Part shown: one piece after another, positions 1 to 64,000 of the stretch
Layout of the letters: each line of letters begins with the position of its first letter
Position numbering within the stretch: position 1 is the first letter of the stretch
Assembly (NCBI GenBank): GCA_016841205.1
Contig: JAENZP010000003.1
Coordinates: 62,001 to 126,000, forward strand
DNA from: Desulfoscipio geothermicus
GTDB lineage: Bacteria; Bacillota; Desulfotomaculia; Desulfotomaculales; Desulfallaceae
Reading direction: 5' to 3'
DNA: 64,000 bases
Notes under the pieces: generated by a model
Database searches by the model: none
Seen by the model: the letters and a program-made list of their open reading frames with translations, nothing else
Told to the model about the DNA's origin: nothing
Position numbers and translations under genes: made by a program

Positions 1-2
1 CC

Positions 3-1781
3 ATTGACGGGCGGGAGGTCAATGCGCCCGAGGGTACATCCATTCTGGAAGCCGCCCGGTCGGTAGGGATCGAAATACCCAGCTTGTGCTATTTGAAAGG
101 CATTAATGAAATAGGCTCCTGCCGGGTTTGCCTGGTGGAAGTGGAGATTAAAGGGGCCAGGACCCTACAGGCCTCCTGTGTCTACCCGGTATCTGAAGGT
201 CTAACCGTATACACTAATTCGCCCCGGGCCAGAAGGGTAAGACGTACTATGGTAGAATTGCTGCTGTCGGACCACCACCGAGAGTGTACCACCTGTGTAC
301 GCAATTTAAACTGTGAGCTTCAGAACATAGCTGATGACCTTGGTATCAGAAATATCAAATATACCGGTGAAATGAACGACGTTCCTATCTTTAATGACAA
401 TCCCTTTATCATGCGGGATTATAACAAGTGCATCAAGTGCCGCCGTTGCGAGGCTATCTGCAGCAAGGTACAAGAAGTTAATGTTTATTCCGGCCTCGGG
501 CGGGGCTTTGAAATGAAGGTGGCACCGGCCTTTATGCAGGATCTGTCCAAAGTGGCTTGTATTACCTGCGGCCAATGTGTAATTGCCTGTCCTACCGGCT
601 CTCTGGTGGAAAAGGAATGTATTGATTCGGTATGGGAAGCCCTGGAGGACAAAGATAAATATGTAGTAGTACAAACAGCTCCATCCATTCAGGTCACTAT
701 GGGTGAGTCCTTCGGCTACCCGGTGGGTACCATTGTGACCGGTAAATTAGTGGCCGCCCTGCGCCGGCTGGGCTTTGACAGTGTCTTTGCCACTGACTTC
801 AGCGCTGATTTAACCATAATGGAAGAGGCCAATGAGCTGCTGGAACGACTGGATGGGCACGGTAAGTTACCCCTATTATCCTCCTGCAGCCCGGGCTGGG
901 TAAAATTTTGTGAACACTTTTACCCGGAATTTATTGAAAATTTATCCTCGTGTAAATCTCCGCATGAGATGTTTGGAGCGCTGACTAAGACTTATTTTGC
1001 GGAAAAAGAAGGGTTGGACCCGGAGAAAATCGTAGTGGTAGCTATTATGCCCTGCACTGCTAAGAAATTCGAGGCTGCCCGGCCGGAATTCGGCACTAAG
1101 CGCTTTAAAGATGTCGATTGGGTGCTGACCACCCGGGAACTGGGCAGGATGATCCGTCAGGCCGGGATCAAGTTCCATGACATTCCGGATGAGGACTATG
1201 ACACGCCATTGGGCATCTCCAGCGGAGCCGGGGCTATTTTCGGTTCCACAGGGGGAGTTATTGAAGCGGCCGTGCGTACAGCCTATTACCTGACCACCGG
1301 TAAGGAAATGGATTTACTGGATTACTATGAATTCCGCGGCATCAGCGGCCTTAAGGAAATGGAAGTAAAGCTGAAGGGGCAGACTATCAAGGTGGCCATT
1401 GCCCACGGTACCGGTAATGCTAGAAAGCTGATGGATCGTCTAAAAGCCGGAGAAAAATTTCACTATGCGGAAATCATGGCCTGCCCTGGCGGCTGTGTAG
1501 GGGGCGGTGGCCAGCCTATCTTTGGTACCAGGGATCACAAGGAGATTTCCCTGAACTACCGGCACAACCGGGCAGACGCCCTGGACCGTATTGATTATTC
1601 TAAGGAACTCCGCAGGGCCCATGAAAACCCGGCAGTCAAAAAGATGTACGAGGAATACTTAGGTCATCCCTTAAGCGACCGGGCCAGAGAGTTATTACAC
1701 ACTTACTACACACCACGGGGCAAGCTGCCGGGTTTTGAGCTCGAAAATCTTTCCGGCGAGCCTAATAAGTATTTACATTGA
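3..1781 (+). CDS. hydA: [FeFe]-hydrogenase catalytic subunit, 5' end outside window
   Basis: Catalytic subunit of an HndD/HydA-type iron-only hydrogenase (reversible 2H+ + 2e- to H2), probably the catalytic part of a multimeric NAD(P)-linked, possibly bifurcating enzyme. The frame is open from the first codon in the window (base 3), so the start lies upstream; the TTG at 84 is internal. Seen in order: N-terminal [2Fe-2S] domain (SLCYLKG, GSCRVCLVEV), a His-ligated cluster (DHHRECTTC), two [4Fe-4S] motifs (CIKCRRCEAIC, CITCGQCVIAC), then the H-cluster motifs TAPSIQV, SSCSPGW, MPCTAKK and MACPGGCVGGGGQP. The C-terminal HydA small-subunit-like tail is present. Partner subunits would be upstream and are not visible. 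The family is certain; the subgroup is inferred from domain order. Confidence 0.95.
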   Translation: MDGREVNAPEGTSILEAARSVGIEIPSLCYLKGINEIGSCRVCLVEVEIKGARTLQASCVYPVSEGLTVYTNSPRARRVRRTMVELLLSDHHRECTTCVRNLNCELQNIADDLGIRNIKYTGEMNDVPIFNDNPFIMRDYNKCIKCRRCEAICSKVQEVNVYSGLGRGFEMKVAPAFMQDLSKVACITCGQCVIACPTGSLVEKECIDSVWEALEDKDKYVVVQTAPSIQVTMGESFGYPVGTIVTGKLVAALRRLGFDSVFATDFSADLTIMEEANELLERLDGHGKLPLLSSCSPGWVKFCEHFYPEFIENLSSCKSPHEMFGALTKTYFAEKEGLDPEKIVVVAIMPCTAKKFEAARPEFGTKRFKDVDWVLTTRELGRMIRQAGIKFHDIPDEDYDTPLGISSGAGAIFGSTGGVIEAAVRTAYYLTTGKEMDLLDYYEFRGISGLKEMEVKLKGQTIKVAIAHGTGNARKLMDRLKAGEKFHYAEIMACPGGCVGGGGQPIFGTRDHKEISLNYRHNRADALDRIDYSKELRRAHENPAVKKMYEEYLGHPLSDRARELLHTYYTPRGKLPGFELENLSGEPNKYLH

Positions 1782-1834
1782 TAGTAAACTCAAAAGTTGA
1801 GTATTCATAATAATGGGTAAAAATTAATTCTACT

Positions 1835-2154
1835 ATGAAAAAGATTAAACTTTGGATTAACAATCGTTTTACCGAGGTAATGAAGGGATCAACCTTCTGG
1901 AGGCTGCCAGAAAAGAAGTCATTAAAATACCTACCCTTTGATACTTAAAAGACGTAAGCGCACCAGGCACATACCGCGTTTACCTGGTAGAAGTAGAAAA
2001 GAACAATAATCGCACACTGGTAGCCTCCTGTGTCACCCCGACAGAGGAAAAAATGAAGGTTTTTACGGATACTGCCAGAGTACGCCATGCTCGCAGACGT
2101 ATGGTTGAGCTTCTTTTGTCAGAGCATAAGCGCGACTGCACAAATTACGTATAG
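1835..2154 (+). pseudogene. Decayed second copy of the hydrogenase N-terminal [2Fe-2S] region
   Basis: Translating this stretch while allowing frameshifts gives a protein resembling the first ~110 residues of the upstream hydrogenase. It begins KLWINNRFTEV, passes through a broken segment with in-frame stops near 1930-1950, and continues with TYRVYLVEVEK, TLVASCVTP, ARVRHARRRMVELLLSEHK and CTNYV, ending at TAG. The cluster-binding cysteines are partly lost (CRVCLVEV has become YRVYLVEV). No H-cluster region follows, so this is either a truncated tandem duplicate or the remains of a NuoG/HydB-like gene sharing the domain. It is not expected to make a working protein. Confidence 0.8.
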
Positions 2155-2274
2155 TTAAGAAAACTACTTTTGCATCATAATTTATATCGCATTAAACTGG
2201 TATATATTACTATTTTATATTAACCTGTTAAATAGGCAAAGTAGCGCGTATCTATAGTTAAGGAGGCGATGACA

Positions 2275-2364
2275 TTGAGCCTTTATTTTATCATGATGCA
2301 TGTAGTATTTGCCGGTATATTGGGCCTGTTTATAATAGCATATAAACTTGATACCCGACGATAA
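2275..2364 (+). CDS. 29-residue single-span membrane protein
   Basis: Short gene with TTG start preceded by AGGAGG (2261-2266) at 8 nt; an in-frame ATG at 2269 is only 2 nt from the Shine-Dalgarno, so TTG is preferred. The product starts MSLYFIMMHVVF, has one hydrophobic span of about 20 residues and ends in a basic tail (YKLDTRR), giving a predicted N-out/C-in small membrane protein. Function is unknown. The strong ribosome site and membrane profile argue that it is real despite its length. Confidence 0.5.
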   Translation: MSLYFIMMHVVFAGILGLFIIAYKLDTRR

Positions 2365-2435
2365 TGCCGGATTTTTTGTTTTTGTTAAAAATTTGGGTAT
2401 AATACTTTAAAATCTCGACCAAAGGAGGTCCCTAA

Positions 2436-2573
2436 TTGTCCAAATCAGATAAAAAATTCAATAAGGAAGCCGTTATAGCGCCAGGTATAGATGTAAAGAA
2501 CAAGAAAAGCAATGTAGGAAAGAATAAAAATAAGACCACTGTTTTTAACGATGCGGAAACAAAAAACATTTAA
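2436..2573 (+). CDS. 45-residue lysine/asparagine-rich small protein
   Basis: TTG start with a strong Shine-Dalgarno AAAGGAGGT (2421-2429), followed immediately after the stop by a rho-independent terminator. The product is hydrophilic (starts MSKSDKKFNKEAVIAPG, ends NDAETKNI), very rich in Lys and Asn, with no cysteine and no hydrophobic segment. The composition is compatible with a small spore-associated or nucleic-acid-binding protein, but I do not recognise the family. The complete gene architecture (RBS, ORF, terminator) is the main support. Confidence 0.55.
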   Translation: MSKSDKKFNKEAVIAPGIDVKNKKSNVGKNKNKTTVFNDAETKNI

Positions 2574-2574
2574 T

Positions 2575-2599
2575 ACGCCCTTCGGGGCGTTTTTATTTT
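2575..2599 (+). terminator. Rho-independent terminator after the 45-residue gene
   Basis: Stem ACGCCC with loop TTCG pairs with GGGGCGT and is followed by TTTTTATTTT. It starts two bases after the stop codon. Confidence 0.85.
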
Positions 2600-2614
2600 A
2601 CCTGTTCCACTACT

Positions 2615-2653
2615 TCCCGCTGACGTGGGCAGTGGTACAGCATGGCCGACTGA
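2615..2653 (+). pseudogene. Short remnant of a DUF6504-like gene
   Basis: In one frame this reads R-stop-RGQWYSMAD-stop. It matches the core of the DUF6504-like pseudogene at 14028-14270 (R-stop-GGQWYRVAE), including the same TGA in place of the expected Trp of the FRWRG-type motif. Only about 13 codons are recognisable. Confidence 0.5.
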
Positions 2654-2938
2654 AGGGTTTATCTATCTGATGCCATTAACTCCAAAAATTTCCTCTATCG
2701 CAGACCTCTCCAACTCGTCAAGTGTCGCTCGGATTCTCTCAAAGTCCAAGTAATTTAAGCCAGTCCTTCGGGGTTGAACTTTTTAATATTTTTTATTTTT
2801 TTGACATTTTTGAATTTTTGCTGTATATATATTTAACATCCTCTTATTTCTTTTATTTCCTCTCCTCATATTCTTTGATGATACTTTTTAACCGGCTGAA
2901 AAAGCCGGTCTTTTTTTCTCCCGTTTGAAAAAAATAGA
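2654..2938. other. AT-rich gap with one terminator-like hairpin
   Basis: No convincing gene is present. The 2722-2928 open frame is low-complexity Phe/Leu/Tyr sequence without a ribosome site. The hairpin AACCGGCT-GAAAA-AGCCGGT followed by CTTTTTTTC at 2890-2920 looks like an orphan rho-independent terminator, which suggests a lost gene upstream. Confidence 0.5.
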
Positions 2939-3117
2939 TTGATAGATTCAATGTCTATCGAAACTCCAACCTGTAAGTTTGTAACCGCTAACTGGGAAGA
3001 GATGTTTGTTAAAGGGTTTATCAGCAGGAATAAGCTAAGTCCGGGATTTAAGGATGCGATTGTGCGCCTGCGCTGTTGCTGCAAGTTTCTCATAGATGTC
3101 CTGGTACGGGGGGGATC

Positions 3118-3413
3118 ATGAAGGATGACCGTGGCAACTGGGTGCGGGTGATGATGCCAAAGCTGGAATTAAACTGGGAAAGGCCTAGGATGGAGGTATT
3201 TGTTTGGGGATCTGATTGAACGGAAACGGTAAAAAGGAGGTCTAATAGTAGCAGTACAACATAAATGGCCTGGACGTATGTCGGTTCTTGAACGCTTGAA
3301 CGCCAATGTCGGCAAAGGAACGGGTAGAACGCCGCAAGGCCGTGGTGCATTTCCCACGGCGCTTGGAGCCGAAGGATTACGATGGTATAAGCCCAGGAAT
3401 GTATTATCTTTGA
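3118..3413 (+). pseudogene. Remnant of a small phage-like gene or two tiny ORFs
   Basis: Two short reading frames in tandem: 3118-3219 (33 codons; MKDDRGNWVRVMMPKLELNW) and 3306-3413 (35 codons; ERVERRKAVVHFPRRLEPKD). Both have protein-like composition, unlike the flanking DNA, but neither has a clear family. An imperfect hairpin CCAATAG/CTATTGG (3414-3429) follows the second stop. They are probably pieces of a decayed mobile-element gene; they are not confidently functional. Confidence 0.3.
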
Positions 3414-3464
3414 CCAATAGGGCTATTGGTTAGGAGCTTAAAAAAAGGGGAGCATGAATTTTAA

Positions 3465-3692
3465 TTATTTATTGTTGTTATGAATGGCCTCTAGCGTTGC
3501 AATAGCATTTCCTATAATCAAATCTGAATCATTAACTGATCCTATTAATAGCTGCTCGTGTTTAAAGTCAATTGGACCACCAGATGAGATTTGAATAAAC
3601 CCCTTTATTACAGTTAGTTGGTTACGTAAGTTCTCTAGAATAACTTGTAGTTCCTGAATTTGGTTTTCAGATATACTGCAAATTAAAATCAC
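3465..3692 (-). CDS. Small H-box-like protein, possible sporulation phosphorelay homologue
   Basis: Minus-strand frame of about 75 residues: SISENQIQELQVILENLRNQ, then LTVIKGFIQISSGGPIDF, ending ATLEAIHNNNK. The segment LRNQLTVIKGFIQ resembles the dimerisation/H-box helix of sporulation histidine kinases (IRNPLTSIKGFLQ type) but lacks the phospho-accepting His. The start is uncertain: AAAGGAG lies at about 3693-3699, a GTG overlaps it at 3692, and the best-spaced codon would be ATT near 3682. The longer ATG frame beginning at 3809 has no ribosome site. Function is unknown; a Spo0B-like or kinase-inhibitor role is a guess. Confidence 0.45.
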   Translation of the reverse strand: MILICSISENQIQELQVILENLRNQLTVIKGFIQISSGGPIDFKHEQLLIGSVNDSDLIIGNAIATLEAIHNNNK

Positions 3693-3829
3693 TCCTTTAA
3701 ATACGAAGCCACTACCAATAGTAGTGGCCGAGAATTTAAGCCTCATGCTCCCCAAGAGCAGCATGATGGAAAAAGTTTGTAATTTGAGGCCTGGTTCTTT
3801 ATTAAGCAAAATAAAAAATTTATCCTGCT

Positions 3830-4145
3830 AAGTGATTCAATAACTTTTCAGACAATATACACAATTAGAGTGGAATCATAAACAAAGGAATGGGATGGTT
3901 GAGCTTAATCGTGATTTAAGGTTACGGATACATCAAAGGCGAGATATGCAACCTCCTGTGAGAAAGGTCTCCGTACTGAGAGGTGATCTGTCGGAGTGAA
4001 ACCATCCGAACAGTTAACAATAGAACTCAAGTGCCAGGCCGAGGAGCTTGACTAACTCGGCTGACGCAGTACGTGACCACCTGGACCCGGGGGATGTGAT
4101 TGATTTGAACCTGGGTGATTATGATTACCGTTTGCTTAAATAGCT
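3830..4145 (+). other. Gene-poor stretch with a short protein-like remnant
   Basis: No intact gene. Bases 4062-4142 read as a 26-codon fragment (DAVRDHLDPGDVIDLNLGDY) ending in TAG, probably the C-terminus of a lost gene. The preceding 3930-4050 stretch is GC-rich with several short inverted repeats and could be a degraded structured RNA or intron end, which I cannot establish by eye. Confidence 0.25.
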
Positions 4146-4517
4146 CCAGGGCAACGGGACTGGTGCTCTACCGAGCTAACTGGGAGATATCTTCAACAAC
4201 GGCGTTTTATATTTAAGCCAACTGGTAAATGCAAAAGTATTTTTCTACTTTTCATGGGGAATATGAAACAGACTGATTTTATTAAAAGGAAAAAAAGAAA
4301 AGCATGGTTGCGGGATAAAGCTAAGCATGTAGTAAATATAAGGGGGATAGCCTCTGTGTTTCGTATAAGAGATAAAGTAGTATTAGGTGCGGTTAGCGGA
4401 GCATTGGCTACTACAGGATTAAACAACTCCGATATTTTATTATTATTCGCTTTCAATTATAGGCTATATATTAAATATAAGATAATATTTTGTTTTGTAG
4501 TGAATGTAAAAATGCGT

Positions 4518-4567
4518 AATGAAAACAGAGCAAGTCTACCTCTGTATGAGATAAACTTGCTCTGTTT
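4518..4567. terminator. Bidirectional terminator between converging frames
   Basis: A long inverted repeat AAAACAGAGCAAGT / ACTTGCTCTGTTTT separated by about 20 nt, with A and T tracts on opposite sides. It serves the minus-strand surface-protein gene that ends at 4574. Confidence 0.8.
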
Positions 4568-4573
4568 TGTATT

Positions 4574-5803
4574 TTATAGTTCGTCTGCAGGAGGTTCGGC
4601 CGGGCAGCCAGGCGTCATTTGACTTCTGTTATATGCATCAAGGATTAGAGCTGCAGAAACCATTTTCCCACCTGATGTAGAAGATGGAGGTACTCCGTAT
4701 GGAACTTGACACATAGGATTATAATCTGTTTGACATGGAGAGGCAGCATATAAAAGTGCATCTCCAAGAGCGATGGTTTCTGCTACTGGACTGGGTTCTG
4801 CTCCATTAGCTATGTTTATCTTTGCTGCAATAAGCTGGTGAGCTAGAATCAAGCTTGCATCCCCTTGACTAGGTAGATTTAAAGTTTGCTCTAATTGATA
4901 TGCAGAGTATTGAATTTGACCGATTTTTAAACCTAGTGCCCGAACAGTTTGAGGCCATGAATCTGGATAATGTGTTTTCCAGTATCCCATGCTTAGCGGA
5001 CATACTGTTGGACATTCACCTGTATTAATCGTAACATCAGCGTTACTTACACGTGTGCTGCCAGAATTGGATTCAGTAAGGGTTGCTTGATTGCTTAAAG
5101 TTAATTCTTGACCGCAAATAGCTGAAGCATTTGTAACAGGAACAGTTAGAATAATAGGATTGGCAGGGGGTGAAGTCAAGAATTGATTTTCTGGCTGGTT
5201 GCCGGTAAAACCAGCAGGGAAAGTAACTACATCACTAAGTACAACATTTGCATCTCTTTGGATAATGGTCGGTTCGGTAGGTAACGAAAAGTCTGCTCTA
5301 TAAATAAAAGTTCGTGTGCCTTCTGGGTGATTTTGTATGGTCACTTGTGCCTCATTTCTATAGGTAGCGTTTGGAACGAGAACAAATTCAACTTCATAAA
5401 CATATGTCCCTGTGGCGCCTGCCGGTAGTTCGCCTGGAGGCGTAGGAGGAATTGGAGCTATAAATATAACCTGGGTAGGAAGAGGCTGATACATGCCGGG
5501 TCCAGGTAATTTATACTGTACCACATCATTTAACATCAAACCTACCGTGGGATTTTCCCCGGTATTTGTTACTGTAATAATCCCCCTTGCCCCAAATCTT
5601 TGTGTTTCAGATACAAGGTTCCGGGTAATAGATAATGTAAAGCTTACATTTCCGCTTTCCCCTGGGGGAATCACGACAGAAGATGAAACGGGTGTCTTTT
5701 GGATAGTCCAATCAAATTCTTGTATGACTTCGTTAAATCCTGTTGCTGTTTTAGAAACTTGCAAGGAAGTTACACCTTGTTGTAATAGATTAGGCTTATT
5801 CAA
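4574..5803 (-). CDS. GYWKTH-motif surface-type protein, 409 residues
   Basis: TTG start (MNKPNLLQQG) with AAAGGAG 11 nt upstream. The N-terminal two thirds are beta-rich, resembling DUF11/adhesion-type repeats with many Thr, Val, Pro and Asn (SFTLSITRN, NTGENPTVGLML, VTVPVTN-like patterns). The C-terminal third begins CPTVCPLSMGYWKTHYPDSW, a GYWKTH module known from secreted proteins of Actinobacteria, Chloroflexi and some Firmicutes, and carries several cysteine-rich loops. There is no signal peptide or sortase motif, so the protein may be a spore or exosporium surface protein or use another route; this is inference. It stands alone, with its own terminator. Confidence 0.75.
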   Translation of the reverse strand: MNKPNLLQQGVTSLQVSKTATGFNEVIQEFDWTIQKTPVSSSVVIPPGESGNVSFTLSITRNLVSETQRFGARGIITVTNTGENPTVGLMLNDVVQYKLPGPGMYQPLPTQVIFIAPIPPTPPGELPAGATGTYVYEVEFVLVPNATYRNEAQVTIQNHPEGTRTFIYRADFSLPTEPTIIQRDANVVLSDVVTFPAGFTGNQPENQFLTSPPANPIILTVPVTNASAICGQELTLSNQATLTESNSGSTRVSNADVTINTGECPTVCPLSMGYWKTHYPDSWPQTVRALGLKIGQIQYSAYQLEQTLNLPSQGDASLILAHQLIAAKINIANGAEPSPVAETIALGDALLYAASPCQTDYNPMCQVPYGVPPSSTSGGKMVSAALILDAYNRSQMTPGCPAEPPADEL

Positions 5804-5965
5804 TTTACACTTTCTCCTTTCGATTTTTTATAATTTGATAATATATACCATACACTCCATAATATGACATTTGTTCACTAGACGTTCCTATTGCTTTTTT
5901 TAATTAAGGGCTATGGCGCTCATTTACACGATAGTTCAGTAAATCATAAGCGAAAGAATAACATA

Positions 5966-5993
5966 AACGCCTAAATAATGGGCGTCTTTTTTA
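5966..5993 (+). terminator. Orphan rho-independent terminator
   Basis: ACGCC-TAAATAAT-GGGCGT followed by CTTTTTTAT. No intact plus-strand gene lies directly upstream; the gene it served has probably been lost. Confidence 0.65.
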
Positions 5994-6018
5994 TGCCTGG
6001 CCGAAGTGGCCGGACAAA

Positions 6019-6045
6019 TTGGTTACCGGAGATGGGGTGGGATAG
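6019..6045 (+). repeat. Partial copy of the leader of the lysis-cassette gene at 11.4 kb
   Basis: The sequence TTGGTTACCGGAGATGGGGT matches the block at 11387-11410 (TTTTGGTTACCGGAGGTGGGG), the ribosome-site region of the holin-like pseudogene. The coding part has not survived here. The copy shows that part of the lysis cassette was once duplicated or rearranged. Confidence 0.5.
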
Positions 6046-6222
6046 TGGAAGTGTGGAGTGTAATTCTTATCTGAGTAGTTGGTTGACTGCAAAATGTTGT
6101 ATGATGTCGTATATTTGTAGAAAAATATAACAATAAAATAGCAGGATAAGGAAAATGCATGATGAATAGTAACAAAAATAGTCATTATATGGTTGCCATA
6201 AAATCTGAGGAGGGAAATAATC

Positions 6223-7131
6223 TTGCGCTATATCATTAAAATGTTATTAACATTGGTGGCAATATTTCTATTTGCGAGCATTGCCAATGCTTCACCTAAA
6301 GTTCTCCTGGATGGAAAGGAGATAAGTTTTGATGTGCCTCCAATTGTAGAAAACGGCCGAACTCTGGTTCCGTTAAGGGCAATTTTTACTGCTCTAGGTG
6401 CAGAAGTTAAGTGGGATAATGCCACTCAAACAATTACATCAATTAAAGGGGATACTGTTGTTAAGTTAATAATTGGTGGAGAAGCGTTTAAGAACAATAA
6501 TCAGGTTGACCTAGAAGTACCTGCTAAAATAGTAGATGGTAGAACCTTAGTACCTCTTCGTTTTGTTGGTGAATCGTTTGATTGTAAGGTTAATTGGGTT
6601 AAGGACATACAAACCATTGTATTATCTACAATTGCTTCCATTCAAGAAAACAATTCGGAAGATAAATTAAAATTAGGATACAAAATTTTTGAAACAGATG
6701 ATTTTTCTATTATGTATCCTGAAGACTGGATATATTCCAAAAACTCATATGAATCTACAGAAAGTACATTTACCAATCATATCTTCTTATGCCCCGATTT
6801 AAAAGGTAATGCGATTATTGTAAATGTCGAAGATCTCAAAACTCCTATGGGTCTAGGGCAGTATATTGATAATTGTTGCTCTCTATTCAGAAATATATAT
6901 AGTGATTTTAGTATAAAAGAAATAAGTGATACGACATTAGACGGAAATGCAGCTAAGAGACTGTCCATTACTGCTAAAGATGAAACATCATCTTTTTCTC
7001 AAATAATTATAACCACCATAAATAAGACAAGAGTCTACTCAGTCTTATTTATTGAGAGAGAAAATACTTCACCTGTCTTGGATGAATTTGCAGAAGTAGA
7101 AAAATCTTTTAAAATAATAAAATTTAATTAA
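6223..7131 (+). CDS. Exported protein with copper amine oxidase N-terminal-like domain
   Basis: TTG start (MRYIIKMLLTLVAIFLF) with GAGGAGGG upstream; the first ~23 residues form a signal peptide ending ANA-S. Two repeats of the Cu_amine_oxidN1 (PF07833-type) fold follow, recognisable by GRTLVPLRAIFTALGAEVKW and GRTLVPLRFVGESFDCKVNW, a domain common in surface proteins of Firmicutes and not itself an amine oxidase. The C-terminal ~150 residues (FSIMYPEDWIYSK onward) resemble PsbP/DUF1795-type lipocalin-like modules seen after such stalks. Role is probably cell-envelope binding. A monocistronic gene. Confidence 0.85.
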   Translation: MRYIIKMLLTLVAIFLFASIANASPKVLLDGKEISFDVPPIVENGRTLVPLRAIFTALGAEVKWDNATQTITSIKGDTVVKLIIGGEAFKNNNQVDLEVPAKIVDGRTLVPLRFVGESFDCKVNWVKDIQTIVLSTIASIQENNSEDKLKLGYKIFETDDFSIMYPEDWIYSKNSYESTESTFTNHIFLCPDLKGNAIIVNVEDLKTPMGLGQYIDNCCSLFRNIYSDFSIKEISDTTLDGNAAKRLSITAKDETSSFSQIIITTINKTRVYSVLFIERENTSPVLDEFAEVEKSFKIIKFN

Positions 7132-7198
7132 AATATGTTATCTCATATTTAGCTAACGGGTTAGCGAGAGTTGCATAAGGATTAGGGAGAAGGCTGCC

Positions 7199-7369
7199 AT
7201 GAAAGTATATGAAATGACCTTAGATAAAAAGCCTGGCTGGTGTTTCTTTTGTCCTCTGCGAGAAGTTCCGTAAAAATTGAGATGCCATTTTGTGGATCCA
7301 TTAAAACCGTTAACCAGCAAGATGGATGGCAAAGCTCTGGGAATGCACCTGACAAGCGATGCATTTTAA
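7199..7369 (+). pseudogene. Small cysteine-motif phage-type protein interrupted by TAA
   Basis: ATG at 7199 preceded by AGGGAGAAGG. The frame reads MKVYEMTLDKKPGWCFFCPL, REVP, TAA, then continues in the same frame KLRCHFVDPLKPLTSKMDGK and ALGMHLTSDAF to a second TAA. The CxxCPL...C pattern is seen in short phage-associated proteins. The in-frame stop at codon 25 suggests inactivation; readthrough is not supported by anything visible. Confidence 0.45.
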
Positions 7370-7393
7370 AAGAAAGAGAATAGGCATAAAAAT

Positions 7394-7424
7394 AAGGCCC
7401 TCACTCGGGGGCCTTACCGTTTTT
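7394..7424 (+). terminator. Rho-independent terminator
   Basis: AAGGCCC-TCACTCG-GGGGCCTT followed after a short gap by GTTTTTC. It separates the small broken gene from the integrase remnant. Confidence 0.6.
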
Positions 7425-7426
7425 CA

Positions 7427-7962
7427 ATCCGATTTAAAACCGGCCAGCCTTGGTAACAGAATAAGGTTTATCAAATCCCTGTTTAGGTGGGCTCAGGATG
7501 AAGGCTATATTGTTGGTAATCCTGCGAGAAAGCTTTGCGAACCTAAGGAGGGTCGGAGATTGCCAAAGGCCCTTAGCGAAGAGGATACAGAAATACTCCG
7601 GGAAGGCTGTATCACACCCCGGGAACATGCCATAGTTGAGTTTATTTACACCAGCGGATGCCGAATTGGTGAGGTTGTCGGGCTGAACCGGAATGCTATA
7701 GACTGGGACACCAGGTCTGTGGAGGTTTTCGGGAAGGGCTCGAAATAGAGGGAGGTTTATTTTAATATTAAAGCAACCATATGGCTAAAAAGATATTTAA
7801 AGGAAAGAAGGGATGCCAATATAGCCTTGTTTGTTACTGCGCGAAAGTTTAACGGACAACCTCGCCGGTTGTCAATATCACAGATGCGGACGGTCATAAA
7901 GGTCGTGGCCAAGCGAGCCGGGGCTAAGCGAGGTTAATGTTTCTCCCCACAAGCTTAGGCAT
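7427..7962 (+). pseudogene. Tyrosine integrase, 5' portion, broken and interrupted
   Basis: The N-terminal part of a XerC/D-type integrase lacking its first ~40 residues: SLGNRIRFIKSLFRWAQDEG, then ALSEEDTEILREG and YTSGCRIGEVVGLNRNAIDW (catalytic Arg in GCRIGE). It is broken by a TAG after GKGSK at 7746-7748, continues REVYFNIKATIWLKRYLKER, then has an extra base near 7923, after which the frame reads SEVNVSPHKLRH up to 7962. There the coding sequence is split by the RIT element; its 3' half resumes at 11208. It was already decayed or has decayed since the insertion. Confidence 0.85.
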
Positions 7963-7991
7963 TATGGTGAGAGATATCAAATGGTGAGTGA
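7960..7991 (+). repeat. Left 32-bp terminal inverted repeat of the RIT element
   Basis: Begins CATTATGGTGAGAG and ends ATGGTGAGTGA; it is identical over 32 bp to the reverse complement of 11153-11184. Confidence 0.95.
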
Positions 7992-8113
7992 TTGTGCTTA
8001 ACGCTGTAGATTCAGGCATCTGATTTAGCAACAGAGCAAAGCACTCACCATTTTCTATATAATTATCCTTACCGAACAAGCGTTATCGCTATTTTATGAG
8101 GAGGATGATTATA

Positions 8114-9116
8114 TTGGAGAATCAAGACATCCACGTCGCCATACTGTCTATTATGGAATCAATGAGTCGGCAAGGGACATCGCCAGGCAGACTCAAGAAC
8201 TTCGAGAACTCTTACAATGTATTCGAACACTATTTGTCGGACAACGGTATTGACAAGATTGATGAAAACATTTGTCTTTGTAGTAATGTCAATTTAAAAG
8301 TTGACCACTGTGACAACCACAAAATTGACCACCCCGAGGCGGTTTTTAAAGTTGTTTAGGGTGTTGTTGTGTTCAATTTGTCCCGACTTTCCTTAAACCG
8401 GTAAGATTCACCGACAAAAGGAATTACGTGAGCATGATGTGTTAATCGGTCCAACAGAGCGATGGTTAAAGTTGGCGCCCATGCTCCCCAAAGTACGCAC
8501 ACCCCGCAATGCCTCGATCCCCTATGTTTGGTCCAAAACAGACATACAAAGGTTGCTCAACGCAATAGATCGCGATGACCCCAAAGGCAAGCGCGACTAC
8601 GCGATACTTTTGATAGCTATCCGGTTGGGTCTCAGGATTGGCGACATCAGGAGCCTTCAGCAATCGTCGATAGACTGGCACAGGAAAACGATAAATCTGA
8701 AAATGTCTAAAACCAGCCAACCGATTGAATTGCCGCTACTCAAAGACATCGGCTGGGCCATCATCGACTATCTGCAAAACGGTCGCCCTGCCACAAACAG
8801 CGAATGCCTATTTGTCAGGCACAGAGCGCCTTTCAACGCATTTGGCGGCCGCAATGTCTTCAACAAAGAGCTCCATCGCTATATTCTGAAAGCCGGTCTG
8901 AACATGCCCGGAGACCAGCGGCATGGGATGCACTCGCTACGAAGCACGTTGGCGGGAAACATGCTTGAAATTAAATCACCGCTGCCCATCATATCGGAAG
9001 CGCTGGGGCATCAGTCCGTCAACACTACAAGCATATACCTTAAGGTCGACGTTGAAGGGCTGCGCAAATGTGCGCTCGATCCAGAGGAGGTGTTTGCCAG
9101 TGAAAACAGCCTATGA
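8114..9116 (+). pseudogene. First RIT tyrosine recombinase, interrupted by IS21 fragment
   Basis: TTG start at 8114, 9 nt after AGGAGG. The N-terminal piece (MENQDIHVAILSIMESMSRQ to about DENICLCS) runs into an IS21 end at 8287. The catalytic part resumes at about 8467 (KLAPMLPKVRTPRNASIPYV) and ends at 9116. About 100 residues of the DNA-binding N-terminal domain are missing, so insertion was accompanied by deletion. The catalytic motifs remain: GLRIGDI (Arg), HSLRS (the second His of HxxRH is Ser), LGHQ and a Tyr in TTSIYL. Its 3' end overlaps the next gene by 17 nt, the usual tight coupling of RIT genes. Confidence 0.85.
8287..8465 (-). mobile_element. IS21-family remnant: istB 3' end plus terminal repeats
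   Basis: On the minus strand 8463-8356 encodes the C-terminus of the IS21 helper ATPase IstB: IALLDRLTHHAHVIPFVGES then YRFKESRDKLNTTTP and stop. The outer end (8287-8335) has the IS21-type terminus starting TGTCAATTTAAAAGTTGACC followed by a second TTGACCACC-like repeat. The rest of the IS (istA and most of istB) is gone, so this is an immobile scar inside the first RIT recombinase. Confidence 0.85.
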
Positions 9117-10083
9117 ATGGAAAAGCGGGTTTGCGGAAGCCGCGCAGAACTACATTTCACTCAAGCAACAGACCGGAATGAAATTCGAAATTCAGGAACG
9201 CTATCTGCGGCACTTCGACACATTTTATTACAGCAACGGCTTTGAAGGGAGCACGTTGACAAAAGAAATCGTCAACGACTTTGTCTATGGCCTAAATGAA
9301 CGGCCTGTGACGCACCACAACAAAGAAGTGCTGATGCGAGACTTCGCGATGTATCTGGCTGACAGAGGCCACCATGCGTATGTGACGGAAGTCAAGACTG
9401 CGCTTCCGCGCTGCAAATTCATCCCCCACATCTTCACGGACGACGAAACCCGCCGGATGTTCATAACCATAGATAATTATCCGCAGGCGCGGATGTCATA
9501 CAGGAATGCGGTTGATCCGGTACTGTTCAGATTTTTGTACGGCACAGGCGTACGGATTTCCGAGGCACTGAATCTCGTTCTCAATGATGTAAATATGGAA
9601 TCCGGAACCGTCACAATCCGCGCCGCTAAAAACATGAAAGACCGATTGATTCCCATGGCTGATAGCCTGACAAAACGCATTCTCACTTTTATGAATGGAT
9701 TCCATCGGTACAGCGACGATAGAATGTGGCTTTTCCCGGGCTACCACAACGGAACAATGGGGCAGATGGACAAGAGCACTGCTTACAACCATTTCAGGGA
9801 TTATTTGCTTATGGCCGACATCCCTCACACGGCTGTAGGCCCGCGAATCCACAGCTTTCGCCATGGATTTGCCGTCAAATGCCTTAAAAAATGGGTTTTG
9901 ACCGGGAACGACCTGACCGTCATGCTGCCATACCTGTCGGCGTACATGGGGCATTCGGACTTCCGCGCCACCCAATACTATCTGCGGCTGACATCCGATC
10001 TGTATCCTGAGATCGTGCGGCGGGTTGAGGCAGAGTTCGGATACGTTATACCGGAAAGCGGGATCATTTATGACGAAAGCTGA
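9100..10083 (+). CDS. Second RIT tyrosine recombinase
   Basis: GTG start (MKTAYEWKSGFAEAAQNYIS) with GAGGAGG 9 nt upstream, overlapping the end of the first recombinase by 17 nt; an open extension back to 8923 is only overlap. 327 residues: an N-terminal SAM-like core-binding domain (about 1-100) and a catalytic domain with Arg in GTGVRISEALNL, Lys in AAKNMKDRLIPM, HSFRHGFAVKCL (HxxRH), GHSDFRATQYYL (GH and the nucleophile Tyr). All catalytic residues look present. It overlaps the third recombinase by 14 nt. RIT elements are thought to need all three proteins for transposition. Confidence 0.92.
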   Translation: MKTAYEWKSGFAEAAQNYISLKQQTGMKFEIQERYLRHFDTFYYSNGFEGSTLTKEIVNDFVYGLNERPVTHHNKEVLMRDFAMYLADRGHHAYVTEVKTALPRCKFIPHIFTDDETRRMFITIDNYPQARMSYRNAVDPVLFRFLYGTGVRISEALNLVLNDVNMESGTVTIRAAKNMKDRLIPMADSLTKRILTFMNGFHRYSDDRMWLFPGYHNGTMGQMDKSTAYNHFRDYLLMADIPHTAVGPRIHSFRHGFAVKCLKKWVLTGNDLTVMLPYLSAYMGHSDFRATQYYLRLTSDLYPEIVRRVEAEFGYVIPESGIIYDES

Positions 10084-11095
10084 TTTGCCATATTACCTTA
10101 CGCAGTTCCTCGGCAAATACCTGCCCGGTGAGAAGAATGCCAGCCGCCACACTATCCAGTCTTATTCCGTGACTTTTAAACTGTTGCTCTCCTTCTTCGA
10201 ACAGACGAAGGCGATTGCGCCGGAGCGCCTTTCCATGGCGGATCTGACCCGTGACACGATTGTTGATTTCTTGGACTGGCTCGAATCCGCACGGGATTGT
10301 GCGGTGACGACCAGAAACCAGCGGCTGGTGGCAATCCATTCGTTTGTCAGGTTTGTGCAAAAACAGTCGCCCGAGAACCTGTTTGAGTTCCAGAAAATAT
10401 TGAACATCCCGGATAAGAAGTGCGCGAAAACAGTTGTGCCGTTCCTGACTGGCGAAGAAATGAAAATACTGCTGTCGATGCCTGACCCCTCAACCCAAAA
10501 GGGACTTCGGGATATGGTACTGATGGCTGTATTGTACGACAGCGCTGCGCGGGTTCAGGAGATCATAGATTTGAAGGCTAAGGATTTGCGCCTGGATAAG
10601 CCCGCTGTGATCACTTTGCATGGCAAAGGGCAAAAGACTCGCCACGTTCCAATCACGGAGAAGACGAAAAACCTCTTGGAGTCATATTTGTGGCGTAATC
10701 CGGGCAACAACGGGGTCAGCGGCGGCGAGCAGTATGTGTTTGTAAACCAGAGAAAACAGCAACTGACACGCTGGGGCATATCTTACATCATCGACAAATA
10801 TGTCGGTTTGGCGAGACTGAATGAAAGGTTCCAGGTACGCTTTCCTGTTACGCCGCACGTGTTTCGACACAGCAAAAGCGTCCATCTTCTTCAATCCGGC
10901 GTTAATTTGATCTACATCAGAGATTTTCTTGGGCATAGCGATTGCAACACAACCCAGATTTATGCTAAGGCAGACACCGAGACGCGGCGGAAAGCGTTGG
11001 AAGCGGCATATGTTGACATTCTGCCGACAAGTGAACTACCGGATTGGTCGGACGACAAAAATCTGATGGACTATCTTAGCTCCCTTAGCAGGTAA
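10070..11095 (+). CDS. Third RIT tyrosine recombinase
   Basis: ATG at 10070 overlaps the stop of the second recombinase; an upstream in-frame ATG at 10025 would lie deep in that gene and is less likely. 341 residues: N-terminal core-binding domain (TIQSYSVTFKLLLSFFEQ) and catalytic domain with SAARVQEIIDLKAKDL (Arg), GKGQKTRHVPI (Lys), HVFRHSKSVHLLQSG (HxxRH), LGHSDCNTTQIYAKAD (GH and Tyr). The gene stops 4 nt before the right-end subterminal repeat. It appears intact. Confidence 0.92.
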   Translation: MTKADLPYYLTQFLGKYLPGEKNASRHTIQSYSVTFKLLLSFFEQTKAIAPERLSMADLTRDTIVDFLDWLESARDCAVTTRNQRLVAIHSFVRFVQKQSPENLFEFQKILNIPDKKCAKTVVPFLTGEEMKILLSMPDPSTQKGLRDMVLMAVLYDSAARVQEIIDLKAKDLRLDKPAVITLHGKGQKTRHVPITEKTKNLLESYLWRNPGNNGVSGGEQYVFVNQRKQQLTRWGISYIIDKYVGLARLNERFQVRFPVTPHVFRHSKSVHLLQSGVNLIYIRDFLGHSDCNTTQIYAKADTETRRKALEAAYVDILPTSELPDWSDDKNLMDYLSSLSR

Positions 11096-11152
11096 TGATC
11101 AAATGGTGAGTGAATCGATGTGCAAGTCAGCGGTTTAGCTGGATTTCTGTCG

Positions 11153-11184
11153 TCACTCACCATTTGATATCTCTCACCATAATG
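11153..11184 (-). repeat. Right 32-bp terminal inverted repeat of the RIT element
   Basis: Perfect reverse complement of 7960-7991. An inner inverted copy of its AAATGGTGAGTGA part is at 11101-11113, just after the third recombinase stop codon. Confidence 0.95.
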
Positions 11185-11187
11185 GCG

Positions 11188-11209
11188 AAAATGGGGAGCT
11201 CCCCATTTT
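11188..11209. repeat. Perfect 22-bp palindrome at the right RIT boundary
   Basis: Half-site AAAATGGGGAG followed by its exact reverse complement. It lies between the right inverted repeat and the restored integrase codons, and has no counterpart on the left side. Confidence 0.9.
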
Positions 11210-11362
11210 AGGCATAGCTATGCTACGCACATACTTAACAGCGGAGCTCCATTAGAGGGAATACAACGTTTGCTCGGGCACTCCAAACTGGAAACGACTA
11301 GAATATACGCGGATTTGTCCGGGCCGCGCCGACGCGAACTGTATAAACAAAATTTCAGGTAA
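11208..11362 (+). pseudogene. Tyrosine integrase, 3' portion after the RIT insertion
   Basis: Continues the integrase started at 7427: [38 protein letters not shown] and [12 protein letters not shown], then TAA. It contains the GH motif and the nucleophile Tyr (TTRIYAD). Joined to 7962 it completes the HxxRH box and C-terminus, confirming that the element inserted here. Confidence 0.85.
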
Positions 11363-11390
11363 CCACCTGTGATCCGGTGGTTTTAATTTT
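11361..11390 (+). terminator. Terminator at the end of the interrupted integrase gene
   Basis: AACCACC-TGTGATCC-GGTGGTT followed by TTAATTTT, immediately after the integrase stop codon. Confidence 0.75.
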
Positions 11391-11412
11391 GGTTACCGGA
11401 GGTGGGGCGGGG

Positions 11413-11593
11413 TTGGACCAAGAGAACGAAATTACACGCTTGCAAGAGGCAAATCAAGACGCTATTTAATGAAGTCAGCGAACTTAAAAAAGGCATGGAA
11501 AAAATCAAAGATGACTTTTCTAAGCGGCTGCCGACATGGGCAACCGCTTTAATTGCGCTATTGACGGCAACAGTGGGGTGGCTGGCAAATTAA
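11413..11593 (+). pseudogene. XhlA/holin-like small membrane gene with frameshift
   Basis: From TTG at 11413, with GGAGGTGG upstream, the frame reads MDQENEITRLQEANQDAI and stops at TAA. The +1 frame continues without a break as TLFNEVSELKKGMEKIKDDF, SKRLPTWATALIALLTATVG and WLAN. Together they form a typical phage hemolysin/XhlA-like protein: a coiled-coil followed by one C-terminal membrane span. A base has been lost near 11465. The open frame starting at GTG 11402 gives an unnatural basic N-terminus and is not preferred. It is the first gene of a decayed lysis cassette. Confidence 0.6.
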
Positions 11594-11606
11594 AAGGGGG
11601 TATTAT

Positions 11607-12076
11607 ATGACACCGCAAGAATTCTAAAGACACTTGGCCCGGTGGCGATGCAGCTTTACACAGAAACCGGGATATTCGCCATTATAACTCTGGCACAGGC
11701 CGCGCTTGAATCGGGCTGGCTGAAAAAGTCTCCGGTGGACAAGCACACCGGGCAGGTCAGCTACAACGCTTTTGCTATAAAGGGGTTCGGCACTGTTGGC
11801 AGCGTCACCTACGATTCCGATGAAGTTATTGATGGCAAGCGTATTAGCGTGGAGTCTCAGTTCCGGGCTTACAACAATTATTACGAGCCCATGGCCGACC
11901 ATCACAAATTCCTGGAGTCTGACCGGTACAAGCCGGTATGCCAGGCAGCCACTCCGGAAGAAGCGGCCCGGCAGTTGTATGCCTGTGGCTATGCGACGGA
12001 TCCGGAATACCCGGAGAAGTTGATCAGGATTATTAGCCAGTGCGGCCTTAAAAAATACGATGTTAAAGAGGATTAA
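11607..12076 (+). pseudogene. Phage-type glucosaminidase (endolysin) with 5' frameshift
   Basis: The true start is ATG 11607 (RBS AAAAGGGGG). MTPQEF is followed by an in-frame TAA; restoring one base gives LKTLGPVAMQLYTETGIFAI joining the long frame that ends at 12076. That frame is a Mannosyl-glycoprotein endo-beta-N-acetylglucosaminidase/FlgJ-like domain (PF01832 type): AQAALESGWLKKSPVD contains the likely catalytic Glu, then YNAFAIKGFG, FRAYNNYYEPMADHHKFL and EEAARQLYACGYATDPEYPE. Apart from the frameshift near 11622 the domain is complete. Internal ATG 11648 has no ribosome site. Confidence 0.75.
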
Positions 12077-12082
12077 AAAAGT

Positions 12083-12752
12083 ATGAAAATCTATAATGAC
12101 AAAGGGCATGGGGAGCACGGGGACCCGGGAGCATGTAAGGACGGCTTAATTGAGCGCGATATGACCATTATCACCGGTAACGCACTCGGAAAACGCCTTG
12201 AAGAGTACGGCTGGGATGTGGTGCTGTTGGCCAATGCTGTAGCGCAAGGGCTTAAGAAAGCCGGGCAAACTAAAGTTAATATTGTTAAGTGCAAAGCCAA
12301 CAGCAGGGGGACTGAGTATTTCGGCATTCTCAGGACTACGAAAATGCCGGCTGTAATAGTAGAAACGTGTTTTATTGACAATGCAGCCGACCGTGTTATA
12401 GCTGATACAGTAGAAGAGTTGCATTGCCGATGCTCTGGCGACGGCTTATGGGGGTAAGTTGGAGTCTGCTACCGACGCAGTCACAGCTAAAGCAATCAAC
12501 GCTATCAAGGCGGCTGGTATCATTAGCAGCCCGGACTACTGGCTAGAGAATGCAGCCCCCTGTAAGCAGGTAAACGGGGAATATGCGGGTGTCTTGATGC
12601 AGAAAGCCACGGGTAAGGCTACAACAGCAGAGGCCATTGCTGTGCTGCAACTTAGCGATCCGGATTATTGGGTACAAAACGCGGTACCCGGCGGGACAGT
12701 TGACGGGAAGCTTGTGGGCTATCTAATTCAGAAGATAGCCAGAATTTTATAG
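12083..12752 (+). pseudogene. N-acetylmuramoyl-L-alanine amidase, internally deleted and frameshifted
   Basis: The N-terminus (MKIYNDKGHGEHGDPGACKD, GLIERDMTIITG) is an Amidase_3 domain with the first zinc His and Glu region. After WDVVL the sequence jumps directly to LANAVAQGLKKAGQ, so about 60 residues with the central His motif (SIHxN) are missing. The end of the domain is present (MPAVIVETCFIDNAAD). At about 12422 a frameshift moves the frame to ALATAYGGKLESATDAVTAK, followed by a C-terminal region with two repeats (SPDYWLENA and DPDYWVQNA), as in phage endolysins. Catalytically dead. It completes the decayed lysis cassette with the two preceding genes. Confidence 0.75.
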
Positions 12753-12763
12753 GGGTGGTCAAC

Positions 12764-12961
12764 ATGAACGAGGATAAAACAATTATTTATGCTGCAATTG
12801 GCTCTGGCGCGGCGTCGTTTGCTGTATGCGCGATGGGGTATTTTATGAACCTTTCCACGGACGGACCGCTGGTCGCCGTTTTCACCGGTATGGTTAGTGG
12901 CGTGGTAGGGTTCCTGCTGGGTACTTATAAAGGTTCACAGCAAAGTAGCAAGGCGAAATAA
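12764..12961 (+). CDS. Holin-like two-span membrane protein, 65 residues
   Basis: ATG 12764 with GGGGTGG 7 nt upstream; the GTG at 12755 is part of the ribosome site. The product MNEDKTIIYAAIGSGAASFA has two hydrophobic spans (about 8-28 and 36-55) and a short basic Ser/Lys tail (YKGSQQSSKAK). Size, topology and position directly after the amidase suggest a phage holin; no family motif was recognised. This is the only cassette gene without a visible lesion. Confidence 0.65.
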   Translation: MNEDKTIIYAAIGSGAASFAVCAMGYFMNLSTDGPLVAVFTGMVSGVVGFLLGTYKGSQQSSKAK

Positions 12962-12980
12962 TCAATAGTCAGTTAAGCTG

Positions 12981-13016
12981 TATAACCCCGGCCATCGTGC
13001 TGGGGTTATTCTTTTC
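12981..13016 (+). terminator. Terminator of the lysis cassette
   Basis: TAACCCCGGC-CATCGT-GCTGGGGTTA followed by TTCTTTTC. Confidence 0.85.
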
Positions 13017-13124
13017 TCTACAAGCAGGTAAACTTTCCTAAATATGTTATTTTTATAGAAATAGATGTTTACAACGTAAACAGAACATGTTTTATAAATA
13101 CATCGAAAGGGGGTGTAAAAGTGG

Positions 13125-13241
13125 GTGGTTGATTTCATCAAAGATGTGGCAGTCACAGTGGCCGCAGTGCTCGGAGCAATAAAAACCTGGCTAGAGATAA
13201 AAGTGCACCTACAAAAAGAAAAGCGTCCCAAAAGACGCTAA
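13125..13241 (+). CDS. 38-residue amphipathic membrane peptide
   Basis: GTG start (MVDFIKDVAVTVAAVLGAIK) with GAAAGGGGGTG about 10 nt upstream. One hydrophobic helix (VAVTVAAVLGAIKTWLEI) is followed by a strongly basic tail (KVHLQKEKRPKRR). The profile recalls phage-type or toxin-type small membrane peptides, but there is no assigned family and no antisense RNA could be seen. The stop overlaps a weak AGCGTC/GACGCT hairpin. Confidence 0.45.
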   Translation: MVDFIKDVAVTVAAVLGAIKTWLEIKVHLQKEKRPKRR

Positions 13242-13303
13242 GACCCATGGGGAGGGAAACCTCCCCCACCCAAAAAATATTATACCACAACCACCTGAAA
13301 AGT

Positions 13304-13462
13304 ATGAAAAAAATAAGCTCGACGGATCTGTTATTTTTAATTCTTTTCATAGCATGGGCATCCGACCTAAACATTGCCACAGTTTCTATTATACAAATAA
13401 TAAGGCTGGGGGCTGTTGGAATCTGGTTTGTGTTATTAATTAGAATGTTAACATTGAGGTGA
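13304..13462 (+). CDS. Small two-span membrane protein related to the 18.4-kb gene
   Basis: ATG 13304 (MKKISSTDLLFLILFIAWAS), 52 residues, two hydrophobic segments with a short loop. The order DLLF-hydrophobic-loop-hydrophobic is shared with 18408-18605 (NPDLLFILFVIAYLL), so the two are probably distant paralogues. The stop overlaps the GTG of the next frame by 4 nt, indicating translational coupling. The ribosome site is weak. Unknown function. Confidence 0.45.
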   Translation: MKKISSTDLLFLILFIAWASDLNIATVSIIQIIRLGAVGIWFVLLIRMLTLR

Positions 13463-13467
13463 AGCAA

Positions 13468-13680
13468 GTGGGGCATAAGGTAAAAATACCACCGCTTATG
13501 TCTAAAGCCGATATGGCTAAAAGATGGGGGGTATCCAGACAAGTGGTAAACAATTGGGAAGCCAGGCACAAGGATTTCCCCGCGCCGGTCATTTGGGTTC
13601 ACGACAACGGTTTACCGTTGTATTTAGAGGAAGATGTCATTCAATGCGAGAAGGATAAAAACCTTAATAATTCACAGTAA
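13468..13680 (+). CDS. AlpA/MerR-like HTH DNA-binding protein
   Basis: GTG at 13468 (MGHKVKIPPLMSKADMAKRW) with GAGGTG 6 nt upstream; the GTG at 13459 is an alternative that overlaps the previous stop. 70 residues: a helix-turn-helix MSKADMAKRWGVSRQVVNNW followed by a beta-wing FPAPVIWVHDNGLPLYLEED, typical of excisionase/AlpA-type phage regulators. Likely a local regulator or directionality factor of the decaying mobile region. Confidence 0.7.
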   Translation: MGHKVKIPPLMSKADMAKRWGVSRQVVNNWEARHKDFPAPVIWVHDNGLPLYLEEDVIQCEKDKNLNNSQ

Positions 13681-13709
13681 CCTTGGCTTACGGCTGGGGT
13701 TATTTTTTA
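13678..13709 (+). terminator. Terminator after the HTH gene
   Basis: TAACC-TTGGCTTACGGCTG-GGGTTA followed by TTTTTTA. Confidence 0.6.
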
Positions 13710-13711
13710 TG

Positions 13712-13882
13712 TCAATAAAAACTTCCTATGCGATAGCCATGTAACTGTAAATACATGGTTATATACTTATTTAGCTTCTGACTGATTGTAAGTAATTCGT
13801 TATGACTAGCGTCTGTGTCAATTAGGTTATGTAATTTGGCGCGCAGGCGTGCTATTTCTGAGACTATTTTTTCCTGAGACAT
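13712..13882 (-). CDS. Spo0E-family aspartyl-phosphate phosphatase
   Basis: ATG at 13882 on the minus strand with GGAGGTGA 6 nt upstream. The 56-residue product MSQEKIVSEIARLRAKLHNL / IDTDASHNELLTISQKLNKY / ITMYLQLHGY... has the Spo0E pattern: helix LRAKLHNLI, a loop, and SQKLNKYI corresponding to the SQxLDxLI motif (the conserved Asp is Asn here). Known family members dephosphorylate Spo0A~P and delay sporulation. It faces the HTH gene and shares its terminator region. The Asp-to-Asn change in the signature may weaken activity. Confidence 0.8.
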   Translation of the reverse strand: MSQEKIVSEIARLRAKLHNLIDTDASHNELLTISQKLNKYITMYLQLHGYRIGSFY

Positions 13883-14027
13883 TATATATCACCTCCAACA
13901 TATTTGTTTCTTGGTAAACAGTGCCATTACCTGCTAAATAATGTTAAAAACAATGTCGCTTTATGTGAGATATTTCACTTTTTTCAACATACACCTGTTC
14001 TATTATAAGACCCTTAGGTGATGCCTT

Positions 14028-14270
14028 ATGACCAAACTTTACCGACAACCGATAGATGCACGGATCAAAGACGGCCTATCCGTTGCTTTCCGTTGAGGTG
14101 GGCAATGGTACAGAGTGGCCGAATGCACGGTGAAGGATTACCTGCCGCGCTGGATGCAGTGGCGAGATACGGCCTGGCTGCCACGGTACCGGTGTGAGAC
14201 GCGGCAGGAGATGTTGTGTGATTTGGTGATGGTGGAGGATGAGTGGATGTTGGAGAGGGTTTGGGATTAA
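14028..14270 (+). pseudogene. DUF6504-like gene with in-frame TGA
   Basis: ATG 14028 to TAA 14270 is one continuous frame of 80 codons except for TGA at 14094-14096: MTKLYRQPIDARIKDGLSVA, FR, stop, GGQWYRVAECTVKDYLPRWM, then QWRDTAWLPRYRCETRQEM and VEDEWMLERVWD. It resembles DUF6504 proteins (xPVxVxxxxGxPxxFxWRGRxYxV), in which the stopped position is Trp. A single TGG to TGA change explains it. A fragment with the same lesion is at 2615-2653. Confidence 0.6.
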
Positions 14271-14382
14271 AATATAGATTAGTTTTTTAAACATTTTGTC
14301 GAATATATTGCGTTAATTATAATAAAAAGATTAATATTATGTTATATAATTACTATTTGCCCGATGGGAGGGTGTGTGCGGC

Positions 14383-15101
14383 ATGTCGTCTTATGATATT
14401 AATCTCTACATGAAAGGCGACAATAGTCGTGTTTCACTTAATGCCTTTATTTCCGGCTGGCAAAAACTACTAAAATTATTGAATGAAGTTGAAACATATT
14501 TTTTAGATAAAAATATGCCTGTGTTGGATTAGGAAATTAACGATCTAAAACAATCAAGTGCCGGTGTGGGATTGGTTACCGTTTCGAAGGATTCATTACC
14601 ATATACAGGTAATTATATTGCAACAAAAGTCGTAGAAGGCTTACGCTTATTGGAAACAAAGGGGAGACGTCCTTATTATTTTTTAGATAATGCTTTAAAT
14701 GCTGCTAAGGACCTGGCTTTATTATTAGGCAAAATAACAAAAAGAGTTGTTATTAGTAACAATGCTAATAACGATATTGATATAAGCCATCATATTGTAG
14801 CTAATGTAAATAAAATTCTTGACACTATTTTTGAAGAATATGGTTCCATTGAAGGTAAGCTAAAAATGCCGTCAGCTGCAAAGAGTTGGTACTTTAATAT
14901 TTATGATAATGTAACTGGTGTTCGTATCTTGTTATTTTGAGGAAAATCTATTATTACAAGCAGCCAAAGCTATTAATAGTAGGGTAGGTTTTTTTGGATT
15001 AATTTCATATAATAAAGATGGTTATCCCAAGACCATACGTCAAATAACAGAATTTGATGTTATTCCTCATGACAATAATTTGCCAACAACTGATGATATA
15101 G
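14383..15101 (+). pseudogene. Gene paired with PIN toxin (antitoxin-like), broken
   Basis: ATG 14383 (RBS GGGAGGG) encodes MSSYDINLYMKGDNSRVSLN...LNEVETYFLDKN. TAG occurs at 14530-14532, after which the same frame continues DLKQSSAGVGLVTVSKD to a frameshift near 14928; the next frame gives CYFEENLLLQAAKAINSRVG and FFGLISYNKDGYPKT, VIPHDNNLPTTDDI. The reconstructed ~240-residue protein precedes a PIN-domain gene, an arrangement I interpret as a toxin-antitoxin-like pair. Its C-terminus seems fused by deletion to the PIN gene. The family has not been identified by name. Confidence 0.55.
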
Positions 15102-15516
15102 CTTTGGGATGCTTCTGTATGGATTACTTGGGATAATAATGAATTTAATATAAAAAAACTCTGTACGCAGTTATTAATGGAAGCTGAAAAAGGAAATATA
15201 GAAATAGTAATAAGCGCTTTAACATATGTGGAATTTTGTCCCGGTAACGATCAAAATGATAAACTCCTTGATGATTATTTAAAGCGTTCATCATTTATTT
15301 TCGTGAATGTAAACAGAGTAATAGCGGCAACCGCAAGAAACTTAGTTAAAAAATACCAAGGGCTACGTGCGAGCTGACGCCATTCATATCGCAAGTACTA
15401 TATATGCAAAATCAGATATGCTTTTCTCATTTGATAAACATCATTTAAATAGAACAGATGATATTCTAGATATAAAAATATGTACGCCTAAATGGTTAGT
15501 TTTAACTTTCAGCTAA
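15102..15516 (+). pseudogene. PIN-domain nuclease toxin, broken
   Basis: The frame begins within the previous gene: LWDASVWITWDNNEFN (first acidic residue of PIN), ISALTYVEFC, DYLKRSSFIFVNVNRVIAAT, LVKKYQGLRAS, stop TGA at 15376. One base restores the frame to ADAIHIASTIYAKSDMLFSF / DKHHLNRTDD...CTPKWLVLTFS. The Asp of DAIHIA and of FSFD match the conserved PIN acidic sites. No start codon remains and a frameshift is near 15374, so it is inactive. Known PIN toxins are ribonucleases. Confidence 0.7.
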
Positions 15517-15729
15517 TTTTAATCTTTTACTCAAGTTAATTTAATAATTGGAAGCTAAAATATAATCATTGAGGATAATATTTACAAAAGCAAATAACCG
15601 GCTATCGCCCGGATTATATATAATTCAACCCCCATAATTGCATTGTTGTTTCCCTCTTTTCTTTTATTTACACCGATCCTTTCTTATCTTATACTCACCT
15701 TGAAATGGTGGGTATATTTTTTTACGGAT

Positions 15730-15846
15730 GTGCGCCGGGTTGTATATGGTATGGCCAAGCTCCTGGGGGACGTGAATGCCCTCCGGAACGGCACCATAGG
15801 CAAACATAATGTTCGGAGGGCAGTGAGGAAGGTAACAGGCAAGTAG
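15730..15846 (+). CDS. Basic small protein, paralogue 1 (N-terminally worn)
   Basis: Starting at GTG 15730: MRRVVYGMAKLLGDVNALRN, GTIGKHNVRRAVRKVTGK. It matches two other genes in this window (16298 and 18750) in the motif LLYGxAKLLGDVxAVxxGTxGK. The usual N-terminus (SISQTR) is missing and no ribosome site is seen, so this copy may be a truncated remnant. Function is unknown. Confidence 0.45.
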   Translation: MRRVVYGMAKLLGDVNALRNGTIGKHNVRRAVRKVTGK

Positions 15847-15906
15847 ATAATATTTATAAAAAATAATATTAAAGGGAGGTTATAGGGTATAAAAATCTTA
15901 AAATGG

Positions 15907-16251
15907 TTGGGTATTGGCTTTATTGGTGCTATATTCAGAGGTGGTAACAAAACAACGACTTCAAGTCCAGAAGATGAAGCATCAGATTTTGTAATCAGGG
16001 TTACCGGCACTGATGGTACTGAGTTTTTCGGTGCCTATATGACCGTTACAAATGATGGTAAATCTGTACCCAAGTATGTTTATGGGATAGTACCTACAAA
16101 GTATCCGATTGACGGAGATATAGTAAGTGTATCATTTCAGAAAAAAGGTAAAAGCGGAACATTGAAAGTTGAAATTTGCAAATGCAATGAAGTAGTAGCT
16201 GAAAGTGAAACTAAAATTGCCTATGGAGCTGTGAGTGCCTCATCCGTATAA
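15907..16251 (+). CDS. Small membrane-anchored beta-rich protein (MmpS-like fold?)
   Basis: TTG 15907 gives 114 residues beginning MGIGFIGAIFRGGNKTTTSS. The same frame extends back to ATA 15889 (IKILKWLGIGF), which is better spaced to GGGAGG at 15874-15879, so a non-canonical AUA start is possible. After a hydrophobic N-terminus comes a beta-rich domain: DFVIRVTGTDGTEFFGAYMT, VPTKYPIDGDIVSVSFQKKG, GTLKVEICKCNEVVAESET, AYGAVSASS. The pattern recalls MmpS-type transport accessory domains. Followed by a terminator; function inferred only by fold resemblance. Confidence 0.6.
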   Translation: MGIGFIGAIFRGGNKTTTSSPEDEASDFVIRVTGTDGTEFFGAYMTVTNDGKSVPKYVYGIVPTKYPIDGDIVSVSFQKKGKSGTLKVEICKCNEVVAESETKIAYGAVSASSV

Positions 16252-16256
16252 AACTT

Positions 16257-16286
16257 AGCCCAGCTTAATTGCTGGGATTATTTTTT
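16257..16286 (+). terminator. Terminator after the MmpS-like gene
   Basis: CCCAGC-TTAATT-GCTGGG followed by ATTATTTTTT. Confidence 0.8.
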
Positions 16287-16297
16287 GCCATGATAAT

Positions 16298-16459
16298 ATG
16301 GCCCGGAAGAAAGACTCGATAAGCCAAACCCGCAGCCTGCTGTATGGTGCAGCCAAGCTCCTGGGTGATGTTAACGCCGTCCGTAACGGTACCATAGGCA
16401 AGTGTATTGCCAGGAGAACCGGGGGAAAAGTGTCAGTGGTTAGGAACTTGCCAAACTAA
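16298..16459 (+). CDS. Basic small protein, paralogue 2
   Basis: ATG 16298: MARKKDSISQTRSLLYGAAK, LLGDVNAVRNGTIGKCIARR, TGGKVSVVRNLPN (53 residues). Shares SISQTRxLLYGxAKxLGDVxAV with 18750-18908 and the central part with 15730-15846. The C-terminus (VSVVRNLPN) differs from the LLRRLFK end of copy 3, which may reflect a late frameshift. Highly basic, perhaps nucleic-acid- or membrane-associated. No strong ribosome site directly upstream. Confidence 0.55.
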   Translation: MARKKDSISQTRSLLYGAAKLLGDVNAVRNGTIGKCIARRTGGKVSVVRNLPN

Positions 16460-16483
16460 TGAGTATTAACTGAATGTCATTTT

Positions 16484-16517
16484 TTCAGAGAGTTTTTAAG
16501 ACCCTCTGGCTTTTTAT
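16484..16517 (+). terminator. Hairpin with T tract
   Basis: CAGAG-AGTTTTTAAGACC-CTCTGG followed by CTTTTTAT. Confidence 0.6.
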
Positions 16518-16770
16518 ATCAATTAGCTAATATATGCATGTAGGGAGGAATTTAAAAATGATAATATTGTTAATTCCAAAGCAAATATATGTTATAAATG
16601 TGCAAATGGGTTGATTGATGTGACTGTGGGAACATGGATTCTTGACCCAGGGAGTCGTACAAAAGGCGCAAAAACTTAAACAAATACGCAATTAATATTA
16701 CCTTCATCACTAAGCTATATATACTTAATCAAGCATTTTAAGTGAATTATGTAAAATTCATTGTGGCCAT

Positions 16771-17033
16771 CGGTGGATTATTTCACCGGAATATTATGCA
16801 CTGTATCGCGAGGTGTTAAGCCTGTTTGAGAGGTGATCCTGTGACCCTGAAGAGCTTCACTCCGCTGTTGAACGAACAAAAGCTGAAATATATCAGGTAA
16901 AACACCAAATAGAAAAAATTCCAACCCTAAGGAGAAAAGCCGGCTACAATGCCGGTTAAAGGAGTTGCAGTATTTGCAATTGTGGCAGCTGGATCGATGT
17001 GGTTGGTGGGAAGATGATAAGCCGAAGGATTAG
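16771..17033 (+). pseudogene. Phage-like coiled-coil gene remnant
   Basis: A frame with stops reads RWIISPEYYALYREVLSLFE, R-stop, then CDPEELHSAVERTKAEIYQV, KHQIEKIPTLRRKAGYNAG-stop; a shifted frame then gives LQYLQLWQLDRCGWWEDDKP-KD before TAG at 17031. The protein-like amphipathic helices indicate a decayed small gene of the accessory region. No family recognised. Confidence 0.35.
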
Positions 17034-17107
17034 GAAACAAGAACATTTCAATAACGGAATTTTGTACTATACTACAATAGAAGGAATTAATTGGTTGTAA
17101 TGCTACA

Positions 17108-17205
17108 TTAGAGTCTATCTTGTAGTAGGTATCCGTCAATTGCCTTCCTGATTATCTCCGCAATACTGATATCTGCACAGTCCCGCCATAAGGCCATTGC
17201 CAGGC
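17108..17205 (-). pseudogene. Ribbon-helix-helix protein remnant
   Basis: The minus strand reads ALWRDCADISIAEIIRKAID, GYLLQDRL, stop. The piece ISIAEIIRKAIDGYL parallels ISVAETIRQAIDVYL in the intact RHH gene at 18602, so this is the C-terminal half of a lost paralogue. Confidence 0.5.
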
Positions 17206-17224
17206 AAAAGGTAGACATTACAAA

Positions 17225-17421
17225 TTAAACTAAGGCACTCTCCAATCCCGAATCAGAAACAAAAATAGCGGTGTTAGGGATAATTTCAATCAATTCAAGT
17301 ACCTCTTCAAAACTCTTTGGCATCCCAACAATGGTAATATCCGCTGCCCGAGAAACAATTATCTTTTTAAATTCTCCCTGGATAATTTTAATCTCTGTAT
17401 GAACGGGTAACCGAGCTTTGT
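17225..17421 (-). pseudogene. Unidentified protein fragment
   Basis: The minus strand has a 65-codon open stretch: DKARLPVHTEIKIIQGEFKK, IIVSRAADITIVGMPKSFEE, VLELIEIIPNTAIFVSDSG, ESALV, stop. The alternating hydrophobic pattern is protein-like. There is no start codon with a ribosome site; it is perhaps the C-terminus of a deleted gene. No family assigned. Confidence 0.35.
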
Positions 17422-17529
17422 CTTTAAATAATTTCTTTCAGCATATCGACACATGTGAAGTTACATGTAAGAATAGAACGGAAGACAATTAAAAAAGCAC
17501 CGTTCCAAAGCCATACCCCCAAAACAAAC

Positions 17530-17572
17530 AGCCCCCGGCCTGGCCATACACGGCCATCATCAACCGGGGGCT
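17530..17572. repeat. GC hairpin repeat, copy 1
   Basis: AGCCCCCGG ... CCGGGGGCT with an inner GGCC/GGCC stem. Preceded by AAAACAAAC; not followed by a T tract. Similar hairpins at 17801 and 18219. Confidence 0.7.
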
Positions 17573-17742
17573 ATGTTAATAGGAGGAAAGTGTGGGTTAT
17601 AACATTATACTCTGTGCCAAGGGAATTGTTACAAAAATAGCTTATTTTGGATACGGATTCCACTAAAGGGCTTGATTTTAACACTATCATTTGTTAAAAT
17701 ATGGATATGTTATATGAATCCATATGAACCTCCTCTTCCTAA

Positions 17743-17776
17743 ACACCTGGCGACAACCCGGGTGGTCTTTTCTTTT
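17743..17776 (+). terminator. Terminator-like hairpin
   Basis: ACACCTGG-CGACAA-CCCGGGTGGT followed by CTTTTCTTTT. No intact gene directly upstream. Confidence 0.6.
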
Positions 17777-17800
17777 ATAGGTTTACTTCTCAAAACGAAC

Positions 17801-17834
17801 AGCCCCCGGTCAATATTACGTCGAACGAGGGGCC
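17801..17834. repeat. GC hairpin repeat, copy 2
   Basis: CAAAACGAACAGCCCCCGG followed by a degraded right arm (GAGGGGCCGTG). Same leader and left arm as copy 1. Confidence 0.6.
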
Positions 17835-17915
17835 GTGAAAAACAGTGTATTATTTGAAGAGAAGTCTTAATGGGGTAAGGTTAATTATGTCCAGTACTCC
17901 AAGTATTTATGCAAA

Positions 17916-17942
17916 ACAAAACGCTCCTTTCGGAGCGTTTTA
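17916..17942. terminator. Terminator of the YjcZ-like gene (minus strand)
   Basis: AAAACGCTCC-TTTC-GGAGCGTTTT, symmetric with A and T tracts on both sides, 9 nt beyond the minus-strand stop codon. Confidence 0.85.
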
Positions 17943-17950
17943 CGTGAGAC

Positions 17951-18088
17951 TTACTTTTCTACGCTGCATACTCCTCCGCAGAATCCCATAGTGCCAAACA
18001 CCAGCAAGATGAGAATCAGGAAGAGAATGAAACTGCCACTTCCGCAACCGCCGCCAACTCCTCCGCCACATCCAGTACCAAAACCCAT
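17951..18088 (-). CDS. YjcZ-like glycine-rich small sporulation protein
   Basis: ATG at 18088 (minus) with AAAGGAGGAAC upstream. The 45-residue product MGFGTGCGGGVGGGCGSGSF is followed by the hydrophobic span ILFLILILLVFGTMGF and a short Cys-containing tail CGGVCSVEK. A Gly-rich head followed by one membrane span is the pattern of YjcZ/SscA-type spore proteins; the four cysteines are unusual for that group. It has its own ribosome site and terminator. Confidence 0.7.
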   Translation of the reverse strand: MGFGTGCGGGVGGGCGSGSFILFLILILLVFGTMGFCGGVCSVEK

Positions 18089-18218
18089 TATTATGTTCCT
18101 CCTTTCTTAAGATTTTTTCTTTTACCTCTGTATACTACGCGCGTATTGAGGAAGATGTTACCGCGGTGGTTAAATGGTAGATGTATAGAGATTATTTTGG
18201 CATTGCCCCTAAACGCAA

Positions 18219-18251
18219 AGCCCCCGGTTCGGCGTATATCGATAGGGGGCT
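18219..18251. repeat. GC hairpin repeat, copy 3
   Basis: AAACGCAAAGCCCCCGGTTC ... GATAGGGGGCTGTG. Same left arm AGCCCCCGG and leader as the copies at 17530 and 17801. Confidence 0.65.
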
Positions 18252-18407
18252 GTGCAAACAGCACAATTATAGGAAGATGAGTCTAGTGGAGTTTCAGAGC
18301 TTTCCCTGAACTCTATATGGGTTTATTTATTTTGAAAAAAATTTACCAAAAGGTATTTACATTATTACTTCATTGGCGTTATACAGAAAGGGGGGGGGTG
18401 CAAAGGC

Positions 18408-18605
18408 ATGGACTTTACTAAAAATATGAAATGGTTAAGGAAATTAAACCCTGATTTGCTCTTTATATTGTTTGTAATTGCCTACCTGCTTACTCGTCAA
18501 TGGCCGTATGGTGGGACGATGCAGACAGTTGCTGACGTATCTATTGCAGTGGCTATAGTGCGATTGGCAGTTAAATTCTATATTGGAAAGAAACCAAGAA
18601 ATTGA
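18408..18605 (+). CDS. Small two-span membrane protein
   Basis: ATG 18408 with a G-rich ribosome site (GGGGGGGTG). 65 residues: MDFTKNMKWLRKLNPDLLFI, LFVIAYLLTRQWPYGGTMQT, VADVSIAVAIVRLAVKFYIG, KKPRN. Two membrane spans with a basic start and tail. A likely distant relative of 13304-13462. Its stop overlaps the TTG start of the RHH gene, so the two are coupled. Confidence 0.6.
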   Translation: MDFTKNMKWLRKLNPDLLFILFVIAYLLTRQWPYGGTMQTVADVSIAVAIVRLAVKFYIGKKPRN

Positions 18606-18739
18606 TACACATAAACGTCCAGGTGACAGAGGAACAGGATTACCATCTCCGGAAAATCGCGTATGAAGAACGGATCAGCGTTGCAGAGACAATTCGGCAG
18701 GCGATTGACGTGTATCTGGCCACAAGAAAGGAAGGTTAA
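18602..18739 (+). CDS. Ribbon-helix-helix (CopG/Arc-type) DNA-binding protein
   Basis: TTG 18602 overlaps the preceding stop codon. The 45-residue product MIHINVQVTEEQDYHLRKIA, YEERISVAETIRQAIDVYLA, TRKEG has the RHH plan: a beta strand INVQVTEEQ, helix A, the turn ISVAE, and helix B TIRQAIDVYL. Such proteins act as dimeric repressors, often for plasmid, phage or toxin-antitoxin genes. A partial paralogue is at 17108-17205. Confidence 0.75.
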   Translation: MIHINVQVTEEQDYHLRKIAYEERISVAETIRQAIDVYLATRKEG

Positions 18740-18749
18740 ATATACAAAA

Positions 18750-18908
18750 ATGAAAGACCCTATAAGTCAAACCCGTAGACTGCTGTATGGCCTGGCTAAA
18801 ATCCTGGGGGATGTTTCAGCCGTTCAGAGGGGCACCGTAGGCAAGCGTATTGCCAGAAGGGCTGCCGGGAAGGCGGCGGGCGGGTTGTTGAGGAGGTTGT
18901 TTAAATGA
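18750..18908 (+). CDS. Basic small protein, paralogue 3 (complete)
   Basis: ATG 18750; AGGAAGG lies 14 nt upstream. 52 residues: MKDPISQTRRLLYGLAKILG, DVSAVQRGTVGKRIARRAAG, KAAGGLLRRLFK. The most complete of three copies in this window (15730, 16298). A net charge above +10 and a Gly/Ala/Arg-rich tail suggest binding to nucleic acid or membranes. It ends an apparent three-gene unit (two-span protein, RHH regulator, basic protein). No known function. Confidence 0.65.
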   Translation: MKDPISQTRRLLYGLAKILGDVSAVQRGTVGKRIARRAAGKAAGGLLRRLFK

Positions 18909-18911
18909 GAT

Positions 18912-18943
18912 AGGCCTGGCAAGTGTGCCGGGCTTTATTTTCT
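18912..18943 (+). terminator. Terminator after the basic-protein gene
   Basis: GCCTGGCA-AGTG-TGCCGGGC followed by TTTATTTTC. Confidence 0.75.
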
Positions 18944-19106
18944 ATTTATATTATCGAGATTAGTTCAGTAAATGAAACTGGTTGGAAATAATATATAATA
19001 GAAGGAAATGGACTAATAAAAATAAACTGTTGGATAAAATGTTGGATAGAGGCCATCAAGCATAAAAACAAAAAGACTCCCGAATCCTCGAAAGCCTTAT
19101 CACTAC

Positions 19107-19205
19107 TGGCGGGAGTGTGTGAGAATCGAACTCACCAGGGACGGGATCGCCGCCCCACTAACTGGTTTTGAAGACCAGGGGCACCACCAGGCACCATCCA
19201 CCCCC
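19107..19205 (-). tRNA. selC: tRNA-Sec (anticodon TCA)
   Basis: On the minus strand 19205 to 19107 folds as a selenocysteine tRNA. The anticodon arm CTGGT-CTTCAAA-ACCAG places TCA in the loop. The D stem GGTGCC-TGGT-GGTGCC is six pairs including two G-U, the long extra arm TAGTGGGGCGGCGATCCCGTCCCT is present, and the T arm GTGAG-TTCGATT-CTCAC and CCA end are encoded. The acceptor pairs GGGGGTG with CACTCCC (one wobble). The 99-nt length is typical of bacterial tRNA-Sec. It fits with a UGA-containing mvhD in this window. Confidence 0.93.
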
Positions 19206-19455
19206 ATATACATTTTTGCGACAATAAACATTATAACAAAGATATTTTAATTAAACAAGTTTACACATAAACAATTCTCATTGCTTTTACTAGTAAAATA
19301 TAATAATCTATTATAGTGGTTTAATGTGGTGCATGGCTTGTTTAAATGCCAGCTTAAATTCGACAAAGCAGGGAAATTATCCTACATTGTCGAAGAGTAT
19401 CACATGTGCATTCAATATAGCCTTCTTTCACAAATAAGTAGGAGATAAAAACTTT
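19206..19455. other. AT-rich intergenic region between selC and the prenyl synthase
   Basis: Divergent spacer that must hold the promoters for the minus-strand tRNA-Sec and the plus-strand haem cluster. A TATAAT-like hexamer is at about 19298, but no well-spaced -35 could be assigned. Confidence 0.3.
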
Positions 19456-20421
19456 ATGATATTTGATTTCTTCAGCGAAATTAAAAATGAATTAAGTGTT
19501 GTGGAAGATGAGCTAATCAAAACCGTTCGTTCTTCCGATCCGTTATTAACGGAAACAGCTACGCACTTGATCAAGGCGGGCGGCAAGCGCCTGCGGCCTG
19601 CATTTTGTTTATTAGGCGGCAAGTTTGCTAACTTTGATCTGGACAAAATAGTCTCTCTGGCTGTGGCTCTGGAGTTAATTCACATGGCCTCCCTGGTGCA
19701 CGATGATGTAGTGGACGCGTCATTGACCAGAAGAGGCAGGCCTACAGTTAAGGCCCAATGGGGAAATCGAATTTCCACCCATATTGGCGATTATTTATTG
19801 GGCAAGTCATTAATACTAATTTCTCGCTATAAGGAACCACTGATTCCTAAGGTGCTGGCTGAAACCAGCGTTAGAATGAGCGAAGGAGAAATACTCCAGA
19901 TTTCCACCATCTATGATACTAACCAAAATATCAAGGATTATTTTTATCGCATCAACAGGAAAACCGCCTTGTTGATTTCCGCCTCCTGCCAGCTGGGGGC
20001 AGTGGCTTGCGGTGCTCCGCGGCAATTGCACCAAACCCTGCGGCGATTCGGCCATTATATTGGTATGGCCTTTCAAATTACCGACGATATTCTTGACATG
20101 ACCGCCGAGCAGACCAAATTAGGTAAACCGGTGGGCGGTGATTTAAAACAGGGTATTATCACTCTACCGACAATTTATGCATTAAGAAAAAGCAGTGCTC
20201 GAGACCGACTGCTTGAAATTATAAGCAAACCTGATAAAAATGAACAGGAAGTTTGCGAAGCTATTGACCTGATCACCCGGTGCGGTGGCATTGATTATTC
20301 AGCCAGTTTAGCCACCCAGTATATAAATAAAGCTAAAAAGGAATTGCCCGGGTTACCTGATGTGCCCGTAAAAAAGACCTTGCAAATTATTGCCGAATTT
20401 ATTGGTATTAGGAATTTTTAG
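19456..20421 (+). CDS. hepT: Polyprenyl diphosphate synthase (heptaprenyl type)
   Basis: Trans-acting all-E prenyl diphosphate synthase: condenses isopentenyl diphosphate onto an allylic diphosphate to give a C35-type side chain, mainly for menaquinone. ATG 19456 with AGGAGA upstream. 321 residues; GGKRLRPAFCLLGG, the first Asp-rich motif LVHDDVVDASLTRRGRPT (DDxxD) and the second QITDDILDMTAEQTKLGKPV (DDILD) with GGDLKQG are all present. The ubiA/menG neighbours often seen are absent; instead it leads the haem genes, as in several Desulfotomaculum-type genomes. Chain length cannot be set by eye. Confidence 0.92.
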   Translation: MIFDFFSEIKNELSVVEDELIKTVRSSDPLLTETATHLIKAGGKRLRPAFCLLGGKFANFDLDKIVSLAVALELIHMASLVHDDVVDASLTRRGRPTVKAQWGNRISTHIGDYLLGKSLILISRYKEPLIPKVLAETSVRMSEGEILQISTIYDTNQNIKDYFYRINRKTALLISASCQLGAVACGAPRQLHQTLRRFGHYIGMAFQITDDILDMTAEQTKLGKPVGGDLKQGIITLPTIYALRKSSARDRLLEIISKPDKNEQEVCEAIDLITRCGGIDYSASLATQYINKAKKELPGLPDVPVKKTLQIIAEFIGIRNF

Positions 20422-20479
20422 CGCTGACGGGTATTATAGCAAGATGTTTGTGTAAAAAGCTCACTTGGAGCTGATATGC

Positions 20480-21124
20480 TTGGAACTTTACCCCATATTT
20501 CTCAGTCTTAAAGATAAAAAGTGCCTGGTGGTGGGCGGCGGCAAGGTAGCCGAACGCAAGGTGAAAGCCCTGGCCCGCTGCGGTGCCAAAATCCATCTCA
20601 TTAGTCCCCAATTAACTATTGCTCTGCAAAATATGGCAGAGCGCGGGTTGATATTGTATCGCTGTGGTTATTACCAAACCGGCGATTTAGAGAATACTTT
20701 CCTGGTAATTAGCGCTACGAACAATGATGCCGTCAACCACGCCGTGGCTGGCGATTGCATGAAACGCAATATCATGGTTAATGTAGTGGATGACCCACCC
20801 CGGTGCAATTTTTTTGTACCTTCCGTGGTGCACAGGGGATCGCTAAAGCTAGCCATTTCCACAGGCGGCAGAAGTCCCCGACTGGCTAAAATTATCCGCC
20901 GAAAACTTGAGCAGGAATTCGGGCCGGCATTTACCGAATTTAACGATTTTCTAGGCACAGTGCGCAGGCAGGTACAAGAGCAGGTAGTGGATCCTGTCCG
21001 GCGTGAACAGATTTTGATGAATTTAGTGGATGAAACTACATATACTTTGGTCAAGCAAGGGGATTTAGAGCAGGCAAAGGAGCGGGTAGTCAATGTTTGT
21101 CATTTCGATCGGTGTCAATCATAA
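20480..21124 (+). CDS. Precorrin-2 dehydrogenase / sirohydrochlorin ferrochelatase-type
   Basis: Met8p/CysG N-terminal type protein: oxidises precorrin-2 to sirohydrochlorin with NAD+, and in bifunctional members inserts Fe2+ to give siroheme. TTG 20480 is chosen (MELYPIFLSLKDKKCLVVGG) because TTGGAG lies 9 nt before it; an upstream TTG at 20465 has no ribosome site. 214 residues with NAD-binding GGGKVAERKVKALARCG, DDPPRCNFFVPSVVHRGSLK and STGGRSPRLAKIIRRKLEQE. No separate CbiK/SirB chelatase is visible, so this enzyme may supply siroheme for the Ahb steps (inference). It overlaps hemA by 32 nt. Confidence 0.9.
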   Translation: MELYPIFLSLKDKKCLVVGGGKVAERKVKALARCGAKIHLISPQLTIALQNMAERGLILYRCGYYQTGDLENTFLVISATNNDAVNHAVAGDCMKRNIMVNVVDDPPRCNFFVPSVVHRGSLKLAISTGGRSPRLAKIIRRKLEQEFGPAFTEFNDFLGTVRRQVQEQVVDPVRREQILMNLVDETTYTLVKQGDLEQAKERVVNVCHFDRCQS

Positions 21125-22436
21125 AACTGCTCCGGTGGAAATCAGGGAAAAGCTGTCTTTTTCGGATAATGCATTGCCGGATGCTTTGGCCAGGCTGCTT
21201 GACCACCCGCTGATTCTGGGTTGCGTGATTATTTCCACCTGCAACCGTACTGAAATATACGCCCATGTCAGCGATGTCGAAAACGGTATTGAAACTATTC
21301 GAATTTTTTTGCAGCATAAATCTGGCGTAGAACCGGCCATGATTAAAAAATATACCTATGCTTTTGCACAGCATAAAACCGCCCGGCAGCTTTTCCGAGT
21401 GGCAGCAGGTCTGGATTCCATGCTGCTGGGGGAAACCCAGATTCTGGGTCAGATTAGAACGGCCTACCAGCTAGCTCAAAAATATAACACCACCGATAAG
21501 GTAATCAATACTTTATTTAAATATGCCATTACGGTAGGCAAGCGTGCCCGTACGGAAACGGGCATCGATCAGCATGCCGTTTCTATCAGCTATGCCGCAA
21601 TAGAACTGGCCAAGCAAATTTTTCAGGACCTTACCGGCCGCTCGGTGCTAATTATCGGTGCCGGTAAAATGAGTGAATTAACCGCCAAACACCTGGTAGC
21701 CAACGGCGTTTCCGGGGTCATCGTTTCCAACCGTTCTTACAACCGGGCCGAATACCTTGCCCGCCAGTTCGGTGGCCGGGCTGTCAAGTTCAATGAACTG
21801 CATCATTATCTAGAGTCATCCGACATAGTGATCAGTTGCACCGCCGCCACTCACTATGTGGTAAGGGCACCGGAGGTACGGAAGATATTAACCCAAAAAA
21901 CCGATAAAAATATCATGTTCATTGATATTGCTGTACCCCGGGATATTGACCCTGCTATTGGCGGTCTATCCGGTGTTAGACTTTACGATATTGATGATTT
22001 GCAAAATGTGGTAGATAATAACCTTATGGAACGCAAACGGGCCGCTATCCTGGCGGACGTTATTATAGAGGAAATGGTGGAGGAGTTTGCTCGCTGGCAG
22101 GGGGAACAGTATGTTATTCCTACCATAACTGCACTAAAAAGACACGGTGAGTCAATTAAACAGCGGGAGCTGGCCCGGGCCCTGGGTAGATTAGGTAATC
22201 CCTCCGAACATGATCGCAGGGTAATCGGGTCATTGGCCAACACTATTATTAATCAACTGCTGCACACTCCCATTACCAAATTAAAAGAATACGCCCTTAC
22301 CAAGCAGGGCCCGAATTATCAAGAGGCATTGAAAAAATTATTCTGTCTGGATGATTTGGATGCACCGGTCGGGCAGCCTGATGACCAGCAACCGGTGAAA
22401 GAAAGCAAGCAAACCCGGGCCTCGGGCCGGCATTAG
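21093..22436 (+). CDS. hemA: Glutamyl-tRNA reductase
   Basis: NADPH-dependent reduction of glutamyl-tRNA to glutamate-1-semialdehyde, the first committed tetrapyrrole step. ATG 21093 (MFVISIGVNHKTAPVEIREK) with AAAGGAG 11 nt upstream, inside the end of the previous gene. 447 residues: N-terminal catalytic domain with the active Cys in ISTCNRTEIYA, LLGETQILGQ, NADPH domain VLIIGAGKMSELTAKHL, and a C-terminal dimerisation domain (HTPITKLKEYA). The final ~30 residues (after LFCLDD) are a variable tail. No T-box or haem-regulatory motif was recognised. Confidence 0.96.
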   Translation: MFVISIGVNHKTAPVEIREKLSFSDNALPDALARLLDHPLILGCVIISTCNRTEIYAHVSDVENGIETIRIFLQHKSGVEPAMIKKYTYAFAQHKTARQLFRVAAGLDSMLLGETQILGQIRTAYQLAQKYNTTDKVINTLFKYAITVGKRARTETGIDQHAVSISYAAIELAKQIFQDLTGRSVLIIGAGKMSELTAKHLVANGVSGVIVSNRSYNRAEYLARQFGGRAVKFNELHHYLESSDIVISCTAATHYVVRAPEVRKILTQKTDKNIMFIDIAVPRDIDPAIGGLSGVRLYDIDDLQNVVDNNLMERKRAAILADVIIEEMVEEFARWQGEQYVIPTITALKRHGESIKQRELARALGRLGNPSEHDRRVIGSLANTIINQLLHTPITKLKEYALTKQGPNYQEALKKLFCLDDLDAPVGQPDDQQPVKESKQTRASGRH

Positions 22437-22458
22437 TACTAATAGACAATATAGGTAT

Positions 22459-22497
22459 CGGGTGGGGGCGTAACAAAAGGCCACACCCGAAATTTTT
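22459..22497 (+). terminator. Hairpin between hemA and hemC
   Basis: CGGGTGGGGGC-GTAACAAAAG-GCCACACCCG followed by AAATTTTT. It may be a partial terminator that sets different hemA and downstream levels. Confidence 0.55.
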
Positions 22498-22527
22498 AAG
22501 GCAAGTATGAGCATATTGGAGGCCATA

Positions 22528-23472
22528 ATGGTAAATCAAGTGATTATCGGGTCCCGGGACAGTGACCTGGCTATGTGGCAGGCCCGCTATGTGGCTGATA
22601 CGCTCCAGCAAGCCCACCCGGACCGCAGTTTTCATATTAAAGGCATGAAAACCAAGGGCGACAACATTTTAGATGTGGCACTGGCTAAAATCGGTGACAA
22701 GGGGCTGTTCACTAAAGAACTGGAAACAGCGCTGTTAAACGGTAAAATCAAGCTGGCGGTGCACAGCATGAAGGACCTACCCACCCAACTGCCGGATGGC
22801 CTAGCCATTGGCGCAGTCTGTGAACGGGAATACCCGGGCGATGTTTTAATATCCCAAGACAATATCCAATTGGCGGATTTAAAGCAAGGGGCCCGCGTCG
22901 GCACCAGCAGTTTAAGGCGCCGCGCCCAGTTGCTGTATTACCGGCCGGATCTACAAATGGTGGATATACGCGGCAACTTAAAAACCCGGCTGTGTAAATT
23001 CAAGGAACTGGAGCTGGACGCCATCGTGCTAGCCTATGCCGGCATCAAACGCATGGGTTACGAAGAGCTGATTGCTCAGTTAATCCCCTTTGATATCTGC
23101 CTGCCCGCTGTAGGGCAGGGTTCTATAGGAGTAGAGCTTGCCAGCGCCGACACAACCGCACATGACATTATTGCCCCCCTGGATCACTGGCCATCCCGTA
23201 CCGCCATTGAAGCTGAAAGGGCTTTTATGAAAAGGCTGGAAGGCGGCTGCCAGGTACCTATCGGCGCTTACGGGCAAATCCAGGGTGATATGCTGACCTT
23301 GGAAGGGGCAGTTATTGACCTGCACGGCCAAACCACCCTACGTCATAAAGTGACGGGACCGGTGTCCGGTGCCCGGCAGTTAGGCATCAACCTAGCGGAA
23401 GTGCTGATCGACCGCGGCGCAGAAAAAATATTACAGCAGGCCAGACAGGAGTTTGAATTCCATGACAAATAA
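22528..23472 (+). CDS. hemC: Hydroxymethylbilane synthase (porphobilinogen deaminase)
   Basis: Joins four porphobilinogens into hydroxymethylbilane. ATG 22528 (MVNQVIIGSRDSDLAMWQAR) with TTGGAGG upstream; the ATG at 22507 precedes the ribosome site and is rejected. 314 residues: GSRDSDLAMWQ, HSMKDLPTQLPDGL, GTSSLRRRAQLLYYRPDLQM (cofactor and substrate arginines), and ERAFMKRLEGGCQVPIGAYG with the cofactor-attaching Cys. It overlaps the cobA-hemD start by 11 nt, so the genes are co-translated. Confidence 0.96.
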   Translation: MVNQVIIGSRDSDLAMWQARYVADTLQQAHPDRSFHIKGMKTKGDNILDVALAKIGDKGLFTKELETALLNGKIKLAVHSMKDLPTQLPDGLAIGAVCEREYPGDVLISQDNIQLADLKQGARVGTSSLRRRAQLLYYRPDLQMVDIRGNLKTRLCKFKELELDAIVLAYAGIKRMGYEELIAQLIPFDICLPAVGQGSIGVELASADTTAHDIIAPLDHWPSRTAIEAERAFMKRLEGGCQVPIGAYGQIQGDMLTLEGAVIDLHGQTTLRHKVTGPVSGARQLGINLAEVLIDRGAEKILQQARQEFEFHDK

Positions 23473-25036
23473 CAAGGGAACGGTATATCTAATCGGCGCC
23501 GGACCGGGCGACCCGGGACTGCTTACTGTTAAAGGGCTGGAATGCATCAAGCAGGCCGACGTGATTGTCTATGACCGTTTAGCCGAACCACGGCTGCTTA
23601 ACCAGCGCCGGACGGATGCGGAATGCATTTATGTAGGTAAAAAACCCGACAGGCATACCCTTTCCCAGGATGACATAAACCAACTGCTCGTGGAAAAGGC
23701 CCTGCTGGGTCTAACCGTGGCGCGTTTAAAAGGAGGGGACCCCTTTGTTTTTGGACGTGGTGGCGAGGAAGCGGAAGCACTAGCCAGCCACGATATACCC
23801 TTTGAAATAATCCCCGGGGTCACCTCGGCTATTGCTGTGCCGGCCTACGCCGGCATACCGGTGACGCACCGGGACTTTACATCAACCTTGGCTATTATCA
23901 CCGGCAACGAAGACCCCACCAAGGAAACCTCCAGCATTCAGTGGTCCAAAATAGCTACCGGGATGGGCACTTTAATATTTTTAATGGGTATGAGCAATTT
24001 ACCGGGCATTGCACAAAAACTTATTGAACATGATAGAGATCCCCAAACCCCCGTAGCGCTAATTCGCTGGGGCACCCGCCCGGAACAAAAAACGCTGGTG
24101 GGCCGCCTGGACAATATCGCCCGCCTGGCCAAAGAGCAAGGTTTTATAAACCCGGCCATTATCATAGTGGGTGAAGTAGTGCAGCTGCGTGACAAATTGA
24201 GCTGGTTTGAAAATAAGCCGCTGTTCGGCAGAAGGGTACTGATCACCCGCTCCCGGGAACAGGCCAGCGGTCTATCCCGGGCTATTGAGAGTCTGGGCGG
24301 CGAACCGGTGGAGTTTCCTACCATTGCCATCGCAGCTCCTGAGAACAGCGCGCCTCTTGAGCAGGCTCTGGCCCGTTTATCCGAATATAACTGGCTTATT
24401 TTTACCAGTGTCAATGGAGTAACCTACTTCTTTGACACCCTGCGCCGGATAAATAGCGATATCCGCAATTTAAAAGGCCTTAAAATATGCGCCATAGGGC
24501 CGCAAACCGGCCGGGCGTTGGAAAAAATGGCTCTGCAGGTGACTTACATACCCACGGAATTCCGGGCCGAAGCTATCATAGAGGGGCTGCAGGATAAATT
24601 AGCGGTCGGAGACCGGGTATTACTGCCCCGAGCAGATATCGCCAGAAAAATATTGCCCGAAGCACTGACCCGCATGGGCGCGCAAGTTGATGAAGTAACC
24701 GCCTACCGCACCGTACTCGGTGCCGGTAGCACTGAGGCTATCCGAGACATGCTGGCCGAGGGGGCCATTGATATAATTACCTTTACCAGTTCGTCTACAG
24801 CGCGCAATTTTGTCACCCTGCTGGAGACATCAAACCCGGACAAACTGGTTGGCAGTGCCAAAGTGGCCTGCATTGGACCCATCACCGCTGCCACTGCGCA
24901 AGAACTAGGGTTGCCCGTACACATTGAAGCGGGCGAATATACCATCAATGGGCTGCTGAAGGCTATTTTGGATTATTTCGGGTCCGGCCAAGAAAGTGCT
25001 AGCGCGTTAACCTATAGTCATAGCTCACCGAATTAA
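23462..25036 (+). CDS. cobA-hemD: Uroporphyrinogen-III C-methyltransferase / uroporphyrinogen-III synthase fusion
   Basis: Bifunctional protein: the C-terminal HemD domain closes hydroxymethylbilane to uroporphyrinogen III and the N-terminal SUMT domain methylates it with SAM to precorrin-2. ATG 23462 with CAGGAG upstream. 524 residues. SUMT (about 1-245): VYLIGAGPGDPGLLTVKGLE, DVIVYDRL, RLKGGDPFVFGRGGEEAEAL, VTSAIAVPAYAGIPVTHRD. HemD (about 255-510): RRVLITRSREQASGLSRAIE, WLIFTSVNGVTYFFD, ITFTSSSTARNF. The fusion channels substrate to siroheme. Common in clostridial and Desulfotomaculum genomes. Confidence 0.95.
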   Translation: MTNNKGTVYLIGAGPGDPGLLTVKGLECIKQADVIVYDRLAEPRLLNQRRTDAECIYVGKKPDRHTLSQDDINQLLVEKALLGLTVARLKGGDPFVFGRGGEEAEALASHDIPFEIIPGVTSAIAVPAYAGIPVTHRDFTSTLAIITGNEDPTKETSSIQWSKIATGMGTLIFLMGMSNLPGIAQKLIEHDRDPQTPVALIRWGTRPEQKTLVGRLDNIARLAKEQGFINPAIIIVGEVVQLRDKLSWFENKPLFGRRVLITRSREQASGLSRAIESLGGEPVEFPTIAIAAPENSAPLEQALARLSEYNWLIFTSVNGVTYFFDTLRRINSDIRNLKGLKICAIGPQTGRALEKMALQVTYIPTEFRAEAIIEGLQDKLAVGDRVLLPRADIARKILPEALTRMGAQVDEVTAYRTVLGAGSTEAIRDMLAEGAIDIITFTSSSTARNFVTLLETSNPDKLVGSAKVACIGPITAATAQELGLPVHIEAGEYTINGLLKAILDYFGSGQESASALTYSHSSPN

Positions 25037-25211
25037 CCAATGATAAATAGGATTTTTTGAACTAGCTGAAATACTGTAAAGTATTATTAAGATGAAGAAA
25101 CTTAGCTGGCTATTATACCGTTGTTTTAATTTATAATAACCTAATAGAAAACAAAACCCCAACTTACTGTATACCTGAAGGGTAAACTGACCCTTTATTG
25201 AGGAGAAAATT

Positions 25212-26390
25212 ATGATTAGCGTAAGCAGATTACTTTGCGGAGCAAAATATTACGGTGATTCACTGCGCTACAATCAAGATGCGGGCCGCCAGCGAGACGG
25301 CACAACAACCGGGCGTGGGCCAGTTGTGGTATGGAACTCAACCCGTACCTGCAATTTAAGATGCCTGCACTGTTATTCCAATTCCGATGACCATATATAT
25401 GAAAATGAGCTCACCACCACCGAGGCCAAAAAATTCATTGATGACCTGGCCGCCTTTAATGTTCCTGTAATACTTTTTTCCGGGGGCGAGCCTTTACTGC
25501 GCCATGATTTTTTTGAACTGGCCGATTACGCCCGCCATAAAAACATCCGCTGCACTCTCTCTACTAACGGTACATTAATCACACCGGAGATGGCCGATCG
25601 AATTAAGAACGTAGGCATCAGCTATGTGGGTATCAGCCTGGACGGCATTGGTATCAATAATGATCGCTTCCGGGGCCGCAAAGGGGCTTTTAATTCAGCA
25701 TTAAACGGTATTCGGGCCTGCCGGTCCATCGGCCAGAGAGTGGGGTTGCGGTTTACCATTAACCGCCATAACCTTGACCAGCTGCCAGATATATTTAAAT
25801 TAATCGAAGATGAAGATATACCACGAGTATGCTTTTATCACCTGGTGTACAGCGGCCGGGGCAGTCAAATGGTAAATGAAGATGTGAGCCACGCTCAAAC
25901 CCGACAGGCTATGGACTTGATTATGGAACATACCCTGGATTACCACCGTCGTGGTTTAAATAAGGAAATACTTACGGTGGACAACCATGCTGACGGCGTT
26001 TATATTTACCTATCACTGCAAAAAACCGACCCGGTCCGGGCAGAGCAGGTCAGTCAGTTACTGTCCGCCAACGGTGGCAACCGCTCAGGTATAGCCATCG
26101 GGGCGGTGGACTGGTTTGGCAATGTATATCCCGACCAATTCACCCGCCAGCACCTGCTGGGCAACATCCGGGAAAAATCCTTCGGGGAAATCTGGCAAAA
26201 TCCAGACCACCCGGTCATGCAGGGGTTAAAAAACCGCAAGCCACTGCTTAAAGGACGCTGTGCCCGATGCCGCTGGCTAAATATGTGTAACGGTAATTTT
26301 CGAACCCGGGCCGAGTCCGTGCACGGTGATTTTTGGGAACCCGATCCCGCCTGCTACCTGACTGATAAGGAGACAGGCACCGCTTATTAG
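25212..26390 (+). CDS. ahbC: 12,18-didecarboxysiroheme deacetylase (radical SAM)
   Basis: Radical SAM enzyme of the alternative haem route: removes two acetate side chains of didecarboxysiroheme to give Fe-coproporphyrin III. ATG 25212 with TTGAGGAG upstream. 392 residues starting [20 protein letters not shown], the characteristic AhbC N-terminus. The SAM cluster motif is CNLRCLHC, with [16 protein letters not shown] and SLDG following. The C-terminal SPASM/twitch region has [20 protein letters not shown] ~175-nt gap precedes it, so it may have its own promoter, but it reads in the same direction as the whole haem cluster. Confidence 0.92.
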
Positions 26391-26437
26391 AGTTTAAACT
26401 ACCCTGCAGTCTTCACAAACAAATCTGGAGGTGGCCT

Positions 26438-27418
26438 ATGTATTATCCAGTTACCAGGCCGCGCCGCTTGCGCTCAAGCGCCACAATGCGGCGGCTGGTC
26501 AGGGAAAACCACCTGCGGGTGGATGATTTAATCTATCCTCTATTTGTTACCGACGGCCGGGATGTGCAAATACCCATAGAATCGATGCCCGGCATATATA
26601 GATTATCCATCGACCGGCTGCTGGCCGAGGTTGCGAAAGTGCAGTCATTGGGCATTCCGGGTATACTTATGTTTGGTATTCCAGATAGCAAGGATGCCGT
26701 AGGCAGCGGGGCCTATGCTGCCAATGGTATTATCCAGCAGGCTGTGCGAGAAGTCAAGGATAAATTCCCTGAGCTATTGGTCATAACCGATGTTTGCCTG
26801 TGCGAATACACCGATCACGGCCACTGCGGTATTGTGCATGAGGGTAAAGTTCTTAACGACCATACTCTGCATCTGCTGGCCCGCACCGCTGTTTCACACG
26901 CGCAAAGCGGAGCGGACATTGTAGCGCCATCGGACATGATGGACGGGCGGGTGCGGGCCATTAGAGAGGCCCTTGATGAAGAAGGGTTGGTAAACATTCC
27001 AATCATGTCTTACAGTGTAAAATACGCTTCAGCGTTTTATGGGCCATTTCGGGAAGCAGCCGGTTCGGCCCCGCAATTCGGCGACCGAAAAACCTACCAG
27101 ATGGACCCACCCAACCTAAGGGAGGCCCTGCGCGAGGTAGAACAGGATATGGCCGAGGGTGCCGATATGCTGATTGTCAAGCCGGCTATGGCTTATATGG
27201 ATGTCATCGCCGCAGTACGGAAGAATTTCGACGGTCCGCTGGCAGTATATAATGTCAGCGGCGAATACGCTATGATTAAGGCTGCCGCCCGGCTGGGTTG
27301 GATTGACGAGCGCCAGACCACCCTGGAACTGCTGACCGGCATGAAAAGGGCCGGAGCAGATATCATCATCACTTACCATGCTCCGGACGTGGTACGCTGG
27401 TTAAAAGAGGATAGTTAA
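26438..27418 (+). CDS. hemB: Delta-aminolevulinic acid dehydratase (porphobilinogen synthase)
   Basis: Condenses two 5-aminolevulinates to porphobilinogen. ATG 26438 with GGAGGTGG upstream. 326 residues: [20 protein letters not shown], zinc-site-type [13 protein letters not shown], active-site Lys in [20 protein letters not shown], and second Schiff-base Lys in [28 protein letters not shown]. Cysteines in the [14 protein letters not shown] segment point to the zinc-dependent type. It lies between ahbC and ahbD. Confidence 0.97.
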
Positions 27419-27448
27419 ACAGAGATATATAGAAAGGAACGGAGGAGC

Positions 27449-28441
27449 ATGCTGGTATCATGGAACACCACCAACGCCTGTAACCTGTACTGTAAACACT
27501 GCTACAGGGATTCTGGAACCCGAACGGAAGAAGAGCTAAATACCGGGGAAGGTAAGAAGCTGATTGACGAGATAGCCGAAGCCGGCTTTAAAATAATGAT
27601 TTTCAGTGGCGGTGAGCCACTGATGCGGGACGATATTTATGAGCTGGTTCAATACGCCGCCGGCACCGGGCTGCGCCCCGTGCTGGGTTCCAACGGTACG
27701 CTGATCACCCCCGAAGCAGCCGCCGGGCTAAAAAAAGCTGGCGCTATGGCGGTAGGTATCAGTTTGGACAGCATTAACCCTGCAAGCCATGATGATTTCA
27801 GGGCCTTTGCCGGTGCCTGGCAGGGTGCAGTGGACGGCATGCGAGCCTGCCGGGAGGCCGAGCTGCCCTTTCAAATACATACTACGGTGATGGATTGGAA
27901 CAGCAGCGAAATCGAAGCTTTAACCGACCTATCCGTCAGCCTGGGTGCCCGGGGTCATCACATTTTTTTCATGGTGCCCACCGGCCGGGCGGTAAATATT
28001 GAAACCGAAACACTGCGTGCCGAGCAATATGAAGAACTGCTGCGGCGGATTATCGTCAAGCAAGGCCAGGTAAATATAGAGCTCAAGCCTACCTGTGCGC
28101 CACAGTTCATGCGCATCGCCCGCCAGATGGGGGTTGATATGCGCTTCACCCGCGGCTGCCTGGCCGGAACAGCCTACTGTATCATTAGTCCCCGCGGTGA
28201 CGTGCAACCCTGCGCTTATCTTAATATCCCCCTAGGTAATGTGCGCCAGGTTCCTTTTAATCAAATTTGGCGCGACAGCGAAGTGCTGCAAAAACTGCGT
28301 ACTATGGAATACAGCGGGGGCTGCGGCACTTGCCAGTATACAAAAATCTGCGGCGGCTGCCGGGCCAGGGCCTATTATTACCACTGCGATTACATGGCCG
28401 AGGAACCCTGGTGTCTTTATCATGGAAGAAAGGGATATTAG
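27449..28441 (+). CDS. ahbD: Haem synthase AhbD (Fe-coproporphyrin III decarboxylase, radical SAM)
   Basis: Radical SAM protein that oxidatively decarboxylates two propionates of Fe-coproporphyrin III to vinyl groups, giving haem b. ATG 27449 with CGGAGG upstream. 330 residues: MLVSWNTTNACNLYCKHCYR contains the CxxxCxxC cluster motif; [29 protein letters not shown] and GISLDS follow. The C-terminal auxiliary-cluster motifs are CLAGTAYCIISPRGDVQPCA and GGCGTCQYTKICGGCRARAY. Its place between hemB and ahbAB supports AhbD rather than another SPASM peptide maturase. Confidence 0.9.
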   Translation: MLVSWNTTNACNLYCKHCYRDSGTRTEEELNTGEGKKLIDEIAEAGFKIMIFSGGEPLMRDDIYELVQYAAGTGLRPVLGSNGTLITPEAAAGLKKAGAMAVGISLDSINPASHDDFRAFAGAWQGAVDGMRACREAELPFQIHTTVMDWNSSEIEALTDLSVSLGARGHHIFFMVPTGRAVNIETETLRAEQYEELLRRIIVKQGQVNIELKPTCAPQFMRIARQMGVDMRFTRGCLAGTAYCIISPRGDVQPCAYLNIPLGNVRQVPFNQIWRDSEVLQKLRTMEYSGGCGTCQYTKICGGCRARAYYYHCDYMAEEPWCLYHGRKGY

Positions 28442-28444
28442 CCC

Positions 28445-28918
28445 ATGAGTGTTGATCAAACCGATAAGCAACTGTTGCACCTCATTCAGTCCAATTTCCC
28501 GGTGGTCCAGCGTCCTTTCGAGGAGATCGGGCAACAGCTCGGCATCAGTGAACAAGATGTGCTGCAGAGAATATCCAGACTTCAACAGACCGGCATTATC
28601 AGGAGGCTGGGTGGACTGTTTGATTCCCGTAAAATTGGCTATACCGGTACTCTGTGCGCTTTGCAAGTCCCTGAGGCGGATATTGACCGGGTGGCCCAAA
28701 TAATCAACGGATATCCTGGCATCACCCATAATTACCTGCGCAACCACCGCTACAATATGTGGTTTACTTTACTTGCCCCGTCGGAGCAGCATATCAACAG
28801 TATATTAAATGAAATCAAACAAAAAACCGGCCTGGTGAATCTATTAAATCTGCCGGCCGTCGATATCTTCAAAGTACGCGTTAATTTTAACCTGTCCGAG
28901 GTGCGGAATGCTGACTGA
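28445..28918 (+). CDS. ahbA: Siroheme decarboxylase subunit AhbA
   Basis: Lrp/AsnC-like protein that, with AhbB, decarboxylates siroheme to 12,18-didecarboxysiroheme. ATG 28445 three bases after ahbD. 157 residues: an N-terminal HTH-like segment (LLHLIQSNFPVVQRPFEEIG, ISRLQQTGIIRRLGGLFDS) and a C-terminal ligand domain with GYPGITHNYLRNHRYNMWFT, typical of the AhbA chain. The DNA-binding look is ancestral; known members act as enzymes. It overlaps ahbB by 11 nt. Confidence 0.9.
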   Translation: MSVDQTDKQLLHLIQSNFPVVQRPFEEIGQQLGISEQDVLQRISRLQQTGIIRRLGGLFDSRKIGYTGTLCALQVPEADIDRVAQIINGYPGITHNYLRNHRYNMWFTLLAPSEQHINSILNEIKQKTGLVNLLNLPAVDIFKVRVNFNLSEVRNAD

Positions 28919-29378
28919 ACTGGAAAAGCAGATTATTAAGGAATTGCAGCAAGGTCTGCCCCTGGTGGAAAGACCTTTTCTGGCTATAGCCCAAAGGCTT
29001 GGTCTATTTGAAGATGAATTAATGACTAAAATAAATGAAATGATAGGCAATGGTATCATTCGCCGTTTCGGGGCGGCCCTGCGCCACCAGGAGCTCGGTT
29101 ACACTGCCAATGCTATGGTGGTGTGGGACGTCCCCGAAGAACGGGCCGCCAGCATCGGCCGACTGCTGGCCGGGTTGGCCGAAGTGACGCATTGCTACCA
29201 GCGCCCCCGGCGGCCTGGCTGGTCATTCAACATATTTACCGTTATTCACGGGCAAACCCGTGACCAGTGTGAGCAATTGGCTGCCATAATGTCCGAAAAA
29301 ATTGATGTACCTAATTATAAGCTGCTTTTCAGTACCACAGAGTTAAAAAAGAGCAGCATGCAATATTTTGTTGATTAG
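28908..29378 (+). CDS. ahbB: Siroheme decarboxylase subunit AhbB
   Basis: Partner of AhbA, related in sequence. ATG 28908 lies inside the end of ahbA (GGTGCGGA upstream). 156 residues: ELEKQIIKELQQGLPLVERP, GIIRRFGAALRHQELGYTAN, and the AhbB-type segment VTHCYQRPRRPGWSFNIFTV, IHG. In studied AhbAB pairs His and neighbouring basic residues here contact siroheme. Assignment of A against B rests on the NHRYNMWFT versus HCYQRP signatures. Confidence 0.9.
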   Translation: MLTELEKQIIKELQQGLPLVERPFLAIAQRLGLFEDELMTKINEMIGNGIIRRFGAALRHQELGYTANAMVVWDVPEERAASIGRLLAGLAEVTHCYQRPRRPGWSFNIFTVIHGQTRDQCEQLAAIMSEKIDVPNYKLLFSTTELKKSSMQYFVD

Positions 29379-29390
29379 GGTGGTGATCCT

Positions 29391-30683
29391 GTGCACAATG
29401 GCTATAATAAATCAGCTCAACTATATGAAGAGGCCGTCAGGTATATTCCCGGCGGCGTAAATAGCCCGGTACGGGCCTTTAAATCGGTCGGAGGCACGCC
29501 GGTATTCATCGCCAAGGGTGAAGGGGCTTTGCTAACTGATGTAGACGGCAATACATACATTGATTACGTAGGTTCCTGGGGACCATTAGTATTAGGCCAC
29601 CGGCATCCCGAGGTGGTCAAGGCGCTGCAAAACTGCCTAGAAATAGGCACCAGTTTCGGTGCCCCCACCGAACTGGAAACTCTGCTAGCGAATATGATTG
29701 TTGACGCATTGCCTGCTGTAGATATGGTCAGGCTGGTGAACTCGGGCACCGAGGCAACCATGAGTGCCATCAGACTAGCCCGAGGTTACACCAAACGTAA
29801 CAAAATTGTCAAATTTGCCGGTTGCTATCACGGACATGCCGATTTCCTGTTAATTAAAGCAGGCTCCGGCGCCTTAACCCTGGGGGTTCCTACCAGCCCG
29901 GGCGTCCCCGCGAGCATAGCTGAACATACTATTATCGCTCCTTATAACAACCTGGACAATTTACAGGAAATTTTCCGCCAGGTGGGAGAAAATATCGCCG
30001 CGGTAATTGTAGAGCCGGTGGCCGGCAACATGGGCGTAATTCCACCGGCACCAGGTTTTCTGGCTGGCTTACGCAAACTGACTGAACAATATAGAGCCCT
30101 TCTCATTATTGATGAGGTAATGACCGGCTTCCGTGTGGCTTACGGCGGAGCTCAGGTATTATATGACGTTGAGCCCGACCTCACCACCCTTGGTAAAATA
30201 ATCGGCGGCGGGTTGCCCGTGGGAGCTTACGCCGGTAAACGTGAAATCATGTCCGTGGTGGCCCCTGTGGGACCAGTTTACCAAGCGGGTACCCTGTCCG
30301 GCAACCCGCTGGCGGTAACGGCCGGAATTGCTACATTGCAATTGCTGCGCCAGCCAGGCGTATATGATGCATTAGAACAAAAATCATCCCGTTTGGAGCA
30401 AGGTTTGCGGCAAGCGGCAGCGGAAGCAGGTCTGGAACTGACCTTTAACCGGGTGGGGTCCATGCTCTGTACATTTTTTACCTGTCAACCGGTAACAGAT
30501 TACGATTCGGCTGCCAAGTCCGATACAAAACAGTTTGCCAAATTCTTTGCGGGCATGCTGCGAAAAGGTGTTTACCTGGCCCCCTCCCAGTTTGAAGCTG
30601 CCTTTATGTCTCTGGCTCATTCCGATGAACAAATCGACCACACCATCGAGGCCGCTCGCGCTGTTTTTAAAGAGATAAAATAG
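29391..30683 (+). CDS. hemL: Glutamate-1-semialdehyde 2,1-aminomutase
   Basis: PLP enzyme converting glutamate-1-semialdehyde to 5-aminolevulinate. GTG 29391 ([20 protein letters not shown]) with GGTGGTGAT upstream. 430 residues: [69 protein letters not shown], and the PLP Lys in [19 protein letters not shown]. It completes the C5 pathway with hemA, and is last in the haem cluster. Confidence 0.97.
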
Positions 30684-30726
30684 TATTAATTATTTCACTA
30701 AACACAAAAAAATTATTATTACCCCT

Positions 30727-30755
30727 TTGACATCAAAGATTGCACGTGTTATAAA
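30727..30755 (+). promoter_or_regulatory. Promoter of rex
   Basis: TTGACA (30727-30732), 17-nt spacer, TATAAA (30750-30755): a near-consensus housekeeping promoter. No clear Rex operator could be assigned, though TTATGTGAAAATTACAA at 30767-30783 is partly palindromic. Confidence 0.8.
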
Positions 30756-30843
30756 GAAGCTATAATATTATGTGAAAATTACAACAAATGTAATAATTTT
30801 GCAAAAAGCCAGCTCAGTGAAAAGAAAGAGCGCAGGTGAGATA

Positions 30844-31485
30844 TTGAAAACTTTAAGAGTTCCGGAAGCAACAGTATCCAGGCTGTCCATTTACTCCAGG
30901 TTCCTGGAAAGGTTGGACAAAAACGGCATCACCACAGTTTCATCAGGTGAGATAGCTGATGGAGTAGGGGTAAGCCCTGCCCAAGTCCGAAAGGATTTGG
31001 CCTATTTCGGTGATTTCGGTACCAGGGGCGTAGGGTACAATGTTAAAGACCTGTTGAAATATACACTAAAAATACTCGGCTTGGATCAGGAATGGCCACT
31101 GGCCATTGTGGGGGCAGGTAATCTTGGCTTTGCCTTGTGTACAAACCGGGGGTTTAGCGTGAGAGGCTTCCATATTGCCGGCGTGTTTGATAATAATTCT
31201 ACTAGGATTGGTAAACAAATTGGTAATCTGGAGGTAAAGCCACTGGCGCAGTTCCCTGAAATAGCCAAAAAAGAAAATATTCGTATTGGGATAATAGCCG
31301 TTCGTACAAGTTTGGCTCAGGAAGTGGCCGATATAATGGTAAAGAGCGGTATGCAGGCTATTTTGAATTTCTCCCCGGTAACTATAAACGTACCGGAGGA
31401 TATTGAAATACGCAATGTAGATTTATCCATCAAGCTGGAATTACTTACTTTTAATCTGGGCATCAAAACTACCCAAAGCCTGTAA
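30844..31485 (+). CDS. rex: Redox-sensing transcriptional repressor Rex
   Basis: NADH/NAD+-sensing repressor of fermentation and respiration genes. TTG 30844 is preferred ([20 protein letters not shown]) because family members start here and AGGTGAG lies just upstream; the frame is open back to GTG 30772, so a longer form cannot be excluded. 213 residues: winged helix ([34 protein letters not shown]), Rossmann domain [10 protein letters not shown], and a C-terminal domain-swap helix ([11 protein letters not shown]). Between the haem cluster and a YjbQ gene. Confidence 0.95.
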
Positions 31486-31507
31486 CCGATTACGGGAGCT
31501 GAATAAC

Positions 31508-31912
31508 ATGCCAAATCTTCATATGCTAGATATTAAATCCACAAGGCGGGAACAATTTATCGACATGACTGCCGACATTAATATGCTTATCAACAATAGC
31601 AGCGTACCTGAAGGGGTTTGCCATATTTACATACCGCATACAACCGCCGGCGTGACTATCAATGAAGGGCACGACCCCAGCGTTATTCACGACATCTTGC
31701 TGCAATTAAATAAACTGGTACCCATTAGTGCCAAGTACACCCACCAAGAAGGAAATTCGGATGCCCACATTAAAGCATTTCTGGCCGGTGCAGAAAAAAC
31801 CTTGCTGATCACCGCTGGAAAACTGTTGCTCGGCACCTGGCAGCGCATATTTTTTTGCGAATTTGACGGTCCCCGCAGACGCCAGGTGTTTATCAAGATT
31901 AGCAGCGATTGA
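31508..31912 (+). CDS. YjbQ/UPF0047-family protein
   Basis: ATG 31508 with GGGAGC upstream. 134 residues matching the UPF0047 family: VCHIYIPHTTAGVTINEGHD, YTHQEGNSDAHIKAFLAGA, LLGTWQRIFFCEFDGPRRR. Members show weak thiamine-phosphate synthase activity, but their physiological role is not settled. The conserved His, Glu and Asp residues of the metal site are present. Likely co-transcribed with rex (22-nt gap). Confidence 0.92.
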   Translation: MPNLHMLDIKSTRREQFIDMTADINMLINNSSVPEGVCHIYIPHTTAGVTINEGHDPSVIHDILLQLNKLVPISAKYTHQEGNSDAHIKAFLAGAEKTLLITAGKLLLGTWQRIFFCEFDGPRRRQVFIKISSD

Positions 31913-31946
31913 AAATAATTTCCATGTGATTCATAGTATTATGGCA

Positions 31947-31975
31947 TTGACATTATCCTGTTTTTAGAGTAAAAT
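31947..31975 (+). promoter_or_regulatory. Promoter of the tRNA Pro-Tyr-Gln operon
   Basis: TTGACA (31947-31952), 17-nt spacer, TAAAAT (31970-31975), 21 nt before the first tRNA. Confidence 0.85.
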
Positions 31976-31995
31976 AATTTTTGTGTCCGGTTATT

Positions 31996-32073
31996 CGGGA
32001 TGTAGCGCAGTTTGGCTAGCGCGCTTGCCTTGGGAGCAAGAGGCCGGGGGTTCAAATCCCTCCATCCCGACCA
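31996..32073 (+). tRNA. tRNA-Pro (TGG)
   Basis: Cloverleaf with acceptor CGGGATG/CATCCCG, anticodon arm CTTGC-CTTGGGA-GCAAG (anticodon TGG), T arm GGGGG-TTCAAAT-CCCTC, and encoded CCA. Confidence 0.96.
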
Positions 32074-32088
32074 CATTAAACAATATAT

Positions 32089-32173
<85 letters not shown>

Positions 32174-32182
32174 TAATAATAT

Positions 32183-32257
32183 TGGGGCGTAGCCAAGCGG
32201 TAAGGCAACGGGCTCTGAATCCGTCATTCGATGGTTCAAATCCATCCGTCCCAGCCA
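32183..32257 (+). tRNA. tRNA-Gln (CTG)
   Basis: Acceptor TGGGGCG/CGTCCCA (one G-U), anticodon arm ACGGG-CTCTGAA-TCCGT (CTG), T arm GATGG-TTCAAAT-CCATC, CCA encoded. Confidence 0.95.
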
Positions 32258-32263
32258 AAAAAA

Positions 32264-32303
32264 AGCCAGTATTCGCAAGGGATTGCGGGTGCTGGCTTTA
32301 CTG
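32264..32303 (+). terminator. Terminator of the tRNA operon
   Basis: AAAGCCAGTATTCGCAA ... TTGCGGGTGCTGGCTTTA with imperfect inner pairing. It is duplicated in diverged form at 32640-32682. Confidence 0.8.
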
Positions 32304-32740
32304 TTTGCAGCGTAAGAGTTGGCGTAATGGGATAGTTTAGTGCGAATGAATCCAACAAGATTACGAAGTAAGTATCATATAATAAAAATAATAAAAAAAA
32401 TTTTCAATTATCTCATAATTTATGCATTTAGAACCACTTATTACCTTGTAAATATACTCTCATATGTTAAAATGAATTATCCTTACCAAATTGTCATATG
32501 GAATTTTACTGTCTAATACGACTCCTCCTCTACCCTTATTACCTGTAGTGACTAACTACAGTTTTTTTTTATATGTACGGGAAAACCGCTTTTATATTAA
32601 GGTAGAACGGTATGGAGAATATTATAACTTTAAATAAGAAAAGTCAGTATACGCGGAATTCGCGAGTGCTGGCTTTTCTATTTACAGCTTAAGAGTTGTC
32701 GTAATGACTGTGAAATATATGTTATGAGCAGTGGCGTTTA
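32304..32740. other. Gene-free spacer containing a duplicated terminator segment
   Basis: No gene found. Bases 32640-32713 repeat the 32264-32330 stretch (GCCAGTAT...GCTGGCTTT followed by CAGCNTAAGAGTTG-CGTAATG) with about 80% identity, and a second weak hairpin with T tract (GTAGTGACTAACTACAGTTTTTTTT) ends near 32571. The rest is AT-rich. Confidence 0.6.
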
Positions 32741-32869
32741 TTACGTACTGGGTCGGTTTACTCCATGTATTCTCTGCCTTTTTTTCATATCGGCGGCTTT
32801 GCCCATATTCCATACCTGGCGATAACCTGTATCTTTATTAGCTAATAAACCCATAACTCTTTTCGCCAA
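32741..32869 (-). CDS. 42-residue basic small protein
   Basis: Minus-strand TTG at 32869 with GGGAGGTG 7 nt upstream. Product MAKRVMGLLANKDTGYRQVW, NMGKAADMKKRQRIHGVNRP, ST. Hydrophilic, about 25% Lys/Arg, no membrane span. The strong ribosome site and clean codon choice suggest a real gene; no family recognised. Confidence 0.5.
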   Translation of the reverse strand: MAKRVMGLLANKDTGYRQVWNMGKAADMKKRQRIHGVNRPST

Positions 32870-33030
32870 TTTAACACCTCCCGGTAAAACAAATTTATTT
32901 CCTTCTGCTATAGCATAATTTTTTTTTTCGATATTATGTATTAAATATTGCAGGATTTCATTTTCGCAGCGTAGAACTTTTCGGATAATCTATTCATTTA
33001 AGTAAAGACAAAGGGAAGGGGAAGGTTAAG

Positions 33031-33243
33031 TTGGCCGAGAAGAAAAGTATCAAGTTTAGTTATGTTTTAAATGCCGTTAAATGCATGGCCTGTGCAGCAT
33101 GTGAATTAGAATGCAAGTTTAACGGCATTTACATTGATGATACTGCAAACTACGCTATTAATCCGGTCAATTGTACCCGTTGCGGCAAGTGTTTCCGGGC
33201 ATGTCCCAGCGGAGCAATTTCTAAAGTCGATGTTGCAGCTTAG
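33031..33243 (+). CDS. Ferredoxin with two [4Fe-4S] clusters
   Basis: TTG 33031 with AAGGGGAAGG upstream; 70 residues. Cluster motifs KCMACAACELECKFNGI (CxxCxxCxxxC) and NCTRCGKCFRACPSGAI. The first motif lacks the Pro after the fourth Cys and the cluster-spacing loop is short. A small soluble electron carrier that could serve the neighbouring hydrogenase, CODH or Hdr complexes. It has its own terminator. Confidence 0.88.
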   Translation: MAEKKSIKFSYVLNAVKCMACAACELECKFNGIYIDDTANYAINPVNCTRCGKCFRACPSGAISKVDVAA

Positions 33244-33246
33244 ATA

Positions 33247-33285
33247 CAAAGCTGCTTTCGCTGTTTAAAGCAGCTTTGTCTTTTA
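33247..33285 (+). terminator. Terminator of the ferredoxin gene
   Basis: AAAGCTGCTTT-CGCTGTTT-AAAGCAGCTTT followed by GTCTTTT. Confidence 0.85.
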
Positions 33286-33303
33286 AAAGATTTACTTGTG
33301 ATG

Positions 33304-33332
33304 TTGACATGTTACTTTAACTATGTTAATAT
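33304..33332 (+). promoter_or_regulatory. Promoter of tRNA-Leu
   Basis: TTGACA (33304-33309), 17-nt spacer, TAATAT (33327-33332), about 40 nt before the tRNA. Confidence 0.8.
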
Positions 33333-33372
33333 AATTTTCGCGCGGATAAAATACCAACTAAATATTTTGTAT

Positions 33373-33460
33373 GCGGCAGTGGCGGAATTGGCAGACGCGT
33401 AAGATTCAGGTTCTTATGGGCAATACGCTCGTGGAGGTTCAAGTCCTCTCTGCCGCACCA
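33373..33460 (+). tRNA. tRNA-Leu (CAG)
   Basis: Acceptor GCGGCAG/CTGCCGC, anticodon arm TAAGA-TTCAGGT-TCTTA (CAG), long variable arm, T arm GGAGG-TTCAAGT-CCTCT, CCA encoded. Confidence 0.95.
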
Positions 33461-33464
33461 ATTA

Positions 33465-33497
33465 TACCCCGGGAAGACCCGGGGTTATTATTTTTTT
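33465..33497 (+). terminator. Terminator of tRNA-Leu
   Basis: ACCCCGGG-AAGA-CCCGGGGT followed by TATTATTTTTTTC. Confidence 0.9.
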
Positions 33498-33783
33498 CAC
33501 GCAAGTTTCCACCAAAAAAAGTCCGGCCTTAAAAGCCGGACGGGGAGAGATAGAACTCACCAAAGCGGAGTATTAATAATATAACCAGTAATCTTAATCA
33601 CTATGCATAAACCGCTCACTTTATCCAAGATAAATATACCTTCTTGTGACAACATGTCTAACTAAAACAACATAACCAATATTCCAAAACATTATCTCGA
33701 AACAAATCGAAAGGTTTAAGTCATAAATAATGGACAACCCCTACTATAAGTATATTGTGCAAATAAGTAGGGGAGGTTTATTT
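33498..33783. other. Intergenic region with an orphan hairpin
   Basis: Hairpin GTCCGGC-CTTAAAA-GCCGGAC at 33521-33541, preceded by seven A residues; it could act as a minus-strand terminator. No gene seen. The ribosome site of the next gene is GGGGAGG near 33770. Confidence 0.4.
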
Positions 33784-34887
33784 ATGCTTAAAAACATCTT
33801 ATGGGCTACACTGACTACACTGATATGCATTTCAGCTCTTGTTTCCGGGGGTATCTTTTACCCGGCAGCAGCCGCAGCCAGTAATGCTGACAACCCCAAT
33901 AAATACATTTTTTTATTTTTTGTACAAGGTTTAAATGACGCCGATATAAATGGGCTAGGGCTGCCCAATATGAAAAAGCTAAAAAACGAAGGTATCGGCT
34001 ACCAGCATGTGACCAAAACAACGGTACCGGCAGGTAAGCAGGCTACATTCACAAGCATTTTGGGACTACGGGACAACCAGCTGCTATTAATCCGGGCACT
34101 CGAAGATAATAATATTGATTGCATTGCAGTGGATGGCTCGGGAGCAATTAGCGCTTCACTTGCCAAGGAAAACCGGCTGGAATTAATCACAGAGAAAAAC
34201 GATCAGTTAGCCGTGGACAGGTTTTTGGATAAAATAAATGAGCAGCCTTACCAGTTCGCGGCTATCTACCTGGATGACGCTAGTAGAACGGGCCAATCTA
34301 GTAATTCCTCGGAATCCCAAAGGTGGTCGATGGCCGACAACCAAGTGGGTAGGGTAATAAACCGTCTTATTCGGATAGACAAGCTGGCCAACTCAACTAT
34401 TATTATTACCGGCGGTGGCAACGCGCCACCCTTGCTCATATTTAATGGTATTAATAATCAGCCGGAAAGTTTTTACCACTGCCACCAGTTGGATATTGCG
34501 CCGACGATATGCCAAATATTTGGCATCATAACGCCTACAGAAATGCCGGGGCATATCCTTTACGAAGGCCTGACTCCAACGACCAGCAAATCATTAACCA
34601 ATAACCTGAAACATAGAATTAATGATTTACAAGAGGAGTGTCAGCAATATAATCAACAGATTAGCCTTTATGAAAAAGAGCAGCAGTCCATGCAGACACA
34701 AAAAGCAGAATTAAAGAAGGAAAGGACCAGTATCCACAATATTATTTCGGAAAAAGATAGCACCGTACAGCGGCTAAGCAGGGAGATAAGCATATTAAAG
34801 TTTTTAGGCACGGGTATTTTTATAATTTTATTAATTGGCTATATATTTGAATATAGATGGCTGCGCAAGAAGTTTCTTATATTTTAA
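33784..34887 (+). CDS. Exported alkaline-phosphatase-superfamily-like protein with coiled coil and C-terminal anchor
   Basis: ATG 33784 (MLKNILWATLTTLICISALV) with GGGGAGG 8 nt upstream; the frame back to 33730 is not preceded by a ribosome site. 367 residues: signal peptide to about residue 35, a domain resembling the C-terminal part of alkaline phosphatase/sulfatase folds (FFVQGLNDADINGLGLPNMK, TVPAGKQATFTSILG, STIIITGGGNAPPLLIF, HQLDIAPTICQIFGI), a ~70-residue coiled coil (QEECQQYNQQISLYEKEQQS) and a C-terminal membrane span with basic end. Metal ligands seem largely missing, so it may be a pseudo-enzyme. Faces the outside of the cell. Confidence 0.7.
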   Translation: MLKNILWATLTTLICISALVSGGIFYPAAAAASNADNPNKYIFLFFVQGLNDADINGLGLPNMKKLKNEGIGYQHVTKTTVPAGKQATFTSILGLRDNQLLLIRALEDNNIDCIAVDGSGAISASLAKENRLELITEKNDQLAVDRFLDKINEQPYQFAAIYLDDASRTGQSSNSSESQRWSMADNQVGRVINRLIRIDKLANSTIIITGGGNAPPLLIFNGINNQPESFYHCHQLDIAPTICQIFGIITPTEMPGHILYEGLTPTTSKSLTNNLKHRINDLQEECQQYNQQISLYEKEQQSMQTQKAELKKERTSIHNIISEKDSTVQRLSREISILKFLGTGIFIILLIGYIFEYRWLRKKFLIF

Positions 34888-34930
34888 ACTCAAATCAATG
34901 CTTGTTCATCTTATATTAATGATTTTATGA

Positions 34931-34967
34931 AATTCCCTACCAATTATTTGTTAGGGAATTTCTATTT
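34931..34967 (+). terminator. Terminator after the phosphatase-like gene
   Basis: AATTCCCTA-CCAATTATTTGT-TAGGGAATT followed by TCTATTT. Confidence 0.75.
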
Positions 34968-35423
34968 ACAGCAATGGAACAACCCCCGGCATTCAGAATT
35001 TTACTACAATTTATCACTACAGCCTATTTAGTCATTTTTAATTTACCAATCATGGTATACACCATACTGAATGCAAATATTAATGTTCGGGGAGGATTTT
35101 TAAGGGTACATGACGAAAAAAGTAATGTCGAAGTATGTCAGGTTTTATATAAAATTAAAATAATTTGGAAACAACCGCCACATAATATACTTTCATATGT
35201 TTTACATTTATTCGTACAATGCAGGAGATATTTATTTGTTGTTGAATTGCTTAAACTGCTCATAAAAAAACGCGAATTGGCACGAGTATTGCATTTAATA
35301 ACGTTCATATATTGCAAATATCTATAATAATTAGGCCGATACCGAAGCTTAATTTTAGTACTGAATTTTTTTTGTCACTATATACTTGTATAATTTTTAT
35401 ACAATAAAGCAGGGGTGATAGCA
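34968..35423. other. AT-rich region upstream of the acetyl-CoA pathway genes
   Basis: A 117-codon frame at 34974-35327 is AT-rich, lacks a ribosome site and looks accidental. TATAAT at 35389-35394 precedes cooC by 30 nt and is a plausible -10; no consensus -35 is seen at the right distance, so an activator-dependent promoter is possible. Confidence 0.4.
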
Positions 35424-36188
35424 ATGAAACTAGCCATATCAGGCAAAGGCGGTGTCGGAAAAACAACCATAGCCGCAGCGCTGGCCAGAATATTCGCCCA
35501 AAACGATGGCATTGTTTACGCCATCGATGCCGATCCGGACGCCTGCCTGGCTGCGAGCATCGGCATACCCGAGGACGAGGCGGCTAAAATTAAGCCCGTA
35601 GTAGATATGAAGGACGCTATTCGCAATAAAATCGGCGACGGTGCGTTTTACAGTCTTAATCCAAAACTGGATGATTTCTTAGATGATTATAGCTATAAAT
35701 TTGATAACATCCGTTTTTTGCGTATGGGTGACCCTAAAAAAGGCGGCTCGGAGTGTTACTGCCGTGAGAACACGTTTTTGCATGCTCTGGTCACATCGCT
35801 GCTGCTTGACCAAAAGGATACCGTCATTATGGATATGGGTGCCGGTATTGAACATTTAAGCAGGGGCACAGCCCGGGGAGTGGATGTAATACTGGTGGTG
35901 GTTGAACCCAGTCGCAACAGTGTTAATACGGCCAAAAATATACAGAGAATGGCCGGCGATCTGGGCATTGCCAAGGTGGGTATCATCGCGAATAAAATTC
36001 GTACAGACAAAGAAAAAGAATTTATTAAGACAAGTTTCCCAGGCAATAATATCCTGGGTTTTATAAAATTTTCAGAGTCTATTTGGGCAAACGCTATGGA
36101 ACCTTCTCTGACCACGGAATTTGGAGGGGAATTAATGGTGGATATGCAGCAGATTTGCCTTAAGATTTCGGGAGAGGTAGGTGTTTAA
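35424..36188 (+). CDS. cooC: CO dehydrogenase nickel-insertion ATPase CooC
   Basis: MinD/SIMIBI-class ATPase that loads Ni into the C-cluster of CO dehydrogenase. ATG 35424 (MKLAISGKGGVGKTTIAAAL) with CAGGGGTG upstream. 254 residues: deviant Walker A GKGGVGKTT, switch IDADPDACLAASIG, the CxC pair SECYCREN which binds metal and bridges the dimer, Walker B-like VIMDMGAGIEHLSRG, NKIRT guanine/adenine motif. First gene of the CODH/ACS cluster. Confidence 0.95.
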   Translation: MKLAISGKGGVGKTTIAAALARIFAQNDGIVYAIDADPDACLAASIGIPEDEAAKIKPVVDMKDAIRNKIGDGAFYSLNPKLDDFLDDYSYKFDNIRFLRMGDPKKGGSECYCRENTFLHALVTSLLLDQKDTVIMDMGAGIEHLSRGTARGVDVILVVVEPSRNSVNTAKNIQRMAGDLGIAKVGIIANKIRTDKEKEFIKTSFPGNNILGFIKFSESIWANAMEPSLTTEFGGELMVDMQQICLKISGEVGV

Positions 36189-36314
36189 TACATTAATACA
36201 ATAATCACATTATATATATGCCAACCAGTGGAAACGGCCAGCAGTTCCGAGGGAGCTTTACCGGCTGCAATCGTATAAGTTAGTTGATTAACTTTTATTA
36301 AGGAGGTTAAAGTA
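36189..36314. promoter_or_regulatory. Leader before cooS with a hairpin
   Basis: GC-rich patch 36219-36270 (CAACCAGTGGAAACGGCCAG ... TTTACCGGCTGCAATC) can pair around GGCCAGCAG/CCGGCTG; AAGGAGG lies 10 nt before the cooS ATG. A role in expression control is possible but unproven. Confidence 0.35.
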
Positions 36315-38336
36315 ATGCCAAGGTTTAGAGAGCAAAGCCTGACCAGTAGGCCCTTAAACAAGGTACCGCGGGTCATTGATCCTAAAAACATTAAGCGCTC
36401 CGTTGACCCTGCGGCCCTTGAAATGATCGATGTGGTCCAAGAAAAAGGGATAATTACAACCTTTGACCGGGTATTAGCCCAGCAGCCGCAATGTCAGTTT
36501 GGCTACAAAGGCATTTGCTGCCGTTTTTGCATGATGGGTCCATGTCGTATTAAATCCGATGAAGGTCCTGCCAGCAGGGGTATCTGTGGTGCAAATGCCT
36601 GGACCATCGTTGCCCGTAGTGTCGGCCTGATGATCCTTACAGGCTGTGCGTCTCATGCCCAGCACGGTAACCATATTTCCCACGTGCTGGAAATGATCGC
36701 TGAAGGCCAAGCACCGGATTATTCCATTAAAGACCCGGAAAAGCTAATTAAAATATGTAAAAAGGTAGACATTGAAACCGAAGGTAGAGATAACTGTACC
36801 CTGGCCAAAGAACTGGCCAAAAAGGCATTGGACGACTTTAGACGGCTCAAAGGTGAAGGCGAAGCCACCTGGATTACTAATTCGGTTATCAAAGAAAGAA
36901 CTCAAAACTACAGGGAACGTAATGTAATGCCCCACGGCATTCATGCCACTATTTCAGATTTGGTTACTCAGGCCCACGTAGGTATGGACAATGACCCTGT
37001 AAACCTAGTGTTCAGTGCTGTACGGGTAGGTTTGGCCGACCTGGCCGGCAAGTGGATTGCTACTGACCTTTCGGATATCATTTTTGGTACTCCTGAGCCT
37101 GTGCTAAGCGAAGCCAATATGGGTGTGCTGGATCCCTCCAAAGTCAATATTATTTTGCATGGTCATAACCCACTGCTCAGTGAAATGATTGTAGCCGCAG
37201 CACGGGAAATGGAAGATGAAGCCAAGGCGGCTGGTGCTGCGGGAATTCAGCTGTCCGGTATCTGCTGCACAGGTAACGAAGTGCTAATGCGCCAAGGGGT
37301 ACCCCTGGTTACCTCTTTCTCATCCCAGGAACTGGCCATTTGTACCGGCGCTGTAGACTGCATGGTAGTGGACGTGCAATGCATTATGCCCGGTTTAAAC
37401 AGTGTGGCCCAATGCTTCGGCACCAGGCTGATTACCACCACGGATATCGTGAAAAACCCTGGTACTATGCATATCGATTACCAGGAAGCCACGGCGATGG
37501 AAAATGCACGGGAAGTGATCCGTGAAGGTATTGCTGCATTTCAAGAACGTGGCAATCGTCCAGTGCATATCCCTAATGTTAAGAACAAAGTGGTGGCCGG
37601 TTGGAGTTTAGAAGCTATCTTTGAATTATTTAAAACCGTTAATGCCGATAACCCCGTCAGAGTTTTAAATGATGCCATCATAAGCGGCGAGCTAAAAGGT
37701 GTTATTCTGATGTGCGGCTGTAATAACCTGAAGACATTCCAGGATCAGGCCCATTTGGAAATCACCAAAGCGATGTTAAAAAATGATGTGCTGGTTATCT
37801 CCACGGGCTGTAACGCTCAGGCCTGCGCCAAGGCCGGTTTGATGGATCCTGACAAAGTAGATGAGTATTGCGGCGAAGGACTCAAGAGTTTCTACAAGCG
37901 CATCAGCGCCAATGCCAATCTGAAGTACGGTCTGCCCCCAGTGCTTCATATCGGTTCTTGTGTGGACAACTCTCGGGCGGCTGAATTGTTGATGTTAATG
38001 GCAGAAGATATGGGTGTGGACACCCCGAAGGTACCCTTTGTAGCCTCTGCTCCTGAAGCCATGAGTGGTAAAGCCACCAGTATCGGCACTTGGGCTGTGA
38101 CTATTGGCTTACCCACCCACGTCGGTACTATGCCACCGGTGGAAGGCTGTGACCTTATTTACAGCATCCTCACCCAGGTGGCCAGCGACGTGTTTGGCGG
38201 TTACTTCATTCTCGAGCCCGATATCGAAACATCGATTCAAAAACTGCTTAACGCTCTGGAATACAGAACCTGGAAACTAGGCGTCCATCGCCGGGTAGCC
38301 GAAGATTTAGAAACCAGTCTATGTAAGAATTGGTAA
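36315..38336 (+). CDS. cooS: Anaerobic carbon monoxide dehydrogenase catalytic subunit
   Basis: Ni-Fe CO dehydrogenase (AcsA/CooS), reduces CO2 to CO for acetyl-CoA synthase or oxidises CO. ATG 36315 with AAGGAGG. 673 residues. N-terminal B/D-cluster cysteines are in FGYKGICCRFCMMGPCRI and GICGANAWTIVAR; C-cluster ligands are in GNHISHVLEM (His), SGICCTGNEVLMRQG, DVQCIMPG, MCGCNN, STGCNAQACAKAGLM and HIGSCVDNSRAAE. All expected ligands appear conserved. Its position between cooC and acsB makes it the CODH of the bifunctional CODH/ACS complex. Confidence 0.97.
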   Translation: MPRFREQSLTSRPLNKVPRVIDPKNIKRSVDPAALEMIDVVQEKGIITTFDRVLAQQPQCQFGYKGICCRFCMMGPCRIKSDEGPASRGICGANAWTIVARSVGLMILTGCASHAQHGNHISHVLEMIAEGQAPDYSIKDPEKLIKICKKVDIETEGRDNCTLAKELAKKALDDFRRLKGEGEATWITNSVIKERTQNYRERNVMPHGIHATISDLVTQAHVGMDNDPVNLVFSAVRVGLADLAGKWIATDLSDIIFGTPEPVLSEANMGVLDPSKVNIILHGHNPLLSEMIVAAAREMEDEAKAAGAAGIQLSGICCTGNEVLMRQGVPLVTSFSSQELAICTGAVDCMVVDVQCIMPGLNSVAQCFGTRLITTTDIVKNPGTMHIDYQEATAMENAREVIREGIAAFQERGNRPVHIPNVKNKVVAGWSLEAIFELFKTVNADNPVRVLNDAIISGELKGVILMCGCNNLKTFQDQAHLEITKAMLKNDVLVISTGCNAQACAKAGLMDPDKVDEYCGEGLKSFYKRISANANLKYGLPPVLHIGSCVDNSRAAELLMLMAEDMGVDTPKVPFVASAPEAMSGKATSIGTWAVTIGLPTHVGTMPPVEGCDLIYSILTQVASDVFGGYFILEPDIETSIQKLLNALEYRTWKLGVHRRVAEDLETSLCKNW

Positions 38337-38364
38337 AATGCCACGAAAGGGAGGGGAATATCGA

Positions 38365-40560
38365 GTGAGCGAAGCCATTAACTATGATCAAATATTCGAA
38401 GGCGCCATAGAACCGGGCCAAGAGCCCAAGAAGCTGTTCAAGGAAGCTTACGAGGGCACCATCACCGCCCTTAGCTACGCAGAGATCCTGCTCAACCAGG
38501 CCATCCGTACCTACGGCAAGAACCAGCCAGTGGGCTATCCGGATACAGCCTACTACTTGCCCGTTATCCGCTGTTTAAGCGGTGAAGAAATTAAGACTCT
38601 GGGCGACATGGTCCCGGTATTAAACCGAATGCGCCAGGCTGTTAAAGAACCCAGAACCTTTGCCAACGCCCGCAAGTGGGGCGAAGCCACCTGGTACGCC
38701 GCTGATATTATCGAGGCTATCAGATATATAAAGAATACTCCAGAAAACCCCTTGCACACTGCTCCCTGGACCGGGTTCATCGGCGACCCTGTGGTGCGCC
38801 AGTACGGCACCAAGATGGTTGACTGGACAATCCCCGGCGAAGCTGTTATCCTGGGCCGGGCTAAGGACAGCAAGGCTGCCAAAAAGCTCGTCGACAGCCT
38901 GATGGCCAAGGGCTTAATGCTGTTTTTATGTGATGAAATAATTGAGCAGTTGCTTGAAGAAGGCGTCAAGCTGGGTATAGACTACATCGCTTACCCGCTG
39001 GGCAACTTCACCCAGGTAGTACACGCTGCCAACTACGCACTGCGCGCCGGTATGATGTTCGGCGGTATCCCCGCCGGTGCCTACGACGAGCAGCGCGATT
39101 ACCAGCGCCGCCGCGTGTTGGCCTTCATCCTGTACCTGGGTGAGCATGATATGGTTAAAACCGCCGCCGCTATGGGTGCCATCAATGTAGGCTTCCCGGT
39201 CATCACTGACCAGGAACTGCCCGAGGACAAGCAAATTAAAGACTGGTTCATCAGCGAGCCGGACTATGACAAGCTCATGCAGACTGCCCTGGAAGTACGG
39301 GGCATTAAAATTACCACTGTGGATATCGACGTACCCATCACCGTAGGTCCCGCCTTTGAAGGCGAATCCATCCGTAAAAAAGATATGTACGCGGAATTCG
39401 GCGGTTCCATGACCCCAGGTTTCGAGCTGGTGCGCATGGGTGACGACACCATTGAAGACGGAAAAATCGAGCTGTTCGGCCCGGACATCGACACCATAGC
39501 CGAAGGCGGCCGGCTGCCTCTCGGTATCGTGGTAGACGTATACGGACGTAAAATGGAGGAAGACTTCGAGCCCGTGCTGGAGCGCCGCATCCACTACTTT
39601 ACCAACTACGGCGAAGGCCTGTGGCACGTGGCCCAGCGGGATATTAACTGGATCCGGATCAGTAAAGACGCTTATGCCAAAGGCTTTCGCCTAAAGCATA
39701 TCGGTGAAATATTATACGCCAAATTTAAGTCTGAGTACTCCGCCATCGTGGACCGCATTGCGGTAACCCTTTACACTGATGAACAAAAAGTGGTGGAAAT
39801 GCGCGATATAGCTCGGCAATACTACAAGAAGCGCGACGACCGCCTTAAGGAATTGCGGGACGAGAAAGTGGACACCTTTTACTCCTGTACCCTGTGCCAG
39901 AGCTTTGCACCTACCCACGTGTGCGTCATTGCCCCCGAGCGAGTCGGCCTGTGCGGCGCAGTAAGCTGGCTGGATGCCAAGGCAGCTTATGAAATTAACC
40001 CGCATGGAGCAAACCTGCCTGTACCCAAAGAAGGTGTTATCGACGAAGTTAAGGGCCAGTGGCAGTCTTTTAACGAATTCGCCTATACTAATTCGCAGCG
40101 CTCCATCGAGGCTGTTAACTTCTATACCATTATGGAATACCCGATGACATCTTGTGGTTGCTTTGAGTGTATTCTGACTATGGTACCAGAATGCAACGGC
40201 TTTATGGTAGTAAACCGGGAATTCGGTGGTATGACCCCTTCCGGGATGACCTTTAGCACACTGGCCGGTGCCATTGGCGGTGGCGCCCAGATGCCTGGCT
40301 TTATGGGTATAGGTAAATCCTACCTGTCCTCACCCAAGTTCGTGCCCGCTGACGGTGGCTTGGGTAGGGTAGTGTGGATGCCCAAAGCACTAAAAGAAGA
40401 ACTGCGGGCCTCACTGGAAGAAGCGGCGGAAAACGTCGGCTTAGGCAGAGAATTTGTGGATAAGATTGCCGATGAAACCATAGGCGAAAGCGGGGAGGAA
40501 ATCATGTCCTTCCTTGAAGAGAAGGGGCACCCCGCTCTTACTATGGATCCGTTAATGTAA
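38365..40560 (+). CDS. acsB: Acetyl-CoA synthase (CO-methylating) AcsB
   Basis: Combines CO, the methyl group from CFeSP and CoA into acetyl-CoA at a Ni-Ni-[4Fe-4S] A-cluster. GTG 38365 (MSEAINYDQIFEGAIEPGQE) with GGGAGGGG upstream; an ATG at 38338 overlaps the cooS stop and lies before the ribosome site. 731 residues, the usual length. A-cluster cysteines in YSCTLCQSFAPTHVC, VGLCGAVSW and TSCGCFECI; C-terminal GGMTPSGMTFSTLAGAIGGG. The N-terminal domain forms the CO tunnel with CooS. Confidence 0.97.
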   Translation: MSEAINYDQIFEGAIEPGQEPKKLFKEAYEGTITALSYAEILLNQAIRTYGKNQPVGYPDTAYYLPVIRCLSGEEIKTLGDMVPVLNRMRQAVKEPRTFANARKWGEATWYAADIIEAIRYIKNTPENPLHTAPWTGFIGDPVVRQYGTKMVDWTIPGEAVILGRAKDSKAAKKLVDSLMAKGLMLFLCDEIIEQLLEEGVKLGIDYIAYPLGNFTQVVHAANYALRAGMMFGGIPAGAYDEQRDYQRRRVLAFILYLGEHDMVKTAAAMGAINVGFPVITDQELPEDKQIKDWFISEPDYDKLMQTALEVRGIKITTVDIDVPITVGPAFEGESIRKKDMYAEFGGSMTPGFELVRMGDDTIEDGKIELFGPDIDTIAEGGRLPLGIVVDVYGRKMEEDFEPVLERRIHYFTNYGEGLWHVAQRDINWIRISKDAYAKGFRLKHIGEILYAKFKSEYSAIVDRIAVTLYTDEQKVVEMRDIARQYYKKRDDRLKELRDEKVDTFYSCTLCQSFAPTHVCVIAPERVGLCGAVSWLDAKAAYEINPHGANLPVPKEGVIDEVKGQWQSFNEFAYTNSQRSIEAVNFYTIMEYPMTSCGCFECILTMVPECNGFMVVNREFGGMTPSGMTFSTLAGAIGGGAQMPGFMGIGKSYLSSPKFVPADGGLGRVVWMPKALKEELRASLEEAAENVGLGREFVDKIADETIGESGEEIMSFLEEKGHPALTMDPLM

Positions 40561-40598
40561 CAGCACAATATTTCCTTTCAAGTTTCCAGACACTAATA

Positions 40599-40672
40599 GC
40601 GGAACCACCTTAAGAAAGGGGACACACCTCCTTTGGGGGGATGTCCCCAATAATCCTATCCAAAGGTTCCGC
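40599..40672. repeat. Large nested inverted repeat between acsB and acsC
   Basis: Outer arms GCGGAACC/GGTTCCGC enclose GGGGACA/TGTCCCC and CCTCC/GGGGG. No T tract follows, so it looks like an mRNA-stability or processing hairpin rather than a simple terminator. Confidence 0.65.
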
Positions 40673-40722
40673 CGTAGTGTGACCGTATACATGACTAGTG
40701 ATTCAGAAAGGAGTTTGGTAAA

Positions 40723-42045
40723 ATGGCTTTAACAGGTTTAGATATTTTTAAACAGCTGCCGAAAACCAACTGTAAAGAATGCGGGCAGCCAACTTGCCTT
40801 GCTTTTGCCATGCAACTTGCCAGCGGCAAAACCAGCCTGGACAAATGCCCGCATGTTAGCGACTCCGCCAAGGAAGTGCTTGATTCAGCGTCTGCTCCCC
40901 CGATAGCTCTGGTTAAAATCGGCAAAGGCGAAAAAGAACTGCAGCTGGGCAATGAAACTGTGCTCTTCCGCCATGATAAGCGTTTCGAGCATCCCACGGG
41001 AATTGCCGTTACCGTTAATGACACTGACAGTGATATTGCCGGCAAAGTACAGTCCATTAACAAGCTGGTATTTGACCGCGTTGGTCAGATTCACAAAGTT
41101 AACCTGGTAGCTGTAAAAAACACCTCCGGCGATACCGCCAGGTTTGCCGAAGCAGTTAAAACCGTCCAGGACAATGCTGATTTCGCCCTGCTGCTGATTA
41201 GTGAAGATGCTGCCGCTATGGAAAAAGCATTGGAAGTAGCCGGGGCCAATGCACCGCTAATCTGCAGCGCCAACGCTGCTAATTTTGATGTTATGCTCAA
41301 TTTAGCGAAAAAATACGATTCTCCGTTGGTTGTAAAAGGTACTGATTTAAACGAGCTGGCCGCATTAGTTGAAAAATCCGGCTACAAGAAACTTATCCTG
41401 GATTCCGGTGCCAGGGAAGTTAATAAAGTACTGGCCGACCAAACCCAGATTCGCCGCCAGGCCCTGAAAAAATTCCGCCCGTTTGGTTACCCCACTATTG
41501 CCTTTGCGGATAACGCAGATCCCATCCAGGCGGTTGTAGACGCAGGCGTTTACATTGCCAAGTATGCTGGCATTGTGGTACTTAACACTTCTGATCCCGC
41601 CGATGTACTGCCGTTAATTACCCTGCGTTTGAACATTTATACCGACCCGCAAAAACCAATTGCTGTAGAGTCCAAGCTTTACGAAATAGGTAATCCCGGC
41701 CCGGATGCTCCGGTATTTGTAACGACCAACTTCTCACTGACTTACTTCTGCGTGCAGGGTGATGTGGAAGCCGGCCGTTTTCCTGCTTACATCATGCCCG
41801 TGGACACCGACGGTATTTCCGTATTAACCGGCTGGGCCGCTGGTAAATTTACACCTGAAAAAATCACTGAGATGTTAAACAGCTGCGGTATTGCTGATAA
41901 AGTATCCCACAGAAAAGTAATCATTCCCGGCGGTGTGGCGGTACTGAGCGGCAAACTAAAGGAAATGAGCGGCTGGGATGTACTGGTCGGCCCGCGTGAA
42001 TCAGCCGGTATTCCTTCGTTTATCAAGCAACGCTGGGGTGCTTAA
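40723..42045 (+). CDS. acsC: Corrinoid/iron-sulfur protein large (gamma) subunit
   Basis: Carries the [4Fe-4S] cluster and, with AcsD, the corrinoid that moves the methyl group from methyl-THF to acetyl-CoA synthase. ATG 40723 with AAAGGAG upstream. 440 residues: N-terminal cluster motif CKECGQPTCLAFAMQLASGK, CPHV; TIM-barrel domain (DNADFALLLISED, SPLVVKGTDLNELAALVEKS); C-terminal cobalamin-binding domain (ISVLTGWAAGKFTPEKI, SGWDVLVGPRESAGIPSFIK). Confidence 0.96.
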   Translation: MALTGLDIFKQLPKTNCKECGQPTCLAFAMQLASGKTSLDKCPHVSDSAKEVLDSASAPPIALVKIGKGEKELQLGNETVLFRHDKRFEHPTGIAVTVNDTDSDIAGKVQSINKLVFDRVGQIHKVNLVAVKNTSGDTARFAEAVKTVQDNADFALLLISEDAAAMEKALEVAGANAPLICSANAANFDVMLNLAKKYDSPLVVKGTDLNELAALVEKSGYKKLILDSGAREVNKVLADQTQIRRQALKKFRPFGYPTIAFADNADPIQAVVDAGVYIAKYAGIVVLNTSDPADVLPLITLRLNIYTDPQKPIAVESKLYEIGNPGPDAPVFVTTNFSLTYFCVQGDVEAGRFPAYIMPVDTDGISVLTGWAAGKFTPEKITEMLNSCGIADKVSHRKVIIPGGVAVLSGKLKEMSGWDVLVGPRESAGIPSFIKQRWGA

Positions 42046-42147
42046 TTTAACGTAAACAATCAGTTGTTACAATTTCGAGCAATGTGGTCATGATCATCCT
42101 GTAGTAGGTTATAATAACTGATATACCAGTAAAGGGGGACTTATGAT

Positions 42148-42906
42148 ATGTCATTTAATATAGCCGTGGCCGGCAAAGGTGGTACAGGTAAAACCACATT
42201 ATGCTCTCTAATTATCAAACAGTTAATCAAAGCCGGTAAAAAACCAATCCTGGCCGTGGACGCCGACGCCAATGCCAATTTAAATGAAGCGCTGGGCATG
42301 GAAATTGAGGGTTCCATTGCCGATATCATGGTACGTATTAAAGACAACAAGGAACCATTGCCGGCAGGCATGACTAAGGACCAGTTTGTTGAGTATAAAG
42401 TGCATCAATCCCTTTCCGAGGGCGATGACGTGGACCTGCTGGTCATGGGGGGTCCGGAAGGAGCGGGCTGCTATTGTTACGCTAACAACCTGCTGCGCGG
42501 ATTTGTAGCAGAATTAAGCAAGAATTACCCGTATATAGTAATGGACAATGAAGCCGGCATGGAGCATTTAAGCCGACGTACCACCCAGAATATCGACGTT
42601 TTGTTCATTACCAGTGATTCTACCGCCCGGGGTATCCGATCCGCAGGTAGAGTTAAAGAATTGGTCGAGAACTTACAGCTGGACATTAAAAAAATGTACC
42701 TGGTGGTATCACGGGTAAATACAAGTAATTTTGATGTACTTAAAACTGAAATTAAAAAAACAGGTCTGGAGTTAATCGGAACTATGCCGCTTGATGAGCA
42801 GGTAATGGAATTTGACCTATTAAGTAAACCTCTGTTTGATTTGCCGGATGATTCACCGGTAGTGGCGGTGGTTGACGATATACTAAAAAAAACCGCCATA
42901 TTATAA
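42148..42906 (+). CDS. Second CooC/AcsF-type maturation ATPase
   Basis: SIMIBI ATPase related to CooC, in the position of AcsF, proposed to help mature acetyl-CoA synthase or CODH. ATG 42148 with AAAGGGGG upstream. 252 residues: Walker A AGKGGTGKTTLCSLIIK, DADANANLNEALG, metal-type CxC GAGCYCYANNLL, VMDNEAGMEHLSRRTTQNID. It differs from the first CooC in the switch region (DADANANLN rather than DADPDACLA). Flanked by acsC and acsD. Confidence 0.9.
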   Translation: MSFNIAVAGKGGTGKTTLCSLIIKQLIKAGKKPILAVDADANANLNEALGMEIEGSIADIMVRIKDNKEPLPAGMTKDQFVEYKVHQSLSEGDDVDLLVMGGPEGAGCYCYANNLLRGFVAELSKNYPYIVMDNEAGMEHLSRRTTQNIDVLFITSDSTARGIRSAGRVKELVENLQLDIKKMYLVVSRVNTSNFDVLKTEIKKTGLELIGTMPLDEQVMEFDLLSKPLFDLPDDSPVVAVVDDILKKTAIL

Positions 42907-42949
42907 CGCCGCAATATATTGCTTTCTAACACAGAAAGGAGCGGAATCA

Positions 42950-43897
42950 ATGGCTGTTACTATAGCTAAGGAAAAATGGACTAGCAAAGTGGGCGAAATG
43001 GTATTGGACGCCGACTCTTCTGTAAAAGTCGGCGGAGAAAGCACCCTGCCCTTCCTGCAATTTGAGGGAGACATCCCCAATAGACCTGTTTTGGCCCTGG
43101 AAGTTTGGGATTTAGAGCCGGTAGATTGGCCGGAAATTTTAAAGGCACCTTTTGCAGGTGTGCTGGCCGACCCTGTGGCCTGGGCCAAAAAAAATGTTGA
43201 GTACGGCGCTGACGTCGTAGCTCTGCGTTTAATGAGCGCGCACCCCGATTTTAAAAATGCCTCACCGGAAGACTGCGCCGCCACTGCCAAAGCGGTGGCC
43301 GATGCGATTAACGTACCTATGATCATCACTGGCTGCGGCGTGGAAGAAAAAGACGCCGAAGTGCTGGAAAAAGTAGGCGAAGCCCTGACCGGTAAAAACT
43401 GTCTGATCGGCTGCGCCACTGAGAAAAATTATAAAACTGTTACCGCTACCGCAATGGTTAACGGTCACAGCGTAATAGCTTCCAGTCCTCTGGACATCAA
43501 CCTGTCCAAACAGCTCAACATCTTAATGACTGAAATGAACCTGCCGGCCAACCGAATTGCCATTGACCCGCTGGTCGGTGCACTGGGCTATGGTATTGAA
43601 TACGCCTACTCCATCATGGAAAGAGCTCGGATAGGCGCACTGATGGGCGACAAAATGCTGGCCATGCCGGTGATTTGCTTTGTTGGCCAGGAAGCCTGGA
43701 AAGCCAAGGAAGCCAAAAGCACGGATGATGAATCTCCCGAATGGGGTGCCCAGGAACGCAGGTCTATCCTTTGGGAAGTACTCACCACCACCACCTTTGC
43801 CCAGGCCGGTGGGTCTATCTTTGTGCTGCGGCACCCCGAGTCAGTAAAGCAAGTTAAAGTACATTTAGATAAAATGATGGAAAGCAATGCTTATTAA
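42950..43897 (+). CDS. acsD: Corrinoid/iron-sulfur protein small (delta) subunit
   Basis: Forms the TIM-barrel partner of AcsC and helps seat the corrinoid. ATG 42950 with AAAGGAG upstream. 315 residues: MAVTIAKEKWTSKVGEMVLD, GGESTLPFLQFEGDIPNRPV, EYGADVVALRLMSAHPDFKN, ITGCGVEEKDAEVLEKVGEA, NRIAIDPLVGALGYGIEYAY, PVICFVGQEAW. No cofactor-binding cysteines are expected. Conserved length and order in the cluster. Confidence 0.96.
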   Translation: MAVTIAKEKWTSKVGEMVLDADSSVKVGGESTLPFLQFEGDIPNRPVLALEVWDLEPVDWPEILKAPFAGVLADPVAWAKKNVEYGADVVALRLMSAHPDFKNASPEDCAATAKAVADAINVPMIITGCGVEEKDAEVLEKVGEALTGKNCLIGCATEKNYKTVTATAMVNGHSVIASSPLDINLSKQLNILMTEMNLPANRIAIDPLVGALGYGIEYAYSIMERARIGALMGDKMLAMPVICFVGQEAWKAKEAKSTDDESPEWGAQERRSILWEVLTTTTFAQAGGSIFVLRHPESVKQVKVHLDKMMESNAY

Positions 43898-43918
43898 TAA
43901 ATACGAGGAGGCTAAAGC

Positions 43919-44713
43919 ATGATCCTTATTGGTGAACGGATCAATGGCATGTTTAAGGATATCCGGGAAGCTATCCAAAACAAAGACCCGGAACCTGTCC
44001 GTTACTGGGCCAAGCGCCAGTATGAAAGATGCGCCGCTTATCTTGACATCAATACAGGCCCGACTGTAGAAAAAGAAGATCAGCCCGCCGTTATGGAATG
44101 GCTGGTTAAGAACGCCCAGGAAGCTGCTCCCCTGCCGTGCTGCATCGACTCCACCAACCCCGATGCCATTGAAGCCGGCCTCAAGGTGCACCAGGGCAAG
44201 GCCATGATTAACTCTACCACTGCGGACCAGTGGAAAATGGACATATATATTCCAATGGCCGCTAAATATAACGCTGCCATTATCGGTCTGGCCATGAATG
44301 AAAAGGGTGTACCCAAGAGCGCTACCGACCGGATCGCCCTAGCCATGGAAATTGTTGTTAACTGCGATATGAACGGCATTCCCATGGAAGATTTATATAT
44401 TGACCCCCTGATGTTGCCCTGCAACGTAGCCCAGGAGCACGGCGTGGAAGTGCTGGAGACATTAAGGCAGATTAAAACCCTGGCCGACCCTGCACCCCGC
44501 ACTACAATGGGACTGAGTAACTCCTCCCAGCGCTGTACCAACCGGCATTTAATCAACCGCACCTTCCTCATCATGAGTATGGCCAATGGTTTGGATTCAG
44601 CCATTTCCGATGTGGATGACGACGAATTGCTGGATGCCGTAGCCGCAGCCAATATACTATTAAATAAGGAAATCTATTGTGATTCATTCCTAAAAACTTT
44701 CCGCGCGCGATAA
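43919..44713 (+). CDS. acsE: Methyltetrahydrofolate:CFeSP methyltransferase
   Basis: Transfers the methyl group of 5-methyl-THF to Co(I) of the corrinoid protein, linking the methyl and carbonyl branches. ATG 43919 with GGAGG upstream. 264 residues of a pterin-binding TIM barrel: MILIGERINGMFKDIREAIQ, YLDINTGP, CCIDSTNPDAIEAGLKVHQG, INSTTADQWK, YIDPLMLPCNVAQEHGVEVL, TTMGLSNSSQRC. The Asn and Asp pterin contacts are visible. Last gene of the acs block. Confidence 0.97.
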   Translation: MILIGERINGMFKDIREAIQNKDPEPVRYWAKRQYERCAAYLDINTGPTVEKEDQPAVMEWLVKNAQEAAPLPCCIDSTNPDAIEAGLKVHQGKAMINSTTADQWKMDIYIPMAAKYNAAIIGLAMNEKGVPKSATDRIALAMEIVVNCDMNGIPMEDLYIDPLMLPCNVAQEHGVEVLETLRQIKTLADPAPRTTMGLSNSSQRCTNRHLINRTFLIMSMANGLDSAISDVDDDELLDAVAAANILLNKEIYCDSFLKTFRAR

Positions 44714-44744
44714 ATTAAACCAGGCAATTATATAGCCGGTGCTG

Positions 44745-44783
44745 TTCTAGAAAAGGCAGTTATTATAGCCGCCTTTTCTAGAA
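44745..44783. repeat. Hairpin after acsE
   Basis: TTCTAGAAAAGGC-AGTTATTATA-GCCGCCTTTTCTAGAA, a strong stem without a T tract. Possibly a processing or weak terminator site at the end of the acs operon. Confidence 0.6.
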
Positions 44784-44828
44784 CCAGTACAAAAATTGAT
44801 ATGAAAGTCGTACTAACTTTAAAATAGT

Positions 44829-44857
44829 TTGACAGTCAAAGTTGTAAATATTATACT
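44829..44857 (+). promoter_or_regulatory. Promoter of the hdrA-mvhD-flx operon
   Basis: TTGACA (44829-44834), 17-nt spacer, TATACT (44852-44857). The transcript would have a ~255-nt untranslated leader before hdrA. Confidence 0.85.
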
Positions 44858-45120
44858 AAGGACAAGGCAGGCAAAATCTCGGTAATTATTACATTAATTT
44901 ATCTATTAAGCAATTATTCGACTTTTTTTTAAATTTCGAACTGGCCACTTAATATTTGCCATATATATCAACTAACTAATTTAACATATATTACCGGGAT
45001 TACATATGAACTGGATAACCGTTACGGGCATCCGGTTTATTCCTTGTTGCTCTATTAGCCCGGGCGCAAGTTATTATGCTTTGACGCCTAATCTAGGAGA
45101 GAACGGATGTGATGCTTCGA

Positions 45121-48100
45121 TGAGCACGAAACCTGATAAGGTTGGAGCTGTACTGGTAGTTGGCTCAGGTATTGCCGGTATTCAGGCATCGCTTGATTTG
45201 GCGGAGTCAGGTTATTATGTATACCTGGTCGAGAAAAACCCCGCCATTGGCGGTGTCATGCCTATGCTTGACAAAACTTTCCCCACCAACGATTGCTCTA
45301 TGTGCATCCTGTCTCCCAAGCTAGTTGACTGTGGGAGACACTTGAATGTTAACACCATTACCAATGCTGAGGTATTGGATATTCAAGGCGAGCCGGGCAA
45401 TTTTAAAGTCACCCTTAAGCAGAAGGCACGTTTCGTTGACCCTACAAAATGTACCGGTTGCGGTTCCTGTGCCGAACAATGCCCGGTTAAAGTGCCGGAT
45501 GATTTTAACCAGGGTCTGAACAAGCGCAAGGCCATTTATAAGCTTTATGCTCAGGCCTTCCCTAATGCTTACGCTATTGACCCGACCAAATGTTTAAGAA
45601 TTAAAAAGCCCAAGGCATGTGGTAAATGCTTGCAAGCTTGCCAGGCTGGGGCTATTGACCACACCATGACCGACCAAATTACGGAAATAGAAGTTGGCTC
45701 GGTTATTCTCTGCCCCGGGTTTGACAAATTCGATTCCAGCCAGCTAGCCTATTACGGCTACGGCAAACACCCCAACGTTGTCACCAGCATGGAATTTGAG
45801 CGTCTCCTGAGCGCTTCCGGACCCTTCGGCGGGCATATGCAGCGTCCGTCTGACGGTAAGGAACCGCATAAGATCGCCTGGATTCAGTGTGTTGGCTCCC
45901 GTAACTGCCGCATTGATCGCGGCTACTGCTCTTCGGTATGCTGCATGTATGCCATCAAAGAAGCCGAGATTGCCAAAGAACACTCCCCTTACCCGTTGGA
46001 AACAGCTATCTTCTTCATGGACATGCGTACTTATGGTAAAGATTTTGAGAAATATTACGATAAGGCCGAACATGAGGTCGGCATACGATTTATTCGCTCC
46101 AGGGTTTACGAAATTGTCGAAGCCGGTGACGGTACCGGTAATTGCCGCATTCGTTATGCTGACGATGAAGGCAATATCACTTACGAAGACTTCGACCTAG
46201 CGGTGCTTTCTATTGGACTGGACGCTCCTGCCGATATGGTGGAGTTGGCCGGTAAACTGGGAGTAGAATTAAATAAGTATAATTTCTGCCAGCCTGCCAA
46301 GTTAACCGGTGTAGGTACCAACAAGCCCGGTATTTTTGTAGCCGGCGCCTTCAGCGGCCCCCGGGATATCCCCGAAACCGTCATGCAGGCCAGCGCGGCG
46401 GCAGCGGCTTCTGCGGCGGGTCTGGCAGAAGTACGCAGTACCCTGACCAAAGTGAAGGAATACCCACCAGAAAAAGACGTGTCCGGTGAAATAGTGCGCA
46501 CCGGTGTATTTGTGTGCCATTGCGGCATCAATATTGGCAGCGTGGTCAATGTACCGGAAGTAGCGGAATACGCTAAAACACTGCCGACGGTGGTTTTTGC
46601 CACTGACAACCTTTATACCTGTTCCCAGGATACTTCGGCAAAAATTAAAGAAGTCATCGCTGAACACAACCTGAACAGAGTTATCGTGGCCTCCTGCAGT
46701 CCCCGGACCCACGAACCCATGTTCCAGGAGACATTAAAAGAAGCCGGCCTTAACCCCAACTTGTTTGAGATGACCAATATTCGTGACCAGTGTTCCTGGG
46801 TGCACATGCATGAACCTGAAAAAGCAACCGAAAAAGCCAAAGATTTGGTAAAAATGGCTGTTTACAAGGCTGCCCTACTGGAACCGATTAATTCGGTCAG
46901 TTTGGACATGAATCATGACGCCCTGGTTATCGGTGGCGGTGTGTCCGGCATGACCAGTGCTGTTAATCTTTCCAAGCAAGGGTATAAAGTATACCTGGTG
47001 GAAAAAGCGGACGGACTGGGTGGCGTTGCCAACCGCATTCGCTATGGCATGACCGGCGAAGATATACCAGTGTTTGTCAGCGAATTAATTAACCAGGTAA
47101 AAACAGATGAAAAAATCACCGTTTATACCGGTGTTGAAATTACAGACGTGCATGGTTTTGTAGGCAACTTTGAAACCACCATTAGCAGCGGCGAAGTGAT
47201 TAAGCATGGTGTAACGGTTATTGCCACCGGCGCCGAGGAATACAGGCCCACTGAATACCTGTACGGGCAAAATGACCGGGTCATGACCCTGCTTGAGCTG
47301 GAGGCTTTGCTGGCCGAGGGTGATAGTACAGTTAAAGACGCTAAAAACATTGTCTTTATTCAATGCGTCGGCAGCCGGGAGCCCGAACGCCCCTACTGCA
47401 GTAGAATTTGCTGCACCAAGTCCATTAAGCAGGCGCTGCTGGCCAAAGAAGCCAATCCCGAAGCCAATATTTACATGTTATACCGGGATATCAGGACTTA
47501 TGGTTTCTATGAGGAACTCTACAGCGAAGCCCGCAGTAAAGGGATTATCTTTATCCGTTACTCGGTGGACAATAAACCACTAGTAGAAGCTGCTGAGAAC
47601 AGTGTGAAGGTTACTGTAACCGATCATGTGCTGGGCATACCTATCGAAATTGAAGCGGATTTGGTCGGGCTGGCTTCCGCTATAGTGTCTCCCAGGGAAA
47701 ACAACAGCAAGTTGAGTCAATTCTATAAAGTTCCGCTTAATCAAGAAGGCTTCTTCCTGGAAGCACATATGAAGCTGCGCCCGGTTGATTTTGGTACTGA
47801 CGGCGTATTTATGTGCGGCTTGGCACATGGGCCCAAAAATCTGGATGAGAATATCAACCAAGCAAAGGCTGCTGTGGGGCGGGCCTGCACCGTGCTGGCC
47901 AAGAACACCATAACTGTGGAAGGCAAGAGCGCTTTTGTCAACAAGAATAAGTGCGCTGGCTGCGGTGAGTGCGAAGCTATTTGCCCGGCCAAGGCTGTAC
48001 AAGTTGACCCAGCGCAAAGAGTAGCCGTGGTTAACGAAGCCCTGTGTAAAGGGTGCGGTGCCTGTGCATCATCTTGCCGCTGTGGAGCCATCAACATCAA

Positions 48101-48146
48101 GGGCTGCACCAACCAACAATTAGTCGCTATGTTAGACGCGCTATAG
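45121..48146 (+). CDS. hdrA: Long HdrA-type flavin/iron-sulfur electron-bifurcating subunit
   Basis: HdrA core of a Flx-Hdr type complex. ATG 45121 ([20 protein letters not shown]) is preferred; GGAGAG lies 18 nt upstream and the frame is open further back to 45006 without a better site. About 1008 residues made of two HdrA-like halves: first FAD fold [36 protein letters not shown], clusters [16 protein letters not shown] and [34 protein letters not shown]; a second FAD fold [20 protein letters not shown] and [20 protein letters not shown]-terminal clusters [16 protein letters not shown] and [11 protein letters not shown]. Directly followed by mvhD. Flavin-based bifurcation is known for the family; the partner reaction here is inferred. 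Confidence 0.93.
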
Positions 48147-48168
48147 ATGGGGGAGGGAAATGGATATC

Positions 48169-48609
48169 ATGGAATATGAACCTAAAATTGTGGCATTCTT
48201 ATGCAACTGGTGTAGTTATGCCGGTGCAGACCTGGCCGGTATAGGTCGTATCCAGTACCCACCCAATATCCGGGTGATACGCATACCTTGTTCCGGAAGA
48301 ATAAACCCCTTATTTATTATTAAAGCACTCCGACACAGAGCGGATGCCGTGCTGACCTCCGGGTGACACCCTGGTGACTGCCATTATGTTAGTGGCAACA
48401 TGGTAGCCCGCAGGAAATTTGCCTTATTAAAAGGATTACTGGAGTATGTAGGATATGATGAGGGCCGGGTAAACTTCTCCTGGGTATCCGCGGCCGAAGG
48501 TGGCCGTTTTGCTGAGATTGTCAAAAATGTCACAGAAAAGACGAAAGAACTTGGTCCCAATCATGGCCTAACTGATAGCGAAGCGGGGTGTAGCGGATGC
48601 CAAAGCTAG
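48169..48609 (+). CDS. mvhD: MvhD, selenocysteine-containing (UGA-coded)
   Basis: Small [2Fe-2S] protein that passes electrons between HdrA and its electron donor. ATG 48169 gives [20 protein letters not shown], matching the paralogue at 52165; ATG 48160 is only 3 nt from GGGAGGG. The frame has TGA at 48364-48366, read here as selenocysteine: ADAVLTSG[14 protein letters not shown]. In MvhD proteins this place is the first Cys of the conserved CxxGDCHY motif, and the frame stays conserved for 80 codons to the true stop ([20 protein letters not shown]). A hairpin follows the UGA and tRNA-Sec is in the same window. 146 residues; both halves are otherwise intact. Confidence 0.92.
48364..48397 (+). 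promoter_or_regulatory. Putative SECIS element in mvhD
   Basis: UGA at 48364, 12-nt spacer, then stem TGCCA (48379-48383), loop TTATGTTAG, stem TGGCA (48393-48397). Distance and small apical loop with GU fit bacterial SECIS elements read by SelB. The fold is by eye. Confidence 0.6.
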
Positions 48610-49553
48610 CCGAGCAAATCAAAGACACTGCTAAAAAGCTGCTGGCCGAACAGAAAGTGGACCTGGTCGTGGGCTTTACTGAAGGCAGTCTACCGCTGCG
48701 CGGCACGCCATTTTTCGCCAGGACACCTGAAGAAGCGGAAAAACTGACCTGGAATTTGGGCTGCGAAAATAATCTGGCCAATTACCTGCGCAAAAAAACG
48801 GGCAAAGTAGCCGTAGTGGCCAAAGGTTGTGACGTACGAGCCATTGTGGCACTGGTTAAAGAAAACCAAATTAACCGGGACGACCTTTATATCATCGGTG
48901 TGCCTTGCAGCGGTATGATTGACCGTAAAAAAGCAGCCGCGCTGCTTGACAGCCAGGAAATTTTGGCGATCGAAGAAAACGGGGATACCGTTGTAATAAA
49001 AGGCACTAACAACAGTGCAACAGCTAAGGTGACCGACCTGATGCATAGTTCCTGCCGGGACTGCAGCTATGGCAACCCGGTGATCTATGATGAGCTGGTT
49101 GGCGAATTGCTCCCCGAAAAGGAAGCTGCTGATTTTGCTGAAATTGAAGCATTTGAAGCCAAGACAGCCGCGGAGCGCCGCGCATTTATGAATAGTGAAT
49201 TTAGCAAGTGCATCAGGTGCTACGCCTGCCGGAACGCTTGTCCCATGTGCTACTGCGAAGAGTGTTTTGTAGACTGCAATCAGCCGGAATGGATCGGTAA
49301 GAGTGCCTATAACACAGAGGATAATATTCTCTTCCAGGTTGTCAGGGTGTTCCACTGTGCCGGACGTTGTGTCGACTGTGGAGCTTGTGAGCGGGCCTGT
49401 CCAATGGGCATCAACCTGCGCATGTTAACTCGTAAACTGGTTAAAGACGTTAAGGAACTGTATAACGCCGAAGCCGGGGTTAACATAGAGGATAAGCCAG
49501 CCCTGGCCACATTTACCGCCGACGATCCAGAAGCTTTCTTGTTGAAGGAATGA
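48597..49553 (+). CDS. FlxC-like iron-sulfur subunit with FrhB-type N-terminus
   Basis: ATG 48597 overlaps the end of mvhD by 13 nt. 318 residues. The N-terminus (QKVDLVVGFTEGSLPLRGTP, GKVAVVAKGCDVRAIVALVK, YIIGVPCSGMIDRK) resembles the FrhB/FdhB-type domain. Cysteine groups: HSSCRDCSYGN, then KCIRCYACRNACPMCYCEEC and HCAGRCVDCGACERACPMGI (two [4Fe-4S] clusters). In the Flx-Hdr complexes described in Desulfovibrio, subunits of this kind relay electrons between the NAD(P)H-binding FlxA and HdrA. Which Flx letter applies is uncertain. Confidence 0.8.
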   Translation: MPKLAEQIKDTAKKLLAEQKVDLVVGFTEGSLPLRGTPFFARTPEEAEKLTWNLGCENNLANYLRKKTGKVAVVAKGCDVRAIVALVKENQINRDDLYIIGVPCSGMIDRKKAAALLDSQEILAIEENGDTVVIKGTNNSATAKVTDLMHSSCRDCSYGNPVIYDELVGELLPEKEAADFAEIEAFEAKTAAERRAFMNSEFSKCIRCYACRNACPMCYCEECFVDCNQPEWIGKSAYNTEDNILFQVVRVFHCAGRCVDCGACERACPMGINLRMLTRKLVKDVKELYNAEAGVNIEDKPALATFTADDPEAFLLKE

Positions 49554-49563
49554 GGTGAAACTG

Positions 49564-50583
49564 ATGATAATTAGCAAAAAAGACATACCCGGCTTCCTGG
49601 ATAAATTAATTAGCGAATATCAAGTTTTTGCCCCTGTGCAAGAAGGCTCTTACACCTTATTTAAACCAATTAGTTCCGGCGCTGACGCTGTATTAACTGC
49701 TGATAACACCAAGCTTCCGGCCAAAGAAATATTTTTCCCGCAATCGGAAAAATTGTTCAGCTATAATGTTACCGAAGCAGGCGCCAAGCTGGAAACGGCC
49801 ATTGATGACCAGAAAAAAGTGATTTTCGGGGTGCGTCCCTGCGATGCCAGAAGTCTCGTTTTGCTGGACAATGTGTTTAATAATGATAAATTCCAGGATC
49901 CTTATTACTTAACCAAGCGTGCCAACACCATTATGGTAGGTATCGGCTGCAACACGCCCACCAGCACTTGCTTTTGCACTTCAGTAAAAGGCGGCCCCTT
50001 TGATACTAAGGGCCTGGATTTACTGCTGGTGGATACCGGTGACGCTTACGTAGTTGAAGTGTTATCGGACAAAGGCAAGGCTCTGGCTGAACAAGCCGGT
50101 TTTGTCGCTGCCTCTGATGCTGACAAGGCTTCCGCAGCAAAGGTCAAGAAGGAAGCTAAGGTAACCTGCCAAGTTAATACGGACGGTCTAAAAGATAAGC
50201 TGGATGTCAACTTTTATTATCCCATCTGGGATAAAATTCACGAAAAATGCCTGGGCTGCGGTGCCTGCACATATCTATGTCCCACCTGCCACTGCTTTGA
50301 TATAGTGGACGACGCCTTGGACTGCGATGGTTGCAGGGTGCGCAACTGGGATTCCTGCGCTTTCCCGATCTTTACCTTGCATGGTTCCGGCCATAACCCG
50401 CGTACCAGCAATAAAGAACGCTACCGCAACAGAATCATGCATAAATTTAAGTATTTCGTAGATAACTTTGGCGAAATCGCCTGCGTTGGTTGCGGCAGGT
50501 GCATTAAAAATTGCCCCGTTAATTTGGATATCCGAGTAGTACTTGAGGATGTTCGGGGCTCGGAAGCGAGGTTGGATAGTTAA
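49564..50583 (+). CDS. FlxB-like iron-sulfur subunit (AsrA-like)
   Basis: ATG 49564 (MIISKKDIPGFLDKLISEYQ) with GAGGTG 7 nt upstream; GTG 49555 is part of that site. 339 residues similar to anaerobic sulfite reductase subunit A/dicluster ferredoxin proteins: VIFGVRPCDARSLVLLDNVF, GIGCNTPTSTCFCTSV, then KCLGCGACTYLCPTCHCFDI, DGCRVRNWDSCAF and IACVGCGRCIKNCPVNLDIR. At least two [4Fe-4S] clusters. Its stop overlaps the ATG of the next gene (TTAATGA). Confidence 0.85.
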   Translation: MIISKKDIPGFLDKLISEYQVFAPVQEGSYTLFKPISSGADAVLTADNTKLPAKEIFFPQSEKLFSYNVTEAGAKLETAIDDQKKVIFGVRPCDARSLVLLDNVFNNDKFQDPYYLTKRANTIMVGIGCNTPTSTCFCTSVKGGPFDTKGLDLLLVDTGDAYVVEVLSDKGKALAEQAGFVAASDADKASAAKVKKEAKVTCQVNTDGLKDKLDVNFYYPIWDKIHEKCLGCGACTYLCPTCHCFDIVDDALDCDGCRVRNWDSCAFPIFTLHGSGHNPRTSNKERYRNRIMHKFKYFVDNFGEIACVGCGRCIKNCPVNLDIRVVLEDVRGSEARLDS

Positions 50584-51422
50584 TGAAAAATCCATATCTA
50601 CCGCTACCTATGAAGCTGGTGAAAAACTTTACAGAAACAGAGGATAAGTTAATCCACACCTTTACCCTGCAGTATTTAAGTGAGGAAGACGAAAAGAGTT
50701 TTCCATACATGCCGGGGCAGTTTGCCGAGCTGTGTGTCTTTGGCAAAGGAGAAGCGCCCTTTGGTATCGCTTCTTCACCTAGTGAGCCAGGTTTTCTAAA
50801 ATTCTCAGTGGCCAAAGTGGGTGTTGTTTCCACTGCCCTGCACCTAATGGAAGAGGGAAACATGATTGGCGTACGCGGGCCGCTGGGTAACTATTATCCC
50901 GTGGAAGAATTTAAGGGCAAAAACGTGGTCATTATTGGCGGTGGTTTCGCGTTTACCACTTTGCGCTCACTGGCCACCTATATGCTGCAGCCCGAACGCC
51001 GCGGTGATTACGGCGATATTACCGTAATTTACGGTGCTAGAAACCCCGGGTTGCTGCTGTATAAAGAAGAACTGGCTGCCTGGGAACAAAATCCGAATAT
51101 TAACTTAATCACCACCATTGACAGTGCAGTGGACGGCTGGAACGGCCGGGTAGGCTTTATTCCCGCCGTTACCGAAGAGGTGGCACCTAGTTCTGAAAAT
51201 ACCTATGCCATTGTCTGCGGACCGCCGGTGATGATTAAATTTACCATGCCCGTATTGGAAAAACTCGGATTCCCAGCCGAGAGAATTATTATGTCTCTGG
51301 AAAACCGCATGAAATGTGGTATTGGCATGTGCGGCAGATGTAATGTGGGAGGCAAATACGTCTGCAAGGACGGGCCGGTATTTACCAGGGCCCAGCTTAA
51401 TGAGCTGCCCGCTGAATACTAA
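50583..51422 (+). CDS. FlxA-like FAD/NAD(P)-binding oxidoreductase
   Basis: ATG 50583 directly overlaps the previous stop. 279 residues of the ferredoxin-NADP reductase fold: PYMPGQFAELCVFGKGEAPF, GIASSPSEPG (FAD), GPLGNYYPVEEFKGKNVVII, GGGFAFTTLRSLATYML (NAD(P)), YGARNPGLLLYKEELAAWE, and a C-terminal [2Fe-2S] motif RMKCGIGMCGRCNVGGKYVC. It would oxidise NAD(P)H and feed the FlxBC-MvhD-HdrA chain (known for Flx complexes; inferred here). End of the hdrA operon. Confidence 0.9.
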   Translation: MKNPYLPLPMKLVKNFTETEDKLIHTFTLQYLSEEDEKSFPYMPGQFAELCVFGKGEAPFGIASSPSEPGFLKFSVAKVGVVSTALHLMEEGNMIGVRGPLGNYYPVEEFKGKNVVIIGGGFAFTTLRSLATYMLQPERRGDYGDITVIYGARNPGLLLYKEELAAWEQNPNINLITTIDSAVDGWNGRVGFIPAVTEEVAPSSENTYAIVCGPPVMIKFTMPVLEKLGFPAERIIMSLENRMKCGIGMCGRCNVGGKYVCKDGPVFTRAQLNELPAEY

Positions 51423-51448
51423 AAGCTATGGGCCTCAATAAGTATTAA

Positions 51449-51489
51449 TATAGTGTCTCTTTAACTATTATTTAAAGAGACGCTATATA
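51449..51489. repeat. Hairpin at the end of the hdrA-flx operon
   Basis: TATAGTGTCTCTTTAA/TTATTTAAAGAGACGCTATA, a long stem. No T tract on the plus strand; an mRNA 3'-end or processing hairpin. Confidence 0.6.
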
Positions 51490-51538
51490 AGATTAATCCT
51501 TAATTTTGTCATGTAAGATTAAGAGGGGAGGGATAAAA

Positions 51539-52150
51539 TTGGAAGCTATTAAAGCTGTCGATTTCAACCCCAAATTTAGGGACAAAGTTGCCGAACTGCT
51601 TGAGAGTTACGACTTTAGTAACTGCCTTGCCTGCGGTATGTGCACAGCAGGCTGCCCTTATACCGACCTCCTGAGAAACCATGACCCCCGCAAATTTTTG
51701 CGTAAAGTTCTGCTGGGCATGGAAGATGCAGTTTATGCCGATCCGTACATGTGGTATTGCAATATGTGCGAGCATTGTACTGTCGAGTGTCCCATGAACG
51801 TAAATATTGCCGCCCTGGTCAAGTCGATACGCAGTATGTGGGACAAGGACAAGATCGCCGGCCAACTGCAGGCCCTTGATAAAGAGCGTACTGAGTCCGG
51901 CAGCCTACCCTCGACGGGTCTGGTGGCCTCAGTGGATGTCAACAAGTGTGCAGCCTGCCTTACCTGCGTACGGTTATGCCCCGTTGAAGCGCCCCACATC
52001 CATAATGGCGCAGCGGAAATCGATCCAGTATTGTGCAAGGGCTGTGGAATTTGTGCGGGTGAGTGTCCCAATAAAGCCATTACGCTCCTGGGATATTATG
52101 AGCTCATGCTTAAAAATATGAATAGTTTATTTGATGAATGGTTTATTTAA
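51539..52150 (+). CDS. Chimeric HdrC-like / HdrA C-terminal ferredoxin protein
   Basis: TTG 51539 (MEAIKAVDFNPKFRDKVAEL) with GGGGAGGG upstream. 203 residues. Residues 1-115 match the HdrC part of 54622-55857 almost position for position (SYDFSNCLACGMCTAGCPYT, YCNMCEHCTVECPMNVNIAA), giving two [4Fe-4S] clusters. Residues about 125-203 match the last 75 residues of the HdrA at 56054-60088 (KCAACLTCVRLCP, CKGCGICAGECPNKAI). It is thus an HdrC head joined to the HdrA ferredoxin tail, as if a second hdrC-hdrB-hdrA set had been collapsed by an internal deletion. Likely a four-cluster electron carrier for the following MvhD-MetVF. Confidence 0.85.
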   Translation: MEAIKAVDFNPKFRDKVAELLESYDFSNCLACGMCTAGCPYTDLLRNHDPRKFLRKVLLGMEDAVYADPYMWYCNMCEHCTVECPMNVNIAALVKSIRSMWDKDKIAGQLQALDKERTESGSLPSTGLVASVDVNKCAACLTCVRLCPVEAPHIHNGAAEIDPVLCKGCGICAGECPNKAITLLGYYELMLKNMNSLFDEWFI

Positions 52151-52164
52151 GGAGGTGCATTTAG

Positions 52165-52617
52165 GTGCCAGAATTTGAGCCAAAAATTGTAGCCTTTTGC
52201 TGCCGTTACTGCGCTTATACAGCCGCAGACCTGGCAGGTTCAATGCGGTTACAGTATTCACCTAATATCAGAGTGGTAGAAATGCCCTGCTCGGGTACCA
52301 TTGAACACGGTGTGCTTTTGAATACCTTTGAAAAAGGCGTCGACGGCGTGTATATTGCCGGATGCAATCTCGGTGATTGTCACTTTTTAAAGGGTAACGT
52401 ACGTGCTATCAAGCGTGTAGCAGCAGTCAAAAAAATACTGGATGAAATAGGTCTAGGTGGAGACCGGCTAGAATTTTTCCACGTACCTGCTTCCGAAGGT
52501 ACGAAATTTGCCAAGGTAGCCAATGAGATGACGGAGCGCATCCGCCAGCTCGGACCCAGTCCCTTGAACAAAAGCGCGGCAGGTAACGCACAGAAAGAAG
52601 GTGGCCAAACAGCATGA
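52165..52617 (+). CDS. mvhD: MvhD, cysteine form
   Basis: GTG 52165 (MPEFEPKIVAFCCRYCAYTA) with AAGGAGGTG upstream. 150 residues; the motif GCNLGDCHFLKGN carries Cys at the place where the first mvhD has UGA. Other cysteines are in FCCRYC and VEMPCSG. A [2Fe-2S] adaptor expected to link MetFV with an HdrA. The stop overlaps the start of metV (ATGA), so they are co-translated. Confidence 0.93.
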   Translation: MPEFEPKIVAFCCRYCAYTAADLAGSMRLQYSPNIRVVEMPCSGTIEHGVLLNTFEKGVDGVYIAGCNLGDCHFLKGNVRAIKRVAAVKKILDEIGLGGDRLEFFHVPASEGTKFAKVANEMTERIRQLGPSPLNKSAAGNAQKEGGQTA

Positions 52618-53288
52618 TAGTAGCACAACAAAAACCCATTAAAGACATTGCTCAAATGATTAACGACTGTAAAAAAGTGTTGTTTGTTGGCTGTGCTGGC
52701 TGCGTGACGGTCTGCCTGGCCGGCGGCGAGAAGGAAACCGCAGTGCTGGCCTCGGCTATGCGCATTAAGCGCATTCTGGAGAACAATCCTCTGGAAGCCA
52801 TTACTTATACCTGCACCAGGCAGTGCGACCCCGAGTACATCGCGTCCTTGGATAACCAGGTAAAGGATGTAGACGCCATTGTATCGCTGGCCTGCGGGGT
52901 GGGCGTGCAATACCTGGCCGAGCGCTTTAAAGATAAGTGGGTGGTACCCGCTCTGGATACCAAGTTCATCGGTGGCTCTACTGTACACGGCGTTTGGGAA
53001 GAGAAATGCGGGCTTTGCGGCGAATGCATTTTGCATCGTACCGGCGGCATCTGCCCCATCATCCGCTGTTCCAAGAGTATTTTAAACGGTCCCTGCGGCG
53101 GTTCCCAGTACGGCAAGTGCGAAGTGAACAAGGACATAGACTGCGCTTGGCAGCTGATTTATGACCGCATGAAGGCATTGGGCAAACTTGATAAACTAAT
53201 GGAAATTCAACCGCCCAAAGATTGGTCCAAGTCACGTGACGGCGGACCGCGTAAAGCTATCAGGGAGGATGTGATGATAGATGAATAA
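52614..53288 (+). CDS. metV: MetV, iron-sulfur/zinc partner of methylene-THF reductase
   Basis: ATG 52614. 224 residues: KKVLFVGCAGCVTVCLAGGE (cluster-type cysteines), TCTRQCDPEY, SLACGVGVQYLAERFKDKWV, and the C-terminal methylene-THF reductase C (MTHFR_C) segment EEKCGLCGECILHRTGGICP, CSKSILNGPCGGSQYGKCEV. MetV is known from Moorella and related acetogens as a partner that allows MetF to take electrons from Fe-S carriers. It overlaps metF by 8 nt. Confidence 0.93.
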   Translation: MIVAQQKPIKDIAQMINDCKKVLFVGCAGCVTVCLAGGEKETAVLASAMRIKRILENNPLEAITYTCTRQCDPEYIASLDNQVKDVDAIVSLACGVGVQYLAERFKDKWVVPALDTKFIGGSTVHGVWEEKCGLCGECILHRTGGICPIIRCSKSILNGPCGGSQYGKCEVNKDIDCAWQLIYDRMKALGKLDKLMEIQPPKDWSKSRDGGPRKAIREDVMIDE

Positions 53289-54207
53289 TCTAAGTAAACT
53301 TCAGCAAATACTTGATAGCGGTCAATTCGCGGTAACTGCGGAAATTGGTCCACCCAAGCATTCCTCCGCGGAGGGCATTCGCCATCACGCAGAAATGATG
53401 CGCGATTACGTAGACGCCACTAATATTACCGACAACCAGACGGCCATTGTACGTATGTCCAGCATAGCGGCTGGAGCACATGTGCTTGGCTGCGGCATTG
53501 AGCCTATCGTGCAGATGACCTGCCGGGATCGCAACCGGATTGCCATGCAATCCGATTTATTGGGCGCTTACAGCCTGGGTATGCGTAATGTGCTTTGCCT
53601 GTCCGGCGACCACCAAAAGTTTGGCAACCACCCCATGGCTAAAAACGTATACGATATCGACTCCATGCAGTTGATTGATAACCTGCGCCGCATGCGGGAT
53701 GAGAAGGTGTTTTTCTCGGGTGAGGCCATTAAGGAAAGCGAGCCCCAATTCTTTATCGGGGCAGTAGCTAACCCTTTTGCCGATCCATTTGAGTTCCGGG
53801 TGGACCGCTTAGAAAAGAAAGTAAATGCCGGTGCCCAATTTATTCAAACCCAGTGCATCTTTGATATGGAACGCTTTGAGCGGTTTATGGAAATGGTGCG
53901 CGAGCGGGGTATCGATCAGCGAGTGCATATTCTGGCCGGAGTAACCCCGATGAAAAGCTGGAAGGCGGCAAGTTATATGCAAAATAACGTCAGCGGTATG
54001 ATCGTGCCCAACGAACTGGTAGAACGCCTTAAAAACGCCGAGGATCCCAAGCGTGAAGGTCTAGATATCTGTATTGAGCAAATTAAATATATTAAGGAAA
54101 ACGTCAAAGGCGTACACGGAGTACACATCATGGCTATAGCCTGGGAAGAAGTAGTCCCCGAAATCGTTGAAAAATCCGGTTTGTATCCCCGACCTAAGGT
54201 TGGGTAA
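53281..54207 (+). CDS. metF: Methylenetetrahydrofolate reductase
   Basis: Reduces 5,10-methylene-THF to 5-methyl-THF, last step of the methyl branch, delivering the substrate of AcsE. ATG 53281 with GGGAGGATG upstream. 308 residues of the FAD-dependent TIM barrel: VTAEIGPPKHSSAEGIRHHA, DATNITDNQTAIVRMSS, QMTCRDRNRIAMQSDLLGA, NVLCLSGDHQ, QFIQTQCIFDMERFERFMEM. Conserved Glu in AEIGPPK. With MetV, MvhD and Hdr genes around it, it is probably part of a MetFV-Hdr-MvhD complex as in Moorella. Confidence 0.95.
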   Translation: MNNLSKLQQILDSGQFAVTAEIGPPKHSSAEGIRHHAEMMRDYVDATNITDNQTAIVRMSSIAAGAHVLGCGIEPIVQMTCRDRNRIAMQSDLLGAYSLGMRNVLCLSGDHQKFGNHPMAKNVYDIDSMQLIDNLRRMRDEKVFFSGEAIKESEPQFFIGAVANPFADPFEFRVDRLEKKVNAGAQFIQTQCIFDMERFERFMEMVRERGIDQRVHILAGVTPMKSWKAASYMQNNVSGMIVPNELVERLKNAEDPKREGLDICIEQIKYIKENVKGVHGVHIMAIAWEEVVPEIVEKSGLYPRPKVG

Positions 54208-54236
54208 GCCGTCTTACAACAAGTTACATGTACAAA

Positions 54237-54264
54237 AAGGCCCTCTCAGGAGGGTCTTTTCCTT
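54237..54264 (+). terminator. Terminator after metF
   Basis: AGGCCCTC-TCAG-GAGGGTCTTTTCCTTTT. It separates the MvhD-MetVF unit from the following hdr genes. Confidence 0.8.
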
Positions 54265-54621
54265 TTGCTGCAAATTACTTTACGGACATTTGAGCAGTGG
54301 AGAAAAAAATTATGATATTACAATCAAATGAGGTTATAGAAGCTTCTCTGAATACAAATAACCGTCGACAAGCAAGCCACTTTGCAATAAAATATTTTTA
54401 TAGCTTAAACAACCATTGATGATTAAAATTTACCATGATCAACAAGTTGTCATGTATCTTTTTAACTGCATAAAATATGCATTGGTATGAGGCGTCAGAT
54501 GTAATAACTAAATCGTTTGCTGACTACCCGGTATTATAGCTTAACAGGTACCAAATGAGTATATAAGTTTAAACTTAATAGCTTTACTTTTTTTACCATG
54601 ACCAAGAGGTGAGAATCAAAA
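54265..54621. other. AT-rich spacer before the HdrC-HdrB gene
   Basis: No gene or clear structure is seen. It must contain the promoter for the downstream hdr genes; no consensus pair with 16-18-nt spacing was found. GAGGTGAG precedes the ATG at 54622. Confidence 0.4.
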
Positions 54622-55857
54622 ATGGAAGATATTATAGCTGATCATCTTAATCCCCAATTTAGGGAAGAAGTTGCTAAACTGCTTAAAAGTTATGACTTTG
54701 GTAACTGCCTGGCCTGCGGCATGTGCTCAGTGGGCTGCCCGTATGTCGACCTGGTGGAAAACCATAATCCCCGTCAATTTTTACGCAAAGTATTGCTGGG
54801 CATGAAAGATGAAGTATATGCCGACCCTTACATCTGGTACTGCAACATGTGTGAGCAATGCACCATCGAATGCCCCATGAACGTAAATATTGCGGCTCTC
54901 GTACGATCACTGCGCGGCACTTGGGACAAAGACAAAATTCCAGGCTACCTGCAGACTATTGTCAAGGAGCACATTGAGTCCGGCAATCAAATGAATGTTT
55001 GTCAGGAAGACTACGAAGATACTTTGGATTGGATTGAAGAGGAACTGCAGGAAGAACTAGGCGACCCCGATTATAAAATCCCGCTAAACAAAAAAGGTGC
55101 AAAATATTTCTACGGTTTTAATGCCCGGGATATTAAGTTTTATCCCAATGAGTTGCAGACCACTTTAAAACTGTTTTATGTAGCAGGCATTGATTATACC
55201 ATCAGCACCAAGCGCTGGGACGCCACCAATGCTGCACTGTTTACCGGTCAAACCGATGACTTTTTAGCTATTTCTATGCCCCTGTGGCAGGAAGTTGCCG
55301 ACCTGGAATGTAAAGAGTTGATTGTAACCGAGTGCGGACACGCCTTCCGTTCCATGAAATGGGGCTTTAGAACATATTGGAAAGGCAAGCCTTATCCCAT
55401 TCGCCATATTATAGAACTGCTCAACGAACTGGTCAAGGCAGGTAAAATTAAACTTGACCCCAATGCTATTACCGAGGTAGTTACTTATCACGACCCGTGC
55501 AACACCGCCCGTAAAGAAGGCGTATATGAAGCACCGCGCGAGTTAATTCGAAGTTTTGTAAAGAACTTCGTGGACATGAATCCCAACGGCAAGATGAATT
55601 ATTGCTGTGGTGGTGGCGGCGGTGCTATGGCTATGCCGGAATTCAACGACATTCGTAAAAACAAAGGTAAGCGCAAAGTGGATCAGGTAGTAGCCGCCGG
55701 TGCGGAAATTGTAATAGTACCCTGCCACAACTGCATGGACCAGTTTAACGATTTAAATAAATGGTACCCGGAAAAAGCCAAGTCTAAGAACATGCACATG
55801 TGTGACCTAATGGAAAGAGCCCTGATTATGCCCGAAAAACTCTGGCAATCTGCGTAA
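54622..55857 (+). CDS. HdrC-HdrB fusion (CCG-domain heterodisulfide-reductase-like)
   Basis: ATG 54622 with AGAGGTGAG upstream. 411 residues. HdrC part (1-130): NCLACGMCSVGCPYVDL, WYCNMCEQCTIECPMNVNIA. A linker with many acidic residues follows (DTLDWIEEELQEELGDPDY). HdrB-like part (about 180-400): LIVTECGHAFRSMKWGFRTY, TYHDPCNTARKEGVYEAPRE, YCCGGGGGAMAMPEF, VPCHNCMDQFNDL. The first CCG repeat is degenerate (ECGHA), the second is complete; close to HmcF/TmcB/HdrD-like proteins of sulfate reducers. Probably the site passing electrons to a thiol or a quinone-linked partner; the substrate is unknown. Confidence 0.88.
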   Translation: MEDIIADHLNPQFREEVAKLLKSYDFGNCLACGMCSVGCPYVDLVENHNPRQFLRKVLLGMKDEVYADPYIWYCNMCEQCTIECPMNVNIAALVRSLRGTWDKDKIPGYLQTIVKEHIESGNQMNVCQEDYEDTLDWIEEELQEELGDPDYKIPLNKKGAKYFYGFNARDIKFYPNELQTTLKLFYVAGIDYTISTKRWDATNAALFTGQTDDFLAISMPLWQEVADLECKELIVTECGHAFRSMKWGFRTYWKGKPYPIRHIIELLNELVKAGKIKLDPNAITEVVTYHDPCNTARKEGVYEAPRELIRSFVKNFVDMNPNGKMNYCCGGGGGAMAMPEFNDIRKNKGKRKVDQVVAAGAEIVIVPCHNCMDQFNDLNKWYPEKAKSKNMHMCDLMERALIMPEKLWQSA

Positions 55858-56053
55858 AGCCTTTTTTGAGTCATTTTTTTGATTTTATTGTTTATTTTAA
55901 CAATCAAGTTTTTAATAAGACTGCATATCTATATATATCCTTAAAAGAAGGGTATATATAAATATGCTATTTAATAAATAAAGAGTGTTCGGTAATTAAT
56001 TACGTATGCATATTGCCGTTAAAACGCTCTGCAAGGAGAGGACGGGTAATCTC

Positions 56054-59000
56054 TTGGGCAAAGATAAGGTTGGCGCAGTTATGGTGGTAGGTGCCGGTAT
56101 TGCTGGCATCCAAGCGTCCCTTGACCTGGCGGATTCCGGTTACTACGTTTACCTAGTGGAGCAGTCACCGGCCATCGGTGGAAATATGCCGACGCTTGAT
56201 AAAACTTTCCCTACTAATGATTGTTCCATGTGCATTTTATCCCCCAAAATTGTTGAATGCGGCAGACACTTGAATATTGAAAAGCACATGTTATCCCATA
56301 TTGTAGATGTCCAAGGTGAGCCCGGTAATTTTAAAGTGACCATACATAAAAAATCCAGTTTTGTGGATTTGGATAAATGCATTGGTTGCGGTGATTGTGC
56401 CGGTACCTGCCCGGTGGACGTACCCAATAAATTTAACGCCGGCTTGGATAACCGTCAGGCCATTTACAAGCTATACCCCCAGGCTCTACCGGCGGCCTTT
56501 GCCATTGAAAAGACCGGTATGGCACCCTGCCGGGCAGCATGCCCGGCGGGAGTAAACGTCCAGGGTTATGTACAATTAATTAAAAGAGGTAAATTTCAGG
56601 ATGCCTGGGCATTAATTTACCAGAATAACCCCTTCCCGGCCGTATGCGGACTGGTCTGTGCCCACCCCTGCGAAACCAAGTGTCATAGAGGCCAAATCGA
56701 TGCCCCGGTGAGCATTAGAAACTTAAAGCGAGTAGCTGCGGAAATAGCCTACGCTAATCATATTGATGAGCTTCCTTTACCCGGTCGAACTGCCGATCGG
56801 GGGCAAAGTGTTGCGATTATCGGCAGCGGCCCGGCCGGTTTAACTGCCGCATATCACCTGGTAAAAAGGGGTTACCGGTCAGTTGTCTTTGAAGCTGATC
56901 GATTGGCCGGTGGCATGATGCGGAAAAACATCCCTGAATACCGCCTGCCTAGGTATTACCTGGATATTGAAATACAACTATTGGAGAAAATGGGCGTAGA
57001 AATTAGGTGCAACAAACGCTGGGGCACAGACTTTTCAGTGACCGAGCTAAAAAATGAATTCGATGCTGTTTTTATTGCTACTAGAACGCCCAAACCAGCT
57101 AAACTGGGCATGCCTGGCAAAGAATTGGCAAAAGTAATTCCCAAACATATTTACCTTTCTGATGAAGACATGTCTTTATTAAATGATACCGGGCGGCTGC
57201 AAGTGGACCGTGACACTCTGGAAACCAGCCTGGCCGGTGTGTTTGCCGGCAGCGATAATGTCACAGGACCTCGGGATGTGATAACAAGCATCGGTGCCGG
57301 TAAAAGAGCAGCTGAATCCATAGACCGGTACCTCAACGGTATTGAACAGAAAACAAACCGGGTCTTTAAAATGCCTAAAGATAAAATCGCACCGCTAAGA
57401 CAAAATTTGGGGAGAGTTCCCCACAGCGCAACGGCACAGCCACCCTTAACCCCGGTTGAACAACTCGTGCAGGGGTTTGCCAAGGAAAGCCCCGTGCTAA
57501 CGCCGGAACAGGCCATAGCCGAGGCAGAGCGCTGCCTGAACTGCGGTGTTTGCTCCGAATGTGGTGAGTGTGTAAACACCTGCCTACGCGAGGCTATTAA
57601 TCTCCAAATGCAAGATGAATACCTTAAATTGCAGGTGGGCGCAATTATTTTAAGCACCGGAGTAACGACTTATGATCCCAGCAATTTATTCTACCTGGGC
57701 TACGGCAATTATCCCAATGTGGTGACCAGCGCAGAATTTGAACGCATGCTGAGCGCCTCTGGACCCTACCAGGGGCACCTACTACGGCCCTATGACCAAC
57801 GGGAACCCCGTAAAATTGCCTGGATCCAGTGCGTCGGTTCCAGGAACGTCAGGGAAAGCCACGGCTATTGTTCCTCGGTATGCTGTATGTCCGCCATCAA
57901 AGAGGCGGTTATCGCCCAAGAGCACAGCGATCAGCCGCTGGAGACCACTATATTTATGATGGACATGCGCTGCTACGGTAAGGATTTTGAAAAGTATTAC
58001 CAACGCGCCAGGCATGAACATAATGTAAATTTCGTACGCAGTAGAATATACCAGGTCGAACAAGCTAATCAGACAACTAAAAACCTTCTGATTCGTTATC
58101 AGGATGAAAACGATAACTTCTTTACCGAAGAGTTTGATCTGGTGGTGCTATCCGTGGGTCTGGAACCTGCGGCAGAGGCCAAAGAAGTGGCTGAAAAAAT
58201 GGATATCAAGGTCAACAAGTATGGTTTTGTCCAACTGGCCCCCCTTACCGGCGTAAACACTACCCAGACCGGTATTTATACCGCTGGGGCCTACAGCGGT
58301 CCCAAAGATATTCCCGAAACAGTGCAGCAGGCCAGCGCAGCAGCCGGTGCTGCCGGCAGCCTACTGAGCGAGGTGCGCGGCACGCTCACTAAACAAAAAG
58401 CATTTCCGGCCGAGCGGGATGTGCCTAGTGAAGAACCGAGAATTGGGGTATTTGTTTGCCAATGCGGCGTTAATATCGGCGGTGTGGTAAGGGTACCTGA
58501 AGTGATGGAAGCGGCTAAACAATTGCCTTATGTGGCGCATGTCGAGGATAACCTGTATGCTTGTTCCCAGGATAGCCATGCTAAAATTAGGGATGCTATT
58601 TTGGCACACCGATTGAACCGGGTGGTAGTAGCCTCCTGCAGTCCACGGACACATCAGACGCTGTTCCAGGAAACACTGCAGGAAGCCGGCCTGAACAAGT
58701 TCCTGTTTGAAATGGCTAATATTAGGGACCAGTGTTCCTGGGTGCATATGTATGTACCCGATAAGGCCACGGAAAAGGCAATTGATTTAGTAAAAATGGC
58801 TGTGTTTAAAGCCGCGCTGTTAAAACCGATCCGGCAGGTCTCGGTAGGGGTAACCAAGTCAGCCCTTATTATTGGCGGTGGTGTAACAGGTATGGTCAGT
58901 GCCCTCTCCCTGGCTGAAATGGGTTATCAGGCTAGCCTGGTGGAAAAATCCGCTGCGCTGGGCGGGATGGGTAAACGCATTAAGCTGGGTTTATATGGCG

Positions 59001-60088
59001 AAGATATTGAAGCCTATACTAATGATTTAGTTAACCAGGTGGAGCAGCACCCGCTGATTACCGTGTACAAATCATCCGAAATATGTGAAGCTTCCGGCTA
59101 TTTAGGGAACTTTACGACCACATTGACTGATGGCACCCAGATTAAACACGGAGTTACCATAGTGGCCATTGGCGGCCGGGAGTATCAACCCAGTGAATAC
59201 CTCTACGGACAAAGTGACCGGGTGATGACCCTGCTGGAAATGGAAGAAAAGATAGCCCTGGGCGGGCTAAAGGACGCAAAAAACATTGTTCTTATTAACT
59301 GCGTGGGCTCCCGGGATACCGAACGTCCCTATTGCAGCCGCATTTGCTGTTCCAAGTCGGTCAACCTGGCCATCAGGTGTAAAGAAAATAACCCTGCCGC
59401 CAATGTATTTGTCCTGTACCGGGATGTCCGCACCTACGGCTTTCTGGAGGATACTTACCAGGAGGCCCGGGTCAAAGGTGTAATCTTTGTCCGGTATGAT
59501 GAAAACCGGAAACCACAAGTGGCCAATAGTACTCAGGGCATTACCGTCACGGTCAGGGATCATATTCTGGGTAGAAATATCATAATTAACCCCGATGTGC
59601 TGGGACTGGCCGCGGCCATACTGCCGCCGGAAGACAATGCCAATTTGAGCCAGCTGTTTAAATTGCCGCTAAATGCAGATGGGTTTTTTCTAGAAGCGCA
59701 TATGAAGCTCCGCCCGGTTGACTTTGCTACCGAAGGGGTTTTTATGGCCGGTGTTGCCCACGGGCCAAAGAACATGGAAGAAAATATTACCCAGGCTAAA
59801 GCTGCTGCAGGACGGGCCGCCACCATTTTAAGCAAAGAAAGCCTGGCATCGCCGGGTGTTGTGGCCACAGTGGACGCCAACAAATGTGCCGCTTGCCTAA
59901 CCTGTGTTCGCTTATGCCCCTTCAACGTGCCCCAGATTAACGATAACGTGGCAGAAATTGAACCCATTCTATGTCAGGGGTGCGGCATTTGTGCCGGGGA
60001 GTGCCCCAACAAAGCCATTGAGCTGCAAGGCTATAGTGACTGCATGTTTTTAAATTTGCTTAAAGGATTATTTGAGGAGGTATGTTAA
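56054..60088 (+). CDS. hdrA: HdrA with inserted GltD-like FAD module
   Basis: TTG 56054 (MGKDKVGAVMVVGAGIAGIQ) or ATG 56006; AAGGAGAGG lies between them at 56032, so TTG is preferred. About 1344 residues. HdrA first half: [32 protein letters not shown]. At about residues 152-500 there is an insert resembling GltD/NfnB: APCRAACPAGVNVQGYVQLI, CGLVCAHPCETKCHRGQIDA, VAIIGSGPAGLTAAYHL (FAD), NIPEYRLPRYYLDIEIQLLE, VFAGSDNVTGPRDVITSIGA. The GltD NADPH-binding half (VVVIGGGN-type) is missing. HdrA resumes with [37 protein letters not shown], a second FAD fold ALIIGGGVTGMVSALSLAEM, and C-terminal clusters CAACLTCVRLCP and CQGCGICAGECP. Pairs with the HdrC-HdrB gene upstream. Confidence 0.92.
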   Translation: MGKDKVGAVMVVGAGIAGIQASLDLADSGYYVYLVEQSPAIGGNMPTLDKTFPTNDCSMCILSPKIVECGRHLNIEKHMLSHIVDVQGEPGNFKVTIHKKSSFVDLDKCIGCGDCAGTCPVDVPNKFNAGLDNRQAIYKLYPQALPAAFAIEKTGMAPCRAACPAGVNVQGYVQLIKRGKFQDAWALIYQNNPFPAVCGLVCAHPCETKCHRGQIDAPVSIRNLKRVAAEIAYANHIDELPLPGRTADRGQSVAIIGSGPAGLTAAYHLVKRGYRSVVFEADRLAGGMMRKNIPEYRLPRYYLDIEIQLLEKMGVEIRCNKRWGTDFSVTELKNEFDAVFIATRTPKPAKLGMPGKELAKVIPKHIYLSDEDMSLLNDTGRLQVDRDTLETSLAGVFAGSDNVTGPRDVITSIGAGKRAAESIDRYLNGIEQKTNRVFKMPKDKIAPLRQNLGRVPHSATAQPPLTPVEQLVQGFAKESPVLTPEQAIAEAERCLNCGVCSECGECVNTCLREAINLQMQDEYLKLQVGAIILSTGVTTYDPSNLFYLGYGNYPNVVTSAEFERMLSASGPYQGHLLRPYDQREPRKIAWIQCVGSRNVRESHGYCSSVCCMSAIKEAVIAQEHSDQPLETTIFMMDMRCYGKDFEKYYQRARHEHNVNFVRSRIYQVEQANQTTKNLLIRYQDENDNFFTEEFDLVVLSVGLEPAAEAKEVAEKMDIKVNKYGFVQLAPLTGVNTTQTGIYTAGAYSGPKDIPETVQQASAAAGAAGSLLSEVRGTLTKQKAFPAERDVPSEEPRIGVFVCQCGVNIGGVVRVPEVMEAAKQLPYVAHVEDNLYACSQDSHAKIRDAILAHRLNRVVVASCSPRTHQTLFQETLQEAGLNKFLFEMANIRDQCSWVHMYVPDKATEKAIDLVKMAVFKAALLKPIRQVSVGVTKSALIIGGGVTGMVSALSLAEMGYQASLVEKSAALGGMGKRIKLGLYGEDIEAYTNDLVNQVEQHPLITVYKSSEICEASGYLGNFTTTLTDGTQIKHGVTIVAIGGREYQPSEYLYGQSDRVMTLLEMEEKIALGGLKDAKNIVLINCVGSRDTERPYCSRICCSKSVNLAIRCKENNPAANVFVLYRDVRTYGFLEDTYQEARVKGVIFVRYDENRKPQVANSTQGITVTVRDHILGRNIIINPDVLGLAAAILPPEDNANLSQLFKLPLNADGFFLEAHMKLRPVDFATEGVFMAGVAHGPKNMEENITQAKAAAGRAATILSKESLASPGVVATVDANKCAACLTCVRLCPFNVPQINDNVAEIEPILCQGCGICAGECPNKAIELQGYSDCMFLNLLKGLFEEVC

Positions 60089-60579
60089 AATAGCTTAATT
60101 TGAACTAAAATTACTACTACTGAACATACTTAGCTGCAAACCTGGCGGTTCTATGGTTGCCTTGATAAAATAGAGAAGAAGTGATATCCGTAATCATGGA
60201 ATTATGCGAACTTCAATCCAAGACCAAAGTGGGCTAGTACATCTATACCAAAGAGCCCTCCCGGAGGGTCTCTTTGGTTTGCTAAAACAATTATTGGAAA
60301 AAAGTTTACTGATAGACATTTTATAACACATGCAGCCCAGAGAGCTTAATAAAAACACTGTCCACAGAGAATAATTTAGACAACTGTCCCAGGCTGCTCT
60401 TTTTTGTCAATTTTAAAATAAAGGAATGCTGTTATCTTTGCCGTATTTTACTAAAGGACATTTAATAAGTTAAGGGAAATTTTATGCAAGGTACTACCAA
60501 CTAGTACAGCCAAAATAGTGGACAAACCCATCAATCTGCCATAAAATATTTCTAGGTCAAAAGAAGGGGAGATTACCTT
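60089..60579. other. Spacer with terminator of the hdr genes
   Basis: Terminator ACCAAAGAGCCCTCC-CGGAGGGTCTCTTTGGT at 60247-60280, followed by TTGCTAAAAC. No gene recognised in the remaining AT-rich sequence. Confidence 0.6.
60247..60280. terminator. Terminator at the end of the hdr block
   Basis: Strong inverted repeat ACCAAAGAG-CCCTCC/GGAGGG-TCTCTTTGGT; the plus-strand T tract is short (TTTGGTTT). Confidence 0.75.
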
Positions 60580-61371
60580 ATGGTCCCAAGAGGCACGGTA
60601 AGTACTGTAAAAAATTATAAAAGAGGCAATATAACTGCCGCTTTCGGTGTGGACCTGTTTATACATGGCTCAACCGCTATCCCCAATTTATTGTTAAAAT
60701 TATATAAAGACATGGGCATTACAGATACGGAAATGATGCTGCTTATTCAATTATTTAGACTATTTACTGAGGAAAATAATTATTTACCCAGAGAAGATTT
60801 GCTTTTTGAGCATTTATCCGGAGATGAAGAGCAAATTAACCGTGACCTGGAAAATTTAATCAGTAATGGCATGCTTAAAATAACCGAGTTCTATGACGCT
60901 GAAAGAGACTTGGTCATTAAAGGATATGATTTTGAACCTATATTTGATAGGCTGTCGGAAATATGGGCCTGCGCCAGAGTGCAACAACATGAGGCCATGA
61001 AAAAGATAACCGAGAATAAATCAAAAAAGACAGTAAACTTATATAAAAGTTTTGAAAAAGAGTTTGGCCGGCTCCTTTCGCCTATGGAAATTGAACAAAT
61101 TGATGTCTGGTCGCAAAAAATGCCTTCTTTAATGGTGCTGGAAGCACTGCGCCGGGCTGTTATGCTTGGCAAGCACAACTTTAAATATATAGATAGTATT
61201 TTGCTGGAATGGGAAAAGAACAATTTAACCAGCCCGGAACAGGTAGAGGATTATGACCGGCAGTTTAAAATGAAGCACACGGAGAATAAAAAAACACCAG
61301 CTAATGGCCGGCGTAAAGTAAATCAAAAGGATGATAAAAAAAGTATGATCCAGTCACTTTATATGAGTTAA
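60580..61371 (+). CDS. dnaD: DnaD-domain primosomal protein
   Basis: ATG 60580 with AAGGGGAG upstream. 263 residues: N-terminal winged helix of DnaD (FIHGSTAIPNLLLKLYKDMG, LTFTEENNYLPREDLLF-like) and C-terminal DnaB_2/DnaD domain (LYKSFEKEFGRLLSPMEIEQ, LEALRRAVMLGKHNFKYIDS, ILLEWEKNNL) with a basic tail. DnaD remodels DNA and helps load the replicative helicase at oriC or restart sites. Only 15 nt before the DnaC-like gene. Confidence 0.92.
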   Translation: MVPRGTVSTVKNYKRGNITAAFGVDLFIHGSTAIPNLLLKLYKDMGITDTEMMLLIQLFRLFTEENNYLPREDLLFEHLSGDEEQINRDLENLISNGMLKITEFYDAERDLVIKGYDFEPIFDRLSEIWACARVQQHEAMKKITENKSKKTVNLYKSFEKEFGRLLSPMEIEQIDVWSQKMPSLMVLEALRRAVMLGKHNFKYIDSILLEWEKNNLTSPEQVEDYDRQFKMKHTENKKTPANGRRKVNQKDDKKSMIQSLYMS

Positions 61372-61386
61372 AGGGGTTGGTGGCAT

Positions 61387-62118
61387 CTGGCTTACTTATG
61401 TAATAAATGCGCTGACCGTGGTCTGATCATTCATAATGGCGTTGCCGAGCCATGTACTTGTGCTAAACAACGGGCCATCAACAATAAAATAAAATCAGCG
61501 CAAATCCCACCCAGATTGACTAATTTTACATTTAACCTTTTTAAATTGGATTTTTATTCCAGCACCAAAATTGACCCGGTAAAAAATATTTCCTTTCACG
61601 ATTCAGCCTCGGTTACCCTTAGAGCAGCCAGGGATTTTACCCGTCGGTACATAGATAATCCACATACTGATGGATTGCTGTTAACCGGCCAAGTGGGTAG
61701 CGGTAAAACTTTTTTAGCCTGCTGCATAGCTAATACCCTTTTGGCGCGGGGTAAAACTTTGCTTTTTATCGTAGTGCCCGACTTGCTGGATCAAATCAAA
61801 GCTACCTACGATGCTAAAAGTGAAAATAGTGTTACCGAATCGGAACTGTTGGATACTGCCCGTGAAGTACCTTTGCTTATACTGGATGACCTGGGTGCCC
61901 ATAATTACACGAATTGGACTCGTAATAAAATATTTAGCATTATTAATCACCGTCTCAATTATCTTTTGCCCACTGTTATCACTACTAATATCAATTTGGA
62001 AGACCTAGAGCAATTCTTGGGCGATAGGACAACCTCTCGTATTTTCCAGATGTGTCGCCCTTATCGTCTTCTGGTGGATGTAGATATTCGCATGCAAATG
62101 ATCAGTCAGGGTAGGTAG
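61387..62118 (+). CDS. DnaC/DnaI-like helicase loader, probable CTG start
   Basis: The frame of the AAA+ ATPase is open upstream to the dnaD stop and includes a zinc finger CNKCADRGLIIHNGVAEPCT, CAK typical of the N-terminus of DnaC-like loaders; the TTG at 61516 would remove it. The only suitable codon is CTG 61387, about 10 nt after AAAGGGG. 243 residues: the zinc finger, IPPRLTNFTFNLF, Walker A GLLLTGQVGSGKTFLACCIA, Walker B LLILDDLGA, sensor region PTVITTNINLEDLEQFLGDR, and Arg finger TTSRIFQMC. Cooperates with DnaD in helicase loading. Confidence 0.85.
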   Translation: MAYLCNKCADRGLIIHNGVAEPCTCAKQRAINNKIKSAQIPPRLTNFTFNLFKLDFYSSTKIDPVKNISFHDSASVTLRAARDFTRRYIDNPHTDGLLLTGQVGSGKTFLACCIANTLLARGKTLLFIVVPDLLDQIKATYDAKSENSVTESELLDTAREVPLLILDDLGAHNYTNWTRNKIFSIINHRLNYLLPTVITTNINLEDLEQFLGDRTTSRIFQMCRPYRLLVDVDIRMQMISQGR

Positions 62119-62267
62119 TTAAAAAGAATAAACATAATGGGCAACCATATTTCCCCCAAAGTGCACGGACAAGCTGTAATAGCTTGTCTTATTTTTATGG
62201 ATATAATTACCAGTATAGAATATATATATATTGTACAAAATACTTGTTGGTCAGAAAGGAGGAAAAA

Positions 62268-62945
62268 ATGAACACTCATTTTTCCAAGCTCACCGGAATT
62301 TTATTGTTTGCACTGTGCATTATATTATTCAATGTGCATGGTGCTCAAGCCGGTGCGGAAAAAGAAGTGGCCGGAGGGTCAGCCGGTATAACGGTTAATT
62401 ATACTGTACAACCGGGGGACACTCTATCCGAAATAGCTCAATCATTTGATATTGACGTAAACCAATTAATACGTGCTAACAACCTGGAAACATCGGTAAT
62501 AACACCATATCAGGTGCTAACCATCCCGCCGGTGGGAAAAGTCAGCTCGGCCAACATTAGCCGGGGAGATGTTTCAAGGGAAGATCTAATGCTTTTAGCC
62601 AGGGCCATATATGCCGAGGCTAGGGGAGAGAGCTTTGAAGGCCAAGTGGCAATCGGAGCGGTGATTTTAAACCGCATGCGCGACCCGCACTTCCCTGATA
62701 GTATCAGTGAAGTGGTTTTCCAGCGCAGCCAGAACCTGTATCAGTTTTCACCCGTTGCCGACGGCACCATTAATTTATGTCCTGACGAAACGGCGATTAA
62801 GGCCGCTACAAAAGCACTAGAGGGTTACGATCCAACCAACGGGGCGTTGTTTTTCTATAACCCCCGAATTGCTTCTGACCAGTGGATCAGGACCTTACCG
62901 GTGTTAACTAGGATAGGCAGCCATGTTTTTGCCATTAAAACATAA
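62268..62945 (+). CDS. LysM-SleB cell wall hydrolase
   Basis: ATG 62268 with AAAGGAGG 6 nt upstream. 225 residues: signal peptide to about residue 32, one LysM domain (YTVQPGDTLSEIAQSFDIDV, NQLIRANNL) and a Hydrolase_2/SleB domain (LARAIYAEARGESFEGQVAI, GAVILNRMRDPHFP, ALFFYNPRIASDQWIRT). The catalytic Glu is probably in YAEARGES. SleB-type enzymes are lytic transglycosylases acting on spore cortex; here LysM suggests binding to the wall or cortex. Confidence 0.93.
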   Translation: MNTHFSKLTGILLFALCIILFNVHGAQAGAEKEVAGGSAGITVNYTVQPGDTLSEIAQSFDIDVNQLIRANNLETSVITPYQVLTIPPVGKVSSANISRGDVSREDLMLLARAIYAEARGESFEGQVAIGAVILNRMRDPHFPDSISEVVFQRSQNLYQFSPVADGTINLCPDETAIKAATKALEGYDPTNGALFFYNPRIASDQWIRTLPVLTRIGSHVFAIKT

Positions 62946-63027
62946 AATTTAAATAGTTTCTATATACCTGTTTTTAATAATAAGGAATTTATAGCAAGCT
63001 GTAAGCCTCTCCATAATCATCTAAAAT

Positions 63028-63077
63028 AAAAAGCATGCTCGAAACCATAATTTATTGGTTTTGAGCATGCTTTTTTG
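63028..63077. terminator. Bidirectional terminator between sleB-like and P-loop genes
   Basis: AAAAAGCATGCTC ... GAGCATGCTTTTTT with inner GAAACCATAA/TTGGTTTTG pairing and T tracts both ways. Confidence 0.9.
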
Positions 63078-63085
63078 TCCTCGCC

Positions 63086-63913
63086 TTAGCTTATCTCCTC
63101 TGCTTGAATATCCATAATCGTTACGTTAATATAATTCACAGTTAGACCGGTCATATTTTCTAGCTGTAGCTTAACCACCTGCTGTATTTCCTTGCTAATG
63201 TCGTCAAGTTTATTATTTAAACTCACCACCACGTCCAGCTCAATGGTAACGTCCTGTGCATCTCTTATTATGTGGGCATGCTTTACCGCCACCACGCCCG
63301 GAACTTCTATAGCCGCGTACGTAGCAATGGATACTAATGCTCCCTGAGAAATAGTAAATTTTCCATATAAAGTAAAGGTTGGTCTAACCACTGATTGCTC
63401 TGACCAGTTGCGCCGGCCTACTTGACCTTTACGACGCATAAAAACCTGCAAAGGAGAGATAATACTTTCAGGAAAACTTTTTTTCACTTCTATTATCGGC
63501 GCCGGAATGACATGTTTACTGTGTTGCATGCGCATAATGCGTGCTTTTCTAATCTCCTTGGACGAGGCAATTTGATCTATATAGATATATTCTTTTACAT
63601 TGGGCAACCCTAACCCCCCGGCAATTTTATCCGTCATACCTTTGGAGGTGCCCAAGATTAAAATTCTTTTCGGAGCTTGCCCTGAAATGGCTTCACCGGC
63701 GGTTTTCCTATGTTCTGTATCAGTAAAAAGAGCCGTTTTAATAGCCCCAATCCTGGTGGGTTGTTTCTTGGCGGACACACCGGCAATAATTCTATTTCCC
63801 TTAATAATTAATCCATCATCTATAATGATCTCGCAACCCAGGTGACCAGCCAACATCACTGCCCGGTAACTTTTACCCGTGCCGCTGGGCCCCACCAGTG
63901 CATACACTTCCAA
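63086..63913 (-). CDS. P-loop ATPase fused to an Asp23/Gls24-like domain
   Basis: Minus-strand TTG at 63913 (MEVYALVGPSGTGKSYRAVM). 275 residues: N-terminal Walker A GPSGTGKSYRA and a small kinase/ATPase-like domain (DDGLIIKGNRIIAGVSAKKQ, RILILGTSKGMTDKIAGGLG), then a C-terminal Asp23/Gls24 envelope-stress domain (LYGKFTISQGALVSIATYAA, IEVPGVVAVKHAHI, VTIELDVVVSLNNKLDDIS). The fusion occurs in Desulfotomaculum-type Firmicutes; its role is not established. The ribosome site (GAGGG) is weak. Confidence 0.85.
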   Translation of the reverse strand: MEVYALVGPSGTGKSYRAVMLAGHLGCEIIIDDGLIIKGNRIIAGVSAKKQPTRIGAIKTALFTDTEHRKTAGEAISGQAPKRILILGTSKGMTDKIAGGLGLPNVKEYIYIDQIASSKEIRKARIMRMQHSKHVIPAPIIEVKKSFPESIISPLQVFMRRKGQVGRRNWSEQSVVRPTFTLYGKFTISQGALVSIATYAAIEVPGVVAVKHAHIIRDAQDVTIELDVVVSLNNKLDDISKEIQQVVKLQLENMTGLTVNYINVTIMDIQAEEIS

Positions 63914-64000
63914 CCAAATCCCTCATTTCCTCAGATGTAAATTGCTGTCCATCGCCAAAAAATATATCCTGTGTTATTATTATATATTATCAATATACCT
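63914..64000. other. Upstream region of the minus-strand gene
   Basis: AT-rich, no further gene within the window; it should include the promoter of the P-loop/Asp23 gene. Confidence 0.4.

Follow-up and report, generated by a model that had tools for sequence, protein, structure and literature searches.

Two TGA stop codons that replace the same tryptophan in a 64,000-nucleotide stretch of Desulfoscipio geothermicus DNA (the window) are, in our confident judgment, marks of ordinary gene decay. Both sites are read as pseudogene remnants of one family, the standalone ImuB-C (DUF6504-like) proteins, and all five copies found in the genome have been lost. The larger, the 14028 copy, is an 80-codon gene running from ATG 14028 to TAA 14268-14270 and interrupted solely by the TGA at codon 23. 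The initial annotation had reported TGA for Trp both here and in a second piece, and both stops do lie at codon 23 (Table 1). Relatives in alignment A1 have Trp at this codon in 13 of 13 cases, within the motif F-x-W. The frame past the stop had been described as open and well conserved. It is open, but its conservation is not untouched, as P18S, the stop, R24G and G61E alter four of 29 positions at which the six sequences of alignment A2 do not vary. The otherwise open 80-codon frame and the 25 invariant residues still kept count against decay.

Table 1. Features of the window at and around the two pseudogene remnants
Feature	Position	Strand	Basis or remark
53-nt remnant of second copy, directly behind terminator-like hairpin	2606..2658	+	hairpin by eye
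TGA at codon 23 of remnant	2621..2623	+	second TGA at codon 33 (2651-2653)
Endolysin (Glucosaminidase), decayed prophage lysis module	11642..12076	+	Pfam 3.4e-28; PHROG endolysin 1.5e-37
Amidase_3 endolysin remnant, shortened to 124 aa (L113: 237 aa)	12083..12457	+	Pfam 9.1e-15, two stretches; PHROG endolysin 1.4e-16
Small membrane-like protein, holin position	12755..12961	+	no Pfam/PHROG match; putative holin by position only
LexA (SOS) box position, here ATACACCTGTTC	13989..14000	+	6/8 palindrome bases, shuffle P 0.19, not above chance
-10-like TATAAG (TATAAT in many related copies)	14004..14009	+	read by eye
Ribosome-binding-site-like AGGTGAT, ahead of ATG 14028	14016..14022	+	read by eye
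Pseudogene of 80-aa standalone ImuB-C (DUF6504-like) protein	14028..14270	+	
Premature TGA, codon 23	14094..14096	+	Trp TGG in 24/27 copies spanning codon
Next gene downstream, apparently broken	14374..14940	+	TAG 14530-14532; likely frameshift near end
tRNA-Sec gene	19107-19205	-	edge of mobile-element region

Copies in the genome

The genome (3.38 Mb in 36 contigs) was searched with DNA, protein, an intact relative and a profile, and all five copies found are broken. The lesions are one TGA in the 14028 copy, two in the 2606 remnant, a frameshift with a TAG, a 5' loss with a TAG, and reduction to a stub. The third copy (C27:25305-25548) has one extra base early in the frame and TAG at Trp 50, with codon 23 intact; the fourth (C24:68897-69025) has lost its 5' part and has TAG at codon 42; and the fifth (C13:602777-602847) consists of the promoter and about the first 60 nt, with nothing more. 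The C27 and C24 copies retain the C-terminal half. A sixth, intact copy suggested by the profile on contig C33 (E 0.3) was rejected, as it falls inside an unrelated 514-aa ORF. It had been proposed beforehand that other copies with additional independent lesions and no expression would speak against a meaningful stop, and the copies of this genome do carry such lesions.

The second piece, first reported at 2615-2653, is a genuine homologue that in register reaches 2606-2658. Its ungapped score is 23.5 against the 14028 gene, 23.5 against the intact same-genus relative L010, and 22 against the C27 copy. The highest score that L010 as query obtained in 30 mononucleotide shuffles of the whole window was 15, which rules out a chance likeness. 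BLASTN of 2590-2670 against the genome returned the query itself and chance 14-19-mers, with none of the other copies, because the remnant has no long exact word in common with them. With 53 nt, a position behind a terminator-like hairpin and a second stop, the remnant could hardly encode a product.

Nonsense changes, a frameshift and truncations would together have removed the five copies. As in ordinary multi-copy pseudogenes of mobile-element remnants, all five carry such lesions and remnants of integrase and lysis genes adjoin, and nothing that we tested sets them apart from that class.

Codon 23 and alternatives to simple decay

A comparison with relatives, one of the checks proposed at the outset, was carried out in 100 genomes, this one included. 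Matches were found in 20, and with the loci L117 and L118 added, 27 copies span codon 23: 24 have TGG, two have TGA and one, L028, has TAG. Both TGA copies are those of the window; among the relatives TGA does not recur at this codon, and the in-frame TGA codons of L014, L016, L031 and L032 lie elsewhere. The count includes L031, which was placed by eye, and leaves out copies in which codon 23 is not covered (C24, the C13 stub, L021, L035, L036 and L116) as well as the weak matches L025-L027, of which L026 covers the codon but is poor and has six stops.

Two routes could have led to the repeated stop: one mutation that preceded a duplication, or a double hit in a Trp-rich target. Across codons 17-33 of intact L010, five single transitions produce a stop and two of these strike codon 23, so two coincident hits there are not improbable. 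We give about an even chance to a course of events in which an ancestral copy first changed from TGG to TGA and was then duplicated; this is itself a form of decay and is counted within our confidence in decay. The initial annotation had offered it as one explanation, and it is possible, as T at nt 52 and A at nt 69 occur, among the eight sequences compared, in the fragment and the 14028 copy but in none of the remaining six. Against it, nt 52 lies at a weak edge of the alignment, the fragment has none of the changes at nt 66, 70 and 87 that are private to the 14028 copy, and at nt 55 and 78 it matches C27 instead of the 14028 copy. A parsimony count over 53 sites gives a tie of 69 steps whether the fragment is joined to the 14028 copy, to C27 or to neither, and by this measure one mutation and two coincident hits cannot be told apart from the sequences.

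The other explanation offered was that TGA is tolerated or read through. Selenocysteine insertion, using tRNA-Sec and SelB, or decoding by a near-cognate tRNA would then yield the whole 80-aa protein. The genome has the selenocysteine machinery, with a tRNA-Sec gene in the window itself, 5 kb from the pseudogene, and SelB above its cut-off; the 14028 frame is open downstream of the TGA; and TGA occurs at codon 23 twice. As in bacterial selenoproteins, which combine an in-frame TGA with a SECIS element, there is thus an in-frame TGA in an organism that has tRNA-Sec and SelB. Unlike in those proteins, the relatives have Trp and not Cys (Cys at codon 23 in 0 of 27 copies), and no SECIS-like hairpin was seen after the TGAs, where the RNA folds no better than shuffled sequence (z 0.19, -0.27 and 0.14). 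The fragment moreover has its second TGA ten codons further on. Among 55 tRNA matches (150 of 173 candidates scored in the 36-contig assembly) there is one tRNA-Trp, with anticodon CCA, and no TCA anticodon apart from that of tRNA-Sec; ARAGORN skipped two degenerate matches, with loops CUUAUAA and CUUACAA. Reassignment of TGA to Trp, in the manner of code 4 with its UCA-bearing tRNA-Trp and lost release factor 2, was rejected given this CCA anticodon and the presence of prfB, the release factor 2 gene, above its cut-off. Six of the 41 non-overlapping ORFs of at least 150 aa in the window terminate in TGA.

The private changes in the 14028 copy are also compatible with neutral drift. Its branch has 17 private changes, 12 of them nonsynonymous (neutral expectation 0.72-0.79, P 0.29-0.55), compared with four of 10 in intact L010 (P 0.009-0.035). 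These numbers are small and do not cleanly separate dead from living copies, since the broken C27 copy, with 12 of 23 nonsynonymous, is also under the neutral expectation (P 0.004-0.036); we read C27 as a copy that probably died recently. Given the tRNA content, the shuffle-like fold, the drift, the want of Cys homologues and the further lesions in other copies, readthrough by selenocysteine or otherwise was rejected, and we regard it as extremely improbable. Only slightly less improbable is that the 14028 gene is split yet working, with translation restarting downstream (for example at GTG 14115, for 51 aa) and the C-terminal part functional alone. An ORF with a GTG start does span 14115-14270, and the C-terminal half is what the C27 and C24 copies also keep. 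However, of the six strands predicted, the restart product would have lost the first two and the beginning of the third; G61E, which follows the stop, alters an A2-invariant glycine; and the LexA box of this copy is not above chance. With decay as the preferred reading, the TGA would stop translation after 22 residues; codon 23 is the final residue of strand 2 in the predicted structure, and the shortened product would consist of strand 1 and the greater part of strand 2.

Family identity and predicted structure

Pfam DUF6504 (PF20114, cut-off 24.2 bits) recognizes two of 10 distinct intact relatives above its cut-off (L017 at 25.2 and L024 at 28.0); seven score 17.0-20.9, below it, and one (L022) has no match. 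When W was put in place of its stop, the window copy had no match to this model at E<=1, and NCBIfam gave no match for it or for five relatives. A tblastn search with the L118 protein against 72,556 plasmid records produced one match (40.7% over residues 7-60, E 8e-4), to a Rhodoplanes 'DNA polymerase Y family protein' whose gene lies near one for an 'error-prone DNA polymerase'. In this 493-residue protein DUF6504 lies at residues 411-488, below cut-off (E 0.025), and the L118 protein is thereby a homologue of the C-terminal domain found in an ImuB-like polymerase of the Y family. The same query found no match in 50,697 phage records. Our literature search found no paper that names DUF6504; from these similarities we infer that it corresponds to ImuB-C.

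The sections consulted of one study describe ImuB-C as a beta structure with a conserved C-terminal Trp, which also occurs on its own, in proteins linked with SOS genes (Aravind et al. 2013, PMC3765255), and those of a 2019 paper report a lexA-imuB-C-polY operon (PMC6511836). The family studied here agrees with this description: the model of the L106 protein has six strands (pLDDT 87.3, pTM 0.74), so that its predicted fold is mostly beta, and a Trp near the C-terminus is almost invariant in A1. No known fold was matched in PDB or BFVD at E<=0.001, in line with a passage in which ImuB-C is modelled as a beta-barrel with no closely related PDB structure (PMC12926913). To judge from the excerpts of PMC3765255 and PMC6511836 and from PF20114, the family shares with standalone ImuB-C its small domain, all-beta prediction, conserved C-terminal Trp and link to LexA, as well as a resemblance to the C-terminal end of a Y-family polymerase whose gene neighbors that of an error-prone polymerase. 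It differs in that the window copies are broken. Additionally, the cases published in those excerpts stand in operons with DinB, DnaE2, UmuC or lexA, whereas the intact relatives here are often on prophages or conjugative elements and have a LexA box of their own.

That box is a GAACN4GTTC-like palindrome, with seven or all eight bases matching, upstream of 11 of the 24 copies examined; in 500 shuffled sets the number of boxed upstream regions in 24 averaged 0.4 and never exceeded three. The consulted text of PMC4234289 gives GAACN4GTTC as the LexA palindrome of the B. subtilis type, and GAACACATGTTT stands upstream of lexA in this genome. The gene start overlaps the end of a LexA_DNA_bind gene at L117 and L017, and no such box is found there. 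The boxes and these two overlaps link the family to LexA and the SOS response. An intact copy would be expressed once DNA damage inactivates LexA, as the boxes suggest, to give an 80-aa protein with a predicted all-beta fold that, judging from the ImuB-C literature, would help recruit or tune error-prone polymerases at damage.

Genomic neighborhood

The endolysin gene and the shortened amidase lie 1.6-2.4 kb upstream of the 14028 copy, and the gene downstream appears broken; for these reasons we regard a decayed prophage as the most likely setting of the copy, which would have decayed beside the lysis module. A Pfam scan of 14566-14937, within the downstream gene, gave no match. Between the lysis remnant and the pseudogene is a gene for a Spo0E-like small protein (13712-13882, minus strand, Pfam 7e-8).

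Other features were noted in the window. Three tandem, overlapping tyrosine recombinase genes (8439-9116, 8923-10083 and 10025-11095) are bracketed by 37-nt inverted repeats (7955-7991 and 11153-11189) that are 95% complementary, and this unit (7955-11189) resembles a recombinase-in-trio (RIT) element. A cut integrase fragment (7359-7748) adjoins it. A 94-nt repeat occurs in three copies (15745, 16343 and 18786), the latter two 67% and 72% identical to the first, and apparently encodes a short motif. The tRNA-Sec gene is a possible insertion point for mobile elements.

The contexts of intact close relatives were counted at the seven close-group loci with at least 2.3 kb of flank on each side (L106, L108, L109, L110, L112, L113 and L118); L107, L111 and L114 were left out for short flanks, L115 and L116 as incomplete matches and L117 as a member of another group. 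Five of the seven have prophage lysis genes next to them or conjugation genes around them: three behind endolysin or holin genes (L110, L113 and L118, the last from a viral contig) and two among conjugation genes (L106 and L112). At L108 and L109 nothing was recognized as mobile from a listing of the neighbors made without a family scan. Two neighbor genes of the intact copy in genome G003 (L113:5343-6939) recur beside the truncated C24 copy (L085:7490-9063) with 36% and 41% identity, which makes the family a marker of a site with shared cargo. A role of the downstream cargo in defence was considered: among 10 such proteins scanned, two match PADLOC, one weakly and one over part of DrmA. The product of L112:5317-6240, downstream of the copy among conjugation genes, matches residues 85-289 of DrmA (7e-31) and, weakly, HATPase_c.

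Implications

The stop codon itself offers nothing new and, as a product of gene decay, matters little; carriage by mobile elements is a modest extension of what is known of the family. Tentatively, and as something we hold possible rather than probable, prophages and conjugative elements of Desulfotomaculum relatives may carry their own LexA-boxed standalone ImuB-C as independently transcribed cargo, in prophages right behind the lysis module and before variable cargo genes. It may supply an SOS-timed subunit for the error-prone polymerases of the host or a damage sensor for the element's own exit, and the window would hold a dead example. The portions of the ImuB-C literature consulted contain no mention of carriage of LexA-boxed ImuB-C by prophages or conjugative elements, and the remark on phages in the consulted part of PMC3765255 concerns SRAP. 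It could matter that a domain known from mutagenic repair complexes seems to travel, under SOS control, on phages and conjugative elements. If so, the role of standalone ImuB-C would become testable in a simple prophage setting.

Follow-up and report, generated by a model that had tools for sequence, protein, structure and literature searches.

A fusion of HdrC with the ferredoxin tail of HdrA, of apparent deletion origin, in the MetVF unit of Desulfoscipio geothermicus and its relatives

The gene at positions 51539-52150 (plus strand, 203 codons) of the 64,000-nt stretch of Desulfoscipio geothermicus DNA analysed here (the window) is a clean mosaic of two parents: an HdrC-type head is joined to the C-terminal ferredoxin tail of an HdrA. 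Judged from its sequence, this chimera is a functional, lineage-specific gene maintained by selection. The explanation that we favour, and hold to be fairly probable, combines an origin by internal deletion with a role as a four-cluster wire from MvhD–MetVF to the HdrA of the adjacent Flx unit. The kind of gene cluster that holds the chimera is already known; no description of the chimera itself was found in the literature searched, which took in only a minority of subscription journals.

The electron donor and the second acceptor of the Hdr-type methylenetetrahydrofolate reductase (MTHFR) are still open, Moorella being entered with a question mark in a published table (PMC5861303). The clade described here amounts to a natural deletion experiment, in which the MetVF unit has a small four-cluster protein instead of an HdrA of ~160 kDa, and named strains exist in both states (Sporotomaculum syntrophicum versus D. 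gibsoniae). It also shows step by step how duplication and deletion can rewire a redox complex of several domains, with the intermediate states surviving in relatives.

Anatomy of the chimera and of its locus

A preliminary description of the window had matched the head of the chimera with the gene at 54622-55857 and its tail with the end of the HdrA gene, and nucleotide alignment bears this out. Chimera nt 2-364 pair without gaps with 54623-54985, the start of hdrCB, at 77.4% identity (E 3e-79), and nt 364-599 with 59840-60078, at the end of the HdrA gene, at 71.1% (E 8e-29), so that the two alignments abut at a single base, nt 364. Residues 1-122 are 70% identical to the HdrCB protein and residues 122-200 are 65% identical to HdrA; in 20-residue windows the change of parent comes sharply at residue 120, HdrCB identity being 0.65 before it and 0.15 after, and HdrA identity 0.15 before and 0.70 after. 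HdrC codons 1-121 thus pass gaplessly into the last ~80 codons of HdrA, the head comprising residues 1-121 (nt 51539-51901) and the 2[4Fe-4S] tail residues 122-203. The start given earlier for the HdrA gene, 56054, is one choice; its open reading frame begins at 56006.

The protein contains 16 Cys residues arranged in four CxxCxxCxxxC motifs, those at positions 29, 32, 35, 39, 74, 77, 80 and 84 making up the two [4Fe-4S] motifs of the head, as in HdrC (TIGR03290; 5odc chain C, 7bkb chain C). Pfam assigns the head to an HdrC-type dicluster domain and the tail to a 2[4Fe-4S] ferredoxin domain, and the PDB matches are HdrC chains for the former and HdrA residues ~568-635 for the latter. Unlike HdrC, however, the chimera has no C-terminal HdrC part and carries the additional ferredoxin tail: it scores 67.1 bits against TIGR03290, over positions 2-77 of 144 only and below the curated cut-off of 160, and it stays under the NCBIfam cut-off of every Hdr family. 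The FAD/thioredoxin-reductase core with the bifurcation Glu and Lys, by which HdrA is defined (NF040770 / NF041778), is absent; the chimera covers only positions 561-627 of the 777 of the HdrA profile, the C-terminal ferredoxin stretch, and has neither flavin nor substrate sites. An AlphaFold model built from a 17-sequence input (mean pLDDT 54, tail <50) was too poor for inter-cluster distances.

The gene begins at a TTG (51539), preceded at 51524-51532 by the Shine-Dalgarno-like AGGGGAGGG, which derives from the flxA-hdrCB spacer by descent. The TTG is common to all four known chimeras and the first in-frame Met does not occur before residue 34; hdrCB starts with ATG. Such a start may lower expression.

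All genes of the locus lie on the plus strand. Upstream of the chimera is a Flx unit consisting of a type II (double thioredoxin-reductase) hdrA (45006-48146), a flxD/MvhD-like gene (48160-48609), a flxC-like gene (48597-49553), a flxB-like gene (sulfhydrogenase beta/AsrA-like; 49555-50583) and a flxA-like gene for a FAD/NAD(P)-binding reductase (50583-51422). The spacer between flxA and the chimera contains a 12-bp inverted repeat (51449-51487; arms 51449-51460 and 51476-51487). Downstream follow mvhD (52165-52617), metV (52614-53288; DUF5981, methylene-tetrahydrofolate reductase C-terminal family), metF for methylenetetrahydrofolate reductase (53281-54207), an intact hdrCB fusion of HdrC with a single CCG HdrB/HdrD-like domain (54622-55857) and, directly behind it, a gene for an HdrA2 paralogue with a GltD-like insert (56006-60088). 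The flxD/MvhD-like gene is open only when an in-frame TGA at 48364 is read through (TSG-U-HPGDCH), a selenocysteine candidate, and the gene of relatives is split at the same place.

The clustering of metVF, mvhD and hdr genes is that of an Hdr-type (MetVF-Hdr-MvhD) MTHFR, as in MetFV-HdrABC-MvhD of Moorella thermoacetica and HdrCBA-MvhD-MetVF of Sporomusa ovata. Unlike in these systems, the MetVF unit opens here with a flavin-free 203-aa HdrC-HdrA-tail fusion. Likewise, flxA-D beside hdrA and hdrBC (45006-51422 plus the hdrCB slot), with the type II HdrA in an hdrA-flxD-flxCBA unit directly upstream, is the arrangement of FlxABCD-HdrABC, as in Desulfovibrio vulgaris, but the operon position of the natural HdrC partner, the hdrCB slot, is taken by the chimera, with hdrCB situated only after metF.

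Origin within a duplicated array

In the other genera with a readable locus (L016-L027; a few contigs stop before metF), the gene order is hdrA(type II)–flxD–flxC–flxB–flxA–hdrCB–hdrA–mvhD–metV–metF. The four genomes that carry the chimera, namely the window genome, Sporotomaculum syntrophicum (L014) and two MAGs (L013, L015), have it exactly between flxA and mvhD, and in all four hdrCB–hdrA is found after metF. The spacer 5' of the chimera is 73% identical over 112 nt to the flxA–hdrCB spacer of Desulfoscipio strain L, and the passage from the chimera end into mvhD is 82-84% identical over 122 nt to the hdrA–mvhD junctions of D. gibsoniae. Both flanks are thus an inheritance of the slot, and the fusion of head and tail took place there. 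The family retains the inverted repeat in the upstream spacer, and some of the changes in it are compensatory: in 5 of 12 sequences both arms have changed, giving U-A for C-G.

Duplicated sets survive in relatives. D. gibsoniae (L060) has flxCBA–hdrCB–hdrA1–mvhD–metVF–hdrA2–mvhD–metVF, with a tandem second set, and strain L (L061) has the same array with hdrA1 reduced to a pseudogene by frameshifts and an internal deletion (L061:9345-10289, minus strand); here the slot HdrA was lost independently, hdrA2 being present. In one genome of another genus (L063/L064) hdrA2 likewise follows metF.

The proposal of the preliminary description, that a duplicated hdrCB/hdrA array suffered an internal deletion, is supported by the gene order at the slot, the duplicated array of relatives and the inherited flanks, and on sequence comparison it is the best account of how the chimera arose. 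The sequences point to an ancestral array flxA-hdrCB-hdrA1-mvhD-metVF-hdrA2-mvhD-metVF, in which a deletion that began at codon 121 of hdrCB and ended near codon 1279 of an HdrA2-type gene joined HdrC in frame to the HdrA tail, intact hdrCB and HdrA2 surviving downstream. In a D. gibsoniae-like array a single deletion (~12.2 kb there) would directly yield chimera–mvhD2–metVF2. The intact hdrCB that additionally stands before hdrA2 requires a further duplication. A search for microhomology at the chimera joint returned a few fitting bases and nothing convincing.

The deletion route of the preliminary description stands, with the refinement that the hdrCB and HdrA genes of the window are paralogues of the actual parents. 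On DNA the chimera tails group with HdrA2, whose signatures SLAS and GLVA they share (HdrA1 has HLES and GVVA), and GCGICAGE is common to chimera tails and the HdrA2 of the carriers only. A tail derived from the first-copy HdrA1 is ruled out by these signatures and by the DNA grouping. The window HdrA is itself a second copy, with 79-80% identity to the second-copy proteins of its genus and 65% to HdrA1. The mvhD behind the chimera belongs to the second-copy group as well, joined to the corresponding gene of strain L with a bootstrap of 99. The heads are less straightforward: in the DNA tree they fall with the hdrCB of the carriers themselves, then with D. gibsoniae, strain L and G015, and in the protein tree with the slot hdrCB of the latter three. 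This conflict could possibly reflect gene conversion, or duplications more complex than those outlined above.

The downstream genes retain further traces of the duplicated set. The hdrCB before hdrA2 keeps ~25 bp of slot upstream sequence and lies directly 5' of the conserved hdrA2 leader, and behind HdrA2 there is a 45-bp 5' relic of mvhD (60116-60160, plus strand), of first-copy type and 83% identical over 48 nt to the G015 mvhD, a scar of that set. A candidate metF relic behind HdrA2 was dropped, as its alignment was no better than those of shuffled sequences, and the mvhD relic alone stands. First-copy mvhD genes beside metVF in relatives (L060-L069) have an in-frame TGA at a Cys position (CCHY-TGA-AYT in L061), where the chimera clade has TGC for Cys, possibly a Sec-to-Cys switch.

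Distribution, age and selection

Of 113 genomes searched in the order, representing 55 genera, 4 have a full-length match to the chimera, and these belong to a single genus; the class-level search covered the same 113 genomes. A 398-genome sample of the phylum contained none besides the window's own genome, and a scan of viral contigs for the chimera joint found none. The flxABC tree unites the four carriers in a clade whose sister is D. gibsoniae, so a single origin of the chimera suffices. The opposite polarity, with the chimera ancestral and separate hdrCB and hdrA derived, or an old and widespread independent family whose halves would be equally distant from the genes of the window, the outcome that would have told against the preliminary description, found no supporting point. 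The restricted distribution argues against it, as does the intact hdrCB-hdrA that holds the same slot in all other genera, and both halves of the chimera nest within the genus's own gene trees; we give this reading almost no credence.

The four chimeras are open and of equal length, the other copies being 86-89% identical to that of the window. All 16 cluster Cys are invariant, and whole-gene pairwise dN/dS is 0.08-0.16 (dS 0.23-0.80), which together indicate a functional and young gene. A deletion-born gene could also be a decaying remnant without function; the chimera heads do have longer branches than hdrCB heads in the trees, and the counterpart hdrA1 of strain L is a pseudogene. Decay is, however, hard to reconcile with a same-length open frame in four genomes at this level of identity, with the retention of every cluster ligand, or with such dN/dS values at dS of up to 0.8, and we consider it very improbable.

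All seven genomes of the genus have dsrA. Acetyl-CoA synthase is encoded by the window genome (at ~39 kb in the window) and by that of L013; a search for CdhC/acetyl-CoA synthase in the other two carriers (G011, G014) did not find it, and the Wood-Ljungdahl pathway seems to be incomplete there. As both nevertheless retain metVF, mvhD, the chimera and the Flx unit, the role of the unit cannot hinge on the full pathway.

A shortened HdrA2 and the proposed electron path

The HdrA of relatives (1473-1506 aa) corresponds to the 1487-aa HdrA of Moorella thermoacetica, whose GltD insert is predicted to bind NAD(P)H (PMC9430772). That of the carriers has 1357-1368 aa, against 1478-1495 aa for the second-copy proteins of D. 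gibsoniae, strain L and Desulfotruncus, a difference of ~110-130 aa. In all four carriers the missing block is the NAD(P)H-binding Rossmann motif region (VTVIGGGNVAIDxARSALRMGA…) of the GltD-like insert, the junction being in frame at codon 379/380 (nt ~57143), and the FAD Rossmann (GSGPAGL) is retained. The remaining HdrA thus differs from the Moorella form, with its NAD(P)H-binding insert. The bifurcation Glu and Lys are kept in the first domain of both the type II HdrA and HdrA2.

In the HdrABC–Mvh complex electrons pass from MvhD to the C-terminal ferredoxin domain of HdrA, then to FAD and on to HdrC/HdrB (PMC9012536), and in Sporomusa ovata HdrA is recovered in pull-downs with either MvhD or MetV (PMC9430772). 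In the HdrA2 family profile the ferredoxin stretch directly precedes MvhD as consecutive modules, and HdrA type Ia (the HdrA-MvhD fusion, HdrA2 of Methanosarcina acetivorans) has the same succession of HdrA ferredoxin tail and MvhD; unlike in type Ia, the tail of the chimera is severed from the flavin domain and joined to HdrC, and MvhD is a separate gene. From the published wiring, the module order of the profile and the pull-downs we infer contacts of the tail with MvhD, and hence MetVF, and of the head with an HdrA; the cofactor content, the direction of electron flow and the loss of an own NADH input are proposed in the same manner.

The chimera would retain the ferredoxin by which electrons enter from MvhD and the HdrC wire by which they leave, the flavin core being gone, and would act as a wire of four [4Fe-4S] clusters. 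Its tail would bind the [2Fe-2S] protein MvhD, and its head would dock on an HdrA, for which the type II protein of the neighbouring FlxABCD unit is the likeliest candidate, so that MetVF would be joined to the Flx-HdrA machine without an NADH-oxidising HdrA of its own. The compact four-cluster connector suggested in the preliminary description fits the anatomy, the selection and the published HdrABC wiring; on this basis the chimera is probably a bare iron-sulfur wire replacing the large electron-splitting subunit of relatives, the role itself being deduced from these features. That one deletion stripped the bifurcating flavin core and a second removed NAD(P)H binding, so that an Hdr-type MTHFR that oxidised NADH became hard-wired to FlxABCD-HdrA, is a more specific proposal, which we rate slightly below an even chance.

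The head could instead pair with HdrA2 or with the single-CCG HdrCB. On the same origin, HdrA2, HdrCB, the chimera, MvhD and MetVF would then form one complex, in which the chimera merely replaces a lost docking tail. In every carrier metF is indeed followed directly by hdrCB and hdrA2, and MetVF has HdrA and HdrB as interaction partners in S. ovata (PMC9430772), but HdrA2 has its own C-terminal ferredoxin tail, which would make a second one redundant, and the chimera directly follows flxA and does not adjoin hdrA2. We regard this arrangement as rather unlikely. A free, diffusible or regulatory ferredoxin-like protein outside any Hdr complex would be in keeping with four clusters as the sole cofactor sites and with the shared TTG start, yet the chimera is head-to-tail with mvhD-metVF in each of its four genomes and both its HdrC head and its HdrA tail are under purifying selection; such a role is improbable.

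With the chimera as a wire between MetVF and the Flx HdrA, electron flow could go either way, and oxidation of methyl-THF would be possible in these sulfate reducers as well as reduction of methylene-THF. In the second thioredoxin-reductase domain of HdrA2, at residue ~1120, the bifurcation Lys is replaced by Asn (CCSKSVN), as it is in the HdrA2 of D. gibsoniae.
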